The notes under the pieces: model-generated | Told to the model about the DNA's origin: nothing | What the model saw: only the letters and a program-made list of their open reading frames with translations | The model's database searches: none | Program-made: the position numbers and the translations under genes | Assembly: GCA_036703985.1 (NCBI GenBank) | Contig: DATNQN010000071.1 | Coordinates: 1 to 64,000, forward strand | Length of the DNA stretch: 64,000 nucleotides | Source: Leptolyngbyaceae cyanobacterium | GTDB lineage: Bacteria; Cyanobacteriota; Cyanobacteriia; Cyanobacteriales; Aerosakkonemataceae | Direction of reading: 5' to 3' | Shown here: piece after piece, positions 1 through 64,000 of the stretch | How the letters are laid out: each line of letters begins with the position of its first letter | How positions within the stretch are numbered: the stretch's first letter is position 1

Positions 1-47
1 AGGGGGCAGGGGGCAGGGGGCAGGGGGAAAGGGGAAAAGGAAAAAGG
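1..47. repeat. G-rich low-complexity repeat
   Basis: Tandem copies of a seven-base unit (GGGGGCA) grade into GGGGAAAAGG. Similar G-rich or C-rich tracts recur between genes in this window, for example near 8310-8350, 13017-13040 and 44041-44100. The rest of the stretch up to the first gene is AT-rich, and I see no RNA gene or clear promoter in it. Confidence 0.7.
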
Positions 48-185
48 GTAAACTATTTAATTTTTATCCTTCATCCGTTTCCTCCCCGATCGTTCCTCAT
101 CCCAACCTGTAATTAGATGCCTCAGAAATCGTACACTACAGAATTACAAAAAAGATTTGCCAAATTTTGATATAAAAACAAACAA

Positions 186-199
186 TCCAGACCAGAATA
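186..199. repeat. 14-bp repeat flanking the DUF3038-DUF4335 pair
   Basis: TCCAGACCAGAATA occurs here, upstream of the DUF3038 gene, and again in the same orientation at 3065-3078, just downstream of the DUF4335 gene. The two copies therefore bracket the gene pair. Function is unknown; chance or a small dispersed repeat are both possible. Confidence 0.4.
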
Positions 200-321
200 T
201 ATTGATCAATAGCTAGGGTAGAGATGTGGCACTCAGGCTGAGACAAAAAGGTCAACAAAGCTAGCTGGTAACCCAGATTGGTTTTGTCGCAGTCCACATC
301 CCCTAAATTTAGCTAGTTAGA

Positions 322-948
322 ATGAAAGTCTCCGCAAGCGTAATGTATCTAGATACTCCACCTGCCCAATCTATTCCTGTCATTTTGGACAGCTTACCCA
401 TTCCTCCTTCCTTTGAGGATCGCGAAATTCCTCGTCGCGCCAGACTGAAAATCGATTTGATTCTCTTGGCAATTGAAGCTTTGGATTTGGGTGGTTCCGA
501 AGCCATCCTCACCCTAGCTGCCGAACTGGGATTGCAAGATATCATTAAAAATCGGGTTAACCTGTGGCGGCTTCGCAGTACCAATCCTTTGCGACGTTAC
601 AGCCAACGTCATAACCTGACTGTGGTAGAGGCAAAAGCCTTGGTTGTGATTGCTTGCTACCTAGCGCGACGGATGACGGTTTTGATTCGGCAGTTGATTC
701 TGGCTTATCAACAATTAAGCGAGAAGCAGCTATCTATGGAGCATCATTTTCGACTTTCTGACTATCTGGAACGCTTCCGCAAGCACTTCCGCAGCCGAAT
801 GAACCCCCGACGATCTGGGGTGATCGCTTACAGCAATGATGACAAATTAAATGAGCTAGCGATGTCTCTGTTAGGAGAGTTGTTATTTTGTACCGGTACT
901 GCTGGAATGCAGCGCTTCTGGAGCAGCTTATTTGATGGCGAAATATGA
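322..948 (+). CDS. DUF3038 domain protein
   Basis: A 208-residue soluble protein with no signal peptide or membrane segment. The sequence matches my recollection of DUF3038, a family restricted to cyanobacteria and of unknown function. The core is a predicted helical segment rich in Leu and Arg, roughly residues 40-150, with Arg-rich stretches near residues 75-90 and 150-165. The family is usually encoded beside a DUF4335 gene, which is the case here, so the two proteins probably act together. No strong Shine-Dalgarno sequence precedes the ATG. No biochemical role can be assigned from sequence. Confidence 0.8.
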   Translation: MKVSASVMYLDTPPAQSIPVILDSLPIPPSFEDREIPRRARLKIDLILLAIEALDLGGSEAILTLAAELGLQDIIKNRVNLWRLRSTNPLRRYSQRHNLTVVEAKALVVIACYLARRMTVLIRQLILAYQQLSEKQLSMEHHFRLSDYLERFRKHFRSRMNPRRSGVIAYSNDDKLNELAMSLLGELLFCTGTAGMQRFWSSLFDGEI

Positions 949-1152
949 TATTTAATTAGGCGTAATGAGTTGCATAGTCATTAGTCATTTGTCCTGTTCG
1001 ATCTGGGTAATGCCTAGTGGCTAAAAACCCTTACTCCATCATCAATAAAAATTCCTCCTCAGTTTTCCCCTGCCGATCGCTTTTTCCATATCTTCTCGTT
1101 CTTGACGGGAATCGTTAGCTAGCTGGGGGAATAATAATAAGGAGGTTGTCCC

Positions 1153-1176
1153 ATGCTGAATCCAAAATTGACATGA
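1153..1176 (+). CDS. Putative 7-codon leader peptide (MLNPKLT)
   Basis: A near-perfect Shine-Dalgarno sequence AAGGAGG (1139-1145) lies seven bases before an ATG that opens the short frame MLNPKLT. Its TGA stop overlaps the ATG of the DUF4335 gene as ATGA. The DUF4335 ATG has no Shine-Dalgarno sequence of its own at usual spacing. The arrangement suggests translational coupling: ribosomes load at the leader and reinitiate on DUF4335. An alternative is an in-frame TTG at 1146, but it directly abuts the Shine-Dalgarno motif, which is poor spacing. Confidence 0.5.
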   Translation: MLNPKLT

Positions 1177-2948
1177 CCATCCAACGTCAGTACAGTCTGC
1201 CCAATTGCACTTTAGTTTTAGAAGGGTTGAGTGATGCAACTACTGGTAGTGGCCAGTTAGACGTGCGTCCGGTAATGTCTATTTTGGTGAATGCCGAGTG
1301 TCATTTGGCTGGTTCTGGGCCACCATTGACTGGTGGGCGAGAATTTTTTGAAAGTTTGATCGCCGCAGTCAGTAACTATGCCCAAGAGTTTCTCAGCGGT
1401 ATACCTCATTCCCTAGATAGCCACAGCGAATCGCCGTTGGTGCAACTGCGCCGGATCGGTACGAATTTACATCGTTTGATCGTACAACGACGAGGCGATG
1501 TAAGCGTCGCGTCAAGCAATGGTTTAACTGGTAATACGGCTTCTAGCGCACCGATCGAACTCGATCTGACTACGGTGCAATTGTTCGATTTAGTAGAGGC
1601 GATCGATCAGTTCGTTGCCGATAGCCAAACTTTACCAGGTTTACCAGTCCGAATCGCACCTGTCGAACGCCGATTTGCCAATTCCGACCAACCGATTGCC
1701 AAACGAGCAGCACCAGCTGCGATCGGGGTTTCTACTGTAGCTGTGGCGGCTTTAGCTCTCTTTTTCGTTCCCGTTCCCCAAGAACAAAGACCGATTAAGG
1801 ATGAACCGCTACCTCAACCAACTCCTGGTTCCGTTTCGACTACTCCCGGTGCTTCAGTACCGCCTACCGATAACCAACCTGCATCTCCTTTACCCTCAGC
1901 AACGGAAACACCATCTCCGTCATCTTTGGGACTAGAAAATATTTCTCCCACGCCATTAGCAACGGAAACACCATCTCCGTCATCTTTGGGACCAGAAAAT
2001 ATTTCTCCCACGCCATTAGCGACGGAAACACCATCATCATCTTTAAGCCCAGAAAATATTTCTCCCACACCATTAGCGACGGAAACACCATCATCATCTT
2101 TGGTAGGGGAAAGTATTTCTCCCACACCATTAGCGACGGAAACACCGTCATCATCTTTGGTAGGGGAAAGTATTTCTCCCACGCCATTAGCCACGGAAAC
2201 GCCTGCTGCATCAACTTTCGCATCCCAAACCGTGACTCCTTCTCCTGCTGCTTCAGAATTAACTACAACTTCTACGATCGGTACGGAGATTATCAATCCT
2301 ACCCAACTGGAAGATTTAAAGTGGAAACTTTATAACCAAATTAATCAAGCTTGGCAAAATCGATCGCAATGGGATAAGAATTTGGTTTATCGGGTAACCG
2401 TTAATGAGGATGGCGCAATTGTGGGGTATAAATCGGAAGATGTCGCTGCTAATGCAGTAGTTGAGCAAACTCCCTTACCTAAATTGCTAGTCAGTCCTTC
2501 TGTTAATCCTGATGCGGCTAAAAAACCGATGGCTGATTTTAAGGTCGTCTTTAGTCCTCAAGGTGTACCGGAAGTTAGTCCCTGGCGAGGAGCGGTAGCA
2601 ACTACAACACCTTTAGGTTTAGAAATTGTCGATGCGGGTATCTTACGAGATTTAAACCAACAGCTTCACAAGCAAATTTTGGACAATAAGGAAGCTGGTG
2701 TCAGGTTTCCAGAGCAATTGATTTATCGAGTAGCGATGCGTCCAGATGGCACGATCGTAGACTATGAAGCTCGCAATCAAACTGCTTCCGATTACCTTAA
2801 CCAAACTCCCTTACCGAAACTGAAGTCTTCTATTTCTCCTACTGCAACTACTTCGCCTACTAATAACCAAGAACCTCTGGCTTACTTTAAGGTTGTCTTT
2901 ACTCCTAGAGGCGTTCCTCAGGTGAGTCCTTGGCGAGGATTTCGTTGA
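1173..2948 (+). CDS. DUF4335 domain membrane-anchored protein
   Basis: The protein of 591 residues begins MTIQRQYSLPNC, as DUF4335 proteins do, which is why this ATG was preferred over the upstream TTG. An N-terminal DUF4335 domain (about residues 1-170) is followed by one transmembrane segment near residues 180-200. A Pro/Ser/Thr-rich linker with five tandem repeats of 19-20 residues comes next. The C-terminal third holds two copies of a roughly 100-residue module, each ending in a similar VSPWRG motif. The layout suggests a membrane-tethered protein with a flexible stalk. Function is unknown; pairing with the upstream DUF3038 gene suggests a shared role. Translation is probably coupled to a short leader ORF. 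Confidence 0.75.
   Translation: MTIQRQYSLPNCTLVLEGLSDATTGSGQLDVRPVMSILVNAECHLAGSGPPLTGGREFFESLIAAVSNYAQEFLSGIPHSLDSHSESPLVQLRRIGTNLHRLIVQRRGDVSVASSNGLTGNTASSAPIELDLTTVQLFDLVEAIDQFVADSQTLPGLPVRIAPVERRFANSDQPIAKRAAPAAIGVSTVAVAALALFFVPVPQEQRPIKDEPLPQPTPGSVSTTPGASVPPTDNQPASPLPSATETPSPSSLGLENISPTPLATETPSPSSLGPENISPTPLATETPSSSLSPENISPTPLATETPSSSLVGESISPTPLATETPSSSLVGESISPTPLATETPAASTFASQTVTPSPAASELTTTSTIGTEIINPTQLEDLKWKLYNQINQAWQNRSQWDKNLVYRVTVNEDGAIVGYKSEDVAANAVVEQTPLPKLLVSPSVNPDAAKKPMADFKVVFSPQGVPEVSPWRGAVATTTPLGLEIVDAGILRDLNQQLHKQILDNKEAGVRFPEQLIYRVAMRPDGTIVDYEARNQTASDYLNQTPLPKLKSSISPTATTSPTNNQEPLAYFKVVFTPRGVPQVSPWRGFR
1899..2189 (+). repeat. Five in-frame tandem repeats (60/60/57/57/57 bp)
   Basis: Five direct repeats begin at 1899, 1959, 2019, 2076 and 2133, and a partial sixth starts at 2190. 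Each unit encodes a variant of ATETPSPSSLGxENISPTPL. The later three units are one codon shorter, so the frame is kept. They form the Ser/Pro/Thr-rich stalk of the DUF4335 protein and are likely to vary in copy number between strains. Confidence 0.9.
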
Positions 2949-2993
2949 TATCTCATAGCCGCTATACCTGCGCCTATTTTTATCAATTTAATT

Positions 2994-3046
2994 CCCACAT
3001 TCGACACTTTATTTTCATGAGTATTAATCGCTATGTTGAATGTGGG
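2994..3046 (+). terminator. Stem-loop after the DUF4335 gene
   Basis: CCCACATTCGACA (2994-3006) can pair with TGTTGAATGTGGG (3034-3046), giving a 13-bp stem with one G-U pair and a 27-base loop. It lies about 45 bases after the stop codon and is followed by an AT-rich stretch. It could end the transcript or protect its 3-prime end. The rest of the gap up to 3375 contains a 14-bp repeat and a dispersed palindromic element. Confidence 0.45.
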
Positions 3047-3202
3047 TTAAATTTATTAAAACAGTCCAGACCAGAATAATAAATATCTTTTACCAGTCAT
3101 TGAAGTATTTCCAAATTTACTATTTCAGAAATTAAGTTAGAAGAATAAATTTATTGATTATTTCAAAAAATAATTTTATTTTTTACGATTTGATATACGC
3201 AG

Positions 3203-3318
3203 GTCTTGCACCTTTCTCAATAAGGCTAAATAAACCGGGTTTTTCAACCAAAAATCTAGGGTTTCAGGTGAGGACAGTTGCAAAAAACCCGGCTTCTAAC
3301 CCTGAAGCAATTTGTGAG
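3203..3318. repeat. Dispersed palindromic element, copy A
   Basis: This 116-bp block aligns along its whole length with 59254-59369. Both start with TCTTGCACC, then carry the core AAACCGGGTTT, a CAAC-AAAAATC stretch, and a second inverted core AAACCCGG. The two cores in each copy can pair to form a long hairpin. The terminal inverted repeat is worn here (TTGCACCT against TGAAGCAA) but clear in the other copy. It looks like a small non-autonomous or REP-like element. An ORF reading through it appears spurious. Confidence 0.6.
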
Positions 3319-3375
3319 TATAAAAACAGTAATTCAAACATCCTCAATGTTCTCTCACTTATTACCCAGCCTAAA

Positions 3376-5631
3376 TTAGCGAATCACTTGCCGCATATAG
3401 TTACCCCAAATTTGTGCTGCTTGAGCGCTACTTCCTCTGGTAGGAGAGTTATTATCATTCCCCAACCAAATGCCGGTCACTAATTGGCGAGAGGGAATAA
3501 AACCAATAAACCAGAGGTCGCGATTATCGCTATTCGTACCTGTTTTACCTGCTTCTTCTCCTAATCCTAAAGATGCGCTGCGTCCGGTGCCACTTCTGAC
3601 TACGCCTTGTAGTAAATTAGTCATTTGAGAAGCTACTTGAGGTTGCAGGACTCGTTTACTATCGCTAGCCGGATCGTAGGAATAAATTACTCGACAGGTT
3701 TTTGGGTTATTACGATCGCTACAATCACTACTATCCAAAATACGCGCGATCGCGTGAGGGCGATTCCACACGCCCCGATTGGCGATTGCACCAAAAGCAC
3801 CTGTCATTTCCAGCACGTAAACTTCACTTTGCCCCAAAACTAAACCCGGTACGGGATTCAGTTTCGATTCAATTCCCAGACGATGGGCCATATCCACTAC
3901 TTTATTCAAACCGACATCCCGCGCTACTCTTAATGCGATCGCATTTTCCGATTGAGCGATCCCATTAAACATATCGGTACTAGCACCACCCACTCTTTCG
4001 CAACCTCGATAACTACTCACCCAAACTAAAGGAGCGCAAGAATAAGATTTATAAGGAGAAATGCCTTGTTCGAGGGCAGCTACATAAGCAAAAACCTTAA
4101 AAGTCGATGCAGCTTGTCTGTGAGCTTGAGTAACGCGATTAAACTGACTTTGAGTGTAATCTAAACCGCCAGTCATCGCTAAAATGGTTCCCGTGCTGGA
4201 ATCAAGAGTAACAATTGCACCTTGGGAAAACCGAAAATTTGCTCCAGCATTATTTATCGCATTACGCAAAGATTGCTCGGCTTGCCGTTGGATGCGAGAA
4301 TTCAGAAAGGTTTCGATGATATAATTTCCCTCTCTGGCAGCTTCCGGCAAAATAGTTTCTAATTCGTTGAAAACATAACTGTAGAAATAAGGCGCGATCG
4401 TATTTGCTTGTTCTTGACAAACTTTCGGACTAACTTCCAAAGGCGATCGTCTGGCTCGATTCGCCTCTTCTTGGCTTATTTTGCCCTGCCCGAGCATCTG
4501 AGCGATCACCAGATTGCGAAGATTAGTTGCCCTTCTGATTCCCTGACGATCGCAAGGGTTAAAAGTATTCGGAGCAGGCAAAAACGATACTAATGTGGCA
4601 GCTTCCGCCACGTTAATATCTCTAGCTGACTTGCCAAAATAAAACTGAGAAGCATCCTCAAAACCGTAAGCATCTCCTCCCAAAAAAACGCGATTCAAAT
4701 AAGTCAGCAGTAAATAATCCTTGCCATACAAAAATTCTAGTTTAAGAGCAACTACAGCTTCTCGCAGTTTTCGCCCTAGAGAATCTTGATAACCTACATA
4801 ATCTCTAAATAAACTGCGCGCGAGTTGTTGCGTAACAGTACTACCGCCTTGGCGATCGCCACCTTTACTGATAATAAAACTAGCCCTGGCAATCCCGATC
4901 GGATCGATTCCCAAGTGCCAATAAAAACGCTTATCTTCCGAAGCAATCACCGCTTTTGGCAAATAAGGAGAAAAATCCGATAAACGCTGCATTTCTACGT
5001 GAGCGTTATTACGCGGTTGCCGCAGGGGTTGCCCATCACGAGCATAAACTATGACTGGCCCTCCCGTCGCTGTCGGCAAAGGACGCACCGGAATTTTTTG
5101 CCACTCCAAAAGAATTGCCAGCGTTACTAATGCCGTGACGCCGCTAATACCGTAAACAGCCCAAGTAGAAGCTTTTACATACCAAGGTGGCGGATCGTAA
5201 AACTGCACCCGCACGGACTGCGCCAATTCCGGCGGCCCCAACGTTAAAATATCCCCATGTCGCAGTAACTTAGATTTAAGCCGTTTTCTACCCCGATAAA
5301 TTCCGTTAGTCGAACCTTCATCTTTAATTAAAAAAGACTTCTGGCGGCGTCCGGTGCGACTCAAAGACAGGTGAATTTGGCTGACTACCGGATTACGCAC
5401 CACGATATCGCACGATCGAGAACTGCGTCCTAAAGTATAGCGATCGCCCAACAACGGGTAAACTTCTGTATTGTTCGTATCGCTATCCTCCACTCGCAAT
5501 TCTGGCACTCTCGTATTAGGTTTGAGTACCAGTTGAGAAAAGTTAACTTTTGCTTGAACTGTTTGAACTACTTGGGTGACAATTGCCCCAAAATTAGTTT
5601 TTGGTGGACGTTGGCGCTGCGGAGAAGTCAT
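3376..5631 (-). CDS. FHA-domain class A penicillin-binding protein (PBP1A type)
   Basis: A bifunctional peptidoglycan synthase of 751 residues that polymerises glycan strands and cross-links stem peptides outside the plasma membrane. Residues 60-140 form an FHA domain (GRSSRSCDIV, then SQIHLSL and STNG). One transmembrane segment follows at about 156-176. The GT51 glycosyltransferase spans about 195-375, with catalytic Glu in SEDKRFYWH (E232) and GGSTVTQQLAR. The transpeptidase covers about 470-740, with S509 and K512 of STFK, the SEN triad and KTGT (696-699). FHA domains bind phosphothreonine, so Ser/Thr kinase control is inferred. lspA and bioY follow upstream on the same strand. Confidence 0.93.
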   Translation of the reverse strand: MTSPQRQRPPKTNFGAIVTQVVQTVQAKVNFSQLVLKPNTRVPELRVEDSDTNNTEVYPLLGDRYTLGRSSRSCDIVVRNPVVSQIHLSLSRTGRRQKSFLIKDEGSTNGIYRGRKRLKSKLLRHGDILTLGPPELAQSVRVQFYDPPPWYVKASTWAVYGISGVTALVTLAILLEWQKIPVRPLPTATGGPVIVYARDGQPLRQPRNNAHVEMQRLSDFSPYLPKAVIASEDKRFYWHLGIDPIGIARASFIISKGGDRQGGSTVTQQLARSLFRDYVGYQDSLGRKLREAVVALKLEFLYGKDYLLLTYLNRVFLGGDAYGFEDASQFYFGKSARDINVAEAATLVSFLPAPNTFNPCDRQGIRRATNLRNLVIAQMLGQGKISQEEANRARRSPLEVSPKVCQEQANTIAPYFYSYVFNELETILPEAAREGNYIIETFLNSRIQRQAEQSLRNAINNAGANFRFSQGAIVTLDSSTGTILAMTGGLDYTQSQFNRVTQAHRQAASTFKVFAYVAALEQGISPYKSYSCAPLVWVSSYRGCERVGGASTDMFNGIAQSENAIALRVARDVGLNKVVDMAHRLGIESKLNPVPGLVLGQSEVYVLEMTGAFGAIANRGVWNRPHAIARILDSSDCSDRNNPKTCRVIYSYDPASDSKRVLQPQVASQMTNLLQGVVRSGTGRSASLGLGEEAGKTGTNSDNRDLWFIGFIPSRQLVTGIWLGNDNNSPTRGSSAQAAQIWGNYMRQVIR

Positions 5632-5639
5632 AGTTCAAT

Positions 5640-5806
5640 TTTAGATTTCCGATTTTCGATTTTCGATTGGCAATTGGAAAGGATGAAGGATGAAGTGTGA
5701 AGGATGAAGTCAAGAGTTTTCCCTGCCTCATCGCATCCCCTCCATCTCACCACCGCCCCATCTTCCCATTTCCACATCTCCCACTCACCCACTTACCTCT
5801 TACTCA
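5640..5806. repeat. Low-complexity spacer
   Basis: Short imperfect repeats of GATTTTCGATT and GGATGAAG are followed by a C-rich tract of CCCATCT- and CCACTCACC-like units. No ORF or RNA gene is visible. Comparable spacers occur at 7028-7171, 13017-13135 and 43993-44100. Confidence 0.6.
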
Positions 5807-5811
5807 TCCTA

Positions 5812-6282
5812 CTAAGAACCACTTTTAGATTGCTCGTTTTTCCGGAAAGCAGAAATGAATAGGCAAGCAATACCTAAATTAATAGATACATCTGCCAGAT
5901 TAAACACGGGAAAATTAATTAACCGAAAATCGAGAAAATCGATTACGTAGTTCAATAAAAAGCGATCGATCCCATTTCCGATCGCGCCACCCAAAATAAA
6001 GCCGTAGCCTAGTTGCTCCCAGCGTGACAGATCGGGCCCGAACAAGGCAAGGGCAATCAACCCTAAACTAACTATCAAAGATAGCCAGCGCAACCACCCA
6101 CCCCCTTGACTGAATAAACTAAATGCCGCACCGGGATTTCTCACATAAGTTAAATGAAATACACCCTTCCATAATGGCCATGTTTCATGCAGCCGGAAAT
6201 TCTGCACTACCAAGTATTTACTCAATTGATCTAAAACTAAACAGATCGGGGCAACAATCCAAAATAATCGATTTTTTGTCAT
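5812..6282 (-). CDS. lspA: Lipoprotein signal peptidase II
   Basis: A membrane-embedded aspartic protease of 156 residues that removes the signal peptide of prolipoproteins after diacylglycerylation. Four hydrophobic segments are visible. The conserved boxes are present: DQLSKYLV near residue 18, NPGAAFS near 49, GNGIDR containing catalytic D106, and NLADVSIN containing catalytic D131. Length is normal for the family. The start codon is the last unit of a heptamer repeat array, so the ribosome-binding region consists of STRR sequence and lacks a Shine-Dalgarno motif. Likely clients here include PstS, Psb27 and the PLD lipoprotein. Confidence 0.95.
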   Translation of the reverse strand: MTKNRLFWIVAPICLVLDQLSKYLVVQNFRLHETWPLWKGVFHLTYVRNPGAAFSLFSQGGGWLRWLSLIVSLGLIALALFGPDLSRWEQLGYGFILGGAIGNGIDRFLLNYVIDFLDFRLINFPVFNLADVSINLGIACLFISAFRKNEQSKSGS

Positions 6283-6350
6283 TGGTCATTAGTCATTAGT
6301 CATTGGTCATTAGTCATCGGTCATTAGTCATCAGTCATCGGTCATCGCTC
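6279..6350. repeat. STRR heptamer array running into the lspA start codon
   Basis: About ten tandem seven-base units of the type TCATTAG, TCATTGG or TCATCGG. On the lspA coding strand each unit contains ATGA, so the array is a chain of ATG start and overlapping TGA stop signals stepping through the reading frames. The first unit supplies the lspA ATG. Such short tandemly repeated repetitive sequences are known from filamentous cyanobacteria. Confidence 0.85.
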
Positions 6351-6409
6351 ATAGTTATTCAGCTAATAATTACTCATCAAAAATGTTTTTTGATAAATTA
6401 CTAGTAACA

Positions 6410-6447
6410 AATGACTAGTGACGAATGACAAATAACCAATGACTAAT
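6410..6447. repeat. STRR-like heptamers at the bioY 3-prime end
   Basis: Degenerate units such as AATGACTAGTGACGAATGAC and CCAATGACTAAT, in the opposite orientation to the array at 6279-6350. The two arrays could pair in the transcript between bioY and lspA. The repeat reaches into the last codons of bioY. Confidence 0.6.
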
Positions 6448-7027
6448 AAAACATGATGCGTCGCAAAAAGAACGCTAAGACTGTTACTGCACAAATAATT
6501 GCTAGCTGTCCTGGTAGTGCAAACAAAGAGTACCTCAAAATAGTTGGTACAAGAGAAACAGCAGTGCTATTCGTCCAGTTTAAGAAATGGCCGATCGCCA
6601 AATAAACAATACCGACAACATGAATGGTTATTAACCCACAAACACAACTCAATGCTAAAGACTCTAATTTCGATGGCATCCGAAAGGCTAGCAAACCACA
6701 TAACCAAGCACCGGGAACAAAGCCTAGCAAATATCCAAAGCTAGGCTCTTTAATATAACTGATGCCGCCACCTTGAGTGAAAACTGGCAACCAAGTTAAG
6801 CCTAAAGCAAGATATGCAATTTGAGACAAGGCACCGGCGTTTTTACCGCCAAGGCAACCTACCAGCAGCACGGCACCGATCTGATAAGTCACGCCTAAGG
6901 AGTAAGTCGGTATGCCAGACTGACTCCACAGCCAAGGCGGACTAGCCATAGAAGCTTCTAGAAAGGTACCACCAATAGTGAGCATTAACCCAATGAATGC
7001 CCACAGCAGTTCAGTGGCAGAAAACAC
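6443..7027 (-). CDS. bioY: Biotin transporter S component BioY
   Basis: An integral membrane protein of 194 residues with about six hydrophobic segments. It resembles the BioY family, the substrate-binding component of ECF-type biotin uptake. Family motifs visible include GALSQIAYLALGLTWLPVF (residues about 65-83), followed by the GGG and GYLLGFVPGAW region. No ECF ATPase or T component is encoded nearby, so it may use shared ECF subunits elsewhere or work alone, as some BioY proteins do. bioB lies 144 bp upstream on the same strand, supporting the biotin assignment. Confidence 0.9.
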   Translation of the reverse strand: MFSATELLWAFIGLMLTIGGTFLEASMASPPWLWSQSGIPTYSLGVTYQIGAVLLVGCLGGKNAGALSQIAYLALGLTWLPVFTQGGGISYIKEPSFGYLLGFVPGAWLCGLLAFRMPSKLESLALSCVCGLITIHVVGIVYLAIGHFLNWTNSTAVSLVPTILRYSLFALPGQLAIICAVTVLAFFLRRIMFY

Positions 7028-7171
7028 GTCGATTTTAGATTTGAGATTTTCGATTGAAGAACGATGAATTATGAAGGATGAAATATGAAGGATAAAGGAT
7101 AAAGTGAAAAAATTAAAAAATTTCCTCCCTTTCCACCTTTTTCCTTTTTCCCCTTTTCTCCTCCCTTCATA

Positions 7172-8254
7172 CTAAGGAACGGGCGCTTCCCCGCCTTGGA
7201 GTCCTAAGGATGCGAGCATAGCATGGTCTTGTTCTGGGGCTTGACCTAAAGTAGTTAGATAATGACCGATCAGCATGGCATTAATTCCCGCTTTCAGTCC
7301 CAGAGCTTGCAGTTCGCCCATCACGGCTTCCCGTCCGCCAGCGTAACGGATAATTTGTTTGGGTAGAATCATCCGAAAGATCGCGATCGCTTTGAGCGCT
7401 TCATAGGGATCGAGTTTCGAGCGATCGCTTAAAGGAGTTCCCTGTCTGGCATTCAGCAAGTTTAGGGGAACTGATTCCACCTCTAATTCTCGCAATGCCA
7501 AAGCTAAATCCACTCTATCCGACCAGCTTTCGCCCATACCTATGATACCGCCAGTACAAGCTTGGATTCCGGCAGCTTTCAGATTTTTGACCGTTTCTAC
7601 TCGATCTTGCCAAGTATGGGTGGTCACGATTTCCGGATAAAAGTTTTCTGAAGCTTCCAGGTTATGGTTGTAGCGAGTTACGCCAGCTTCCTTAAGAGCT
7701 CGTGCTTGTTCTAGAGTGACTTCTCCTAAGGCACAACAAGGTTTGATATTAGTTTCGGCAGTAATTTGTCGGACTGTTTCTAAAATCCGTTCCAATTCTC
7801 CTGATTTAGGGCTGTTATATTTAAGGCCGCGTCCCTGACTTACCAAGCAAAATCTTTTTGCTCCGGCTGCTTCGGCTGCTTTGGCTTGGGCCAGAATTTC
7901 TTCTGTAGTTTTTAAACCATAAACTGGCGAATCTGCTCCAGGATGGTGGGCTGACTGGGAGCAGAACGAGCAGTTTTCCGAACAATTGCCCGACTTAACA
8001 TTGATAATGCTGCATAAATCTACCGTGTTACCGCAACAAGCTTGTCGCACTTTATCGGCAGCTTCGCACAAGAGCAGGATATTTTCTTGCCCTTCTATTT
8101 CGGTAAGTGCATGAGCTTCTGCTCGACTCAGGTGAACTCCTGCAATAATTCGATCGGCTAGCTCGAAAAGCCATTCTCGCAATGACTCTTCGGACTTCCA
8201 GGGGAAATCAGCATTTGATGAATGACTGGAAGATGAGAAAGAGGCTTGAACCAC
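7172..8254 (-). CDS. bioB: Biotin synthase
   Basis: A radical SAM enzyme of 360 residues that inserts sulfur into dethiobiotin, the last step of biotin synthesis. The SAM cluster motif is C91-x3-C95-x2-C98 (CSENCSFC). Other family blocks include YNHNLEAS, GGIIGMGE, VPLNLLN and YAGGRE. The first 15 or so residues are Ser-rich and variable, so the start is slightly uncertain. bioY follows on the same strand, giving synthesis and uptake side by side. No other bio genes appear in the window. Confidence 0.97.
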   Translation of the reverse strand: MVQASFSSSSHSSNADFPWKSEESLREWLFELADRIIAGVHLSRAEAHALTEIEGQENILLLCEAADKVRQACCGNTVDLCSIINVKSGNCSENCSFCSQSAHHPGADSPVYGLKTTEEILAQAKAAEAAGAKRFCLVSQGRGLKYNSPKSGELERILETVRQITAETNIKPCCALGEVTLEQARALKEAGVTRYNHNLEASENFYPEIVTTHTWQDRVETVKNLKAAGIQACTGGIIGMGESWSDRVDLALALRELEVESVPLNLLNARQGTPLSDRSKLDPYEALKAIAIFRMILPKQIIRYAGGREAVMGELQALGLKAGINAMLIGHYLTTLGQAPEQDHAMLASLGLQGGEAPVP

Positions 8255-8636
8255 GCTTGACCCTCTAATCGCGTACTGTCCGAATCTACCCCAGTTTGTT
8301 GCACTCGAACAAGAGGGGCAGGGGCAGGGAGGCAGGGAGGCGGGGGGAAATCAAAACTCCTTTATTATAAAATATGATTTTTTCTTCCTTTTACTTTTCC
8401 TCTCTTGCCAAATACATTAGGTTATTCTAATCTTTTAATTAAAATGTTATTCTTTAGCAAAAATTTTTATATTAATTATTATTTAGCTAATATATAATCT
8501 CATAAATTTAAATAAAGATAAATAATTTACACTTAGCTTTACAAGCTGGTCAATTTTGACAATTGTTAACCTTACCTTTACCAATGGGCGCTATGATTCT
8601 AGGGGTTTCCCTGTAAAAAGACTCAAACCTAAAAGG
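8255..8636. other. bioB-pstS intergenic region
   Basis: This divergent promoter region contains a G-rich tract (8311-8348), a strongly AT-rich block (about 8360-8530) and a candidate Pho box close to pstS. A TTG at 8556 opens the pstS frame, but the residues between it and the chosen ATG do not look like a signal peptide. Confidence 0.5.
8565..8583 (+). promoter_or_regulatory. Candidate Pho box upstream of pstS
   Basis: GTTAACCT and CTTTACCA are spaced 11 bases apart start to start. This resembles the cyanobacterial Pho box, tandem copies of PyTTAAPyPy(T/A) with 3-bp spacers. The first copy starts with G rather than a pyrimidine, the second has one mismatch, and the expected third copy is weak. 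Location before a pst operon supports it. Binding by the SphR/PhoB regulator is inference. Confidence 0.4.
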
Positions 8637-9842
8637 ATGCTTTTCCGTATCAATCTCGTTGATTCAACTCGTCTAGTTAAGTCTATTTCCGTCTTAGCTC
8701 TGACAGTCAGCTTAGGTGCTTGTACTGGTGCAAACAATCCAGGGGGCAATACAACTAATACACCTGCTCCTGGTGCTTCGCCTACGGTTGCTCCTGCGAC
8801 AGGCCCTCAAGCAGCGGCTCCCAGTAAACTGGATCTAGCACAAGACGTACAGTTGACTGGTGCGGGAGCTACTTTTCCAGCACCCCTGTACCAACGTTGG
8901 TTTGTAGATCTAAACAAAAAATATCCGAAACTACAAGTTAGCTATCAGTCGATTGGTAGCGGTGCAGGAGTTGAGCAGTTTGTCGCTGGAACTGTAGACT
9001 TTGGCGCAAGCGATGTGGCGATGAAAGATGAAGAAATTGCCAAAGTACAAAGAGGCGTATTAATGCTACCCATGACAGCTGGTAGTATAGTGCTAGCCTA
9101 CAACGTGCCTGGGATTGAAACTGGCTTAAAGCTGCCAAGACAAGTTTACACAGATATCTTACTGGGAAACATCAAGAACTGGAACGATCCCAAAATTGTA
9201 GCGGCTAATCCAGGTGTTAATCTTCCCAATTTACCTATTACAGTGGTAACTCGTTCTGATGGTAGCGGTACAACAGGTGTTTTCACCAAACATATGAGCG
9301 AGATCAGTCCAGAGTTTAAAACCAAAGTAGGCGAAGGAAAAAGTGTCAACTGGCCTGTAGGAATTTCTGCTAAAGGTAATGAAGGAGTGACTGCCCAAGT
9401 TCAACAATCACAAGGCTCTATTGGCTATGTTGAATATGGTTATGCTAAACAAACCGGTTTGAAATATGCTGCTTTGGAAAATAAAGCAGGTAACTTTGTC
9501 ACCCCGACTGAAGGCTCTGCTTCTAAAACTCTTGATGCCGTAACATTGCCGGAAAATTTGCGATCGTTTATTGCCGATCCGGAAGGAACGGATTCTTATC
9601 CAATTGTTAGCTACACTTGGTTACTTGCTTACAAGCAATATCCGAATCCGGCACAAGCAAAAGCGATCGAAGCGATGATCGAATATGGTTTAACAGAAGG
9701 GCAAAAAAATAGCGCCGAACTAGGCTATGTTCCCCTCCCAGCAAGCGTGGCGCAAAAAGTTGCTGCGGTTGCCGATCAAATCAGTCCGGATTACAAAATT
9801 GCTGTTGGCGATACCACTTCTGCTAGCCAGCCGCAAAACTAG
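8637..9842 (+). CDS. pstS: Phosphate ABC transporter substrate-binding lipoprotein PstS
   Basis: The periplasmic phosphate receptor of the Pst importer. With the ATG chosen here it has 401 residues and a lipoprotein signal (VSLGAC, lipidated C29), then a Pro/Ala-rich linker to about residue 60. The binding domain shows the family blocks GAGATFPAPLYQRW, IGSGAGVEQF, FGASD and TVVTRSDGSGTT, which contact phosphate. A TTG 27 codons upstream is in frame but would place a non-hydrophobic extension before the signal peptide. It heads pstS-pstC-pstA-pstB, with a hairpin separating it from pstC. Confidence 0.95.
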   Translation: MLFRINLVDSTRLVKSISVLALTVSLGACTGANNPGGNTTNTPAPGASPTVAPATGPQAAAPSKLDLAQDVQLTGAGATFPAPLYQRWFVDLNKKYPKLQVSYQSIGSGAGVEQFVAGTVDFGASDVAMKDEEIAKVQRGVLMLPMTAGSIVLAYNVPGIETGLKLPRQVYTDILLGNIKNWNDPKIVAANPGVNLPNLPITVVTRSDGSGTTGVFTKHMSEISPEFKTKVGEGKSVNWPVGISAKGNEGVTAQVQQSQGSIGYVEYGYAKQTGLKYAALENKAGNFVTPTEGSASKTLDAVTLPENLRSFIADPEGTDSYPIVSYTWLLAYKQYPNPAQAKAIEAMIEYGLTEGQKNSAELGYVPLPASVAQKVAAVADQISPDYKIAVGDTTSASQPQN

Positions 9843-9856
9843 ATAACTACAATGAA

Positions 9857-9896
9857 ACTCAAAGGTGATTAACTAAATCTATAATCTCCTTTGAGT
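9857..9896 (+). terminator. Stem-loop between pstS and pstC
   Basis: ACTCAAAGGTGATTA (9857-9871) pairs with TAATCTCCTTTGAGT (9882-9896) except for one T-T mismatch, leaving a 10-base loop. It begins 14 bases after the pstS stop. There is no long U run, so partial termination or protection of the pstS mRNA end is more likely than full termination. This would allow more binding protein than permease to be made. Confidence 0.65.
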
Positions 9897-9955
9897 CCAG
9901 AAATCAGCTAGAATTATATCTTTGGATTTTATAAAAAATCGTTCTCAACTCAGTT

Positions 9956-10906
9956 ATGAATGAACTAGCATCAGACGATCGAAGTGATATTCAGCCGCGA
10001 TCGCAAGTAGAAAAATTTTTGGATCGTGGCTTTATTTGGGTAACTCGGCTATTTGCATTAGCAGTGGCAGGAATCTTGCTTTGGATAGCTTTTCAGGTAG
10101 GTGGCGATGCGATCCCAGCTATTTTTAAATACGGTTTGGGATTCGTAGTTAATAGTACTTGGAACCCCGTTAATAATGAATACGGGGTACTGGCTCCTAT
10201 TTATGGAACTATAGTTAGTGCGTTAATTGCTCTGATATTAGCCGTACCGATTGGGGTAGGTACGGCTATTTTGTTGAGCGAAAATTTTTTGCCAGTATCT
10301 ATAAAAACAATATTAGTTTTTTTAGTAGAACTTTTGGCGGCAATTCCCAGCGTAGTCTATGGTTTGTGGGGAATTTTTGTTTTAATTCCCATCTTAAACA
10401 ATATCGGAGGATGGCTACATACTTATTTGGGTTGGTTGCCAATTTTTAGTACTCCCGCTCAAGGCCCGGGAATGTTACCTGCGGGTGTAATTTTAACGAT
10501 TATGATTTTGCCAATTATTACCGCAATTTCTCGCGATGCGTTAATTTCTTTGCCTCCGGAATTACGGCAAGCATCGCTGGGACTGGGAGCAACTCGTTGG
10601 GAAACTATTTTTAAAGTGTTGATTCCGGCAGCTTTTTCTGGCATTGTCGGTGCGATCATGCTAGCACTGGGACGGGCAATGGGAGAAACAATGGCCGTTA
10701 CGATGGTAATCGGAAATTCTAATAATATTAGTCCTTCTTTGCTAGCTCCATCTAATACGATCGCATCTCTGCTGGCAAATCAATTTGCAGAAGCTAGCGG
10801 TTTGCAAGTGTCTGCTCTAATGTATGCGGCATTAATTTTGTTTTTGTTGACTTTGCTAGTGAACGTTTTAGCTGAGTTAATCGTGATCAGAGTCAAGCGC
10901 ATTTAA
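9956..10906 (+). CDS. pstC: Phosphate ABC transporter permease PstC
   Basis: One of the two membrane subunits of the phosphate importer. The 316 residues contain about six transmembrane segments after a 35-residue hydrophilic N terminus. The EAA-type coupling loop ELRQASLGLGATRWETIFKV (about residues 201-220) contacts the ATPase PstB. The conserved GRAMGETMAV block follows near residue 240. It sits 113 bp after pstS and 55 bp before pstA on the same strand. Confidence 0.95.
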   Translation: MNELASDDRSDIQPRSQVEKFLDRGFIWVTRLFALAVAGILLWIAFQVGGDAIPAIFKYGLGFVVNSTWNPVNNEYGVLAPIYGTIVSALIALILAVPIGVGTAILLSENFLPVSIKTILVFLVELLAAIPSVVYGLWGIFVLIPILNNIGGWLHTYLGWLPIFSTPAQGPGMLPAGVILTIMILPIITAISRDALISLPPELRQASLGLGATRWETIFKVLIPAAFSGIVGAIMLALGRAMGETMAVTMVIGNSNNISPSLLAPSNTIASLLANQFAEASGLQVSALMYAALILFLLTLLVNVLAELIVIRVKRI

Positions 10907-10961
10907 TGATTCTTTAACCGATAAAAGTAAAGCAAAAATAACCAATGACCAACTAGCAATT

Positions 10962-11858
10962 ATGAACCAAAGTGTAGAAGATAAGAATTTTTACGGATAC
11001 CCGACTAGGAGTTTGACTCCTTCGCTCATGTCTCCCCGTACTTTATTTGGTACGGTGATGACAATATTAACCTTTATTTGCGGAGGATTGGCTCTTTTAC
11101 CTTTGCTGGCGGTGCTTTTTTATGTTGGTATCCAAGGGTTTAGTACTTTAAGCATCAGGGTATTTACCGAACTACCCCCACCACCTTTAGTGCAGGGAGG
11201 TGGTTTTGGTAATGCGATTATCGGTACGCTGATTATGGTAGGAATTGGTGCTTTAATCAGCATTCCCTTTGGCGTATTGGCAGCTATTTATTTAACAGAA
11301 TTTAGTAAAGGCTCATTAACTCGTTGGATTCGCTTTGCTACTAACGTATTGAGCGGTATTCCATCAATTATTGCTGGGGTATTTGCTTATGGGATCGTAG
11401 TACTCACGGTAGGTAAGTTCTCTGCGATCGCTGGAGGAGTAGCTTTGTCAGTTCTAATGTTGCCAGTCATCGTGCGGACTACTGATGAAGCTTTAAAGTT
11501 GGTACCTCAGGATTTGAGACAAGCTGCGGTCGGATTGGGAGCGACTAATTATCAAACTGTGGCGAAAGTAGTTTTACCAGCTGCTTTACCTGCTATTGTA
11601 ACGGGAGCTACTTTGGCGATCGCGCGTGCAGCCGGAGAAACTGCTCCTTTGCTATTTACTGCTCTATTCGCTCAATTTTGGCCGAAAAATTTATTATCAC
11701 CCACTCCTTCTCTAGCTGTCTTAGTGTTTAACTTTGCCATTTCTCCGTTTAAGAACTGGCAAGAATTAGCTTGGGCAGCATCTTTAATTTTGGTACTGTT
11801 AGTGCTAGCTACAAGTGCGATCGCTCGTTGGGTAACTCGCCAAAAAGTTTATGGGTAA
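10962..11858 (+). CDS. pstA: Phosphate ABC transporter permease PstA
   Basis: The second membrane subunit of the Pst importer, 298 residues with about six transmembrane segments. The coupling loop reads DLRQAAVGLGATNYQTVAKV (about residues 182-201), and the ARAAGETAPLLFTAL block follows. A short heptamer-like stretch (ACCAATGACCAACT) precedes the start codon, resembling the STRR units before lspA. pstB begins 352 bp downstream, a wider gap than usual in this operon. Confidence 0.95.
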   Translation: MNQSVEDKNFYGYPTRSLTPSLMSPRTLFGTVMTILTFICGGLALLPLLAVLFYVGIQGFSTLSIRVFTELPPPPLVQGGGFGNAIIGTLIMVGIGALISIPFGVLAAIYLTEFSKGSLTRWIRFATNVLSGIPSIIAGVFAYGIVVLTVGKFSAIAGGVALSVLMLPVIVRTTDEALKLVPQDLRQAAVGLGATNYQTVAKVVLPAALPAIVTGATLAIARAAGETAPLLFTALFAQFWPKNLLSPTPSLAVLVFNFAISPFKNWQELAWAASLILVLLVLATSAIARWVTRQKVYG

Positions 11859-12210
11859 TCTAGAAATAAGTATAAAAATTAACGACAGTTAGGAGAGAGA
11901 AAAAAAAACTTAATGGTTCAGATTTTAAATAATGAGCTAATATGCTTTTATAGGGCTACCTCTGCCGAGAGATAGATTTATCCAATAGAGGAAGATCGAA
12001 AGGTCTGTAATTGTACACTCTAAGCAAGGTTTGATTATTAAAGTAAAAAGTAACTGGTATTTAAATGGCCAGTTTTCGGGAAAGACCTCGGCGATTAGTT
12101 AGGCTTTATCATGCAGCTAAAGATTTAGGCAGCTAAAGCCAAAAAAAGAGCAAAAGTTTTTGCGTTTCAGTTAATAAGGGTGCGTCAGCCCTACTAAAAA
12201 CAAACCAATT
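11859..12210. other. pstA-pstB intergenic region
   Basis: A 352-bp stretch without a recognised gene. It contains a 20-codon frame starting at 11912 after an AGGAGAG motif with overly long spacing, which I do not regard as supported. Near its end lies AGGGTGCGTCAGCCCT, related to the palindromic element at 20933-20998. pstB may have its own promoter here. Confidence 0.4.
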
Positions 12211-13017
12211 ATGAGATTTAATTCTGCTACCGTTCAATCAACAGATACCATTTTACAGGTAGAAAATGTCAATGTTTACTATGGCAATTTTCTGGCCTTG
12301 CGGGATATTAATATGGAGATCCCGAAAAACCGAATTACTGCATTTATCGGGCCTTCAGGTTGTGGTAAGAGTACTCTGCTTCGATGCTTTAATAGACTGA
12401 ACGATTTAATTGAAAGTTTCCGGGCAGAAGGTAAAATTTATTACCGAAATCAAAATTTGTACGCTCAAAATATAGACCCGGTGGAAGTACGGCGTCGAAT
12501 TGGGATGGTGTTTCAAAAGCCAAATCCTTTTCCTAAGTCTATTTATGACAACGTGGCTTTTGGTGCAAGGATCAACGGCTACAAGGGGGATATGGATGAG
12601 TTGGTAGAGCGATCGCTACGGGGAGCCGCTTTATGGGATGAGGTAAAAGATAAGTTAAAGCAAAGTGGCTTGTCTCTATCTGGAGGACAACAGCAAAGAT
12701 TGTGTATTGCTAGAGCGATCGCAGTACAGCCCGATGTAATTTTAATGGATGAACCTTGCTCTGCTCTCGATCCGATCTCCACGCTTCGCATTGAAGATTT
12801 GCTCCACGAATTAAAAGAGCAATATACGATCGCGATCGTTACCCACAATATGCAGCAAGCTTCGCGGGTATCTGATATGACAGCATTTTTTAACGTTCAG
12901 CCGACAGAAAAAGGCGGACGCATGGGTTATCTAGTGGAGTATGACAAGACAGAGGTAATTTTCCAAAGTCCGAAAGAAGAGTCTACTCGCGAGTATGTCA
13001 GCGGACGGTTTGGTTAA
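12211..13017 (+). CDS. pstB: Phosphate ABC transporter ATP-binding protein PstB
   Basis: The 268-residue ATPase that powers phosphate import. Walker A is GPSGCGKS (47-54), the Q-loop is in [11 protein letters not shown], the ABC signature is LSGGQQQR (156-163), and Walker B is VILMDEP (176-182), followed by the H-loop in IVTHNMQQA. The sequence is typical of PstB, including the NRLNDLI region after Walker A. The gene closes the pst cluster; low-complexity sequence follows. Confidence 0.96.
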
Positions 13018-13200
13018 GGGGAAAAGGGAAAGGGAAAAGGGGATAATTATTTAATTTTTATCCTTCAGACTTCAGACTTCAGACTTTAGACTTCATCCTT
13101 TACTTCCTTTCCCTCCCTCAGAAAGATTTCGATCCCTGCAGTACCAATCCAAGATAGGATGGAGCATGGATTTGTTTCTGTCTGTAAAAAGTGAATGTTT

Positions 13201-13596
13201 ATGAAGCGTTATTTGTCCCGTCTGCTTGCTTTGGTTTTAGTAATGGCGATCGCTTTGATTGGCTGCTCTAGCCCCTCAGGTATCACGGGGAATTATACCG
13301 ACGATACCTTGGCTCTGGTGAACGTTCTCAGAAACGCGATCGAATTACCAGATAATTCACCCGATAAAGCAGCGCTTCAGGCAGAAGCACGTCAAAGAAT
13401 CAATGACTTTGCCGCTCGCTATCGTCGAGATAACTCTCTTACCACTCTCCGTTCATTCACCACCATGCGGACAGTATTAAACGGGTTAGCTGCACATTAC
13501 AGTTCCTATCCGAATCGTCCCCTGCCAGAGAAATTAAAGAATCGTCTGGAAGTAGAATTAAAACAGGTAGAATCTGCTCTGAGACAAGGTTTGTGA
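13201..13596 (+). CDS. psb27: Photosystem II assembly lipoprotein Psb27
   Basis: A thylakoid-lumen lipoprotein that binds CP43 in photosystem II assembly and repair intermediates and hinders premature attachment of the oxygen-evolving complex. The protein has a lipoprotein signal ending in ALIGCSS (lipidated Cys near residue 22), then the four-helix Psb27 domain beginning GNYTDDTLALV and ending near LEVELKQVESAL. An ATG two codons earlier (13195) is also possible; MKRYLSRLL is the more usual beginning. Lipidation would need LspA, encoded earlier in the window. Confidence 0.93.
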   Translation: MKRYLSRLLALVLVMAIALIGCSSPSGITGNYTDDTLALVNVLRNAIELPDNSPDKAALQAEARQRINDFAARYRRDNSLTTLRSFTTMRTVLNGLAAHYSSYPNRPLPEKLKNRLEVELKQVESALRQGL

Positions 13597-13624
13597 ACCG
13601 CCTCTTAAAGTTTCCTGCTCTAAC

Positions 13625-13687
13625 AAAAAGCATTTGTTAATGGCATCTAGTGATAGAGAAACAAGATGTTACTAGCAAATGCTTTTT
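13625..13687. terminator. Bidirectional terminator between psb27 and the deaminase gene
   Basis: AAAAAGCATTTG (13625-13636) pairs perfectly with CAAATGCTTTTT (13676-13687). A-rich and T-rich flanks on both sides give U-runs in either direction. It lies between two convergent genes, about 30 bases after psb27 and 9 bases beyond the end of the minus-strand gene. Confidence 0.7.
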
Positions 13688-13695
13688 GATTTTAT

Positions 13696-14763
13696 TTAAT
13701 AACGAACGAGTTCTGGTTGAACTTTTCCGCCATTCCCATTACCTTCAATCGTGGCTTGAAATAACCCGGTTAACAAAGATGCGGGTCTTTCTTGATATGG
13801 CCAAGCAAAGGCATGGCGGAAGGCAGCATCTTGGCAAGCTTGCAGTTCTTCAAAACCGATAATATCGTGGGTGAGCAAGTTTTCGTACTCGAAAGGCAAG
13901 CGCACGTTATGCAGTCCGGCGTTGTCGGTGCAAATGGCAATATCTACTCCTGCATCAAAACAGCGATCGAATACTATTTTCAGTTGCTCGATATCTTCGA
14001 GAGTGCCAGTTTTGAGATAAGTAGTCGGGCAAACTTCCAAGCACTGATTCTCAGATGCTAACTGACTTAATAATTCTGGATGGCGCAGGGGAATTTGGAT
14101 ACCGTGACCGATCCTCATTAAATAAGGTAGCAGTTCGGGATAACAACCTTCAGTAGTTTCGTACAAATGACCGGTGGTTTTGAGTCCGAGCGATCGCGCA
14201 TAAGCATACAATTGGACAAACTCATCCAATCGTTCCCCATAGTGAGCATCTCCCCCCGCCAAGTCTACTGCACAAACAGATCCTTTACTGCAAGCAGCCA
14301 ACTCGACAATAGCTTTGTTCACTTCATAAGGCAGTCGTGAGTGCATACACAAAATTTGGCTGGTGACGATAGGATATTCCTTCACCAAGCTAGCTTCCCC
14401 CACAATCTGCACGATTTCAGCCATTTGGTCGATTCTTTGGTGCTGATTGAGATGCTCCGAGGTGCGTAAATAGGGAGTATAACGTAATTCCAAATATGCC
14501 AAATTCTCAAAAATATACGCACCCCGAATTAATCGGGAGATAAAATACGGCAACGCTTGCGGAGTTTGCACTCCTTCTACTAAGGTATGCAATTCCAAAT
14601 ATTCATCCAGAGTATTGCGGGGTTTCGTATAAAACTCTTCAAACGCCGGATATTCTGGAAAACGGACAGCTAAATCGGAATTAGCGCGATGAAAATATCG
14701 CCACAAAATGCGAGGTACAACAGAACCCCCCAAGTGGCGGTGCAGTTCAGCATAAAGAGCCAC
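13696..14763 (-). CDS. Adenosine deaminase family protein
   Basis: A 355-residue member of the metal-dependent amidohydrolase superfamily, closest to adenosine deaminases. The zinc-binding HxH motif is LHRHLGG (H8, H10). A TGHLYETTEG block stands where HAGE is usual, CPTTYLKTG resembles the CPTSN region, and ICTDNAG replaces the usual TDDP. The second aspartate is therefore Asn, and the substrate could differ from adenosine. It converges on psb27 and has no operon partner. Call: deaminase-like hydrolase, exact substrate unsure. Confidence 0.75.
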   Translation of the reverse strand: MALYAELHRHLGGSVVPRILWRYFHRANSDLAVRFPEYPAFEEFYTKPRNTLDEYLELHTLVEGVQTPQALPYFISRLIRGAYIFENLAYLELRYTPYLRTSEHLNQHQRIDQMAEIVQIVGEASLVKEYPIVTSQILCMHSRLPYEVNKAIVELAACSKGSVCAVDLAGGDAHYGERLDEFVQLYAYARSLGLKTTGHLYETTEGCYPELLPYLMRIGHGIQIPLRHPELLSQLASENQCLEVCPTTYLKTGTLEDIEQLKIVFDRCFDAGVDIAICTDNAGLHNVRLPFEYENLLTHDIIGFEELQACQDAAFRHAFAWPYQERPASLLTGLFQATIEGNGNGGKVQPELVRY

Positions 14764-15508
14764 AGGAACCTCTCTGTTTGATAGTGATCAAATATTTAGT
14801 TAGTTATTATTTCAATTCTGCCACTCGAATTTTGAATTGGCATTCTCAAAAGCAGTTTTTTCGGAAAATTTGGGGAAATTACGGAAGTGAGGGGCGAAAA
14901 CTTTTCTACTATCTACCTTGATATCCCAACTACTTAACACTTTATTTAAAATTTTTCCTGGTAAATTTTAGTCAGCTTTTTTGCTAACCCATGTTTGTTT
15001 CGTATACTACAGATTTAGTTTTTTACTATTTTCGATAAATTTTGTACTGAATGTTAGTTTAAATCCTCGTATAGAGATTGTTGATTTACAAAGAAGATTT
15101 GCCAGAAAGAGTACAGCCTTACTTGCCAGAAAGTTTACTCAATAGACTAAGTAAGCGATCGCAGCCAATTTCTGTGTGTTTCTACCTGGGGATGAGGTTT
15201 TTGCCAGTCAGATTTGATGCGTATTCTCAATATAGCTAAAGGATCTATCAGACAGGTGTAGATCTAGCCCGAATTTTATTTCACCTGTTATACTGCTGCA
15301 AAGCATAGGCTGCTTCCCTTTAATTAACTTGGGTGCCCAGAAATTAGCCTAAATTTCCCCAAAGGACAATTTAGCTTAAACTTTCTAAAAGCTTTGCCTT
15401 TTACTGATCGCCCAGAGGCTTTTGTTGGCCAATGGCTACCAGTGGAGTGAGCAGGAGTCCTTAGGGCTGATGATTTCCTAGAACTATTTTTTCTTTCTGC
15501 TTGATGGA
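14764..15508. other. 745-bp gene-free region
   Basis: This spacer separates two divergent genes. It is AT-rich in its first half and holds no ORF I can support, no tRNA-like fold and no clear repeat. A direct repeat of TTTGCCAGAAAG / CTTGCCAGAAAG occurs near 15097-15133. It probably contains promoters for both flanking genes. Confidence 0.4.
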
Positions 15509-17035
15509 ATGTTGAAAGCACTCACAGCGATGACGCGACGCCCAAGTCGTTTTTCGATCGGTATTTTAATCGGAGTTTTAGCCGGTAGTCTGGTTAGTCC
15601 ATATATTGGAAATAAACCAGCCCAAGCACAAGTATTAGTGCCTTGTCAGTTACCGCCAGAATCTGTGAAAGAGAAAGAAAACCTGCGGCTGGCAGCGTTA
15701 AAAGGCGATGGCGATGCTCAGAACAAGTATCAACTTTTAGTGGCGAAACAGGCAAAACAATTGCAGGAGTGCCGCACCTTAAATTGGCCGCGCAATCAAG
15801 CGATTTGGCTGCGCCTGTACCCTTGTGATATCCGTCCTGGGTCATTGGAAAAACTTTTGGATTGGACGGTCAACAAAGGTTATAACGAAGTTTACGTTGA
15901 AGTGTTTTACGATGCTCAGGTATTATTGCCGAAAACAGATAATCCTACGGTTTGGCAATCCGTGATTGATATACCTGGGGCAGAAAGAAGGGACTTATTA
16001 GCTGAAACTATTGAAAAAGGCCGCCAGCGGGGTTTAAAAGTCTACGCTTGGATGTTTACGATGAATTTCGGTTATGCTTACGCCCAGCGGCCCGATCGAC
16101 AAGGGGTACTGGCTAGGAATGGTGCGGGAAAAACCAGTATAGAAGTTCTAACGGATGGGGGTATAGATACGGATTTAACGAAAGGTGATGCCGCTAAAGC
16201 TTTTGTCGATCCTTACAACACCCAAGCGCGAGAAGATTACCGTCAGCTAGTAGAAGCAGTGGTTAAACGGAAACCAGATGGAGTATTATTTGACTACATT
16301 CGCTATCCGCGAGGAACGGGAAGTGCTTCTGTAGCTACGAAAGTGCAAGATTTGTGGATTTACGGGGATGCAGCGCGACAAGTTCTGTTGCAAAGGGCGA
16401 TTAATAATCAAGGACTTGAGTTAATTCGGCGATTTTTAAGTAGAGGGTTTGTGAATAACGATGATGTGACTCAGGTTAACACAACGTATCCGGAAGAAGA
16501 ACAAGCTCTTTGGCAAGGTCGCAATCCCGAGCAAAACAAAAATTTAGCCCAAAGTCGATCTGTGCTGCAACGGGATTTATGGCAACTTAGCGTAGCCCAT
16601 GCTGCACAAGGGGTGTTGGATTTTCTGGCAGCAGCAGCACAACCAGCACAGCAAAGGGGTATTGCTACGGGGGCAGTATTTTTCCCTGGCGGTAATCAAG
16701 CGGTCGGTCAGGGGGGATACGATTCCCGGGTGCAACCTTGGGATCGGTTTCCCAGTACGATGGAGTGGCATCCCATGATGTATTCCAATTGTGGAGAAAC
16801 TGGTTGTATTTTGAACGAATTGCAACGGGTGTTAAGTCTTGCTTCTCCTGGTACGGATATTAGACCGGCTTTGGCAGGAGATTGGAGTAAGTCGGTTACT
16901 AATCGTCCGCCTTTAGAATTGCAAATGCAGGCAATTCGTCAAGTAGCACCCCAAATTCAGACGGTGAGCCATTTTGCTTTTTCTTGGCAGGAACCGGAGA
17001 GCGATCGCGAACGGAAATTCTGTAAGTTGCGTTAG
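15509..17035 (+). CDS. Secreted GHL10-type glycoside hydrolase-like protein
   Basis: A 508-residue exported protein. The N terminus has a twin-arginine-like RRPSRF followed by a hydrophobic segment and an AQA cleavage region near residue 40. The body resembles the glycosyl-hydrolase-like family 10 (GHL10/DUF187) TIM barrel: strand VYVEVFYDAQ, then RGLKVYAWMFTMNFG, DPYNTQAREDY and the acidic FDYIRYPRG motif. Family members are thought to act on cell-surface or peptidoglycan-linked polysaccharide, but the substrate is not proven. It is flanked by long spacers and appears monocistronic. Confidence 0.8.
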   Translation: MLKALTAMTRRPSRFSIGILIGVLAGSLVSPYIGNKPAQAQVLVPCQLPPESVKEKENLRLAALKGDGDAQNKYQLLVAKQAKQLQECRTLNWPRNQAIWLRLYPCDIRPGSLEKLLDWTVNKGYNEVYVEVFYDAQVLLPKTDNPTVWQSVIDIPGAERRDLLAETIEKGRQRGLKVYAWMFTMNFGYAYAQRPDRQGVLARNGAGKTSIEVLTDGGIDTDLTKGDAAKAFVDPYNTQAREDYRQLVEAVVKRKPDGVLFDYIRYPRGTGSASVATKVQDLWIYGDAARQVLLQRAINNQGLELIRRFLSRGFVNNDDVTQVNTTYPEEEQALWQGRNPEQNKNLAQSRSVLQRDLWQLSVAHAAQGVLDFLAAAAQPAQQRGIATGAVFFPGGNQAVGQGGYDSRVQPWDRFPSTMEWHPMMYSNCGETGCILNELQRVLSLASPGTDIRPALAGDWSKSVTNRPPLELQMQAIRQVAPQIQTVSHFAFSWQEPESDRERKFCKLR

Positions 17036-17270
17036 CTGTTATGCGATCGCTCTTGATGAAAAGTTCGATCGCATTTACTAATCATAATTTATTCGCTCTT
17101 CAAAGGCTGCAAACCAAGGAAATTATGCAGCCTTTTCTTTATCGATTTAATCCTCGCGACAAACTTTTTAATCACAGATTTTGAAGTGGGCTTGCTCTTT
17201 GACAAATTGCAAGTGTAAACTAACCCCAGCTTATAGCATAAATCAGGGTATCACTACGGAGAAAATTCCC

Positions 17271-18434
17271 ATGACTTTCAAAATTCTGAGCTTAGATGGC
17301 GGTGGAATGCGGGGCGCCATATCTGCACGCATTCTGCAAGAAGTTGAACGGCAAGTCAAAGAACGTAAAGGTTTAGCTTTACACGAATACTTTGATATGG
17401 TGGCAGGAACTTCTACTGGTTCGCTATTAACTGCTGGAATTGCAGCCCAAAAAAACAGCGAGCAACTAATTAAGCTTTATCAAGATTATGGCAAAGACAT
17501 ATTTCCTCAAACGGAAAGCTTTTGGCCCGACCCAATTCGACAAATAATCAATGCTTTTTCTCCATCTAAATATTCTCATGATGGATTGATTAAAGCTCTC
17601 AAAGCTACGTTGGGGAATGTAATAATCAGCAAAGTTGAAAGCCCGATTATATTAATTCCAGCTTACGATACTCTGTATCGTAATACGACATTTTTTACTA
17701 ATTGTCATCCAGATTTAGGAGAACGGTGGTATGATGATACTCCTTTATGGGAGATTTGCGTTTGTTCTTCATCCGCGCCTACTTTCTTTCCACCTTATGA
17801 GTTAAAACCGTACAATAAAGACAAGTTTGGCAATTGGTCTTTTCCACATATTGATGGTGGAGTTTCCGCTAATAATCCTTCTTTGGCTGCCATCAGCCTA
17901 GCCTTAAGAGTTAGTAATGCTAGCAATGTATCTCCAGAAATCAAGCAAAAATATAAACTCGATAATCTAAGACTGGAAGACATTTCAGTGTTATCTATCG
18001 GTACTGGCAGAACGGGGGAACCTTACGAATATTCGCAAGTAAAAGCTTGGAAAACTTTGGACTGGGTAAAACACGTTGTTGATGTATTTATGGAGCCAAC
18101 TTCGGAAATTGATACTACGATTTGCAAACAGATTTTGGGTGAATTTGGAGCAAAGCGTTATTTACGTCTTCAATTCGATTTAAATGAAAGATTTGGATCG
18201 AAAATTAATGAGACTTATAAGGATACTCGTCAAGTATTGCCACCAGGACAACGGACAAACAGATTTACAGGTAAAAAGCTGACGGAAGAAATAGATGATG
18301 CAACAGATCGGACTATTAATGATATGATTGATACTGCAACATCTTTCATCGAAAAAGGACGTACTTACTATACAAGGAATGAAGACGGGCCGTTGGTGAA
18401 AGATGCGATCGGGCAATTCATCGATGCCAATTAG
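17271..18434 (+). CDS. Patatin-like phospholipase
   Basis: A cytoplasmic lipid acyl hydrolase of 387 residues. The oxyanion-hole motif is DGGGMRG (9-15), the nucleophile elbow is GTSTG with S48, and the catalytic Asp is D195 in DGGVSANNP, giving a complete Ser-Asp dyad. There is no signal peptide or membrane segment. I chose this ATG because an ACGGAG motif precedes it and the fold starts at once; an in-frame start at 17181 would add an unrelated 30 residues. Similar stand-alone patatins include CapV effectors of CBASS defence, but no cyclase or Cap2/Cap3 gene lies nearby, so a defence role is only possible. Ordinary membrane lipid turnover is the alternative. Confidence 0.9.
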   Translation: MTFKILSLDGGGMRGAISARILQEVERQVKERKGLALHEYFDMVAGTSTGSLLTAGIAAQKNSEQLIKLYQDYGKDIFPQTESFWPDPIRQIINAFSPSKYSHDGLIKALKATLGNVIISKVESPIILIPAYDTLYRNTTFFTNCHPDLGERWYDDTPLWEICVCSSSAPTFFPPYELKPYNKDKFGNWSFPHIDGGVSANNPSLAAISLALRVSNASNVSPEIKQKYKLDNLRLEDISVLSIGTGRTGEPYEYSQVKAWKTLDWVKHVVDVFMEPTSEIDTTICKQILGEFGAKRYLRLQFDLNERFGSKINETYKDTRQVLPPGQRTNRFTGKKLTEEIDDATDRTINDMIDTATSFIEKGRTYYTRNEDGPLVKDAIGQFIDAN

Positions 18435-18453
18435 GGTAAAATAAGCCTGAAAA

Positions 18454-18531
18454 GCTATTGCTGAAATTGAGTTAGCAACCACACGCCTACTTGAGATTCT
18501 TTATCCGTTTGCTACCTCGTTCAGCAATAGC
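18454..18531 (+). terminator. Stem-loop after the patatin gene
   Basis: GCTATTGCTGAA (18454-18465) pairs perfectly with TTCAGCAATAGC (18520-18531), starting 20 bases after the stop codon. Inner segments AGCAA and TTGCT can extend the pairing. It separates the patatin gene from the convergent pseudogene. Confidence 0.55.
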
Positions 18532-18632
18532 CAAAGCAATTATTATCACCTTCTACATATTTAAAATCCAATATTCTTTATACTGCTAAATATTCATACA
18601 ATATTCTTTTATTTATTCATTATTATATTTTG

Positions 18633-19366
18633 TCAATCTCCTACTTGCCAACCTTCCAAAACGGCTATTAAAATATTCACTAACGGATGATCGATCAACT
18701 CTTTAAATGCTTCAATTCCACCAGATTTTAGCGCACCTATTACCCGTTCTCTCAAAGTGGGGTCGGCTTCAATTTGCTTAATTGCTTTTTCCACTACTAC
18801 CATTTTTTCCGATGGAGTATTAGTCGGGTTACTTTCAGACAGTTGTTGTAGTAATTGCTGAATATCTTTTGCGGCTTCAGCTAGATTTTGTTGCGCCGCG
18901 TAGTTGTGTTGCGTACCTACTTGAGTGCCGTAGTTTGTGCCGACATTACTACCCGTTATTTTGGCATCTTGCAGGTTGTATTCGTTCGCTTCTGACATAG
19001 ATTTACTCTCGGATGTTGCTATAACTTCATTATTAACATTAATGGGTCTGGTTGCCAACAAACCAATAATTTCTTTCATATCGACGCTTTTTTCGCGGTA
19101 AATTTGAATTTCTCTATCTTTGGCTTGTAATTCGGCTTTATATTTTTCTTCTACGGCTTTAAGTGCTAGGGCGTAATTTTGGGTGAAGTCGCTGTGAATC
19201 TTTTCTTTATTGGCGTCGGAAGGAACGCTAACTCGGACGACTATAACGCCATCGCCTTTGTTTTCAATACTCTGACAGAAATTCTGGTTCCTGCAATTAT
19301 GGGACGATTTCCGCAGGTTTCAGGTGTGCGGATAATGAGAGTGCCGATGTCAATAGTTGTTGTCAT
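18633..19366 (-). pseudogene. Chimeric remnant: DUF433 start joined to the tail of a second gene
   Basis: At 19366 a minus-strand ATG opens a frame with the typical beginning of a DUF433 antitoxin (TIDIGTLII, then RPIIAGTRIS), which leaves the family after about 31 residues and stops at 19241. Just past this point another frame runs without interruption through VVRVSVPSDANKEKI, a Glu/Lys-rich coiled-coil segment and on to 18633, ending NILIAVLEGWQVGD. That tail resembles the C terminus of cyanobacterial pentapeptide-type or effector-associated proteins. It has no good start of its own except an internal ATG at 19079, which would give 148 residues. A deletion joining two genes in the same orientation explains both halves. 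Confidence 0.6.
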
Positions 19367-19516
19367 ATTTTACCTTTTTTTAGATAAGTTTGTAGAGTGT
19401 GTCAATATACAGAATTTTGGATAATTATTAATGCGATCGTTCTAATGCACCCTACTTCAGTTTGGCAAAAATATTTGGCGATCGCAACAAATTTTATTCC
19501 CAAAAATTGTCGTACC

Positions 19517-19879
19517 TCATTCCAAGGGAATATAGTCAATTCTGTCTTTATACTCATCTTCAAAAGAAGCTCCAGCAATAGCAATTAACTCCTCAATTAC
19601 TTGGCCTATATTTGTCCTTGGACGCAGCACCAAAATACCCTGTATATGACGCCCCTCAGCTAAATGTTCCCTCAAATGTACAGGCATAGAAGCGCGGTTA
19701 TTTGTAACAAATATGTAGCCATTTTGTTCGCACCATTGCAATATTTCTGGGTCTTTTGTACCTTTAGGGGGAACATCTGAATCCCCAACTATGCGGACAA
19801 TTAAGTTTGGTTGTTGGGCTAAAAGTTGCTGTTTGTACACAGGCGGCATATTTTCATCAATCAAATATTTAATAGTCAT
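19517..19879 (-). CDS. DUF5615 PIN-like toxin
   Basis: A 120-residue protein of the DUF5615 PIN-like family, thought to act as the ribonuclease toxin of a type II toxin-antitoxin pair. The N-terminal YLIDENM carries the first acidic metal ligand (D8). Further acidic positions lie in GDSDVPPKGTKDPEIL, with the FVTNNRASM block that replaces the usual TND of PIN folds. Its start overlaps the end of the upstream DUF433 gene by 11 bp, implying coupled translation. Length is normal, so it looks intact. Confidence 0.82.
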   Translation of the reverse strand: MTIKYLIDENMPPVYKQQLLAQQPNLIVRIVGDSDVPPKGTKDPEILQWCEQNGYIFVTNNRASMPVHLREHLAEGRHIQGILVLRPRTNIGQVIEELIAIAGASFEDEYKDRIDYIPLE

Positions 19880-20231
19880 TCTTTAAAGCTTCTGTCTGTT
19901 TAGCTGCTTTTTGCTGTTCCTTCCACTGAATTAATCTAGCTACAACTGGAGGCGGGTTTTTATCGTATTCTGCTTGTGCTTTTTCACAGTAGTCTAACCA
20001 ATCTTGGTAATACTTACCTACTTTTTCCTTGTTGGCCAAATAGTACAGAATTGTAGCATAAACTTGCTCTAGGGTGACTGTAGAAAAATATTGGGCGATT
20101 TCTTCTGCTGTTTTTCCAGAATGAATGTATTCATCAAGAATATGCTCAATACCGACGCGGGTTCCTTTGACGCGGATATCATCGGGTCTTTGAAAGTCAA
20201 AATAATCTTCTAGTAATTGCATGATTTTCAT
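19869..20231 (-). CDS. DUF433 antitoxin
   Basis: A 120-residue protein with an N-terminal DUF433 domain (KGTRVGIEHILDEYIHSGKTAEEIAQYF, described here by its helix-turn-helix-like region at about residues 22-50), and a Lys/Glu-rich C-terminal tail likely to wrap the toxin. DUF433 proteins pair with DUF5615 toxins, and the overlapping downstream gene is such a toxin. The pair is probably autoregulated. A second, broken DUF433 gene start lies about 0.5 kb downstream. Confidence 0.82.
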   Translation of the reverse strand: MKIMQLLEDYFDFQRPDDIRVKGTRVGIEHILDEYIHSGKTAEEIAQYFSTVTLEQVYATILYYLANKEKVGKYYQDWLDYCEKAQAEYDKNPPPVVARLIQWKEQQKAAKQTEALKNDY

Positions 20232-20245
20232 CCTTATAGTTTTGT

Positions 20246-20896
20246 TTAGTCACAATTTGACTGGAATTCCGACAAAAACCAAGCGCCAACTTGTGATTGA
20301 TCTGTGCTACGACTGCGCTGCAAAGCTTCTTCCAACACCGATATTTTCAAACCGGGCAACACTTGAGATTCGCTAATTCTTCTGCTACCACCAGATTCGA
20401 TCGCAAATGGTATTATCCTCACATTCTGCACATCTAAAATCCAATATTCTTTTACTCCTAAATCTTCATATAGCAATCTTTTTGCACCTTGATCGTCAGC
20501 AAGAGAAGTATTAGCAACTTCAATTACCAAATCTGGCGGCGGATAATTATCTAAATTAATAATAGTGGTTCCCCAAGGAATTATTTGTGCGTTTTCTCCA
20601 ATGTAGTAAGATACATCAGGTTGAGATTCATCTATGCCAGTTTTTCGGTAACTACAATTAATCAAACCTTGTAAAGGAATATTTTTGATTATCCCAAAAA
20701 GGTTAACGGCTAAAGATATAATTGTATTATCGGAAGCGTGGTCGTGTCCTAATGGATTCATTTCAATCCTCAATTGTCCATTGTGATAGTAACATTTCGC
20801 TTTTTGATATTCCGAATCTTCAATAATTTGAATATATTCTTCCCAAGTTGCTGTTACCCAAGTATCGCTACGAATTTTTGTTTTTAACTCTAGCAT
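20246..20896 (-). CDS. Uma2 family (DUF820) nuclease-like protein
   Basis: A 216-residue member of the Uma2/DUF820 family, which has a PD-(D/E)xK-like fold and is greatly expanded in cyanobacteria; biological roles are mostly unknown. The core motif appears as QPDVSYYIG, PPDLVIEVANTS, then KRLLYEDLGVKEYWILD, with the catalytic-type D, E and K residues in place. The ATG was chosen because GAGGAAAG precedes it at good spacing; a GTG five codons upstream is possible. The DUF433/DUF5615 pair follows 14 bp later on the same strand and may be cotranscribed. Confidence 0.88.
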   Translation of the reverse strand: MLELKTKIRSDTWVTATWEEYIQIIEDSEYQKAKCYYHNGQLRIEMNPLGHDHASDNTIISLAVNLFGIIKNIPLQGLINCSYRKTGIDESQPDVSYYIGENAQIIPWGTTIINLDNYPPPDLVIEVANTSLADDQGAKRLLYEDLGVKEYWILDVQNVRIIPFAIESGGSRRISESQVLPGLKISVLEEALQRSRSTDQSQVGAWFLSEFQSNCD

Positions 20897-20932
20897 AGTT
20901 GCTTTCCTCACTAGCTAAATTTTAATTAACTT

Positions 20933-20998
20933 GTAGGGTGCGTCAGAGCGATAAAATTAGTGATTATTTCCCAAATTATGCTATCTGACGCACCCTAC
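20933..20998. repeat. 66-bp palindromic element with 15-bp terminal inverted repeats
   Basis: GTAGGGTGCGTCAGA (20933-20947) and TCTGACGCACCCTAC (20984-20998) are perfect inverted repeats around an AT-rich loop. It lies between leuS and the Uma2 gene. The GTAGGGTGCGT motif is common in small cyanobacterial palindromic repeats; a shorter related hairpin is present near 12178. It could act as a transcript-end hairpin for leuS or be a mobile miniature element. Confidence 0.8.
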
Positions 20999-21033
20999 TA
21001 GCGCTAAAGCGCAACAACGTACCTAATTACCAA

Positions 21034-23613
21034 TTACCCAACTACAAAGTTAACCAAATTTCGACCGGGAACAACGATCGCTTTTTTAATTTCCTTACCT
21101 TCAAGATATCTTTGGGCAGCTTCCGACTCGCGGGCGTATTTTTCCAAAGTATCCTTATCCGAAGTATTTGCAACTTCGATCGTACCGCGAGTTTTGCCGT
21201 TGATTTGAATTACCAAAGTAATTTCATCGGCAACTAAAGCAGCAGCATCGTATTTCGGCCAACTTGCTTTATGGACAGATTCAGTATTACCAATCATCTG
21301 CCACAATTCCTCAGCAATGTGCGGCGCAAACGGCGCTAACATCAAAATCAAAGTGTGAATCCCTTCCGTATAAATTGCCGAATTTTTACTATCGGTATCC
21401 GTGAGGGCGTTACTCAATTTCATCAATTCGGAAATTGCCGTATTGAATTGATAGTCGCTTCCTAAATCATCGGTAATTTCCTTAATTGCCGTATGAATGG
21501 CGCGGCGCAAATCCTTTTCAGCTTTGGATTTTGGATTTTCGAGTTTGGATTTATCCAACTTAGCTGATGACTGATTATTAGCAAAATCAGTTATCAAACG
21601 CCAAACGCGATTTAAGAAGCGAAACTGTCCTTCAACATCCGCCTCATCCCATTCCAAATCTTTCTCCGGTGGCGCTTTGAACAAGATAAACATTCTGGCA
21701 GTATCCGCACCGTATTTATTAATTACTTGTTCTGGTGCGACGCCATTGTATTTAGATTTGGACATCGTTTGGTAAGATATTTCCAACGGTTCTCCAGTTT
21801 CCGGGTCTTTCGGGTCGTTGGGATTTACCAAATTAGAAGGAATATATTTGGCATTACCGGATTTTTTCGGATTGGTGTAAGTTAATCCTTGCACCATACC
21901 TTGAGTTAACAAGCGTTGGAAAGGTTCGTCAAAATTGAGCAAACCTCTGTCTCGCAACACCTTCGTAAAGAAACGAGAATATAATAAGTGTAGGATTGCG
22001 TGTTCGATACCACCAACATATTGATCGACAGGCATCCAACCATTTGTTTTCGCAGAATCGAACACTTTACTCTCGTTTTTGGCATCGCAAAAACGCAAGT
22101 AATACCACGATGAATCGATAAACGTATCCATCGTATCGGTTTCTCTTTTCGCAGGCGTACCGCAACTAGGACAAGGTACGTTTACCCAACTTTCTAATTG
22201 TGCCAAAGGCGAAGCACCGCGACCAGTAAATTCAACATTTTCTGGCAATTGAACGGGTAAATCTCGATCGGGAACTGGCACTATTCCACACTTCGGACAG
22301 TGAATAACTGGAATTGGCGCACCCCAATATCTTTGGCGAGAAATTAACCAATCTCGGAGACGATATTGCACTCGCGCTTTACCGAAACCTTTTTGTTCGG
22401 CATAGTCGATAATGGCCTGTTTTCCTTCGGTGGAATTCTTGCCGTTGAAGTCACCGGAATTAATCATAATTCCGGGGTCGGTGTATGCTTCTTTTAATTC
22501 GGAATTGGCATCTTCGGAAGGAAGAATTACTACTTTAATGGGCAGATTTTGTTCGTTGGCAAATTTGAAATCTCGCGTATCATGTGCGGGTACGCCCATT
22601 ACTGCGCCCGTGCCATATTCGTATAAGACGTAATCGGCAATCCAAATCGGTATTTCTTCACCAGTAAAGGGATTAATTGCTTTACCGCCTGTGGGGATAC
22701 CGCGTTTTGGTTTATCTTCGGCGGTACGTTCCAATTCGCTTTGATTGGCAACTTCTTTAATGAAAGTTTCGACTGCTTCTTTGCGTTCGGAAGTAGTAAC
22801 TTTTGGTGTTAATGGATGTTCCGGCGCGAGTACCACGTAAGTAACACCATAAACGGTGTCGGGACGAGTGGTAAACACTCCTATTTTTTCATCCATTCCG
22901 ACAATTGGAAATTCCAAATATGCGCCGACAGATTTGCCAATCCAGTTCGCCTGCATTAACTTTACTCTTTCCGGCCAACCTGTCAACTTATCTAAATCTT
23001 GGAGTAATTCTTCGGCGTAATCGGTGATTTTGAGGAACCATTGACGCAAGTTTTTCTTCTCAACTATTGCGCCGGAACGCCAAGAACGACCTTCGCTATC
23101 GACTTGTTCGTTTGCTAATACTGTTTGGTCTATGGGGTCCCAGTTAACTTTAGCTTCTTTTTGATATGCTAATCCGGCTTGGAGAAATTGCAAGAAAATC
23201 CACTGCGTCCATTTGTAATAGTCGGGGGAACAGGTGGCGAGTTCGCAATTCCAATCGTAGGATAAACCCAAACGCTTTAATTCCGATCGCATTTGCGCGA
23301 TATTGTTATAAGTCCACTTCGCCGGATGGGTTTGGTTTTTGATGGCGGCGTTTTCGGCGGGGAGTCCAAACGCATCCCATCCCATCGGATGCAATACGCG
23401 ATCGCCTTGCATTCGGTGTACTCTTGCGATCGCATCCGTGATAGTATAGTTGCGGACATGGCCCATGTGCAGGTTGCCCGATGGATAGGGAAACATCGAC
23501 AGCGCATAGAATTTAGGCTTATCTGTCTCTGTAGGGGTTAGGTCTATGCCTTGTTCAGCCCAAGTCTTTTGCCACTTTTCCTCTATTGCCGTTGGATTAT
23601 ATCGGGATTCCAC
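21034..23613 (-). CDS. leuS: Leucyl-tRNA synthetase
   Basis: A class I aminoacyl-tRNA synthetase of 859 residues that charges tRNA-Leu. The HIGH motif appears as HMGH in [11 protein letters not shown], near residue 48. The editing (CP1) domain, with [10 protein letters not shown] and the VMGVPAHD block, spans about 220-410. A zinc-ribbon-like CPKCG lies near 445 and another CPSCG near 485. The KMSKS motif is MSKSKYNG near 635. The anticodon-binding and C-terminal domains complete a normal-length bacterial enzyme. The start is GTG, giving the usual MESRYNP beginning. Confidence 0.97.
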
Positions 23614-23903
23614 AATCTAGAACTCCTGCTGGGTCACAAATCAACTACATTTTCCCATTGTGGCACGAATGGGAATGGGTAGTGGGGAGTGGGGATACCC
23701 TGATAGTGCTAGTCTATCGCCCTTCCATTACTCACTTGCAGAGGAAAATAAGAAATAGTCGTATTCAATCGGATCTGAAATAGCGCCTCGCATTTGATTC
23801 GTCTTTATTTTGAATATTTCGCTTGTTTCGGATATTGCACTTATAGTGTTATAGTAGAATTGACTTTTATTTCAGAACAATACACTCCGAAAAAATATTT
23901 AAT

Positions 23904-24371
23904 ATGTTGAAGCAAAAAGCGTCGCTTGAATCAGTTTTTCTTGAAGAACAAGATAGAGAATTAATAGCGCAATTAGAACAAATTGTCAGCCTTGAATCTT
24001 CACAAGCAAAGTTAGTCGGAAGCAACGGAGAAGAAGTTAAAATTCCAGATTATATTTATCAAATACTGCGTGATATTGTTCGCTTAATGGCATCAGGTCA
24101 GCGCGTTTCTATAGTTTCCGATAATTGCCAATTAACAACACAAGAAGCGGCTGATATTCTCAAGGTATCGCGACCATTTTTAATCAAATTACTAGAAAAT
24201 GGTGAAATTCCTTACATCAAAGTTGGTTCCCATCGAAGGGTGATTTTTCAAGATTTAATCAAGTATAAAGAACAACGGAAAGTGAAGCGTCAAAAGGGTT
24301 TGCAAGAATTAACCCAATTTCTTCAAGATGAGGGCTTCTACGAGGAAGAAGTTAGGGATATAGAGCAGTAA
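23904..24371 (+). CDS. Helix-turn-helix (excisionase-type) antitoxin
   Basis: A 155-residue protein whose centre, about residues 73-125, is an excisionase/MerR-like DNA-binding domain: LTTQEAADILKVSRPFLIKLL, then IPYIKVGSHRRV. The charged C-terminal tail (to residue 155) is typical of antitoxins that bind PIN toxins. The PIN gene begins one base after its stop, so the two are cotranscribed. It appears intact, unlike its partner, and may still repress its own promoter. Confidence 0.82.
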   Translation: MLKQKASLESVFLEEQDRELIAQLEQIVSLESSQAKLVGSNGEEVKIPDYIYQILRDIVRLMASGQRVSIVSDNCQLTTQEAADILKVSRPFLIKLLENGEIPYIKVGSHRRVIFQDLIKYKEQRKVKRQKGLQELTQFLQDEGFYEEEVRDIEQ

Positions 24372-24372
24372 A

Positions 24373-24693
24373 ATGGTATTTTCTTCTGTTGTTCTAGATT
24401 CCTGTGTTATCTTTCCAATGCCTCTATGCGATACGCTCCTACGTGCTGCTGAAGCTGAACTGTACTGCGTTTATTTTTCTCAGGAAATTCTCGATGGTGC
24501 GACCCGCAATCTTATCAATAAAAATCGAATGACGGAACAGAAAGCAGCGCGTTTTCAGCAAATGATCAAAAACACTTTTCCTGAAGCAATGGTGGAAGTA
24601 CCTGAAGAAATCGTGGCGGCGATGACAAATCATCCAGGCGATCGCCATGTTTTAGCTGCTGCTATAATTGCCAATCTTTCCCATTCAGAATAA
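24373..24693 (+). pseudogene. PIN-domain toxin, 3-prime truncated
   Basis: The 106-residue frame begins as a PIN toxin (VVLDSCVIFP with the first Asp), carries the middle acidic residue in QEILDGATRNL and the third in GDRHVLAAAII, then leaves the family. Relatives continue with a TFN/DF motif for roughly 70 more residues. Here the last residues, ANLSHSE, are antisense to the conserved EWERL of the convergent PIN gene. The missing fourth acidic position makes activity doubtful. A deletion junction near 24671 explains the shape. Confidence 0.75.
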
Positions 24694-24956
24694 ATCCTTT
24701 CCTCATCAATTAATAAAACAAACAATCCTTTTAATCGATTAACTTCTGCTTCAGCTTCTTTTATTGTAAGCCCTAACCCATTTTTATCAATGGGACCGGT
24801 GTAAACATTCCAAAACTCTATTAAATTTTGCGGGATGATACAAAGCTGCTCTCCTTGAGAGCGTAAAATAGCCGTAGCATTAGTAGCATCTGGGTACATG
24901 GAATGGCTGGGTTCAGCACTACGCAATAGAATATTTGTATCAACCAAAAAAGACAC
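24630..24956 (-). pseudogene. VapC-type PIN toxin, 3-prime truncated
   Basis: The 108-residue frame starts as a VapC-family PIN protein (FLVDTNILLR with the first Asp; QNLIEFWNVYT with the conserved Glu) and matches the family up to YSEWERL. Relatives then continue through HDARLVAAM to a C-terminal TFN-DF motif; here the end is AIIAAAKTWRSPG, which is antisense of the plus-strand PIN gene. It lacks the third and fourth acidic residues, so it is very probably inactive. The antitoxin-like gene just upstream remains complete. Confidence 0.75.
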
Positions 24957-25219
24957 TATCCCCTTTCTCCGTAAATGCTTTCACGACTAATTGCTTCATC
25001 AGACAATAGCGGAGAGTCCCGGCGATGACTCTCCGCCCATTCCCGAAAAGCTTTTATCCATTCTTCAGGGGTAGCAGTTTCCTGAAAATGACGTTCTTTA
25101 GGTTTTACCTCTGATTTCATTGCCTTATTTTCGGCTACCTTTTGGTCTAAAAGTGTTTTTTCTTCTTCTGTAAGAGTTTGAATCATCTCGGCTATTGATT
25201 CGATTAGTTTAGTTCTCAT
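24956..25219 (-). CDS. Antitoxin of a VapC-type pair
   Basis: An 87-residue hydrophilic protein, rich in Glu and Lys, with a predicted helical N-terminal half (residues 1-35) and a C-terminal tail ending in DEAISRESIYGERG. This organisation is usual for small antitoxins encoded before PIN toxins in cyanobacteria. Its last base overlaps the start of the truncated PIN gene, typical for such operons. I do not recognise a defined DNA-binding domain. With its toxin cut, it may be an orphan. Confidence 0.65.
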   Translation of the reverse strand: MRTKLIESIAEMIQTLTEEEKTLLDQKVAENKAMKSEVKPKERHFQETATPEEWIKAFREWAESHRRDSPLLSDEAISRESIYGERG

Positions 25220-25357
25220 AAGCCCTGTCTCCTAAGTGAAATTTTTGAGCCAATCTCTAAACTTGTTGCTTCGGTGTTTTTTCGGGAATTTTTAGGTCTA
25301 ATAAGTAGAATAGCGTAAATAATTAAAAATTTCAATTTATCCCTTTCTCCTAGAAAA

Positions 25358-26077
25358 CTATGGCTGCTGAATGTAACATTTTGCCTGCTTATAATCTTTT
25401 GAAATAAAAACTGTCAGAATACCAAACTCTCCTAATTCCATCAAAAAGGGATAAAAATTAGGTTGCAAATTGTGCCAATATCCTTCAGTTGGAGCTAATT
25501 GTAATAATAGTAGCCATTCATCTGAGTTGAATTGTTCGGGTGGAGTATCCAGACTTTCGATATATAACGGTTGTCCACCTATTTTATTTCCTGCTATTTC
25601 AGGTCTGGAAAAATGGAATCCCGTGTCATAATCTAAATCATTCATCCTGTAGCGTTCCTCAAGGGGAACTGCTTCGTTTTCTACGGGGTTTAATACTACT
25701 TTATACTCTTTATAAACAGCCTCACCATTTTCATTCAATTCATATATAGCTGCACCAGTGGCTTCAGATACAAATTCAATCTCAGGCGCAGCATTTGTAT
25801 ATACATTTTCCAATGTTTGAATTACTATTGCTGTCGCTTCATTGTAAATTGGCTCACTCTCACCACTAAAGAAAAGATAGACCATCGTATAATTGCTATT
25901 GGGAAATAGGTCTGGATTAAGATAAATTTGCCCGAGAAACATCATCGGTTCACCTGTTTCTGGGTCAAGTGGCCAACTGGGTTGAGCAATCCATACTGGT
26001 TGACCACCGAATTTAGTAATTGGCTCCAAAATTTGGGTAGGATTTTCGATAATTTGAAATTGTGTTTTAAGAGGCAT
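25358..26077 (-). CDS. DUF1963 (YwqG-like) protein
   Basis: A 239-residue protein resembling DUF1963/YwqG, a family of unknown function with a beta-rich fold. Visible family features are KFGGQPVWIAQPSWPLDPETG near the N terminus, MMFLGQIYLN, a central NKIGGQPLYIE repeat of the first motif, and LLLLQLAPTEG. The ATG was chosen because TAAAGG precedes it; an upstream TTG extension would overlap a broken gene fragment. No partner gene is evident. Confidence 0.82.
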   Translation of the reverse strand: MPLKTQFQIIENPTQILEPITKFGGQPVWIAQPSWPLDPETGEPMMFLGQIYLNPDLFPNSNYTMVYLFFSGESEPIYNEATAIVIQTLENVYTNAAPEIEFVSEATGAAIYELNENGEAVYKEYKVVLNPVENEAVPLEERYRMNDLDYDTGFHFSRPEIAGNKIGGQPLYIESLDTPPEQFNSDEWLLLLQLAPTEGYWHNLQPNFYPFLMELGEFGILTVFISKDYKQAKCYIQQP

Positions 26078-26088
26078 TGAATTAACCT

Positions 26089-26226
26089 TTAGTTGGTGAA
26101 GTGACAAAATATTAAAATATCTTTCGCCCAATCTTTGGTTGCTTCCTTCGCCAAATCTTCCAAAATCGGCTTAAACGCAAATCCTACCGCCTGCGTCACA
26201 CCCCAAGCAAGTAACCGATCAATCAT
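26089..26226 (-). pseudogene. 5-prime fragment of an effector-type gene
   Basis: A short frame of 45 codons, MIDRLLAWGVTQAVGFAF then KPILEDLAKEATKDWAKDIL, resembles from memory the start of larger cyanobacterial proteins with conserved N-terminal helices fused to varied effector domains. It departs from that pattern after WAKDIL and stops 11 bp before the DUF1963 start. I read it as the surviving beginning of a deleted gene. A genuine small protein is the alternative. Confidence 0.4.
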
Positions 26227-26303
26227 ATTATTATGGTGAACATTTTAAATATGGTATTTATTATAAATTCGGTTTTTTCAGCCTAATTGAATCTCATCGC
26301 CAA

Positions 26304-26711
26304 ATGTTAAAAGTCTTTGTTTACGGTACGTTAAAACCGGGAGAGCGTTATTACGATCGCTATTGCGCTGGTAAAGTAGTTGAAGAGAAACCAGCATTTA
26401 CGCTAGGTAAAATTTATCACTTACCCATCTTTGGCTATCCTGCCATGATTCCAGGTGATGGGAAAGTGCAAGGTTATTTGCTGAGTTTTGCTAAATCGGA
26501 GTTTTTGCAAGACTTGGATGGATTAGAAGATTACCTGCCCGATCGATCGCCAGAACAAAATCTTTATAATCGGCAAGAAGTGGAAATATACGATCGAGAA
26601 GGCACCTCGCAAGGTTTAGCTTGGGTATATTTTATGACCCAACACCAAGTAAACCGTTTCGGTGGCGTCGCGTTACCCTCTGGATGGTGGACGGGTAAAA
26701 TTTCTAGTTAA
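26304..26711 (+). CDS. Gamma-glutamylcyclotransferase-like protein
   Basis: A 135-residue protein of the GGCT/AIG2-like fold. The substrate loop is VFVYGTLKPGE (residues 4-14), and a catalytic-type Glu sits in LDGLEDY near residue 75, followed by the YNRQEVEIY strand. Such enzymes release 5-oxoproline from gamma-glutamyl compounds, but substrate in this subfamily is not established. It converges with the anti-sigma gene across a strong terminator and has no operon partner. Confidence 0.85.
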   Translation: MLKVFVYGTLKPGERYYDRYCAGKVVEEKPAFTLGKIYHLPIFGYPAMIPGDGKVQGYLLSFAKSEFLQDLDGLEDYLPDRSPEQNLYNRQEVEIYDREGTSQGLAWVYFMTQHQVNRFGGVALPSGWWTGKISS

Positions 26712-26726
26712 AAGGCAAAATATCGA

Positions 26727-26754
26727 AGAAATATCGATTCGATATTTCTTTTTA
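26727..26754. terminator. Intrinsic terminator after the GGCT-like gene
   Basis: AGAAATATCG (26727-26736) pairs with CGATATTTCT (26740-26749), leaving a three-base loop, and a T-rich run follows. It lies 15 bases after the stop and between convergent genes, so it may serve both strands. Confidence 0.75.
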
Positions 26755-26772
26755 CTTTTATTGAATATTAGA

Positions 26773-27330
26773 TTAACGTTGAGGATTGTAATAAGAACTG
26801 CTGTGATTCAACGTTTTAACTGGCGATGCAACTGGTGCTTTGGGGATTTCGATCAGAGGTTGATTTAAAGCAATCGTTAAAGGTTCAGAATCCCCAGTCA
26901 TTTGAGGAGATTCAGCTAACTGTGGTGCAAAAGAACCAGTATTTCCGAATACACCCGATAAACTAGCGATAAAGGCAGCTGCAACAGCAGTTCCACCCCA
27001 CATTAGCACCTGTTTCCGGCGACGGTTCAGACGCGAGAACACTTGCGTTACCGTATTTTCCACCGATTCTTGAGACTGGGGTACTGGTATCGTGCGGATA
27101 GTTTGACGCAATTTGAGCAATCTTCTATACAAGCACTGTACTTGGGGGTCAGTACTCAGCCATTCTTCCACTAGGCGGCGTTCGTTTGCACTCACTTCTC
27201 CATCCAGGTAGGCGCTTAATAGTTCAAAGCGATCGCGCTTTTGCATATCCAAAGCACCCAAATTCCCGGCTGGCGAATCCCCCAGGGAACGTTGTTTGTA
27301 ATTGTTATGGGATTCAAAGTCAGGAGCCAT
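26773..27330 (-). CDS. Anti-sigma factor (membrane-anchored)
   Basis: A 185-residue protein with an N-terminal cytoplasmic anti-sigma-like domain (FELLSAYLDGEVSANERRLVEEWL, at about residues 36-60) and one transmembrane segment near 113-133, then a short outside tail. The HxxxCxxC zinc motif of many anti-sigma factors is absent. The gene follows an ECF-type sigma factor on the same strand, its likely target. An internal ATG at residue 29 (MQKRDRF) is a possible start. Release by membrane stress is the inferred mode. Confidence 0.75.
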   Translation of the reverse strand: MAPDFESHNNYKQRSLGDSPAGNLGALDMQKRDRFELLSAYLDGEVSANERRLVEEWLSTDPQVQCLYRRLLKLRQTIRTIPVPQSQESVENTVTQVFSRLNRRRKQVLMWGGTAVAAAFIASLSGVFGNTGSFAPQLAESPQMTGDSEPLTIALNQPLIEIPKAPVASPVKTLNHSSSYYNPQR

Positions 27331-27684
27331 AGTTATGTATCGATTTTAGATTTTGGATAAAGGTATTTTCCATTCCAAGTCTGAGAGACCTACTTAGCCG
27401 AGTCTAACAATATATCTTAAGTTCAGCTTGGTTGGGAATCTCGCACTTTCGTTTACTATTAAGCCAGACATAGCCAGCTTTATGTAAGGGCTAGTCTACT
27501 ACAGATCTTAAGAAATTTATTCGGGGTTTAGGACTGTCTTGAGGGTTATACTAGCTACTCTTTTTTTTCCCTGCTGAACTACCTGAAAAGAATTAAGAGG
27601 ACAGGGAAAGCCAGAGGAAGCAGGGAAAATAAATAAGAATCACCACAGTAGCACGGTTACCGTATAACACAAACCTATTTTTGC
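27331..27684. other. 354-bp spacer between sigma and anti-sigma genes
   Basis: No ORF or RNA gene is recognised. The distance suggests the anti-sigma gene may have its own promoter, although cotranscription remains possible. Confidence 0.4.
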
Positions 27685-28362
27685 CTAACCATCCAGATAG
27701 GTTTGTAACTGAGACTGAAGTCTTTGGCGGGCTCTAGCGATTCTGGACTTTACCGTTCCTAGAGAAACCCCTGTAATATCGGCAATTTCCTCATAGGCCA
27801 TGCCTTCAATTTCTCTTAATACTATGGTAGTCCGAAAAACTTCTGGCAGATCGGCGATCGCAACGTGCAGTTGTTCGTAAAACTCGCGAGTACTCAAATC
27901 ATCTACCGGGCCGGGGCTATCTGCGGCAATTTCCCAATCCATTTCCCCATCTTCCACCATTCTAGGCGCATCTAGCGATATCGGCTGCGTTACCCGCTTG
28001 CGTTTGCGTAACTCATCGTAAAACAAGTTAGTGGCAATCCGACTCAGCCATCCCCGGAATTTGACAGGTTCGTTTAATCTTTTGATATTGCGATAAACCC
28101 GAATCCAAACCTCTTGAGCTAAATCAGCGCGGTCTTGCCAATCGGGAGCCAAATGGAACAAAATTTTCTCGACGTGGGACTGATATCGACGCAGCAGTTC
28201 GGCAAACGCCTCGCGATCGGGCCGAAGTCCAGTTTGACAGCGCAACACCAGATCGTAATTGGAGAGTTTGTCAACTGGTTGTTCGATCGCTTGAGGAATA
28301 GCCACCTCACCGCCAGACCAGGATACAGAAATCGATTCACTCATGGATTGATTTTGATTCAT
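27685..28362 (-). CDS. ECF-type (group 3, SigG-like) RNA polymerase sigma factor
   Basis: A 225-residue alternative sigma factor that directs RNA polymerase to a stress regulon. Region 2 covers DREAFAELLRRYQ to FRGWLSRIATNLFYDELRKR (about residues 50-125); region 4 covers LPEVFRTTIVLREIEGMAYEEIADITGVSLGTVKSRIARAR (about 170-215), with its helix-turn-helix in the last part. Region 3 is lacking, as in ECF factors. The start at MNQNQS was chosen over an upstream in-frame codon. It resembles cyanobacterial SigG, and an anti-sigma gene lies downstream. The exact subgroup is not proven. Confidence 0.88.
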   Translation of the reverse strand: MNQNQSMSESISVSWSGGEVAIPQAIEQPVDKLSNYDLVLRCQTGLRPDREAFAELLRRYQSHVEKILFHLAPDWQDRADLAQEVWIRVYRNIKRLNEPVKFRGWLSRIATNLFYDELRKRKRVTQPISLDAPRMVEDGEMDWEIAADSPGPVDDLSTREFYEQLHVAIADLPEVFRTTIVLREIEGMAYEEIADITGVSLGTVKSRIARARQRLQSQLQTYLDG

Positions 28363-28534
28363 AACATCCCTTCTCTTCAGACGCCACCCTATCGCAAAAG
28401 TTCCCAAGGCTTCTGAGACTACTACAACGCTTAAGGGGTAAATCCCGTAATTGGGAAATGAAGAAGTGGAGACATACAGATACGTTCCCCAAAATTTTTA
28501 CTTCATCCTTTATCCTTAAGACTTCAATCCCGAT

Positions 28535-30703
28535 TTAATATTGATTGACTGTTCTACCAGCTAGATCGGCGATCGCATTAACTAAAGTTCTGCTATCAAT
28601 CGGCTTAGACAAGTGGATTTGAAAACCTGCTTCCAAAGCTTTCGTCCGGTCTTCCTCTCTTATATAAGCAGTTAAGGCTGCTGCTGGCAAAAAACGACCT
28701 TTTCGCTCCGAATTTCTCACTTTACGGATGAAAGCATAGCCATCTTCTTCTGGCATTCCAATATCGCTCACCAGCACGTCTGGTTGCCATTTTTTGATTG
28801 TTTTCAGCGCCTCGGAAGCAGAAGCCACTGCCGTTACTTTAGCACCACCATCTTCTAGGACGACTGCCACAAACTCCCGTACATCAGGATCGTCATCTAC
28901 AACTAGCACTCGCAAGCCATTCAAAATATGTGCCGAAGAGCAACAGCCTGGAGCGGGATGAAGACACTTGTGTTGAATAGTCGTCGCGCGGTTTGAGTAT
29001 AAATTTTCTGGCAATACTTCACTACCAGGCGTCTCGACGCCACTACTCCCTTGCTCCCCCAATTTTTTACTCTCCTCCTCCCCTACTTGTCTAGACAAAG
29101 GCAATTGGACGGTAAAAGTTGCCCCCTTTCCTTCTCCAGCGCTGTCTGCTTGTACGATACCACCGTGCAATTGTACTAAATGATGAACGATCGCTAATCC
29201 CAATCCTAATCCCCCATAAGAGCGAGTAGTTTTGCCATCGGCTTGGCGGAAGCGATCGAAAACATAGGGAAGAAAATCTTTACTAATACCAATACCCGTA
29301 TCGCTGACTTTAATTTTCACGTAAGGATCAGCCTGCTCCAGCTTTACTTCTATTTTTCCTCCTTCCGGAGTAAACTTAATAGCATTTGATACTAAATTCC
29401 AAATAACTTGTTGCAAACGGTTCGGATCGCCTGAAATTAAACTAACATCCGGATCGACGATCGTTTGAATTTGAATATTTTTATTTTCGGCTTGATGGCA
29501 TACCGAATCAATTGCCGATTGAAGGATAGAAACCAAATTAACCGGACACAAATTGAGGCGTAACTTACCGCGAACAATGCGAGAAACATCTAAAATATCT
29601 TCTATTAATTGTGCCTGCAACTTAGCATTCCGCTCGATCGTTTCTAAAGCGCGATCGGCAGTTTCTTGGTTAAAACTGCGAGTTCGCAATAGTCTTGCCC
29701 AGCCTAAAATTGAGTTAAGAGGAGTACGGAGTTCGTGAGAAAGAGTAGCCAGAAACTCATCCTTCATTCGATTTGCCGCTTCCGCTTGCTGTCTGGCTAT
29801 TTGTTCTCGCAGCATCGCTGCCCGTGCTTCTTCTGCTTGTTTGCGTTCGGTAATATCCTCCATCGTACCCACGTAACCAATTAGTTTTCCTAAATCGGAA
29901 AGCATGGGAGATGAGCGAAGGTGAACCCAGCGAATAATTCGCTCTTCCGATGGTATTAAACTAGGGTTACTAGAATTTACTTCTGTTTTATCCCCTAAGT
30001 TGCTTTTAACAAATATTCTAAATTCTTGAGAATATTCGCGTCCTTTTTGGACGTAGTTATGCCATTTCTTTAAAACTTCTTCCCGGTCTTCCGGATAAAT
30101 GCAGTTTTTCCAACCATCTCCTAAAGTTTCTGGTAAGTTAATACCTGTAATAGCTTGGTAACGCGGATTAGTATAAGTACAATTACCTTTCGTATTGGTT
30201 AGGAAAATTCCCACCGGCGAACAAGCGCTCAAACAGCGAAATCTTTCTTCAGTTTCCCGCAATTCAGCGTTAATCGCTGCTAGTTCATCAGCTTGTTTTT
30301 TTACTTCTTGATTCTTCTGGCAAAGGTCGATAAATACCGAGACTTTAGACTTCAGTATTTCCGCATCTATAGGCTTGAGTAAGTAATCTACTGCTCCCAA
30401 TGAATAACCTTTAAAAACAAACTGTTCGCTTCTACTGAAAGCGGTGAGAAAAATGATCGGCGTGTGACGACTTCGCTCTCTTTGCCTAATCAGGTTAGCT
30501 GTTTCAAAACCATCCATTCCCGGCATTTGAACATCTAGCAAAATGACGGCAAAATCTTGATTGAGCAGACATCTCAATGCTTCTTCGCCAGAATTTGCTC
30601 TGACCAGATTCTGACCCAGACTATTGAGAACTGCTTCTAGGGCTAACAGATTTTCTGGATGATCGTCAACCATTAAAACGTTTACTTTCTCTGCATTGCT
30701 CAT
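28535..30703 (-). CDS. Hybrid sensor histidine kinase (REC-PAS-HisKA-HATPase-REC)
   Basis: A cytoplasmic hybrid kinase of 722 residues with no membrane segment. Domain order: receiver (about 8-125, phosphoacceptor D57), a coiled linker, PAS/PAC (about 150-290), HisKA with the phosphorylated His in [12 protein letters not shown] (near 325), HATPase (N box in LVSNAIKF, G boxes DTGIGI and GGLGLGLAI), and a C-terminal receiver (about 595-715, LVSDIGMP). The N-terminal receiver suggests input from another kinase, possibly the poly-HAMP kinase encoded 126 bp upstream on the same strand. The start codon is the first unit of a heptamer repeat. Confidence 0.93.
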   Translation of the reverse strand: MSNAEKVNVLMVDDHPENLLALEAVLNSLGQNLVRANSGEEALRCLLNQDFAVILLDVQMPGMDGFETANLIRQRERSRHTPIIFLTAFSRSEQFVFKGYSLGAVDYLLKPIDAEILKSKVSVFIDLCQKNQEVKKQADELAAINAELRETEERFRCLSACSPVGIFLTNTKGNCTYTNPRYQAITGINLPETLGDGWKNCIYPEDREEVLKKWHNYVQKGREYSQEFRIFVKSNLGDKTEVNSSNPSLIPSEERIIRWVHLRSSPMLSDLGKLIGYVGTMEDITERKQAEEARAAMLREQIARQQAEAANRMKDEFLATLSHELRTPLNSILGWARLLRTRSFNQETADRALETIERNAKLQAQLIEDILDVSRIVRGKLRLNLCPVNLVSILQSAIDSVCHQAENKNIQIQTIVDPDVSLISGDPNRLQQVIWNLVSNAIKFTPEGGKIEVKLEQADPYVKIKVSDTGIGISKDFLPYVFDRFRQADGKTTRSYGGLGLGLAIVHHLVQLHGGIVQADSAGEGKGATFTVQLPLSRQVGEEESKKLGEQGSSGVETPGSEVLPENLYSNRATTIQHKCLHPAPGCCSSAHILNGLRVLVVDDDPDVREFVAVVLEDGGAKVTAVASASEALKTIKKWQPDVLVSDIGMPEEDGYAFIRKVRNSERKGRFLPAAALTAYIREEDRTKALEAGFQIHLSKPIDSRTLVNAIADLAGRTVNQY

Positions 30704-30829
30704 TGGTAATTAGTCATTGGTCATTGGTCATCGGTCATCGGTCATTAGTCATTAGCTTATCAGTCATTAGTCAACAGGAATTAGTTGTGAATTAATACAA
30801 AATCACCAATGACCAATGACCAATAACTA
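30701..30829. repeat. STRR heptamer array with inverted second half
   Basis: From the start codon of the 722-residue kinase, units of TCATTGG, TCATCGG and TCATTAG run to about 30775. After a short spacer, ACCAATGACCAATGACCAAT (30810-30829 region) repeats in the opposite orientation. The two halves can pair to a hairpin between the two kinase genes. Again the array contributes the start codon of the downstream gene. Confidence 0.8.
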
Positions 30830-33800
30830 TTATTTATAAAGCCAGACGCGCATCAGAGATAATAACTGTTCGGTATCGACCGGTTTGCTGATATAGTCAG
30901 ATGCACCAGCTTCAATACATTTTTCTCGATCGCCTCTCATCGCTTTAGCAGTAAGAGCAATCATCGGTAGGGTTTGAAATTGTGGCATTTGCCGAATCGT
31001 TCGCATGGTTTGGTAACCATCCATTTCTGGCATCATTACATCCATGAGAACCAGATCTATATTTTGATTTGCCCGTAAAACAGCAATGCCGTCTCTACCA
31101 TTTTCCGCATACATTACCTGCATATTATGGCGTTCCAGCATACTGGTCAGGGCAAAAATATTCCGCACGTCATCATCTACAATTAAAACTTTTTTGCCCG
31201 CGAGTAAGCCATTTCTTTTATGAAGTTGCTCTAAAATTTCTCGCTTGGCTGCCGGTAAATTTGCTTGTACCCGATGCAAAAATAAAGCTGTTTCATCTAA
31301 TAAGGTTTCTGGCGATCGGGCATTTTTGATGTTAATCACCTCACTCATGCGTTTCAATTCATTTTCTTGTTCCTCACTCAAATTGTGTCCTGTATAAACG
31401 ATAATGGGTATGTTACTAAAGATAGATGCAACATTTTCTACTTCCTGCTTAATTCGTTCGATTAATTCAAAACCATTCATATCTGGCAAACTCAAATCTA
31501 GCACCACACAATCAAAGCATCCTGATTTGAGCGTTTCCAAGGCGGCTGCACCAGTTCCCACGGCGGTAGTAGCGACATCGCTATTGCCGATTAGTTCTAC
31601 AATACTGTGACGTTGATTTTCATCTGCTTCTACCACAAGTAGATTTTTTACCGGGCGTTGAACAAAAGATTTGATTTGAGAAATTGCTTGGGAGATCGCT
31701 TCAGTTGAGACTGGCTTTTGCAGATACGCAACTGCACCCAATTGCAAACCCCTTTGTCTTCCTTCCGCGACTGAAATAATATGCACCGGAATATGACGAG
31801 TATTCGGATCGTGTTTCAGGCGATCTAACACCGTCCACCCATCCATTAACGAGGTCAACATGATATCCAAAATGATGGCATGAGGCTTAAATTCTTGCGC
31901 CATTGCTAGCCCCGTCTCGCTACGCAAGGCTACCAACACTTTGAAGCCATTTTGTCGCGCTAATTCTAATAAGATCCGCGCAAAATTTACGTCGTCCTCA
32001 ATTATTAACAACACTATGTCATCGTTGTTCAGATCGCTGCGATCGTCTGCGATCGCAGGATAAGGTCGTTTTTGTCCCCCATCTTGTTGAGGAAAGATTT
32101 CCGTTACTGGTTTAGCTTGCACCGTTACTGTTTTTGCCGCCACAGTTGAAGTGGAAACCATTAAACTAGAAGCCGCAGAAACAGGATTTTTCTCAGTAGT
32201 AGATTGCTGTTCCGGTAAGGTTACCTTGGCCGTATTTACTGGTGTTGGCAAACTGCTAGGAGAGAAATTGTTTTGCGGAACGTAAAGCGTAAAAGTACTT
32301 CCCTGACCTAACACGCTAATCAGTTGAATTTCTCCGCCCAAAAGACGAGCTATTTCGCGACTGATCGATAACCCCAGCCCAGTACCGCCATATTTGCGGC
32401 TGGTAGTACCATCCGCTTGCTGAAATGCCTCAAAAATGATTTTTTGTTTATCGCTAGCAATCCCGATTCCCGTATCGATCACTGAGAAAAATATCACGCT
32501 AGAGGCATTATTTAAAGTTTCGTTATCCGGACTCCAACCTTCTGTAGTAAGGCCCGATCGCAGGATTACCCCTCCTTGGTCGGTAAACTTAAAAGCATTA
32601 GAAAGTAGATTTTTCAACACTTGTTGCAAGCGTTTCGAGTCAGTATAAATAGCTCTTGGCAGTTGCGAATCAAATTCTAGGGTGAAGTTCAATCCCTTGT
32701 CATGAGCTACTTGTTGAAAAGTGCGTTCTATTTGCTTTCGCAACTCAGAAAATAGCATCATATCAATTTCAATTGACATCGTGCCTGATTCAATTTTTGC
32801 CAGATCCAAAATGTCATTAATCAACCCCAACAAATCGGTTCCAGCCGAATGAATCGTTCGGGTATACTCTACTTGCTTAGGCGTTAGATTACCTTCCGGA
32901 TTATCAGCTAGTAGGCGAGCCAAAATCAACAAACTATTGAGGGGTGTTCTCAATTCATGAGACATATTGGCTAAAAATTCCGACTTGTATTTGGAACTCA
33001 AAGCTAATTGCTCGGCTTTTTCTTCTAAAGAACGTCGGGCTTGTTCTATTTCCCGATTCTTGCGTTCTACTTCTCTGTTTTGTAACTCCAATAGACGGGC
33101 TTTTTCTTCTAATTCTTCGTTGGTTTGCTGCAACTGTTCTTGTTGATTTTTTAGTAATTCTTCAGAAGCTTTCAGAGATTTGGCTTGTTCTTCCAATCGC
33201 TTGTTAGTTTCTCGCAATTCCCCTTGTTGAGTTTGCAATTCTTCTGCCAAAGACTGGGACTGTTTGAGTAATTCCTCAGTCCGCATACTGGCAGCGATCG
33301 TATTCAAAACGATCGCTATACTTTCCGTTAACTGGTCGAAGAATGTTAAGTGAATCTCGCTAAATCGACGGAAGGAAGCCAGTTCGATCACTGCCGTTAC
33401 TTGCCCTTCAAAAAGTACTGGCAATACAACTGCATTTAAAGGTTTTGATTCTCCCAAACCAGAACTAATTTTGATATAGTTATCCGGTACTTCCGTAATC
33501 AGAATCCGTTCTTTTTCTAGGGCGCACTGTCCGACTAATCCTTCACCCATACTGAAGCGATTTGCTAAATGTTTGCGTTCGCGATAAGCATAGGTGCTGA
33601 GGAGTTTCAAATAATGATCTGCTTCACTATTTTCCATTAAATAAAAGACACCGTGTTGGGCAGAAACCAGAGGTGCTAGTTCGGAAAGAATCAGTTTAGA
33701 AACTGTTTCCAAATCCCGCTGACCTTGCAGCATTCTGGTGAATTTCGCCAAATTGGTTTTCAACCAGTCTTGTTCGGTATTTTTCTGGGTAGTTTCGCGC

Positions 33801-36800
33801 AAGTTAGCAATCATTTGGTTGATGTTATCTTTCAGGATTGCTACTTCCCCTTGCGCTTCTACAGAAATCGATCGCGTTAAGTCACCCTTCGTTACCGCTG
33901 TCGCCACTTCTGCGATCGTTCTTAGCTGAGTAGTCAGCGTCGCCGCCAGTTCGTTCACGTTATCCGTCAGCGCCCGCCAAGTTCCAGCCGCCCCAGGTAC
34001 CTTCGCTTGTCCGCCCAACTTACCCTCAATACCCACTTCTCGCGCCACCGTAGTCACCTGATCCGCGAACGTCGCTAGGGTATCGATCATTTCATTAATC
34101 GTATCTGCCAAAGTTTCGATTTCCCCTTTGGCATCTAACATTAATTTTCGCTTCAAATCTCCATTCGCCACCGCCGTTACTACTCGTGCAATACCTCGCA
34201 CCTGCGCGGTTAAATTACCCGCCATCGAGTTCACGTTATCCGTCAAATCTTTCCAGACACCGGCGACACCCCGCACATCTGCTTGTCCGCCCAATTTTCC
34301 TTCCGTTCCTACCTCTCTCGCTACCCGCGTTACCTCTGAAGCGAAGGAACTCAGTTGATCCACCATCGTGTTGATGGTGTTCTTCAAATCTAAAATTTCC
34401 CCTTTTACATCAACGGTAATTTTCTTAGACAGATCCCCATTTGCCACCGCCTTAGTAACTTCGGCAATGTTTCTTACTTGGGCTGTCAAATTACCCGCCA
34501 TCGAGTTAACATTATCCGTCAAATCTTTCCAAGTGCCTGCTACCCCTCGCACGTAGGCTTGCACCCCTAATTTACCTTCCGTTCCCACCTCTCTCGCTAC
34601 CCTAGTTACCTCAGACGCGAAGGAATTAAGTTGATCCACCATCGTATTTATGGTGTTTTTCAACTCTAAAATTTCCCCTTTTACATCAACAGTAATCTTC
34701 TTAGAAAGATCCCCATTTGCTACCGCCGTCGTCACTTCTGCAATGTTTCTTACTTGGGCGGTTAAACTACCCGCCATGAAGTTCACGCTATCGGTTAATT
34801 CTTTCCAAATTCCGGCGACGCCTCCTACTTCCGCTTGTACGCCTAATTTTCCTTCCGTTCCTACTTCCCTCGCTACCCTTGTTACTTCTGATGCAAAGGA
34901 ATTAAGTTGATCCACCATCGTATTGACGGTGTTTTTCAACTCTAAAATTTCCCCTTTTACATCAACGGTAATTTTCTTAGAAAGATCCCCATTTGCTACC
35001 GCCGTCGTTACTGCGGCGATATTTCTTACTTGGGCGGTTAAACTACCCGCCATAAAATTCACGCTATCGGTTAAATCTTTCCACGTTCCCGCGACACCCC
35101 TTACATCAGCTTGTACGCCCAATTTTCCTTCCGAACCTACTTCACGGGCGACGCGAGTTACTTCTGATGCAAACGAACTGAGTTGATCCACCATCACGTT
35201 GATGGTGTTTTTCAACTCTAAAATTTCCCCTTTTACCGGAACAGTAATTTTCTTAGAAAGATCCCCATTTGCGATCGCAGTGGCAACTTCGGCAATGTTT
35301 CTTACTTGGGCAGTTAAGTTACTTGCCATCGAGTTAACATTATCCGTCAAATCTTTCCAAGTTCCCGCTACCCCTCGCACTTCCGCTTGTACGCCTAATT
35401 TTCCTTCCGTTCCTACTTCTCTCGCTACCCTTGTTACCTCTGATGCGAACGAACTCAGTTGATCCACCATCACGTTGATGGTGTTTTTCAACTCTAAAAT
35501 TTCCCCTTTTACATTAACCGTAATTTTCTTAGATAAATCTCCGTTTGCGATCGCAGTAGCAACTTCGGCAATATTCCGCACTTGTCCCGTTAAGTTACCC
35601 GCCATCAAATTCACGCTATCCGTTAAATCTTTCCAGGTTCCGGCTACCCCTCTTACTTCTGCTTGAACGCCTAATTTACCTTCCGTTCCTACTTCTCTCG
35701 CTACCCTAGTTACCTCAGATGCAAAGGAATTAAGTTGATCCACCATCGTATTGACGGTGTTTTTCAACTCTAAAATTTCCCCTTTAACATCTACGGTAAT
35801 CTTCTTAGAAAGATCGCCATTTGCAACAGCCGTCGTCACTTCTGCAATGTTTCTTACTTGGGCAGTCAAACTACCCGCCATAAAATTAACGCTATCGGTT
35901 AAATCTTTCCAAGTACCTGCAACACCTTTAACTTCTGCTTGTCCGCCTAATTTTCCTTCTGCGCCTACTTCCCTCGCTACCCTAGTTACTTCTGATGCAA
36001 ATGAACTGAGTTGATCCACCATGATGTTAACGGTGTTTTTCAACTCTAAAATTTCTCCTTTTACATCTACGGTAATCTTCTTAGAAAGGTCGCCATTTGC
36101 TACCGCCGTTGTCACTTCCGCAATGTTTCTTACTTGGGCGGTTAGGTTACTCGCCATCGAGTTTACCGAGTCGGTCAAATCTTTCCAAGTTCCCGCTACA
36201 CCAGGTACTTCTGCTTGTACGCCTAATTTACCTTCCGTTCCTACTTCCCTTGCTACCCTAGTTACTTCCGATGCAAAAGAATTAAGTTGATCCACCATTG
36301 TATTAACGGTGTTTTTTAATTCTAAAATTTCGCCTTTAACATCTACTGTAATTTTTTTCGATAAGTCGCCATTAGCAACAGCCGTCGTTACTTCTGCAAT
36401 ATTTCTTACTTGGGCGGTTAAATTTCCCCCCATCATATTGACCGAATCAGTCAAATCTTTCCATGTACCAGCGACACCCGGTACTTGTGCTTGCACGCCC
36501 AGTTTTCCTTCCGTTCCGACTTCTCTGGCAACGCGAGTTACTTCCGAAGCAAATGAGCTAAGTTGGGTAACCATCGTGTTAACAATTTCGGCAGTTTGGA
36601 GGAAGTCTCCTTTTAACGATCTGCCTTCAATTTCTAAAGCGATCGTTTGTGATAAATTTCCATTAGCTACCGAGCGGATCACGCGAGCAGTTTCCGCCAT
36701 TGGCTGCACTAAATCGGTAATTAAAGTATTAACTGAATTAACCGAATCAGTCCAAGAACCCCCTGCCGAACCAAGGGATGCTCGTTCGGAAATTTTCCCC

Positions 36801-37021
36801 TCTTTGCCTACTACTGTGCTGATGCGTTCTAGTTCTTTATTTGTTCTTTCATTTAATTCAATGATGTCGTTGATGGTATCGGCTATTTTTCCTGCTATAC
36901 CAGTTTTGTCAATAGGCATTCGTACCTTAAAATTACCTTTTTTAACCGCTACTAATACTTTTAGTAACTCTTTAGTATCTAAGCTATCTGAATCATCCTT
37001 AACTAATTGTTCAGCTGGCAT
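30830..37021 (-). CDS. Giant poly-HAMP hybrid histidine kinase
   Basis: A 2063-residue cytoplasmic kinase related to group III hybrid kinases. About 1,050 N-terminal residues are a tandem HAMP array: eleven modules of about 92 residues, each pairing an AREVGxEGKLG segment with a [11 protein letters not shown] segment. A GAF domain (about 1110-1260), a long Glu-rich coiled coil, HisKA ([11 protein letters not shown]), HATPase ([25 protein letters not shown]) and three receivers (about 1700-1815, 1820-1935, 1945-2063) follow. The middle receivers keep ILDIML and VLDLSLPD, the last [12 protein letters not shown]. No transmembrane segment is seen. Poly-HAMP arrays in fungal relatives sense osmotic state; the signal here is unknown. 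Confidence 0.92.
34080..36563 (-). repeat. Tandem 276-bp repeats encoding HAMP modules
   Basis: The motif TTGATC (of TTGATCCACCAT) occurs at 34355, 34631, 34907, 35183, 35459, 35735, 36011 and 36287, every interval being exactly 276 bp. Units are highly similar at the DNA level and no insertion or deletion has crept in over eight anchors. The outermost modules are more divergent. Such an array is prone to recombination and to assembly errors. Confidence 0.95.
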
Positions 37022-37597
37022 AGCTTTGTCCTTGAGGGGGTAATTATTGTTTTACACAGCGTAGACCCAGAGTGTCCAGTCTATTTCTCTTCCTTAAGTT
37101 ATAGAAAATAAAAATAATTGGCTCTTCTTTAGCAATTAGCTGAGGAAAGAGGTCAATTTGGACAACCAGCCTGGGAGAAAGGTTATATTCCATTTCACTC
37201 AAACGCTGTCACCTTACCTTTATTATCCTGGCAGAGAGCAAGGGAAAAAGAGCGGCATCGTTAAAGTGATTTCCCGATCTAAATAGAGCGGACAGACTGA
37301 GAAAGAATCATCCTAATTAATTTACATCCTGCTAAAGAAAGATTTTTTAACAGGAGGGAGAGTGCAGGATTGTAGCTGCGTTAAAGTGAATTGGTAGTAG
37401 CTGTTAAAATCTTTGTGCTAAAGAGGTAGATATTTAGATCTTCCTGAAGATAGAAATTGCTGGGTTGGCTAAAAAAAACATCTCTTTCAACCGTAGTTGC
37501 CAGTCTCAGCAAACAGGGGATCTGCTTCAATCAATATTTTACGCCGACATGACAAACCGAGTTTTCCGAACAAAAAGCTGTTTTTTGAGGGGTAGCA
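37022..37597. other. 576-bp divergent intergenic region
   Basis: It must contain promoters for the giant kinase (minus) and the L,D-transpeptidase (plus). The sequence CGTTAAAGTGA occurs twice (near 37259 and 37380), about 120 bp apart in direct orientation, a possible regulator site. A GAGGGG Shine-Dalgarno motif precedes the plus-strand gene. No gene or RNA is recognised. Confidence 0.4.
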
Positions 37598-38233
37598 ATG
37601 CTAAAAAGTGACTTGCTGCGCTATCATTTAATGCTGCTTTGTTTTGCTACGGCTTTTTTGTTATTGGTGGTGCAGTGGCATGGGGCTGATTCGATGCTGG
37701 AAAATCGCAGTTTCAGAGAGGGAGAAGAAGTAAGTAGAAAACAAAGAGAAAGCGTTTTGATTGCCAATCCCAGTTTTGAGGAAGGGATACGTGCTAAGCC
37801 ATTGGCGGTTAATTCTGTAGAGGCTGAAAAATCAGGTTTAGCTAATCGGGTACGTTTAGTGGTTGACTTGAGCGATCGCAAAGTGAATATTTACCAAGAC
37901 GATCGATTAAAAGCCAGTTATCCGGTAGCCGTCGGGCAGGAGGGGTGGCAAACTCCTACCGGTTCTTTTCAAGTTTTGCAAATGCAGAAAAACCCAGTCT
38001 GGCGACATCCGATCGTGAATGCTCTAGTACCGCCCGGACCGAATAATCCTTTAGGTACGCGCTGGATAGGTTTTTGGTGGGGCGATCGTCACAGTATAGG
38101 TTTTCACGGTACCAATCAAAAGGAAGGCGTCGGCAAAGCTGTTTCTCACGGTTGTTTGAGAATGCGAAATCAGGATATCGAAGCGCTTTACGAACTGGTG
38201 ACGATCGGTACATCAGTAACTATTAAAAAGTAG
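37598..38233 (+). CDS. L,D-transpeptidase (YkuD family)
   Basis: An exported or membrane-anchored peptidoglycan enzyme of 211 residues that forms L,D-crosslinks or attaches proteins to peptidoglycan. One N-terminal hydrophobic segment spans about residues 10-27. The YkuD domain begins near VRLVVDLSDRKVNIY (residue 85) and carries the catalytic signature: H170 in GFHGTN, then H184 and C186 in SHGCLRM. The Shine-Dalgarno motif GAGGGG is well placed before the ATG. Nearby cell-wall genes include an M23 endopeptidase 1.3 kb downstream. Confidence 0.93.
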   Translation: MLKSDLLRYHLMLLCFATAFLLLVVQWHGADSMLENRSFREGEEVSRKQRESVLIANPSFEEGIRAKPLAVNSVEAEKSGLANRVRLVVDLSDRKVNIYQDDRLKASYPVAVGQEGWQTPTGSFQVLQMQKNPVWRHPIVNALVPPGPNNPLGTRWIGFWWGDRHSIGFHGTNQKEGVGKAVSHGCLRMRNQDIEALYELVTIGTSVTIKK

Positions 38234-38635
38234 TAAGCTTACTTTGGCCTGAAGGCACAAAGCTTTAGCCACAGACTTGAGCGATCTCGAACAGAGATGA
38301 AAATTCAATTTCAATAATTAAACAAATTTAAAATTTATTAAATAGAAAGGTACGAATAAACAGAAGTACCTAAATAAAAGAAACCTAAGTCAAAACCTTG
38401 TTCCCTTGTACCTGGAAACTTTCCCTCTGCTGCTTTCACTCAATGATAAGGTTTTCTGCGTACATTAATTAGCATCAGACGATAAAGCTTAGGCAAATTA
38501 AATTTACGCGATCTTTTAAGCACCAGAAAGATTGCCTTCTATGGAAAAAAACCGGGTTTTTCATACTCCTAATACGGCAGAATCATTCCCGATCGTTTTT
38601 CATTCTTACCGACTACCTTAAATCATCTTAATGAG
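38234..38635. other. 402-bp spacer with an isolated CCGGG palindrome
   Basis: The spacer lies between convergent genes. GAAAAAAACCGGGTTTTTC (38544-38562) resembles the core of the dispersed elements at 3203 and 59254 and the hairpin at 43016. Otherwise AT-rich with no gene or RNA recognised. Confidence 0.45.
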
Positions 38636-39223
38636 TTAACTGGGGTAGTTAGTATCCAGAAAATCTATTTTGGGCTGGCTAGAAGTTGGTTTTTGTTCGT
38701 AGGTAGGAGCATAAGCTTCTAGCAAGGAACTTACTTGTTTGAGTACGTCTCTACCAGTATTTTTTCCCAAAGCTTGCCGGGAAGGGTCTAAGTGAGGTTG
38801 TTCTATGTTGCGAACGATCGCTTCGCTTACTTGCTCGCTAATTAAATCCTGTAGCTCTTCCCTCGCACGCTGGCGCTGATAGTTAGCTCCTTCTTCGGTG
38901 GTGGCATATAGGGGAGGTAGTCTGTTTAAAGCATAAGCAGCAATGTCACCTACATCCAGAACGCGATCGCTGGTTGCTTCGATTTCTGCTACCCGCGAGA
39001 TTGCCTCTGTCAGCACTAACTCTTCCATCACGTTAATGAATTGCTTGCGCGGTACCGCTACTACTTCGCCAGTCAACAGCGACCCCATCAACCGATCGAG
39101 AGCCATATATTCTTCTATGGAAAGCTCTGAAGCGGTATCGCAGATTCGCGCTACTTCCGCTTCCATTGCTGGTGTCAAATAACCATCCTGTAGAGCTTGT
39201 TCAACTATTTTCTCTATACTCAT
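38636..39223 (-). CDS. ComFB family protein
   Basis: A 195-residue cytoplasmic protein. The N terminus (about residues 1-55) is a helical extension, and the ComFB domain follows from FINVMEELVLTEAI, with the family pattern of a helix after NVMEE and the YALNRLPPLYATTEEG region near residue 105. ComFB-family proteins of cyanobacteria have been reported to bind cyclic dinucleotides and influence competence or cell size. Whether this paralogue does so is not shown by its sequence. It has no operon partner. Confidence 0.8.
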   Translation of the reverse strand: MSIEKIVEQALQDGYLTPAMEAEVARICDTASELSIEEYMALDRLMGSLLTGEVVAVPRKQFINVMEELVLTEAISRVAEIEATSDRVLDVGDIAAYALNRLPPLYATTEEGANYQRQRAREELQDLISEQVSEAIVRNIEQPHLDPSRQALGKNTGRDVLKQVSSLLEAYAPTYEQKPTSSQPKIDFLDTNYPS

Positions 39224-39541
39224 AACACCTCTATATGCTCTATGACACCTTTTCGACTTAGCAAACTGGCCCTGATGTTGTCTTACCCATCAAGGGCGAT
39301 CGACTGGAAATTGCTGGACAAATCATACAGGAGTTTAGCAAGAAAGCTCTCTATTTTTAACTTGTCCTTAGTTTGCTGGCCAGAACGGGTGCATTTTATT
39401 ACAGTATATTTCCTAACAAATCCGGCCTATACATTACCGTCAGGAATTACCCACATTAGGTAAATGGTGGATGGGGAGATGGGGAGAAGGGGAGAAAAAC
39501 TAATATTCTGAATTCTGACTCCTGAATTCTGAATTTCTCCT
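39224..39541. other. 318-bp spacer with repeat shared with 49704-49743
   Basis: A G-rich tract (39466-39500) is followed by a 40-bp block at 39491-39530 that matches 49704-49743 with one mismatch. The block alternates GAATTCTGA and TCCTGAATTC, so it can fold on itself. It ends beside the stop codon of the M23 peptidase gene. No gene is recognised. Confidence 0.55.
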
Positions 39542-40498
39542 TCATTCAATTCCTTTGGTTCGCCAAGGAACTGGGTCAACAGATTGTCCGTTAACGTACA
39601 ATCCCCAATGTAAATGGGGGCCAGTCGAAGCACCTGTAGAACCGATCGCGCCGATTGCTTGACCTGCTCGGACGAAATCGCCTTCTCGAACATCAATGCG
39701 GCTTAAGTGTAAAAATATACTTGTTACTCCTTGGCCGTGATCGATACCGATCGTATTTCCATGCAATCGGAATCCTTCCGAAACTCTTCCTACTAATGCT
39801 ACCCGACCGGCAGCTGGCGCAATCACGGGCGAACCGTGTCCGCCAGCATAATCGACACCCCGATGATAGTAATCTTTCGCAAACACGCCATTGTAGTAGC
39901 GACGGACGCCGTAGATAGAAGAAATTCTGCCTCTATTTGGGGCGATAAATGGACCATTCCAATACTTTTCAGGGGTTACCAATTGTTTGAAGGCATCAAC
40001 CCGATTTAATTCCTGTTGGGTCGGCTCGATGCCGCCGCCAGAAAGCCGAATCCGTTGCACGGGAAAGGAACGATTAGCTAACTGAACGGTGAGAGTTTGT
40101 TGTTCGCCTTCCGATTCAACTTGAATTTGGCGAATGCCCGGTGATTCTAAGGGGGTAGTGGGCAACAAAGCTCGATAATCAGAACCAACTAAAAATGCTG
40201 AATAGGTTTTACCTCCCATAGTTACGGTAGGAGTTGCATTCAGAGAATTTGGTTGTATTATGACTGACAAAGTATCGCCTAATTTAGGATTGGCTGGCGT
40301 AACTCGTGCTTCTAGAGCATCAACTGGAGAGGACAGCAGGGCAATTCCCCAGGCCAACGGGATACCTAAGCTGAGGGCGATCGCTTGATGGCGGTGACCC
40401 TTGGCCCATGAAAACAGGGTAGAAATTTTGCTTGGTGTCTTGTTCCATAAAGCGATTAACTGGCTCTGCCATGATTTCGATCGACGAGAGGTAGTCAT
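39542..40498 (-). CDS. M23 family peptidoglycan endopeptidase
   Basis: A 318-residue protein with an N-terminal membrane anchor or signal (hydrophobic at about residues 38-60), a beta-rich prodomain, and a C-terminal LytM/M23 zinc peptidase. Catalytic motifs are HRGVDYAGG (H and D as zinc ligands), HGQGVTSIFLHLS, and HLHWGLYV, all intact. It is expected to cut peptide cross-links of the cell wall in the periplasm. It is separated from the following antiporter gene by a 148-bp divergent promoter region. Confidence 0.92.
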   Translation of the reverse strand: MTTSRRSKSWQSQLIALWNKTPSKISTLFSWAKGHRHQAIALSLGIPLAWGIALLSSPVDALEARVTPANPKLGDTLSVIIQPNSLNATPTVTMGGKTYSAFLVGSDYRALLPTTPLESPGIRQIQVESEGEQQTLTVQLANRSFPVQRIRLSGGGIEPTQQELNRVDAFKQLVTPEKYWNGPFIAPNRGRISSIYGVRRYYNGVFAKDYYHRGVDYAGGHGSPVIAPAAGRVALVGRVSEGFRLHGNTIGIDHGQGVTSIFLHLSRIDVREGDFVRAGQAIGAIGSTGASTGPHLHWGLYVNGQSVDPVPWRTKGIE

Positions 40499-40646
40499 GA
40501 TGGTTATCTATACAGTTGATATCAGCTTTTCTGCGAATTGAAATACAGACTGAAGCTAAATGAGAGATGTTTCAGAGAAGATGCCCCACTCAATACAAAC
40601 TCTGTATTCTAAAATTTATATACTTTAATAATTTTTTCAGAAAATT

Positions 40647-42974
40647 GTGCAAGAAGATTTTCGGCTAATAGTTGATTTAGTTTTAGTTCTCGCTGCTGCT
40701 ACTGCCGGAGGATTATTAGCATCTCTGCTCAGACAACCGGTTTTGCTGGGTTACCTGCTAGGGGGAATGGTCGTTGGGCCAGCAGGACTGGGATTGATCA
40801 AAGAAGTTATTCAGGTAGAAACTCTGGCTCAGTTTGGAGTTGCCTTTTTGTTATTTGCTTTAGGAGTAGAGTTTTCTTTTGCAGAACTGAAAAAAGTTAA
40901 AGCGATCGGTTTGGGCGGTGCTGCCCTCCAAATTATCCTGACTATTTTAGTTACGGTTTTCATCTGTTGGGCAACCGGACGTTGGGGTACATTACCAGCT
41001 AAGGGAGTCTTTTTGGGAGCGATTCTTTCCCTGTCTTCCACAGCAGTAGTCCTCAAGTGCTTGATCGAACGCAACGAAACCGAAACCACCCACGGACAAG
41101 TGATGTTGGGAATGTTGGTGGTACAAGACCTGGCATTGGGACTCATGTTGGCAGTGTTACCTGCTTTAGATAAACCACCGGAAGAAATCGGTAAAGCAGT
41201 ATTTTTAGCGCTGGTATGGATTGTCTTATTTGCTGCTGGCGCTGTGGCGGCAGGTGTTTGGTTAATTCCACCGATTTTAAGGTTCCTCGCGCGCACGGAA
41301 AGCCAAGAGTTATTTTTGCTAGGCGTAGTAGCGCTTTGTCTCGGTATTGCTTTACTAACGGAGCATTTGGGGCTTTCCATTGAAATGGGAGCGTTTGTGG
41401 CTGGGTTGATGATTTCCGAAGTGGAGTATGCCGACCAAACTCTCACCTATGTCGAACCAGTACGGGACATTTTTGCTACTTTGTTCTTTGCTTCCATTGG
41501 GATGCTGATCGATCCGGTGTTTCTGTGGAATAACCTGGAAATGATTTTGGGGTTGGTGGCGCTGGTATTTTTAGGCAAATTTTTAATTATTACGCCTATA
41601 GTTAGGTTATTTCGCTATTCTTGGAAAACTGCCTTGATCGCTGGCTTGGGACTGGCGCAGATTGGAGAATTTTCGTTTGTGTTGGCTAGCGAGGGACAAG
41701 CCTTAGGATTGGTTTCCCGCCAGATCTACTTGTTAATTTTAGGTACGACTGCTTGTACTCTGATCTTGACGCCTTTCGTGCTGCGACTGGTACCTCAGTT
41801 GTTGGAATTACCTTGGCTGAAACGATCGATCGAAGCAAGCGATTTACCGTTGGCAGTGGCTGCGGATTTACCCCGACAAAATCACATTGTAGTCTGCGGC
41901 TATGGCCGGGTGGGTCGGAATTTGGTCAGGCTGTTGCACGAGAGTGGTTTTTCTGTAGTTGTGGTGGATCGATCGGAAAGCAAAATTCAGCAGCTAAGAG
42001 AAGCGGGATTGCCTTATGTTTATGGGAATGCGGCTAGTTTGCACGTTCTGGAAACGGCTGGGGTATCTCAAGCGAAGGGGATGGCGATCGCGCTTCCAGA
42101 TGCGATGAGTACTCGTCTATGTCTGAAACGTGCTTTGGAGTTAGCACCAGAATTAGACATCGTAGTTAGAGCAATTAAGGATAAAGATATTGAATTGCTC
42201 TACCAATTGGGAGCTAAGGAAGTAGTACAACCGGAATTTGAGGCTAGTTTGGAATTAGTCACTCCGCTGTTGACTCGCTTGGGAATGAGTTCGTTTGCGA
42301 TCGAACAGAAGGTCAAGGAAATCCGCAACCACCATTATCTAGAGTTGCAACCCCAGCGTTCTGCTTCTCAGGTTTCTCGCGAACTCCAGATGGCAACTCA
42401 GGATATGAGCAGGCGTTGGTACAATTTACCAGATGCTTCTCCATTGACTGGGATGAGTTTGCAGGAAGCCGATCTGCGAAATTTAACCGGGGTAAGCTTG
42501 ATGGCGATTCGCCGATCTGGGGGTGAGGAAGTAGATTATCCCAGTAACGCTACAACTCTGGAAGAGGGCGATCGTTTGTTAGTAATTGGCGAAGCTGACG
42601 AACTAGCGGCTTTTGATGCGCTAGCAAAAGGTGAGGTAGCTGTTCCCAATCAAAATGCGGCTTGTCAGTGGATGGTAGTGCCAGAAAGCAGCGATTTTGT
42701 TGGTAAAACTCTGGCAGAGTTAGATATTCGCCGCCAATATGGGATAAGTGTCCAAGCGATCCGGCGAGATGGTAAGTTTGTCCGCTTTCCAGGGGGAGAA
42801 ACTCAAATTCATCCAGGCGATCGCTTATTAACGTGCGGTGCTTACTATTTACTCAAACCTTTGAAACAAGCTTTAACGCGGGAGAATCAACCGCCTGTTA
42901 CCCTGATACCAGTAATGAAACCAACTGAAACTCAAAGCGTGCAAGAGTTCTTTCCAATGGATCGGCGAGATTGA
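40647..42974 (+). CDS. KefB/KefC-type cation:proton antiporter with RCK domains
   Basis: A 775-residue membrane transporter of the CPA2 family. Around 12 transmembrane segments fill residues 1-385, with LGYLLGGMVVGPAGLG near residue 33 and AFVAGLMISE near 250. An RCK N-terminal (TrkA-N) domain starts at VVCGYGRVGRNL (about 418), and two TrkA-C domains follow near 570-650 and 660-745. The second cytosolic half probably gates K+ or Na+ exchange in response to nucleotide. The start codon is GTG. A perfect hairpin lies 42 bases after the stop. Confidence 0.92.
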   Translation: MQEDFRLIVDLVLVLAAATAGGLLASLLRQPVLLGYLLGGMVVGPAGLGLIKEVIQVETLAQFGVAFLLFALGVEFSFAELKKVKAIGLGGAALQIILTILVTVFICWATGRWGTLPAKGVFLGAILSLSSTAVVLKCLIERNETETTHGQVMLGMLVVQDLALGLMLAVLPALDKPPEEIGKAVFLALVWIVLFAAGAVAAGVWLIPPILRFLARTESQELFLLGVVALCLGIALLTEHLGLSIEMGAFVAGLMISEVEYADQTLTYVEPVRDIFATLFFASIGMLIDPVFLWNNLEMILGLVALVFLGKFLIITPIVRLFRYSWKTALIAGLGLAQIGEFSFVLASEGQALGLVSRQIYLLILGTTACTLILTPFVLRLVPQLLELPWLKRSIEASDLPLAVAADLPRQNHIVVCGYGRVGRNLVRLLHESGFSVVVVDRSESKIQQLREAGLPYVYGNAASLHVLETAGVSQAKGMAIALPDAMSTRLCLKRALELAPELDIVVRAIKDKDIELLYQLGAKEVVQPEFEASLELVTPLLTRLGMSSFAIEQKVKEIRNHHYLELQPQRSASQVSRELQMATQDMSRRWYNLPDASPLTGMSLQEADLRNLTGVSLMAIRRSGGEEVDYPSNATTLEEGDRLLVIGEADELAAFDALAKGEVAVPNQNAACQWMVVPESSDFVGKTLAELDIRRQYGISVQAIRRDGKFVRFPGGETQIHPGDRLLTCGAYYLLKPLKQALTRENQPPVTLIPVMKPTETQSVQEFFPMDRRD

Positions 42975-43015
42975 TACTCCTGTTTTATGGCTTTTTTCAG
43001 GCCAGTAAGACACAT

Positions 43016-43048
43016 AGAAACCCGGTTTCTTGAAGAAACCGGGTTTCT
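43016..43048. repeat. Perfect 16-bp hairpin, core of the dispersed CCGGG element
   Basis: AGAAACCCGGTTTCTT (43016-43031) and AAGAAACCGGGTTTCT (43033-43048) are perfect complements. Each arm is itself nearly palindromic. The same cores, further apart, occur in the elements at 3203-3318 and 59254-59369. Position after the antiporter gene suggests it can act as a terminator. Confidence 0.8.
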
Positions 43049-43180
43049 CACTGGTGGGGTATATTTAATCTTTTGATGAAAATTTTGTAAACAAGTGTAA
43101 AGAAATATGATTTTTCTATTATCCTTTGATTAAGAAAGTCATATAAAAATTTCACGCTTCACATACGGGTGGAACAGCCA

Positions 43181-43993
43181 ATGCAGCAGCATCATTTTCT
43201 CAAAAGAGTTTTAGTATCCGTGGCAGCCTTTGTCCTGGCAGTAAGCGTTTGGGCGCAGGCACCAGCCGCACGAGCATATGAGAATCCGGACTTACTGCCT
43301 GACATTCAAACCCCGATTATTGACTTGACCAGATCTCTTACCGATATACAAGAAGACTCATTAAAAAATGATATAGAGCAGTTTGAAGCGGAAACTGGTT
43401 TTAAACTGCGAGTTTTAACCCAATACGATCGCACCCCCGGTCGCGCTGTTAAAGATTATTGGGGTTTGGACGAAAAAAGCGTGTTGCTGATTGCCGATTC
43501 CCGGGGCGGCAATATCCTTAATTTCAATGTTGGGGATGATGTTTATAAGCTGCTACCTCGTACATTCTGGATTGAGTTACAAACTCGCTACGGCAATTTG
43601 TACTTTGTCCGAGAAGAGGGAGAAGACCAATCGATCATTCAATCTTTAAAATCGATCGAAACTTGTCTGCGTCAAGGTGGTTGCAATGTGGTGCCGGGAC
43701 TGCCTCGCGAACAATGGATTCTCACTTTAATTACTTCTATTGTCGGTGGTGTGATATTTGGGTTTGCTGCCCATCCTCGTAAACCAGGACAAATCATCGC
43801 TTGGCAGTGGGCTTTAATCTTCTCGCCTTTGTGGGGAATTCTGTTTATTGCGTTCGGTATTGGCCCAGTAGTTACCCGCACTGCTGAATGGTTACCCTTA
43901 TTCCGGAACGTGGCAGGCTTTACGATCGGTGCTTTAGCTGCATACTTGTCCCCAATGATGTCTTCTGCTTCTGAAAGTCCCAGCCAGCAGTAA
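43181..43993 (+). CDS. TPM domain protein (Psb32-like)
   Basis: A 270-residue protein with an N-terminal signal peptide ending near AARA, a TPM domain (about residues 35-160) and two C-terminal transmembrane segments (about 180-200 and 205-265). The TPM domain matches the Psb32/TLP18.3 type, involved in photosystem II repair in cyanobacteria and plants. The ATG at MQQHHF was chosen; a GTG four codons earlier is possible. No photosystem genes adjoin it, so the role rests on family similarity. Confidence 0.8.
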   Translation: MQQHHFLKRVLVSVAAFVLAVSVWAQAPAARAYENPDLLPDIQTPIIDLTRSLTDIQEDSLKNDIEQFEAETGFKLRVLTQYDRTPGRAVKDYWGLDEKSVLLIADSRGGNILNFNVGDDVYKLLPRTFWIELQTRYGNLYFVREEGEDQSIIQSLKSIETCLRQGGCNVVPGLPREQWILTLITSIVGGVIFGFAAHPRKPGQIIAWQWALIFSPLWGILFIAFGIGPVVTRTAEWLPLFRNVAGFTIGALAAYLSPMMSSASESPSQQ

Positions 43994-44040
43994 AGGATGA
44001 AGGGTGAAGGATGAAGTAAAAAGAATTGAATTTTGAATTT

Positions 44041-44100
44041 TGAATTCTCCACCATCTCCCCATCTCCCCATCTCCCCATCTCCCTATCTCTCTTTCACCC
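44041..44100. repeat. CTCCCCAT tandem low-complexity tract
   Basis: Four or five imperfect copies of CTCCCCAT are followed by CTCTCTTTC. The same G/C-skewed sequence occurs reversed at 44851-44866. It lies between the TPM and cobH/cbiC genes. Confidence 0.6.
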
Positions 44101-44196
44101 CCTGCCCTGCTATCTTATTGGGTAGAAACCGATCGCACGAAAGCCAATCTTGGCTATATAGATGGGTGAGGCATACCTTCCGGAGATAAGTAAGTA

Positions 44197-44826
44197 ATGG
44201 AATGGCACGTTACGGATGCCCAGAGTTTAGCAATTATCGATCGCGAAATAGGCGATCACGTATTTTCCCCGGCGGAGTACGAAATTGTTCGCCGGGTAAT
44301 TTATGCTACAGCAGATTTTGAATATAAATCTCTGATTCGCTTTTCAGAAAGAGCTTTACAAGCGGGGGCGGCGGCGTTAGCGGCACGTACTACTATCGTG
44401 GTAGACGTGCCGATGGTACAAGTTGGCATCACACCGAGTATCCAAAGCACTTTTGCTAATCCGGTGTACTGTAGCATGGACGCCCTGACTCGCCCTCAAA
44501 GAGAAAAAACCCGTATAGCTTGGGGAATTGAAACTTTAGCCAGACGCTACCCAGAAGGGATTTTTGTGGTAGGTCATGCCCAGACAGCGTTGACTTCTTT
44601 AGTAGAACTAATTGAAGCAGAGGAAATTCGACCAGCTTTAGTAATTGGAACGCCAGCTGGATTTGTGGATGTGGATGTTGCCAAAGAACGATTGCAAGAT
44701 TCTCTGATTCCCCATATTCGCACGGAAGGACGTAAGGGAAGCGCTGTAGTGGCATCTGCGATCGTCAATGGTCTGGTAGATTTAGCTTGGCAAGCTTACG
44801 GACAAGAAGGCGTAGTAGGAGTTTGA
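44197..44826 (+). CDS. cobH/cbiC: Precorrin-8X / cobalt-precorrin-8 methylmutase
   Basis: A 209-residue enzyme of corrin synthesis that moves a methyl group from C-11 to C-12 to give hydrogenobyrinate or its cobalt form. Family features include an acidic N-terminal region, FEYKSLIRFS, VVDVPMVQVGI and the catalytic His in VVGHAQTAL near residue 128, with GTPAGFVDV close behind. Length is normal. No other cobalamin genes or B12 riboswitch motif lie nearby. A GGAGATAAG motif provides the ribosome-binding site. Confidence 0.94.
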   Translation: MEWHVTDAQSLAIIDREIGDHVFSPAEYEIVRRVIYATADFEYKSLIRFSERALQAGAAALAARTTIVVDVPMVQVGITPSIQSTFANPVYCSMDALTRPQREKTRIAWGIETLARRYPEGIFVVGHAQTALTSLVELIEAEEIRPALVIGTPAGFVDVDVAKERLQDSLIPHIRTEGRKGSAVVASAIVNGLVDLAWQAYGQEGVVGV

Positions 44827-44902
44827 CATTTATTTTGCCTGTTTAGACTGATGGGGAGATGGGGAGAAAGAAGATGTGAAAATTAATTCTTTTCTGACTC
44901 CT

Positions 44903-46099
44903 TCACTGAGGATTGATTAAATCCAAAATCGGGTTAGCCATCCAGTTAACCCCTACTCTTAATTGATGTTCTAAATTAGGCATTCTATACAAATAAACGA
45001 GACGGCGGACGAGATAAGCTAACTGACCGTCTAATTGCACTCCCATACTGCTGAGAGTACCGTTATTAGTTCCGAGAGTTAGCATTTCTCCCATATTTTG
45101 ATATCGGAAAGGAAGTAGGGGACGTTCGGTGATGGAAGCCCAAATGTTCCAAGCAACGAAATCAGATTGCTGGAAAGCAGCTTGTGCGGAAGTCGGTACT
45201 TGCTGACCTTCTTTGTCTCGACAATCAGCTAAATCTCCAACTACGAAAATTTCTGAATAATCAACTGCTTGCAGGGTAGGAGTAGTGGTTAGTTGACCTT
45301 TCTGATTTTGTTTGAGGGGAAGATTTCGGACTAGAGAAGATCCGCGCAGTCCGACTGTCCAGATGACTAATTCAGCGGGAATAGTATCTACTTGTCCTTT
45401 ATACAGTAGAGATAAGGTGTCTGGGCCGATCGATTCTACGGTAGTTTCTAAGTCAATCCAGACCCCTTTGGCGTCTAAAACTCGCCGTGCGTTTTCCCGA
45501 TTGTATTCTGGGGATGTCCTTAAAATTTGGTCGGTTTGTTCGATCAGGCGAAAGCGTCCTCTGTCTCCCAGTCGGTCTGCTAGTTTACAAGCTAGTTCGA
45601 CGCCGCAATATCCCGCACCAACGATCGCTACTCGAATTTTATCGGCTGAAGATGCTTCTAGTACTCGTAGTTTTTCTTCCAAACGATAAGCATCGGCGAG
45701 GCTATGAAATGGGAAGGTATGGGAGGCTGCACCGGGTACGATGTCTGTAGGAGATTCTCCACCTAAAGCTAAGATTAAGCGATCGTATGAGATGCTACTG
45801 CCATCTTGTAAATCTACTCGTTTGTCTTCTACATCAATCCCAGTTACTAACCCTTGACAAAAGCGAATACTCGTGTTTTGCAGTATTTCCGTATAGGGTG
45901 GGGCAATTTCCCAGGTTTGCAGTTCCCCCGTGAGAATTTCGTAGAGTAAGGGAGTGAATAAAAAGCGATCGCTTCGATCCACCAGCACGATTTCCGGTTT
46001 TTCTGCTTTTTCCCAAGGTAATTGGCTTAAGCGCAAAGCGGTGTAGAGACCGCCAAAGCCTCCACCAAGTATACAAATGCGGGTAGGTTGTTGGGTCAT
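44903..46099 (-). CDS. NDH-2-like NAD(P)H dehydrogenase (possible NdbB)
   Basis: A 398-residue flavoprotein of the type II NAD(P)H:quinone oxidoreductase family. The FAD-binding motif is ILGGGFGGLYTA (about 9-20), the NAD(P)-binding motif is VAIVGAGYCGVELA (near 157), and the C-terminal FAD contact is FVVGDLADC (near 288). Length fits the cyanobacterial NdbB group, reported to reduce demethylphylloquinone during vitamin K1 synthesis, but NdbA-like respiration cannot be excluded. No transmembrane segment is clear; membrane association is probably peripheral. Confidence 0.8.
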   Translation of the reverse strand: MTQQPTRICILGGGFGGLYTALRLSQLPWEKAEKPEIVLVDRSDRFLFTPLLYEILTGELQTWEIAPPYTEILQNTSIRFCQGLVTGIDVEDKRVDLQDGSSISYDRLILALGGESPTDIVPGAASHTFPFHSLADAYRLEEKLRVLEASSADKIRVAIVGAGYCGVELACKLADRLGDRGRFRLIEQTDQILRTSPEYNRENARRVLDAKGVWIDLETTVESIGPDTLSLLYKGQVDTIPAELVIWTVGLRGSSLVRNLPLKQNQKGQLTTTPTLQAVDYSEIFVVGDLADCRDKEGQQVPTSAQAAFQQSDFVAWNIWASITERPLLPFRYQNMGEMLTLGTNNGTLSSMGVQLDGQLAYLVRRLVYLYRMPNLEHQLRVGVNWMANPILDLINPQ

Positions 46100-46165
46100 G
46101 GTTGAATGGGCGGGATTTTTTGCAGGGAACTTTTTTTAGGATAGCAATCTGAGTTTAGAGGCGCT

Positions 46166-47239
46166 TTAGATGGGCGGGGCGTATTGTAAATCTGCTAGTT
46201 CCAGGGGTGGAAATGGATAAAGCGTTCCTGTTTGCTGGGGATGTCGCGCCATGATGCGATCTTCATAAATATGGGCTAATTCCACAATGGCACCTTTGTC
46301 AATCCCTACACTCTGCCAGCGATCGCTAATTACCCGATAATAATTACCTACTGTCCAATAAGGAATAGGCGCATTTTTTTGCAGTTTTACAGCTAGTTGA
46401 ATTATTTGTTCCGAATATCGATATCGATAATGAAATCTCAGTAACAATTTACAGATCAAACCCAAACGTTGAAGGAAATTGGGTGGTAAAGATGGATCTA
46501 GCAACGGAATATCGTAAGGGTCTGCATCGGGCAGTTGAAAATCACAAGCAATGCTGATCCGGGGTGATTTTGCTTTATGACTGCTGCGGCTACCCCAATG
46601 CCATACTACCGGATTCCAACACAATACAGAACCAGCTGGTGCGGGTAAAGCCCTGATATCTTGTGGATGAACTGGATTGATATCCTTTTCAAGATGATAG
46701 TTTGGGTCTAAATCTGCTGGCAGGATATACATACATCCATTGAGGGGAGTAACATCTGTCAGAGGAATCCATATATTGACTCCTTTTGGCATTCCATCTG
46801 GAAACAGGCTGTTTTCTCTTCGATCTCGATGCGGTTCCCATCCTTTCTCATTTTTGCTGGTGTCTACGTACCATGCCCAAACGTCGGGAACTTGACGGTA
46901 ATCAGGGCCGAGAATAGCTGATAATAAGTGATGTAATCGATAGTAAATCTGCCAGAATTCATCATAGATAAATGCAAAAGCTACTGGCCATTCTGAATCT
47001 TTTAACTTTTGCATTGCTTCAGCCATTTTTACAATGTCTGAATTAGGAAGAATTGCATCTATTTGAAAGTATCCTTCTTCTTTTAAACTTAGTAGCAGTT
47101 CTTTTAGTTGTTCTGGCTCAAATTCGATTGAATCTGAGGATTTAAAATTTAATATTTTACCTACGCTAAGTTGAGGATTGAGATTAGCCCAGTATTCTGG
47201 ACTTTGAGCTTTTTCTAAAATAGTTAGATCGCCAATCAT
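46166..47239 (-). CDS. Phytanoyl-CoA dioxygenase family protein
   Basis: A 357-residue Fe(II)/2-oxoglutarate-dependent oxygenase of the PhyH family. The iron-binding HxD is EPHRDRR (near residue 137), the distal His is in VVWHWGSRSSH (near 213), and the 2-oxoglutarate-binding Arg is in SPRISIACD. The jelly-roll core includes NIWIPLTDVTPLNGCMYILP. The substrate is not predictable; bacterial members hydroxylate natural products and lipids. It sits 66 bp beyond the oxidoreductase gene start on the same strand and may be cotranscribed with it. Confidence 0.85.
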   Translation of the reverse strand: MIGDLTILEKAQSPEYWANLNPQLSVGKILNFKSSDSIEFEPEQLKELLLSLKEEGYFQIDAILPNSDIVKMAEAMQKLKDSEWPVAFAFIYDEFWQIYYRLHHLLSAILGPDYRQVPDVWAWYVDTSKNEKGWEPHRDRRENSLFPDGMPKGVNIWIPLTDVTPLNGCMYILPADLDPNYHLEKDINPVHPQDIRALPAPAGSVLCWNPVVWHWGSRSSHKAKSPRISIACDFQLPDADPYDIPLLDPSLPPNFLQRLGLICKLLLRFHYRYRYSEQIIQLAVKLQKNAPIPYWTVGNYYRVISDRWQSVGIDKGAIVELAHIYEDRIMARHPQQTGTLYPFPPLELADLQYAPPI

Positions 47240-47336
47240 TTTATCTACCCGTCAATATGTTTTTTGGCTAATTTTTATTCTATAATCTTATTTCATTGGA
47301 AGTTCTATTGCAAAAATGATAGTGTAATTTTTTTAC

Positions 47337-47387
47337 CACAGATGAAACACAGATGAACACAGATGAAACACAGATGAACACAGATGA
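47337..47387. repeat. CACAGATGAA tandem repeat
   Basis: Five direct units of CACAGATGAA or CACAGATGAAA, in the spacer between the PhyH and PLD genes. No gene is affected. Such units are common in cyanobacterial intergenic DNA. Confidence 0.8.
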
Positions 47388-47426
47388 TTTTCAATCTGCG
47401 GATCGATTATTGGCAAAATAAGGTTT

Positions 47427-49088
47427 TTACCAAGTCACTCGCTCTTTTAACTTTTCTAACAAACTCGGCCCTACTCCTGGCACGTTGTCTAAATCTTCTA
47501 AAGATGTAAAAGGTTTCTGTTGACGGGCTTTGATAATCTCCTGGGCTAATTTTGGCCCTACGCCTGGAAGTGATTCTAATTCTTGTTGACTTGCTGTATT
47601 AATATTGATTTTTTGTCCGCCTAAGTTATCAATATTTGGTTGAGGGGGAGTTTTAAATTCTAGTTTATTTTTTATGCTGACTGTGGTAGGGAGAATAGAA
47701 GTTACCGGACATTGTTTTTGCTGGGCTTGAATTTTTTGTTTGATTCTCTCTGGTAAACCTAATATAGCATTACTATAAAGGCGTTCAAATTCTCGATCGA
47801 AGTGGGCAGCTACAGTGGGATTTTGGATTACTAAAACGGTTTCATCATTATTCGCATTAGCTGCGACTGACCAGTTGTGAGAACCGGTGATGACAATTTT
47901 ACTATCGACTACACCAAATTTGTGATGTAGTAGATCGCCTTTTAGTAATTGGGGAATGCCAACGGTAGAGATGGGGTCTTGCCAAGGGCGATTATCTGGT
48001 TCGTATTTACAATTGTTTGGGAGAGCAACTCCCATCATATCTAATGCTTCGCTATAGGGTCGATAGGCAAAATCAGGATCGATTAAAGCGCGGATTTGTA
48101 CGCCCTTTTGATGGTGATTTTCTAGCATATTAACCAGGCGTTGTTCGGAAAAAACGAACAGTGCGATGTTTACGGATCGACTAGCTAAATTTAAAGTTTT
48201 GCCAATTAAACCGTTACTGCTTTCTTCCCAAGGTTTGGTGGGAGATGTGGGAGAAAATTGTACTTCTATATTATTGTTTCCTTCAATAATTTGCTGGGCT
48301 GGACGAAGGGGTTTTTGAATGCCAAATTTACTGTCTGGTTGACCATTAGGGCCATCTCCCCACATAATGTTAAATTCTTCGGTAAATAAGTAAGCTAACT
48401 GGGAACTTTCAATTTTGAGCAGATTGTTAGCATTACCTAAACTACTGAGATGATTGAAGTCGCCGTGAGTGTCGCTGGTAGTAAGATTGGCAGAAGTAAT
48501 AATTAGAGTATTGCGATCGATTATTACGAATTTGTGGTGCATTAAACCGCTGCCTTTAGAACCATCGGCAGTATCATCAATTATGGGAATATCTGCTTTT
48601 TGTAAAATGACGATCGCATCTCCTCGATCGATCTCTTCTGCACTCAGTTGATTATCCCTATTTTGGTCTACTAATTTAATGAATTCTTGGTAGCGTCCTT
48701 TTTCCCGTTCTGGCAGTTTTGCTATTTCGTCTGATGTTAATTTACTCCACGGACGGCTGTAACTATTTTCTAAAATCACTCGCACCTTTACCCCAGCTTT
48801 CTTTTTTTCTGCCAAAGCTTTGGCTATTTTGGGTAGGCGCAACTCTTGCACTGCTACATCTACTGTTGATTGGGCGGTATTAATGGTATCAACGATTACT
48901 TGTTCTAAGTCATCTCCGCTACGTCTTTGTCGGCGGTACGGTTCTACATATTCACTCGACCGATCGTGATTGAAATAAACTTCCACAAAAGGATCTTGAG
49001 GTAGGGGAGTAGGTCGATTAATTTGTGTTTTTGCTTGTTGACAAGCTACCAGGATCGATGCTAAGAGGGTTAAAACTGCTTTTTTCAC
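47427..49088 (-). CDS. Phospholipase D-like lipoprotein with EF-hand loop and HhH domain
   Basis: A 553-residue exported lipoprotein (signal ending SILVAC, lipidated C16). Two PLD half-sites are complete: HHKFVIID with H184, K186 and D191, and HHKFGVVD near residue 390, each followed by the downstream Asn/Ser region (SANLT, GSHNWS). A canonical EF-hand calcium loop DQNRDNQLSAEE (141-152) is inserted just before the first HKD motif. The C terminus (about 493-553) is a ComEA-like double helix-hairpin-helix DNA-binding domain: NINTASQQELESLPGVGP and LDNVPGVGPSLL. The architecture suggests a calcium-dependent surface nuclease or DNA-handling protein rather than a lipase; that is inference. Confidence 0.88.
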   Translation of the reverse strand: MKKAVLTLLASILVACQQAKTQINRPTPLPQDPFVEVYFNHDRSSEYVEPYRRQRRSGDDLEQVIVDTINTAQSTVDVAVQELRLPKIAKALAEKKKAGVKVRVILENSYSRPWSKLTSDEIAKLPEREKGRYQEFIKLVDQNRDNQLSAEEIDRGDAIVILQKADIPIIDDTADGSKGSGLMHHKFVIIDRNTLIITSANLTTSDTHGDFNHLSSLGNANNLLKIESSQLAYLFTEEFNIMWGDGPNGQPDSKFGIQKPLRPAQQIIEGNNNIEVQFSPTSPTKPWEESSNGLIGKTLNLASRSVNIALFVFSEQRLVNMLENHHQKGVQIRALIDPDFAYRPYSEALDMMGVALPNNCKYEPDNRPWQDPISTVGIPQLLKGDLLHHKFGVVDSKIVITGSHNWSVAANANNDETVLVIQNPTVAAHFDREFERLYSNAILGLPERIKQKIQAQQKQCPVTSILPTTVSIKNKLEFKTPPQPNIDNLGGQKININTASQQELESLPGVGPKLAQEIIKARQQKPFTSLEDLDNVPGVGPSLLEKLKERVTW

Positions 49089-49295
49089 GATTTTACCCAG
49101 CTGATTAATTTGCAGTTTATTCCAAAGTTATAAGCATTAGCTTTCTTGGTAAAATTCTGTAATCTATAAATTTATATCTTGATATCTTTTGGCTATCGTC
49201 AAAATTTCTCGTTCGATCGAGTTATTTCCAGGACGGGAAATCGACCAAAGGTAGCAGGAATGTGGATGTACTAGTTTTAATCCACACCTTATTTT

Positions 49296-49676
49296 ATGCC
49301 TCGAAGAAAAAAGCTATTTTCATGCGGTCACAAGGGGTATGGGCAACAGTGTCATCTTTGCGCCCAAAAGCAAGCTGTATTGGAACAAAAAAGACAAGAA
49401 AAACAGGAGTGGGAATCTACCTTTGCTAGCGATCCGATCGATTTGAGGGAACTGCCCAATCACGTAGTCGTGAAAGCACGCATCGTGATTGCTGCTTTAC
49501 AAGAGAATAGACATTATACAGAATTCGGTGGTAAGCGACTGAGACACGATCGCTTTATTATCAGTATTCCCATCACTCGCAACTACCGGATGTTGTGTCG
49601 GGATTGCGGTGCGGTGTTAATTCCCCAAGCAGTGTTATCTCACGAAGAGTATAACGTTCGCAAGCCGGGAAGTTAG
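49296..49676 (+). CDS. Conserved hypothetical zinc-binding protein
   Basis: A 126-residue protein I cannot assign to a studied family, although it resembles a conserved cyanobacterial type. An N-terminal CGHKGYGQQCHLC and a central CRDCG provide four cysteines and a histidine that could bind zinc. Between them, about residues 45-105, HVVVKARIVIAALQ and RFIISIPITRNYRML resemble the strand-helix layout of RelE/ParE-type toxins. No antitoxin gene adjoins it, so a toxin role is not claimed. Confidence 0.6.
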   Translation: MPRRKKLFSCGHKGYGQQCHLCAQKQAVLEQKRQEKQEWESTFASDPIDLRELPNHVVVKARIVIAALQENRHYTEFGGKRLRHDRFIISIPITRNYRMLCRDCGAVLIPQAVLSHEEYNVRKPGS

Positions 49677-49870
49677 TGAGGAGGTGGGGAGATGGGGGGA
49701 TGGGGAGAAAAACTAATATTCTGAATTTTGACTCCTGAATTCTAAATTCTGACTTCTGAATTGTGAATTGTGAATTCTGACTCCTGATTTCTTTGCTAAG
49801 TATTTCTTCAGAGGCGATCCGATCGAGCTTGCGGGCTATATCCTGAAAATAGATAGCCAGTCTGCGCCTC
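49677..49870. repeat. Low-complexity spacer with shared 40-bp block
   Basis: A GGGGAGATG-type tract is followed by 49704-49743, almost identical to 39491-39530, then further AATTCTGA units. In both places the block adjoins the end of a gene. No gene recognised. Confidence 0.6.
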
Positions 49871-49891
49871 ACTTGTTAACTTGTCGAAATT

Positions 49892-51058
49892 ATGCAAATT
49901 TATTTAGATTACAGCGCTACAACGCCGCCTCGCAAAGAGGCGATCGCAATGATGCAAGAAGTCCTCAACCACCAGTGGGGCAACCCTTCCAGCTTGCACG
50001 AGTGGGGACAAAGGGCAGCTACTATTTTGGAACAAGCGAGAATGCAGGTGGCGGGACTGATTAATGCACCAGCAGAGTCGATTATCTTTACCTCTGGCGG
50101 GACGGAAGCGGATAACTTTGCCATTATGGGTGTGGCGCGATGTTACGCTCAACCGCAGCACGTAATTATTTCCAGCGTCGAACATTCGGCAGTAGCAGAA
50201 CCAGTCCGGTTATTGGAACAATGGGGTTGGGAAGTCACTCGTTTACCGGTGGATAAGTGGGGACGAGTTAACGAAAATGACTTAGAAAACGCGATTCAAC
50301 CCAATACGGTTTTAGTTTCGATTATTTACGGCCAAAGTGAAGTAGGTACTTTGCAACCTGTGGAAGCTTTGGGCAATATTACTCGTTCTCGCGGTATTTT
50401 ATTACACACAGATGCGGTGCAAGTGGCTGGGCGTTTGCCTATAGACGTGCAGAAGTTACCAGTAGACTTGCTTTCTCTTTCCAGTCACAAAATTTATGGC
50501 CCGCAAGGTGCTGGGGCGTTGTATATTCGCCCTGGAGTGCAGTTAGTGCCTTTGTTGGGGGGTGGCGGACAAGAGATGCGGTTGCGATCGGGAACGCAGG
50601 CTTTGCAAACGATCGCGGGTTTTGGGGTGGCGGCGGAACTGGCGGCGGCGGAGATTGCGGAGGAAACGCCTCGATTGATTCGGTTGCGCGATCGTTTGTT
50701 CGACCAATTAGCGGATATCCCTAATTTAATTCCCACCGGTCATCGCTGGCACAGATTACCCCATCATGTCAGTTTTTGTTTGCAAAATGCTGATGGGGAA
50801 GTGCTCAGTGGTAGAACTGTGGTGCGACAGATGAATTTAGCGGGAATTGGGATTAGTGCTGGTGCTGCTTGCAGTAGCGGTAAGCTTTCCCCCAGTCCGA
50901 TTTTGTTGGCAATGGGTTATAGCGAATCGGCGTCTAAGGCGGCGATTCGCTTAACAGTGGGGCGACATACTGCGGAAGCGGATGTAGATTGGACGGCAAT
51001 GGTACTCAAGCAGGTTTTGCAAAGATTGACGCCGGAACCGGCTTTTTCTCAAGTTTAG
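49892..51058 (+). CDS. Cysteine desulfurase (IscS/NifS family)
   Basis: A pyridoxal-phosphate enzyme of 388 residues that releases sulfur from cysteine for iron-sulfur clusters and thiocofactors. Conserved features: YLDYSATTPP at the N terminus, SGGTEADNFA near residue 70, HTDAVQ near 175, the PLP lysine in SSHKIYGP near 200, and the catalytic Cys in GAACSSGK near 328. It is a group I (IscS/NifS) enzyme by the short loop after that Cys. It is followed 81 bp later by the peroxiredoxin gene. Confidence 0.93.
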   Translation: MQIYLDYSATTPPRKEAIAMMQEVLNHQWGNPSSLHEWGQRAATILEQARMQVAGLINAPAESIIFTSGGTEADNFAIMGVARCYAQPQHVIISSVEHSAVAEPVRLLEQWGWEVTRLPVDKWGRVNENDLENAIQPNTVLVSIIYGQSEVGTLQPVEALGNITRSRGILLHTDAVQVAGRLPIDVQKLPVDLLSLSSHKIYGPQGAGALYIRPGVQLVPLLGGGGQEMRLRSGTQALQTIAGFGVAAELAAAEIAEETPRLIRLRDRLFDQLADIPNLIPTGHRWHRLPHHVSFCLQNADGEVLSGRTVVRQMNLAGIGISAGAACSSGKLSPSPILLAMGYSESASKAAIRLTVGRHTAEADVDWTAMVLKQVLQRLTPEPAFSQV

Positions 51059-51080
51059 GCGATCGCATATTCGATCGGCC

Positions 51081-51110
51081 TTGACAAACCATACTCATAA
51101 CGAGTACGCT
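51081..51110 (+). promoter_or_regulatory. Candidate promoter with inverted repeat upstream of the peroxiredoxin gene
   Basis: TTGACA (51081-51086) and TACGCT (51105-51110) are spaced by 18 bases, a plausible sigma-70-type promoter with a weak -10 box. Between them lies the inverted repeat TACTC-ATAAC-GAGTA (51092-51106), overlapping the -10 box as an operator would. Control by an oxidative-stress repressor is a guess based on the gene it precedes. Confidence 0.4.
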
Positions 51111-51139
51111 TTACTTGGAATGATTATGGAGCCAAATTC

Positions 51140-51874
51140 ATGTTGACCAATCGAGAAGGGCAGAAAGTTCCTAGCGCTACTTTCCGTACTCGTCAAAACG
51201 GACAGTGGGTGGATGTCACCTCAGATGAGCTATTTTCAGGTAAGACAGTGGCGGTTTTCTCTTTACCGGGCGCGTTTACTCCCACTTGTTCATCCACTCA
51301 CGTACCTGGTTACAACGAATTGGCGAAAGCATTCAAAGAAAATGGCGTAAATGACATTATTTGTATTTCCGTTAATGACCCCTTCGTAATGGAAGAATGG
51401 GCAAAAGATCAAAGAGCAGAAAATGTTCGGTTTATTCCCGATGGTAATGGCGAATTTACCGAGAAAATGGGGATGTTAGTTGACAAATCAGACCTGGGAT
51501 TTGGCAAGCGTTCTTGGCGCTATTCGATGTTAGTAAAAGATGGCTTAATTGAAAAAATGTTCATCGAGCCAGAAGAGCCTGGAGACCCATTTAAGGTGTC
51601 TGACGCTCATACGATGCTCAACTATATTAACCCACAAGCTGAAAAACCCCAAAAGATTTCTCTGTTTACTAAAGTTGGTTGCCCTTTCTGCGCCCGGGCA
51701 AAACAAATGCTCAAAGATCGCGGTTTGGAATACGAAGAAATCGTGTTGGGTAAAGAGATTACCACCCGCTCTTTAATGGCTGTTGCTGGTGCAAAAACGG
51801 TTCCGCAAGTGTTTATTGATGGTCAATTAGTTGGTGGTTCAGAAGCATTAGAAGCTTATTTAAGTAATAAGTAA
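51140..51874 (+). CDS. Peroxiredoxin-glutaredoxin fusion
   Basis: A 244-residue hybrid antioxidant enzyme. The N-terminal Prx5-type peroxiredoxin (about 1-165) has the peroxidatic C50 in [16 protein letters not shown]. The C-terminal glutaredoxin (about 172-244) has CPFC (C181, C184) and the TVPQVFIDG glutathione-binding segment. Such fusions reduce peroxides using glutathione without a separate glutaredoxin. Both active sites are intact. A perfect hairpin follows 12 bases after the stop, and the gene appears to have its own promoter. Confidence 0.93.
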
Positions 51875-51885
51875 GTAAACTAATT

Positions 51886-51918
51886 AAAGGAGTCAGAATT
51901 TAAAATTCTGACTCCTTT
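51886..51918 (+). terminator. Hairpin after the peroxiredoxin-glutaredoxin gene
   Basis: AAAGGAGTCAGAATTT (51886-51901) is the exact reverse complement of AAATTCTGACTCCTTT (51903-51918), giving a long stem closed by a few bases. It starts 12 bases after the stop codon and ends in TTT. It also contains the GGAGTCAGAATT unit seen in the spacers at 39491 and 49704. Confidence 0.75.
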
Positions 51919-51979
51919 CTAGTAAAAAAGTTTTTCGCTTGAATTTTAGGCTAGTAGGCATTAAAAAAAATATATTTTT

Positions 51980-52660
51980 TTATTTTTTACTTCTCCATTG
52001 AGTTGTTGTTCCCCAAATACCTAAAATTAATAATCCCCAAATTGGGTTAAATCCAAAAGGTACGGGCGTAGTTTCACCAACAAATTGGGCTCCCGTAAAT
52101 CCAATACTATAACTACCAGATCCGGGAGCGCCATTGGCCGACCAACTGCTAAGAGAAGATCCTGCACCAGGGCCATTCGCTGGATTTACTTGACCTGTGG
52201 TGGGGATAATAAAAATATCTCCTCCTGGACTTCGAGGATCGGAGCCAAAAGAAGAAATACCTATATAGTAAGTTCCGGGTGCTAGAGTTATGGAAATTGT
52301 TGATGAAAAATTAAAAGCATCAATATCATTACTGGCAGCTATTCCAATTCCATTGGCATCAAATAGAAATAATTGGGTATCTAGAAAGGGATCGGTGCCA
52401 GCTGTATCTGTAGTAGCTGAAAACGAGCCACCTACAGCTAATATTTGAAACAAATCGATATCGCCATTCGGGATATCAGCAAGACTACCGCTAATGCTAT
52501 CTAAAGTCGTACCACTAGGCTGAGAATTTGTTTGTCCGGCATTACCAGTAAATTCTCCTACATCAACCGTTTCAGTTAGAGAAGCTGCATTAACATTAGC
52601 GACTATTACTAAAGATGCGAAAGCAGTGCCAATGGTAGCGTACAAAGATTTATTAAACAT
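51980..52660 (-). CDS. Exported protein with CTERM-type sorting signal
   Basis: A 226-residue protein with a signal peptide ending near NVNAAS, a beta-rich domain resembling the pre-peptidase C-terminal type (ITLAPGTYYIGISSFG near residue 130), and a tripartite C terminus: VPFGFNP, a hydrophobic helix and a short Arg/Lys tail. This resembles PEP-CTERM sorting signals processed by exosortase, with PFGF in place of PEP. No exosortase lies in the window. It may be a surface or matrix protein. Confidence 0.7.
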   Translation of the reverse strand: MFNKSLYATIGTAFASLVIVANVNAASLTETVDVGEFTGNAGQTNSQPSGTTLDSISGSLADIPNGDIDLFQILAVGGSFSATTDTAGTDPFLDTQLFLFDANGIGIAASNDIDAFNFSSTISITLAPGTYYIGISSFGSDPRSPGGDIFIIPTTGQVNPANGPGAGSSLSSWSANGAPGSGSYSIGFTGAQFVGETTPVPFGFNPIWGLLILGIWGTTTQWRSKK

Positions 52661-52884
52661 TTTTATTTCTAAATATTTTTACTTCTAGCGATCGTTATCC
52701 TAATCGACTCTCAAGCAGTTGTAAAGTGTTGGCATTTGGCTTAAGAACGGGTATTTTGGATAGTTTGAATAACGAAGGTTGCTACATCAGCTACTAAATT
52801 GAGCGATCGCTAAAAACACAATAATTATTTGATATTTCGAGCGATCGCAATCATCGACCGTATATTATCTCAATAGTACGGATG

Positions 52885-55800
52885 TTAAGCAGCTACGAGC
52901 CGTAATCTGTAGCTGACAGATTGCCCCGGACTAGCTTGATAAACTCGCAGGAAGTAGTTACCCGCAGCTAATCCAGTGCGATCGATTAACTCAGAGGTAG
53001 TAGCAGTATTGGCCACTAAAATTAAGTTACCCATGTTATCGTATAAAGCCATATCTGCATTTCCACCCGAATTGGTCAACAATACCTGTAACCTGTTACT
53101 AACTCCTCCCAAAGTGAACTGGTACAAGTCATCTGGATTAGCATCATTGATGGTATCAAGAGGGGGACGGAGTGGTGTTGCGGTAATGGTTCCGAGAGAT
53201 GTGGAAGGCAAATTCACTGTTAAAGTAGTTGTAGCGATCGCGCTATTGGCAATCCCATCGTTAATCGAAAAATTGATGGTGCGGCTGGTTGTATTCGGCA
53301 CATCTGCGGTGTTATTGTAAGTCACGCTGCGTAAAACTTGCTCGTATTGCCCTTTAGTAGCACTACCCGTCAGGCTTAACACGCCGCCCGAATAACTGAC
53401 GCCGATGCCAAAACTGCTAGCTAAAGCGTTATTCACTGCCAATACTTCTGAAGCACCGTTTTGCAAATTAGCAATTGTGACGCTTGCGCTTGCCATATTT
53501 GCACTATCGCTGTCAGTAACAGTTAGATTGCTACTATCGACTACGGCAACTGCACCGCCGCCTCTGGTAAAAGTAGCGCTGTAGTTATTGCCAGCACCCC
53601 CACCGTTTAAGTCCAATGCGGGTGGATTGTTAGGCACATCCACATTAAACGTTGCTAAAATACCAGCCGCCACATTATTATTGCTGGTGTCCCTAACTTG
53701 AGAAGCTTCCATTTGCACCGTATAAGTGCCGACATCCGCTGCATCCCAAGTGCCGCCTGGAGTGTTGATGCGGTAAGTTGCCGTGCGGGGAGTGCCGTTA
53801 CCGGGAGTATTGAGGCTAACGAAAGTTGCTAATTGATTAAAACTATTGGGTCCCGTAACTCGGATATCGCTATTATCCAAACTGCTGACATTTACAGCAA
53901 CGTTATCGCTGTAAGTAACCGTGAAATCGTAAGTAGCAGCACCAACTGTAGTAACGTTAGGGGCACTTACGCTGGCTGTAGGCGCGGTGGTATCCGGTGC
54001 GGCAACTACTACTTCTCCACAGAATTCCGAAGTATTGCCATTATTATCGGTTGCCGTTGCCACGATTTTGTCACCAACGTTAACGCTGATAGCTGGCGAA
54101 AACGAGAATATTTTATCAACGTTAGCTGTGCTGTAAGTATCTGAACCTAAGAAAGTTTTTCCTTCACCCGCGCCATCCGAAAGGAAAAATTCCACTCGAA
54201 TCGGATAGCTGGAATTAGCCGGATCGGAATTAATATTGTAAGTCAAGTCTAGATTTGAACCGTTAGCAATGGCGCTGCTAAAAGTGGGGAAATTCTGTAG
54301 GTTATTTGCACCAGTATCGCCATCGCCAGCGTCGTTAGCGGTTACTCCATCAGTACCCAGGTCGATGCCTAATCCAGTGTTGGAGAAGATGGAATTGGAG
54401 AGGAGCGAATTTCCAGTACCGCTGCTAATGCGAACACCATCGTCTCCATTAAAGGCGACAATATTCGCTGCACCAGCGCTAGTTCCACCAACGATATTAT
54501 TATTAGAAGAAGAGTAAATCTGGATGCCATACGTGCTATTGGCTAGCGAACTGATACCATCGGCTTTCGTGCCAATATAGTTACCGATAACTTGGTTGTT
54601 ATTGCTGCTGCTATTAATTCTGACGCCATCAATATTGTTACCAGAAATAACATTTCTGGCTGCGGCAGAAGTGCCTCCAATTGTATTATTATTTGCGCCA
54701 GCTATGATATTCACCCCAGAAGCGTTGTTACCCAAGTCAACAGTACCGTTGACATCGGTGCCGATATAATTTCCTTGGATCGTATTTCCTGTCGCACTGT
54801 TGCCGCTAATGGAAATTCCGTCATTGCCGTTGCCGGAAATAATATTGCGAGTTCCAGCCGCCGTTCCGCCGATCGCATTATTGGCTACATTATTAATCCA
54901 TAAGCCATATACGGAGTTACCAGCAGTAGCAGTACCAGCAGCATTCGTACCGATATAGTTACCCTGGATGATGTTATTTCCAATGGTTTCTAAACGAATG
55001 CCGTACTGACTGAATTGATTGATTACTAACCCTTTTACCGTACTGTTTCCGGCGGTGATGTACAAACCGCTGGCACTGCCAGCGCTACTACCACTTAACT
55101 GAATGAGTGGAGTACTGGAGAATCCAGGTTGAGTCGTACCGTCGATAATGACTGCTTCGGTAATGGTAGGTAATGCTGAAGTGGGAGTAATTGTTCTTAC
55201 CCCACTGCCAGGAATGTTAAATCGAATTGTTTCAATTCCTGCATCGGCATTAGCATTAATAATTGCTTGTCTCAAAGAACCGACGCCGCTATCATTCGTA
55301 TTCGTGACTACAAACTCGGTGTCGTCTACTGGGTTAACGGTGATGTTGAAACCATTATTGTTACCTAAACTTCCATCGTTTAAGCTAACTATAACAGTGT
55401 CAGTGCCATTGAAGTCTTGGTTGCCTCGATAAACTAATCCGCTGGCAGCAATAGTAGTATTAATTTGGCTGCGAGTACCCGTGAGGGTAACATTATTCGT
55501 GCCGTTGTTGGTGACAGATGTAACGCCGCCACTAATACTTGTATTTACGGTGAAAAATCCGTTAGTTGCTGTTAGATTGGCGGTAATATTATTGCTGCCG
55601 GAGTCAACTTCGATCGCGCTGAAATTCTTCAGAATCAAATCCGTATCTTCATTCACCACTTGATTAGTCAGCGTCGAGTTGGTAGTGACAGAAACTGAGG
55701 ATAGCCTAATATTGGCGCTGGCAGAAGTAGTGTTATCGCCCAGGAAAATAAAGTTAGGAGTTTGGTAGGGGTCTGGAAAGCCACTAAAGGCGGTGTAATC

Positions 55801-57765
55801 TCGCAGTTTGCCACTCAAAATGGTGGTATTTCCCGTAGATAAAGTATAGTTATTACCTAAAACTGTCAAACTGTAGGGAATTAAACTCGTGGTGTTAAAA
55901 GTAGCACCTTCTGCATGAGTAAATAGTAAATTAGTATTGCCCGGTGCGGATGTGGTTGGATTTGCGCTTGGGTTAGCTTGGGTTGTTCCATCTTCCTGCG
56001 CCCAGATTTCGTTTTGCCAGAATCCCAGTTCAATACCTTTTGCGTCGCTGTTGCTGAGGGCAATGATGCTGAAACCTGCTCGATCGCCAATGCCATCCCC
56101 GTTTTTATCTGCCGTACCGCTGGTGGTATGATCTTCAGAGACGACTTGGGCAGTAAAGTCGATCGTGTAGCCTGTGGTGCGATCGAGTACGGGCGTCCAC
56201 CCAGTATTGCTAAAGTAGCCAGCACCGAAACCGGAATTGGCAGTAGTATTTAGTGTGGTTGCCCCACCCGAAGCACTTTGAGTTCCTCCAGTGGCTAGGT
56301 AAGACCATCCTTGATTATTATCGGGCGTGGTATTCAACGAACCATCGTAGCGGGTGACGGCAGCACCCACAATGGGAGCATCGTTAACTGCTGTCACGTT
56401 AATTGTTTTAGTTGCAGCGTTACTAGTACCGCCATCCCCATCAGTGAGGACGAACTGTACCGTGCGACTAGCGGTGGCGGGGTTATCAGAGATATTTTGA
56501 TAAGTGATATTTCGCAGTAATGCTTGAGCGGCGGTGGGTGTAGCACTTGCATTAAAGGTAACGACTAGTGGGGTAGTACCGATTCCACCCGTAAAGGTAC
56601 CGATTTGAGTACCGCCGTATTTGACAATTCTGCCATCGATACCAATTTGTCCGGCGCTATTACCTTCGTGGCGAATGGCTAAACGATCGTCTGCTGTACC
56701 ACCTGCGGTAAAGTTGACGGTGAGAGCGCCAGTGTCGAAATCGGCAGAATTGCTGTCGGTAGCGGTTGATGTGCTATCGATGACTGTCGCGCTGGCATTT
56801 TCAGTGTAAGCTAAGGACGCAGCCGATAAGCTAATCACAGGCGCGGTGTTGACGGCATCGCCCAGTTTTAAGATAAAGATGTCAGAGCCACCAGCAGAAG
56901 TCAGGTTAGCCGTTCCCGCACCTGGGTCGAAATCTCCCGTGCCAGAGAAATAGCCAGTGGTGTAGGTATTGCCGTTACTATCGACGGCGATGCTATTGCC
57001 ATAGTCATTACCAGTGCCACCAATATTCTTAGCCCAAACATAGTTACCTGCTGAGTCGAATTTGCTGATGAAGATGTCAGAGAAACCAGCAGAAGTCAGG
57101 TTAGCGGTTCCCGCACCTGGATCGAAATCTACCGTGCCAGAGAAAGAGCCAGTGGTGTAGATATTGCCGTTACTATCGACGGCGATGCTCTTGCCAACGT
57201 CAGTAATAGTGCCACCAATCTTCTTAGCCCAAATCAAATCTCCAGGTAGTATGGCTTGGTAGGAACTTCTGGTGGTATCACTGATTGCTAATGGGACTTC
57301 TATTTGTCCGGTGGTCACTTCTAAATCCCAGTCTCCGCCTAATGCTGCACTTCCCGTCAAGTCATCGGATGCGGCGACATCTGCTCCCGTTAGCTGACTC
57401 AACTGCTGTACGAAGGCTACTCCCTTTTCTCCAGCTGCCACGTTGCAACCATATATAAGGATATCGGCATCTTGGGTGAGGGCGTTTGACCATTGGTTCA
57501 GTTCTCCCCGCTGGGGGTAGAGGTCTTCTAATGTTAGCTGCTCCGTCCCTAGCTGCAAGCTGCCCGATGCTCCGTGAGAGATGATGTGAATGCTGGAGAT
57601 GTTGCTGCGTTGAGCTAGAACTTCGGTAATTTTGGCTACGTCGCCTGTTGGGTTAAGGATTACTACTTCTGCTCCGGGTGCGACGCCTGCAATTAAGCTT
57701 GTATAATCTGAAACGCTTGGGTCAACGAAAACTATAGAATTTACCTTGTTCTCTTCGGTCAGCAT
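52885..57765 (-). CDS. Giant DUF4347 surface protein with beta-helix and PPC domain
   Basis: A 1626-residue extracellular-type protein without a classical signal peptide. It starts with a DUF4347 domain (about 8-165), followed by two SBBP beta-propeller repeats (about 175-300; DVGKSIAVDSNGNIYTTG and a similar unit), a cadherin-like region (about 305-465), a lectin-like block (about 480-690), a right-handed parallel beta-helix (about 830-1190, repeats of GNxIxGNYIGT), more Ig-like or cadherin-like domains and a C-terminal PPC domain (about 1535-1626). DUF4347 proteins are common, large cyanobacterial adhesins or S-layer-like proteins, probably exported by type I secretion. Confidence 0.85.
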   Translation of the reverse strand: MLTEENKVNSIVFVDPSVSDYTSLIAGVAPGAEVVILNPTGDVAKITEVLAQRSNISSIHIISHGASGSLQLGTEQLTLEDLYPQRGELNQWSNALTQDADILIYGCNVAAGEKGVAFVQQLSQLTGADVAASDDLTGSAALGGDWDLEVTTGQIEVPLAISDTTRSSYQAILPGDLIWAKKIGGTITDVGKSIAVDSNGNIYTTGSFSGTVDFDPGAGTANLTSAGFSDIFISKFDSAGNYVWAKNIGGTGNDYGNSIAVDSNGNTYTTGYFSGTGDFDPGAGTANLTSAGGSDIFILKLGDAVNTAPVISLSAASLAYTENASATVIDSTSTATDSNSADFDTGALTVNFTAGGTADDRLAIRHEGNSAGQIGIDGRIVKYGGTQIGTFTGGIGTTPLVVTFNASATPTAAQALLRNITYQNISDNPATASRTVQFVLTDGDGGTSNAATKTINVTAVNDAPIVGAAVTRYDGSLNTTPDNNQGWSYLATGGTQSASGGATTLNTTANSGFGAGYFSNTGWTPVLDRTTGYTIDFTAQVVSEDHTTSGTADKNGDGIGDRAGFSIIALSNSDAKGIELGFWQNEIWAQEDGTTQANPSANPTTSAPGNTNLLFTHAEGATFNTTSLIPYSLTVLGNNYTLSTGNTTILSGKLRDYTAFSGFPDPYQTPNFIFLGDNTTSASANIRLSSVSVTTNSTLTNQVVNEDTDLILKNFSAIEVDSGSNNITANLTATNGFFTVNTSISGGVTSVTNNGTNNVTLTGTRSQINTTIAASGLVYRGNQDFNGTDTVIVSLNDGSLGNNNGFNITVNPVDDTEFVVTNTNDSGVGSLRQAIINANADAGIETIRFNIPGSGVRTITPTSALPTITEAVIIDGTTQPGFSSTPLIQLSGSSAGSASGLYITAGNSTVKGLVINQFSQYGIRLETIGNNIIQGNYIGTNAAGTATAGNSVYGLWINNVANNAIGGTAAGTRNIISGNGNDGISISGNSATGNTIQGNYIGTDVNGTVDLGNNASGVNIIAGANNNTIGGTSAAARNVISGNNIDGVRINSSSNNNQVIGNYIGTKADGISSLANSTYGIQIYSSSNNNIVGGTSAGAANIVAFNGDDGVRISSGTGNSLLSNSIFSNTGLGIDLGTDGVTANDAGDGDTGANNLQNFPTFSSAIANGSNLDLTYNINSDPANSSYPIRVEFFLSDGAGEGKTFLGSDTYSTANVDKIFSFSPAISVNVGDKIVATATDNNGNTSEFCGEVVVAAPDTTAPTASVSAPNVTTVGAATYDFTVTYSDNVAVNVSSLDNSDIRVTGPNSFNQLATFVSLNTPGNGTPRTATYRINTPGGTWDAADVGTYTVQMEASQVRDTSNNNVAAGILATFNVDVPNNPPALDLNGGGAGNNYSATFTRGGGAVAVVDSSNLTVTDSDSANMASASVTIANLQNGASEVLAVNNALASSFGIGVSYSGGVLSLTGSATKGQYEQVLRSVTYNNTADVPNTTSRTINFSINDGIANSAIATTTLTVNLPSTSLGTITATPLRPPLDTINDANPDDLYQFTLGGVSNRLQVLLTNSGGNADMALYDNMGNLILVANTATTSELIDRTGLAAGNYFLRVYQASPGQSVSYRLRLVAA

Positions 57766-58289
57766 GGTAGTTTGTATCTATACGCGGGTAAATGCAGCTT
57801 TCAATCATTCAAACCGATCGCCCGATCGATTAGGTAAAGTTTTGATGAAATTTTCGGCAAGATATTTATTGGAAATTGCTATTGTCTTCAACTAAAATTC
57901 AAAATTAGGAGGCTTCAAGACAGGAGCCTCTGATGCAGGGAAGAGAAGGTTTTCAGGTTTTTGTTCCCCAGGTTCCGCACCCTGTACTGTCACGAGCGGT
58001 TAATTCGGTTTTCACGTAAGTGAAAGGTTAATTTTTAGACTTTACTTTAGTGTAGGAAAAAAGTCTTCCTGTTCCCCGTTCCCTATTACCTAAAAATTTC
58101 TTGGTTATGATATGAAGGCGATCGCAAACCATAAATTACGTAATTAGCAACTGCATGATTGATTTGCCGAACGTTGCGATTGAAATTATGATTTGATAGC
58201 TAAAGAATTTTCGCTCTGTTTAGCTGCTTTTATGAGAGATAGTAATCCGAGCAGTTTAAGATAACCTGGAAGCAAGCAAAAAATAAATT
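57766..58289. other. 524-bp divergent intergenic region
   Basis: It separates the giant surface protein gene (minus) from the DUF1995 gene (plus). Small palindromes are visible: GAGGCT and AGCCTC around 57910-57928, and TTTCAC-GTAA-GTGAAA at 58010-58025, either of which could be a regulator site. No ORF or known RNA is recognised. Confidence 0.4.
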
Positions 58290-59036
58290 ATGGCACAACT
58301 TCCCAATAGCCTTGAAGAAGCTCTAGCGCAATCTCGCGAAGCTACGCTGGCGGCACTAGCAGATGGTTATACTCGTTTGCAAGTTGAGTTAGTTTTCCCA
58401 GAAATTGAAATTCAAGCGCAGTCACTCGCCCAACAATTCATTCCGATTTTTGAAGATCGCATTTCTCAACTAAAAGTTTTCTTCCCGGATGCTGGTGCTG
58501 CTGCCCTCGCTCGTCGGGATTGGGGAGAAGTGGCTTTTAAAATTGAAGATATTGGGTTGGGCAGAAGTCCGATCCAAAATAAAATTAAGCCGGAAGATGA
58601 GGTGTTTTTGTTGGTTAATGCCGGTGGGGTGGAAGTGGCAGAAGTAGAAAAGCTATGTAACGCTGTAGAGGATCGCCCGGTAGTTTTGTTGATTCCTCAT
58701 TTAGAAGATTCGATCGGGGTGACGGGTATTGGTTTGGCGGGGCGTCAATTGCGCGATCGCTTTCTGAAAACTCTCACTTCCTGTTATTATGTCCGGGCGC
58801 TGGAAGGAGGGGCTTTGTTTCGCTGCTATCCCGGCCTTTGGCAAGTTTACCTCCAAAATGGAACGGACTACAACTTGGTTGCTGAGTTACCGAGTAAGCC
58901 TTTTGGGGATGAGATCGATCGCATTTTAGGTAAGGAAATGGAAAATACTAATGCCCAAACAACGGAAGCGCCTCGCCCTAGAAAGTCGGGTATTTTCGCT
59001 AATATGCAGCGATTTTTAAAAGCATTGAGTAGTTAA
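58290..59036 (+). CDS. DUF1995 family protein
   Basis: A 248-residue soluble protein of the DUF1995 family, which is found in cyanobacteria and plastids; the plant member LPA3 helps CP43 assembly into photosystem II. Features seen: LPNSLEEALAQSREATLAAL at the start, VELVFPEIE, a central VNAGGVEVAEVE with Rossmann-like character, and a YYVRALEGGALFRCYPG block near residue 165. The last 35 residues are basic and variable. A direct role in photosystem assembly is inference by family. Confidence 0.82.
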   Translation: MAQLPNSLEEALAQSREATLAALADGYTRLQVELVFPEIEIQAQSLAQQFIPIFEDRISQLKVFFPDAGAAALARRDWGEVAFKIEDIGLGRSPIQNKIKPEDEVFLLVNAGGVEVAEVEKLCNAVEDRPVVLLIPHLEDSIGVTGIGLAGRQLRDRFLKTLTSCYYVRALEGGALFRCYPGLWQVYLQNGTDYNLVAELPSKPFGDEIDRILGKEMENTNAQTTEAPRPRKSGIFANMQRFLKALSS

Positions 59037-59039
59037 CTC

Positions 59040-59172
59040 AAGTTGCTAGTTATAAGAAGGGGCTAGGGGCTAGGGGCTAGGGAAAAGAGAAAAAAGAGGG
59101 AAAGTTTCTAGCTTTGAATTATTCTTTCATCCCACTACGCACTACTGTCCCAAATCTTATAACTAGCAACTT
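59040..59172. repeat. MITE-like element with perfect 18-bp inverted ends
   Basis: AAGTTGCTAGTTATAAGA (59040-59057) and TCTTATAACTAGCAACTT (59155-59172) are exact inverted repeats that frame 97 bp. The inside contains tandem GGGGCTA units (59059-59083) and no ORF. No clear target-site duplication is visible. It begins three bases after the DUF1995 stop codon, so it may also act as a transcript-end structure. Confidence 0.7.
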
Positions 59173-59253
59173 ACGTTAGTTAGTAAATACCAGCAACCAA
59201 GCTGGGCTATAAACTTTTGAGCGACTGGGGTTTAGGGGAAAAGGAAAACAAAC

Positions 59254-59369
59254 ATCTTGCACCATTCTCAACAAGACTTAAGAAACCGGGTTTCTCAACG
59301 AAAAATCAAGGCTTTTAGGTTTAAGCTTTTGCAAGAAACCCGGTTTCTATGCCTGGTGCAACATTTGAG
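59254..59369. repeat. Dispersed palindromic element, copy B
   Basis: This copy has well-preserved ends, TTGCACCA near 59257 and TGGTGCAA near 59354, as terminal inverted repeats. Inside, AGAAACCGGGTTTCT and AGAAACCCGGTTTCT can pair across about 40 bases. It aligns with 3203-3318 over the full length; the hairpin at 43016-43048 contains only the cores. Probably a non-autonomous miniature element. Confidence 0.7.
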
Positions 59370-59462
59370 GAAAGAAAGTTTGACACTTTTTACTAAAACT
59401 TAAAAATGTGCAATTTAAATGCCTTTTACTAATCAGCTTTTTTCTCTTGTCCCTTTCCCCGA

Positions 59463-59942
59463 TTAGAGATATTTTACGTAAACGCGATCGCATCTAGCGG
59501 TTTCTACTCCTGAAGCTGGTTGATAACCGCTACTTTCATATAATTTGACAGCTTCTTCTAAAACAGAGGCAGTTTCGATCCAGATTTGTGTAAAACCTTT
59601 AGCCGCTATAGATTTTTCTAGCTCGCGTAATAAATACTTACCCAAACCTTGCCCTCTTACAGTTGGTAACAGATACATTTTGCGGATTTCTACGGCATTT
59701 TCTGCTCTTTTGCTCGGATAATAAGCGCTAGTACCCACGATCTCTTTTTCTCTTTCAATCACCCAAAATTCTCCACCTCTAGCTAAATAAAAATTTTCTA
59801 CCTCTAATACATCTCGATCTGCTTGTGTTGGTTGCCAAGGTAAGTTATATTCTACAAGAATAGAATAAATTACTTTAGCTGCTACCTGCCGATCGCCCGG
59901 TTGCCAGTCTCGAATTAAAAATTTTTGATAGTAAGTTTTCAT
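59463..59942 (-). CDS. GNAT family N-acetyltransferase
   Basis: A 159-residue acetyltransferase of the GNAT fold. The acetyl-CoA-binding segment is MYLLPTVRGQGLGKYLLREL (about residues 84-103), with the R-x-x-G-x-G signature. The end, VKLYESSGYQPA, matches the final helix-strand. The start at MKTYYQK was chosen; an in-frame codon 12 residues upstream adds an unlikely extension. The substrate is unknown, and no neighbour suggests one. Confidence 0.88.
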   Translation of the reverse strand: MKTYYQKFLIRDWQPGDRQVAAKVIYSILVEYNLPWQPTQADRDVLEVENFYLARGGEFWVIEREKEIVGTSAYYPSKRAENAVEIRKMYLLPTVRGQGLGKYLLRELEKSIAAKGFTQIWIETASVLEEAVKLYESSGYQPASGVETARCDRVYVKYL

Positions 59943-59978
59943 TATTTGGCTCTTCTTTACAGCAATTTGTTTATTCAA

Positions 59979-60381
59979 GCTACCGAAATTTTACTTAATT
60001 TTATCGAGCGGGCTTTTAATTTTCATACCCAACATATAAAGTAGTCGCTTGCCAGCCTTTTTTGCTTGTTATTAATTGTATTTTTCTTTTTTAAGCATTT
60101 TTGAGGGGTCTAAATCCATCTTGGTCGAATCTATCTTTATTCGTGTTAATTTTTGTAAAGCCAGCCTAATTTAGACACATTAAAAAAAAATTATTAAGAA
60201 TTAAACCTTTCGATAGAGAGTCAGCATAAATAAATTTTGGTTAAATGTAACAAGAGCAAGTGTGGTAAAAGCTAAGACAGATTTTATGAAACAAATTAGT
60301 AGCTGTCAATCCTAATAACCGATTGCCAAATATAGTGAAATTTTTGATAAACCCCCAGCCAAACTAGCCAGAGTAAAAGTA
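59979..60381. other. 403-bp spacer upstream of the GAF kinase
   Basis: AT-rich sequence with runs of A and T (around 60068-60100 and 60180-60195). No ORF, RNA gene or clear repeat was found. It should contain promoters for the divergent GNAT and kinase genes. Confidence 0.4.
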
Positions 60382-62667
60382 ATGATCTCTATTAGTCTAA
60401 AGAAACTATTAACTAAACACGAATCTCGTTCGGTCATTCAAGCAACGATCGGATGCCTTAATAGTCATATAATTATTGAAGATACCGAGAATCGGTTATT
60501 ATTAGGCGATCGCAGCTATAATGCGCCCAAAAAATATCCCATTGAGGTAGCAGGAGAAGTGATTGGATGGGTAAGCGGATCTGATACGGCATCTGCAATT
60601 GCCGAATTGATCTCTTACTTGGCAATTAAAGAATATGAAAAGAAAACTCTAGCCAATGAATTACTGGCCAAATATAGAGAAAGCACTCTTTTATATGAAA
60701 TCTCTCATAAAATAAGTGCTACGTTAGAACTAAAACAGGTAACTAAATTAGTTCTTGAAGAAGCCCAAAGAATTATCCAGGCAACCAGTGGTTCCGTACT
60801 ATTATTTAATCAACCAAATAATCACTTAAATGTGGTTTCTTCATTTGGGAAAGAATGGGAAAAGAATTCTTTATTAACTTTTGAAAATACTATATTTGTC
60901 AATATATTATGTTCCGGGAAAGGAGAAATCGTTAATGAAGTATTATCGGACTCCAGATTTACGGCACTTTCACCTCAAAGTAGGTCTTTCATTGGCGTCC
61001 CCTTAAAGACAAAAGACCGAGTAATCGGCGTAATTGAACTAGGTAATTCAACTCCAGATAGTTATACCTCAGAAGATTTAAGATTACTGACAATTTTAGC
61101 TTTACAGGCAAGTTCGGCAATTGAAAATGCAGTTCTGCATGAAAAACAATTGCAAGAAAGTCGCCGAGAAGCATTACTTTTCCGTCTAGCGAGTCAGATC
61201 AGGCACTCTCTTAACTTGGAAACTATTTTAGAAACGGCAGTCAGTGAAATTCACAGTCTATTACAAGTCGATCGCTGCCAATTTATTTGGTATAAACCAA
61301 CCGAAAAAAATTCATCATTTATCCAACATCCTACTAACATATGGGAAGTAGTTACCGAATCAAAAGAATCAGAATTACCTATTTTAATAGGTGATTATTC
61401 GGTAAAAGAAATGGGTACGTTTACTCAACAACTTTTGAATATGGAAATAGTGCGAGTAGATGATGTAGGAAATCTCAGCGACTCAGTGATGCAAGAATTT
61501 TTTACTCAAAGAAATTTTGTTTCTCTATTTGCATTGCCAATTCAAACTCGTTCGGGCTCTATTGGTGCTATAGTGCTTGGCACGAATCAAGAAATACGGC
61601 CTTGGTGCGACCATGAAGTAGAATTGTTACAGGCAGTAGCAAATCAATTAGCGATCGCCCTCGATCAAGCAGAACTTTATCGCGAAGCTGCTACTGCGGC
61701 TACAACCGCCCAAGCACAAGCGCAACAATTAAAACAAACTCTCTACGAATTACAACAAGCTCAAACTCAGCTAGTGCAAAGTGAAAAAATGTCTAGTCTT
61801 GGTTGTTTAGTAGCTGGTGTTGCCCATGAAATAAACAATCCAGTTAACTTTATTTATGGCAATCTCACCTACGTTAACGAATATACTAACAACTTATTAA
61901 ATCTTCTCGACCTCTATAGACAATACTGCGTTGATCCAGTGCCAAAAATTAAAGAACAAATAGAAGAAATAGACCTAGAGTTCATGATAGAGGATTTTCC
62001 CAAACTCATTTCAAGTATGCAAGTGGGAGTAGATCGCATCCGAGAAATCGTGGCATCTTTACGGAATTTTTCCCGGTTAGATCAAGCAGAAATGAAACCC
62101 GTGAATGTTCATGATGGAATTGATAGCACTTTGATGATTTTGCATCATCGCTTGAAAGGAACGGGAGAACGACCAGAAATTAAAGTAATTAAAGAATATG
62201 GAAATTTGCCATCAGTAGAGTGTTATGCAGGGCAATTAAATCAAGTATTTATGAATATTATCAGTAATGCGATCGATGCCATAGAAGAACAATCAGCACC
62301 GGGCGTCATTACAATTAATACCGATGTAATTAATGCTCATCAAAAATCAGAGATACCTTCTCATATACTAATTAGTATTCGAGACAACGGTTCCGGGATT
62401 TTAGAGGAAACCAGGAAACATTTATTTGATCCATTTTTTACCACCAAACAAGTAGGAAAAGGTACGGGATTGGGACTATCAATTAGTTACCAGATTGTGG
62501 TAGAAAAGCATGGAGGCTTTATTAAATGTTTATCTAAACCGGGTGAAGGAGCGGAATTTTTGATTGAAATTCCCGTGAAGCCTACGGTGGCAAAAAAACT
62601 TAAGCGTAATGGCGATCGCATCATCAATTTTCCGATTAATTCTCAAACATACAGCTATCCAATATAA
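60382..62667 (+). CDS. GAF-domain sensor histidine kinase
   Basis: A 761-residue cytoplasmic kinase without membrane segments. Two GAF domains span about 110-255 and 265-435; the second has a typical phytochrome-like LLQVDRCQFIWY segment but no clear bilin-binding Cys. A coiled coil rich in Gln (440-470) leads to the dimerisation/phosphorylation helix with His in AHEINNPVNFIYGN (near 483), then HATPase: NIISNAIDAIEE, DNGSGI and [11 protein letters not shown]. The His box is the HEINNPV type. The nearest response regulator is 568 bp downstream, with a kinase relic between them. Confidence 0.92.
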   Translation: MISISLKKLLTKHESRSVIQATIGCLNSHIIIEDTENRLLLGDRSYNAPKKYPIEVAGEVIGWVSGSDTASAIAELISYLAIKEYEKKTLANELLAKYRESTLLYEISHKISATLELKQVTKLVLEEAQRIIQATSGSVLLFNQPNNHLNVVSSFGKEWEKNSLLTFENTIFVNILCSGKGEIVNEVLSDSRFTALSPQSRSFIGVPLKTKDRVIGVIELGNSTPDSYTSEDLRLLTILALQASSAIENAVLHEKQLQESRREALLFRLASQIRHSLNLETILETAVSEIHSLLQVDRCQFIWYKPTEKNSSFIQHPTNIWEVVTESKESELPILIGDYSVKEMGTFTQQLLNMEIVRVDDVGNLSDSVMQEFFTQRNFVSLFALPIQTRSGSIGAIVLGTNQEIRPWCDHEVELLQAVANQLAIALDQAELYREAATAATTAQAQAQQLKQTLYELQQAQTQLVQSEKMSSLGCLVAGVAHEINNPVNFIYGNLTYVNEYTNNLLNLLDLYRQYCVDPVPKIKEQIEEIDLEFMIEDFPKLISSMQVGVDRIREIVASLRNFSRLDQAEMKPVNVHDGIDSTLMILHHRLKGTGERPEIKVIKEYGNLPSVECYAGQLNQVFMNIISNAIDAIEEQSAPGVITINTDVINAHQKSEIPSHILISIRDNGSGILEETRKHLFDPFFTTKQVGKGTGLGLSISYQIVVEKHGGFIKCLSKPGEGAEFLIEIPVKPTVAKKLKRNGDRIINFPINSQTYSYPI

Positions 62668-62729
62668 AGAATCAAAACAGAAGATAGAAAACGTAAAGAA
62701 ATTTAAAAAAAATCAACAAAATGTCAACA

Positions 62730-63165
62730 TAATTTATATTAGAAGGAAAGCGACTTACATCGCTAATTAATGATGTTTAGATATTGCTAAAATGGAAGCT
62801 AGTAAGATAAATTTGCATATGCGACAGTCTTCTATTGAGTAAATTATCAAGCGAGCGATCGCATCTACATCCGATCTTGGACAAGGTAATAGACTAGAAT
62901 TGTACAAAGAGGTAAAATCAGACATACCAGAGTTTTGAGGCAAGCGCTTATGGCAATTCATGATTAACATGATTTCCAAAGCCGTTAAATTTATGAAAAA
63001 GGTGCGATCGCCTGTCGAGCAACTCTACAAGAAAATCATATTATCGTCAGCATTATAGTACGGGAATAGGTATTGCTACATCAAATCTATAAAAAGACTT
63101 TGAAAAGTTTAAGCCAATTGGCGATACCTTCACGGATCTACTTAAAGGACTAGAAAACGTTTTTT
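62730..63165 (+). pseudogene. Decayed histidine kinase (HisKA/HATPase remnant)
   Basis: Reading across frames reveals the C-terminal half of a second kinase. EGKRLTSLINDV (62742-62777) is followed, after a one-base loss, by DIAKMEASKINLHM (62780 onwards), then a TAA where a Glu codon is expected (62840). IIKRAIASTSDL and KEVKSDIPEF lead to another stop (62936), then RLWQFMINMISKAVKFM as the HATPase N box. After another shift, GAIACRATLQENHIIVS and GIGIA, then KDFEKFKPIGDTFTD, match the end of this kinase type. Two in-frame stops and at least three frameshifts show it is dead. Confidence 0.8.
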
Positions 63166-63235
63166 GTATAGTTAAGGAGGAAATAACCAAAATAATCAAG
63201 GTGAAAATCTGTAAATTTTAGGTACAAGTATTACT

Positions 63236-63616
63236 ATGTTGAAAAAAGTATTGATTGCTGACGACGAACCTCATATCCGGATTCTGCTAGAGCAAACCTT
63301 AGAAGAATTAGAAGAAGAAGGAGTAGAATTACTAATTGCTGAGAACGGGGAGAAAGCTCTATTTCTGATTAAAAGAGAAAAACCGCAATTAGTTTTTTTA
63401 GATGTAATGATGCCTAAAATGAGCGGTTTTGAAGTTTGTCAAACCGTGAAAAAAGAATTATGTATGCAGGATGTTTTTATCATTATGCTAACTGCTAAAG
63501 GTCAAGAATTCGATAAACAAAAAGGTAATGAAGTTGGTGCAGATTTATACATGACAAAGCCTTTCGATCCAGATGAAGTACTAGAGAAATCGTGGGAAGT
63601 TTTGGGTTTAAATTAG
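63236..63616 (+). CDS. Single-domain response regulator
   Basis: A 126-residue CheY-like receiver without an output domain. The acidic pocket is DDEP near residue 9, the phosphoacceptor Asp is in LVFLDVMMPKM near 57, the Thr switch is MLTAKG, and the conserved Lys is in MTKPFDPDEV. It probably passes phosphate to a partner protein. The decayed kinase just upstream is of the type usually encoded before this response regulator, so the intact GAF kinase may now be its donor. The ATG is preceded by a weak ribosome-binding site. Confidence 0.93.
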   Translation: MLKKVLIADDEPHIRILLEQTLEELEEEGVELLIAENGEKALFLIKREKPQLVFLDVMMPKMSGFEVCQTVKKELCMQDVFIIMLTAKGQEFDKQKGNEVGADLYMTKPFDPDEVLEKSWEVLGLN

Positions 63617-63818
63617 GAATTTAAGTAAAAATTCAAATATAATGGCTCGCAATTGAAATATGGTAGGAGTAAAAACTTTTATTTATATTAGCTGGGAAAA
63701 CTAGCTTTCTTTTATGTACAATACAAACTACCATACTCTCTTTATATAGGGTTACCCGATCGAGAGTAAACGGGAGTAAAATTTCATAAAAATTTGTTAA
63801 CTTATCAAGAATAAGCAA

Positions 63819-64000
63819 ATGGACTTATCAAAATCTTTTCTGGCAGACAATATAGCCTTCCTATTATCTGTTCCCCCTGAGAGTAATTTGGCTAAATTGT
63901 TAAGATTTTGTATAGCGATCGGATGGGATGAAAAAAATGCGGGCAAAAGCCCCGTAGAAATGGTTCGTGACCTCATGGAAGACCCAACTAATTTGCCTTA
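63819..64000 (+). CDS. Unidentified protein, 5-prime part only
   Basis: A frame starting MDLSKSFLADNIAFLLSVPP runs open to the window edge, 60 codons so far. It has no stop and HIP1-type bases inside it (GCGATCGG). No domain is recognised from this portion. It is on the same strand as the response regulator and about 200 bp after it, so it may belong to the same signalling locus. Confidence 0.55.
   Translation, partial: MDLSKSFLADNIAFLLSVPPESNLAKLLRFCIAIGWDEKNAGKSPVEMVRDLMEDPTNLP

Follow-up and report, generated by a model that had tools for sequence, protein, structure and literature searches.

What a lipid-anchored protein that joins a phospholipase D (PLD) core to an EF-hand loop and a ComEA-like helix-hairpin-helix (HhH) pair does for a cyanobacterium is the question raised by one gene in a 64,000-nucleotide stretch of a Leptolyngbyaceae genome (GCA_036703985.1, contig DATNQN010000071.1, positions 1 to 64,000; hereafter the window). 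The original prediction, made from the sequence alone, was of a calcium-switched nuclease outside the cell that could process DNA for uptake or nutrition. Its ORF at 47427-49088 is real and exact in its coordinates; the strand, which had been left unstated, is minus. This single ORF starts with GTG and encodes 553 aa, no second ORF of at least 80 aa lies on either strand of the interval, and the gene is single-copy, being the sole match in its own genome at E<=0.001. Its features are as follows.

47427..49088, minus strand: coding sequence of PLD-ComEA, very probably of the ComA/Slr0197 type, 553 aa, GTG start (ORF; single own-genome match)
49041..49088, minus strand: signal peptide and lipobox LVAC, residues 1-16 (sequence; homologue pattern)
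48360..48896, minus strand: first PLDc_2 domain, residues 65-243 (Pfam)
48621..48710, minus strand: predicted EF-hand helix-loop-helix, residues 127-156, within a segment missing from a Vibrio relative (structure model; comparison)
48633..48668, minus strand: EF-hand loop DQNRDNQLSAEE, residues 141-152 (conservation; shuffles)
48516..48539, minus strand: HKD motif 1, H184, K186 and D191 (invariant alignment columns)
47778..48200, minus strand: second PLDc_2 domain, residues 297-437 (Pfam)
47904..47927, minus strand: HKD motif 2, H388, K390 and D395 (invariant columns, L040 excepted in one alignment)
47619..47702, minus strand: low-confidence linker, residues 463-490, pLDDT <50 (model)
47433..47615, minus strand: ComEA-like double helix-hairpin-helix, HHH_3, residues 492-552 (Pfam, TIGR00426)

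A homologue of the neighbouring gene at 49892-51058, which we take to be a cysteine desulfurase, is encoded within the locus in 45 of the 54 named loci with full flanks. The window also holds two very large ORFs on the minus strand, 52885-57765 (1626 aa), which by eye resembles a repetitive surface protein, and 30830-37021 (2063 aa).

The proposed architecture (lipobox, PLD, EF loop and double HhH) was right, as judged by Pfam, TIGR00426 and the sequence itself. Pfam PLDc_2 scores 151 bits in two stretches and HHH_3 72 bits (cut-off 27 for each), HHH matches in two stretches, and the ComEA HhH-region model TIGR00426 gives 55.5 bits against a cut-off of 53.1. With two HxKxxxxD motifs, an SxN after each and a predicted PLD fold, the protein falls within the PLD (HKD) superfamily. 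Neither an alignment of 27 sequences nor one of 52 shows any variation at the H, K and D residues; in one further alignment the second motif is missing from L040 alone, where a prophage splits the gene. The lipobox LVAC16 has counterparts, by a simple pattern, in 37 of 50 sequences (window included) and in 61 of 80 homologues; outside the pattern, some homologues have the Cys in a slightly shifted setting and some have a hydrophobic N-terminus and no Cys. In a two-membrane cell, lipoproteins are anchored on a periplasmic face by default. The placement outside the cell that had been read from lipidation thus gives way to the periplasm, and a review of ComA agrees, setting it at the plasma membrane with its domains periplasmic (PMC7690421).

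The protein is very probably the orthologue of Synechocystis ComA, also named ComEA (Slr0197), to which it was matched by descriptions of Slr0197; no locus titled Synechocystis or PCC 7120 stands among the best 80 of its 572 matches. As in that family, DNA-binding and endonuclease-type domains lie behind an export anchor and the gene co-occurs with ComEC. The slr0197 gene is required for transformation (PMC7690421, PMC10667661; also PMC7076178), and its product has been described as DNA-binding and as an endonuclease (PMC7690421). Under the name comEA, knock-out of the same gene abolishes gene transfer, and the slr0197 ORF positions named there, up to 844 bp, are long for a bare HhH ComEA (PMC10667661). 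All3087 of Anabaena 7120 has been called a Slr0197 orthologue (PMC3976300), and ComEA and ComEC are among the genes needed for natural transformation in Synechococcus elongatus (PMC7125226). The S. elongatus genome, used as a control, gave PLDc_2 matches and no TIGR00426 match at E<=0.001, the result expected if its 'ComEA' were an HhH-less PLD protein, for which this is indirect evidence. Instead of an unrecognised nuclease, then, the locus very probably encodes a member of a known competence family, and both the part of that family in competence and the idea of DNA cutting by it are already in print. New, as far as our searches show, are an EF-hand that is conserved, an HhH that can be dispensed with and a ComEC partner without the nuclease motif; the literature text available contains no mention of an EF-hand in the ComA/Slr0197 family and no link of ComA to the loss of the ComEC nuclease site.

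The distribution of the gene follows that of ComEC closely. Among 60 relatives, 55 have a PLD-gene match at E<=0.001 (G027 weakly), and G005, G008, G034, G036 and G059 have none. All three relatives without ComEC, namely G034 and G059 (another genus, 99% complete) and the incomplete G036, also lack the PLD gene; the remaining two, G005 and G008, do have ComEC. Across 291 genomes of the class, the gene is found in 275 at E<=0.001 and in 264 at E<1e-20, and by the latter count PLD-ComEA is near-universal in cyanobacteria. Seventeen of the 27 genomes without it come from one family (f34), 16 of these having 1.6-1.9 Mb. ComEC (PF03772) is present in 262 of the 291, and in the genome of the window. 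Both genes occur together in 253 genomes and neither in 18, with 20 mixed cases (11 PLD only, 9 ComEC only); 16 of the 18 double absences belong to one small-genome family and so represent few independent losses. Four of the 11 PLD-only genomes are at least 90% complete, as are five with ComEC only (G196, G228 and G287, 99%; G117, 94%; G318, 93%), although the ComEC frame of G287 is cut short at 333 aa. Together with the published slr0197 phenotype, this co-distribution gives good support to the role with incoming DNA that had been foreseen.

In Moorella, ComEC carries a Mn2+-dependent nuclease in its C-terminal metallo-beta-lactamase-like domain, and the equivalent motif II aspartates of Bacillus subtilis are important for transformation (PMC8579336). 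The characterised nuclease domain is missing from nearly half of all ComEC proteins, for which the breakdown of the non-transforming strand is posed as an open question (PMC8579336). The main cyanobacterial ComEC profile consists of DUF4131 and Competence, with no Lactamase_B (PMC6299819); the ComEC of our own genome likewise shows only these two, with no lactamase domain by Pfam. In an alignment with E. coli YcaI (HEHLDH) as positive control, the metal-binding motif was absent in 53 of 53 cyanobacterial genomes (30 ComEC loci of relatives, 20 that we chose from the 291-genome ComEC search and 3 others, with the own genome, present in two rows, counted once and the broken G287 ComEC excluded), G213 being without the whole domain. 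The C-terminal domain is still recognisable in most of the aligned cyanobacterial sequences, and the Asp-Thr-Gly preceding the motif has mostly become Asn-Ser-Gly; the comparison suggests a scaffold kept without catalysis. A non-catalytic ComEC domain has also been considered for Streptococcus pneumoniae, which uses EndA (PMC8579336). Among the matches listed, at least eight f45 genomes have short ComEC frames (512-550 aa), a length that would fit loss of the entire C-terminal domain (G213 is the one that was read); other f45 genomes have full-length frames.

A motif-less ComEC can occur without the PLD gene, as it does in G196 and G228 (99% complete), and this counts against a simple exchange. 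G117, also without the PLD gene, has immediately upstream of comEC a distinct gene for an exported ComEA-like protein with two HhH matches (G117:C102; L249, L251), which is the usual layout in other phyla. An intact ComEC motif was expected in this genome, given its comEA-comEC pair and missing PLD gene; the motif reads DDHAEQ, and the domain gives a weak Lactamase_B_2 match (E 0.03). With PLD gene and intact motif both missing, G117 too speaks against a straightforward swap and is no clean natural experiment.

The HhH domain, by which ComEA proteins are named, proved to be dispensable. Of the 79 rows scored, with the prophage-split L040 and the Vibrio relative left out, 37 have it and 42 do not. 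A tree of the PLD core that excluded the EF region (81 rows, Vibrio outgroup, a quick method, weak support at many forks) implies at least 13 changes of state for the HhH and at least three for the EF loop. Judged from these sequences, it is the PLD core and EF loop that stay constant and the HhH that varies, contrary to what the ComEA name would lead one to expect. Loss seems to be under way at three Nostoc loci, the HhH being out of frame with the PLD part in L131 and L133 and without a match in L128. The Vibrio relative, which is 37% identical over residues 35-441 and lies on plasmids (L288:3929-5380), has an apparent signal peptide, no EF-hand segment and a weak C-terminal HHH_3 just below the cut-off (26.2 vs 27 bits), so that the PLD-HhH protein is, by this match, not confined to cyanobacteria.

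A separate ComEA in the HhH-less lineages was sought and not found: TIGR00426 exceeded its cut-off in none of 24 genomes (23 with the HhH-less form plus G117), a test that is weak alone, as the ComEA-like protein of G117 also falls under the cut-off (47.2 vs 53.1 bits). Outside G117 there were 20 sub-threshold matches. Among the 14 examined by eye, we take three to be Tex and one to be PsbU-like, five are cytosolic- or membrane-looking HhH proteins of a kind found also in the own genome, and the rest are others; the remaining six are Tex-sized frames (723-734 aa; 725, 729, 726). Two short exported single-HhH proteins of G104 (L261, L268) could be DNA receptors and count against a clean loss of ComEA. 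The other HHH_3 matches of the own genome are presumably Tex and PsbU, together with a cytosolic-looking HhH protein, a lipoprotein of different layout and one weak match. Elsewhere, G025 carries fragments of a decayed second copy with HhH (G025:C1:362617-366215, L276), apart from its intact HhH-less copy.

Phage DNA was met at this gene in G023, where a prophage-like insertion of ~53 kb (G023:C29:90558-143529; L274, L275) splits PLD-ComEA at the second HKD motif. A perfect 49-bp repeat at both ends marks a phage attachment site that lies within a competence gene and brings to mind the comK prophage of Listeria. Its two 15-kb ends contain a 1587-aa tape-measure-sized ORF and other genes that look phage-like by eye, their roles being our assumption. 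An IMG/VR search for independent phages with this attachment site returned one contig, which is not independent because it is 100% identical over 11,225 bases to DNA of the same genome. A contig classed as viral (IMGVR_UViG_3300012986_000002, L278) carries an uninterrupted HhH-less PLD-ComEA gene of 57% identity, flanked by genes whose origin is unclear; the copy may be borne by a phage or belong to host DNA. A plasmid search with the DNA region of the window gave no match.

For the catalytic core, an AlphaFold model of residues 26-553 (52 aligned sequences, mean pLDDT 90.1) was compared with the PDB by VIA-align, with model residues 2-427 well covered. The best match of the predicted fold is 7e0m, titled phospholipase D (Z 32.9, 325 residues, rmsd 3.0). 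PLD3 and PLD4 match over the whole PLD core (Z 30-31, about 16-18% identity), the title of one such entry naming 5' exonuclease-mediated nucleic acid degradation; E. coli phosphatidylserine synthase reaches Z 28.8, further PLD-fold matches include lipid enzymes, and the latter half of the core is matched by Nuc (Z 22.1, 148 residues) and by NucT (Z 21.3, 152 residues). Such similarity of fold is no proof of function, and PLD folds serve lipid enzymes too; a 5' polarity of the putative nuclease is suggested from the PLD3/PLD4 match alone. Defence assignments, DISARM DrmC among them, and cardiolipin synthase were considered and rejected. DrmC scores 74 bits against an NCBIfam cut-off of 133 (PADLOC matches are many but weak, which we put down to the shared PLD fold, and the genes adjoining PLD-ComEA are by eye unlike DISARM genes), and cardiolipin synthase scores far under its cut-off. 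The NucT equivalog models (NCBIfam NF010490-NF010493) reach at best 83.8 bits against 297.

Several known systems resemble the protein in part. The 5' exonucleases PLD3 and PLD4 are its best nuclease fold matches, but they are mammalian, and we know of no EF-hand or HhH described in them. Bacterial ComEA shares the C-terminal double HhH, which matches TIGR00426 and the ComE operon protein 1 chains 8dss and 8dfk, whereas the window protein adds a PLD core and EF-hand segment, and its family often lacks the HhH. NucT of Helicobacter pylori, functionally the closest analogue, is a periplasmic, membrane-associated PLD endonuclease implicated in transformation, but is a short chain that pairs as a dimer, with neither EF-hand nor HhH; it is cation-independent, has a mild transformation phenotype, which tells against the nuclease reading, and is implicated in purine salvage (PMC5714352). 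EndA of S. pneumoniae offers a parallel in that a separate nuclease acts on the non-transforming strand while the ComEC domain has substituted ligands (PMC8579336), although its nuclease family is unrelated to the PLD protein.

The putative calcium loop (DQNRDNQLSAEE, residues 141-152) lies, as predicted, between ENSYSRPWSKL (107-117) and the first HKD motif (184-191; H184, K186, D191), with Asp, Asn, Asp and Glu at EF-hand positions 1, 3, 5 and 12. The proposed Pfam architecture search was borne out for PLDc_2 and HHH_3 and fell short for the EF-hand, whose models gave E 0.17 and 0.21 (11.9 and 11.6 bits vs cut-offs of 25.4-25.9). EF-hand_5 matches at E<=0.1 in 21 of 52 aligned members (window included), at best with 1.5e-4. 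When the protein was shuffled 20,000 times, 42 of the results fitted a strict EF pattern that we defined ourselves and 362 a loose one. Conservation, on which the prediction depended, is the stronger evidence in these alignments. The loop is present in 47 of 50 sequences (window plus 49 relatives), all 47 having Asp at position 1, Asn/Asp at 3 and Asp/Asn at 5, and in 27 of 30 further class-wide genomes, family f46 included in the conservation and L241, L243 and L244 without it; D1 is conserved in 80 of 81 rows (window plus 80 named loci), and so, by the same count, is E12. The canonical Gly at position 6 occurs in 28 of 50 rows and not in the window protein. The model folds the region as expected, as helix (127-140), loop and helix (150-156). 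Against the Vibrio relative as outside comparison, the segment is seen only in cyanobacterial sequences.

The conserved loop would argue for Ca2+ binding, not for switching. A lone EF-hand in a protein outside the cytoplasm usually has a structural role, and HKD enzymes work by covalent phospho-histidine chemistry with no catalytic metal; since this mechanism needs no metal, the best reading of Ca2+ at the EF-hand is a structural one, and if Ca2+ binds, its part is probably structural and not regulatory. The switch first proposed, in which Ca2+ at the loop turns DNA cleavage on and off, would be in keeping with the conservation of the loop across the class and with the modelled helix-loop-helix shortly before the first HKD motif, but 6 of 80 scored homologues lack the loop and yet keep their HKD motifs, and the PLD nuclease NucT is cation-independent (PMC5714352). 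We regard such a switch as unsupported and improbable.

Overall, our assessment, at a probability of roughly 60%, is that the protein stands in for ComEC as a PLD nuclease of the periplasm and breaks down incoming DNA, probably its non-transforming strand. ComEC seems to have lost its DNA-cutting site, and the PLD protein is therefore the leading candidate for the missing step. ComA would be lipid-anchored on a periplasmic face and act in natural transformation: type IV pili would pull DNA in, the C-terminal HhH pair, where present, would hold it, and the two HKD half-sites would come together as a single PLD active site, at which the DNA is hydrolysed while still in the periplasm. The most likely target would be the non-transforming strand, so that ComEC passes a single strand inward. 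In some other bacteria the metallo-beta-lactamase-like domain of ComEC degrades that strand; in cyanobacteria, with the ligand motif lost, the PLD protein would do so instead. The EF-hand probably binds periplasmic Ca2+ and may rigidify the segment beside the first HKD motif. Of the parts of this reading, a nuclease role of PLD-ComEA in transformation is likely, and its replacement of the ComEC nuclease is evenly poised. A wider form, in which the strand-degrading step moved from ComEC, now a non-catalytic channel, to a Ca2+-stabilised PLD nuclease and 'ComEA' in many lineages is a PLD 5'-exonuclease with an optional HhH, is tentative, with odds a little short of even.

Other readings account for some of the same evidence. 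DNA binding by itself could explain the comA phenotype, a point against a nuclease, and the knock-out cannot separate binding from cutting; as ComEA proteins are DNA receptors and the HhH exceeds the TIGR00426 cut-off, PLD-ComEA might be such a receptor, its PLD fold helping to bind DNA and catalysis being incidental. The invariant HKD residues speak against this, as does an HhH so often gained or lost and absent from over half of the scored rows; the want of another TIGR00426 protein over the cut-off in the 23 HhH-less-form genomes points the same way, weakly by itself given the G117 protein that this cut-off misses. A receptor is thus unlikely. A nutritional or surface nuclease, which would draw phosphate or purines from environmental DNA and be unlinked to transformation, has a precedent in the purine salvage of NucT (PMC5714352) and fits the secreted-looking relative on Vibrio plasmids, in one of which it was read two genes from a glycosidase gene, but it is hard to reconcile with the co-distribution with ComEC and with the published transformation defect of slr0197 mutants (PMC7690421, PMC10667661); we give it little credence. 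Least probable by far is a lipid-acting phospholipase D or phosphatidyltransferase: the title of the best fold match and the phosphatidylserine synthase match are what such an enzyme would give, yet here the core is fused to a DNA-binding HhH, matches the nucleases PLD3/PLD4, Nuc and NucT strongly, and belongs to a presumed family with a competence phenotype.

For a genetically workable phylum, the periplasmic PLD nuclease reading would supply a candidate strand-degrading nuclease with predicted catalytic residues. The candidate is paired with the absence of the ComEC motif in all 53 genomes compared, and bears on the question of how the strand is degraded where ComEC lacks a nuclease. It also carries a warning for annotation, as 'ComEA' in cyanobacteria may often mean a PLD protein without HhH.
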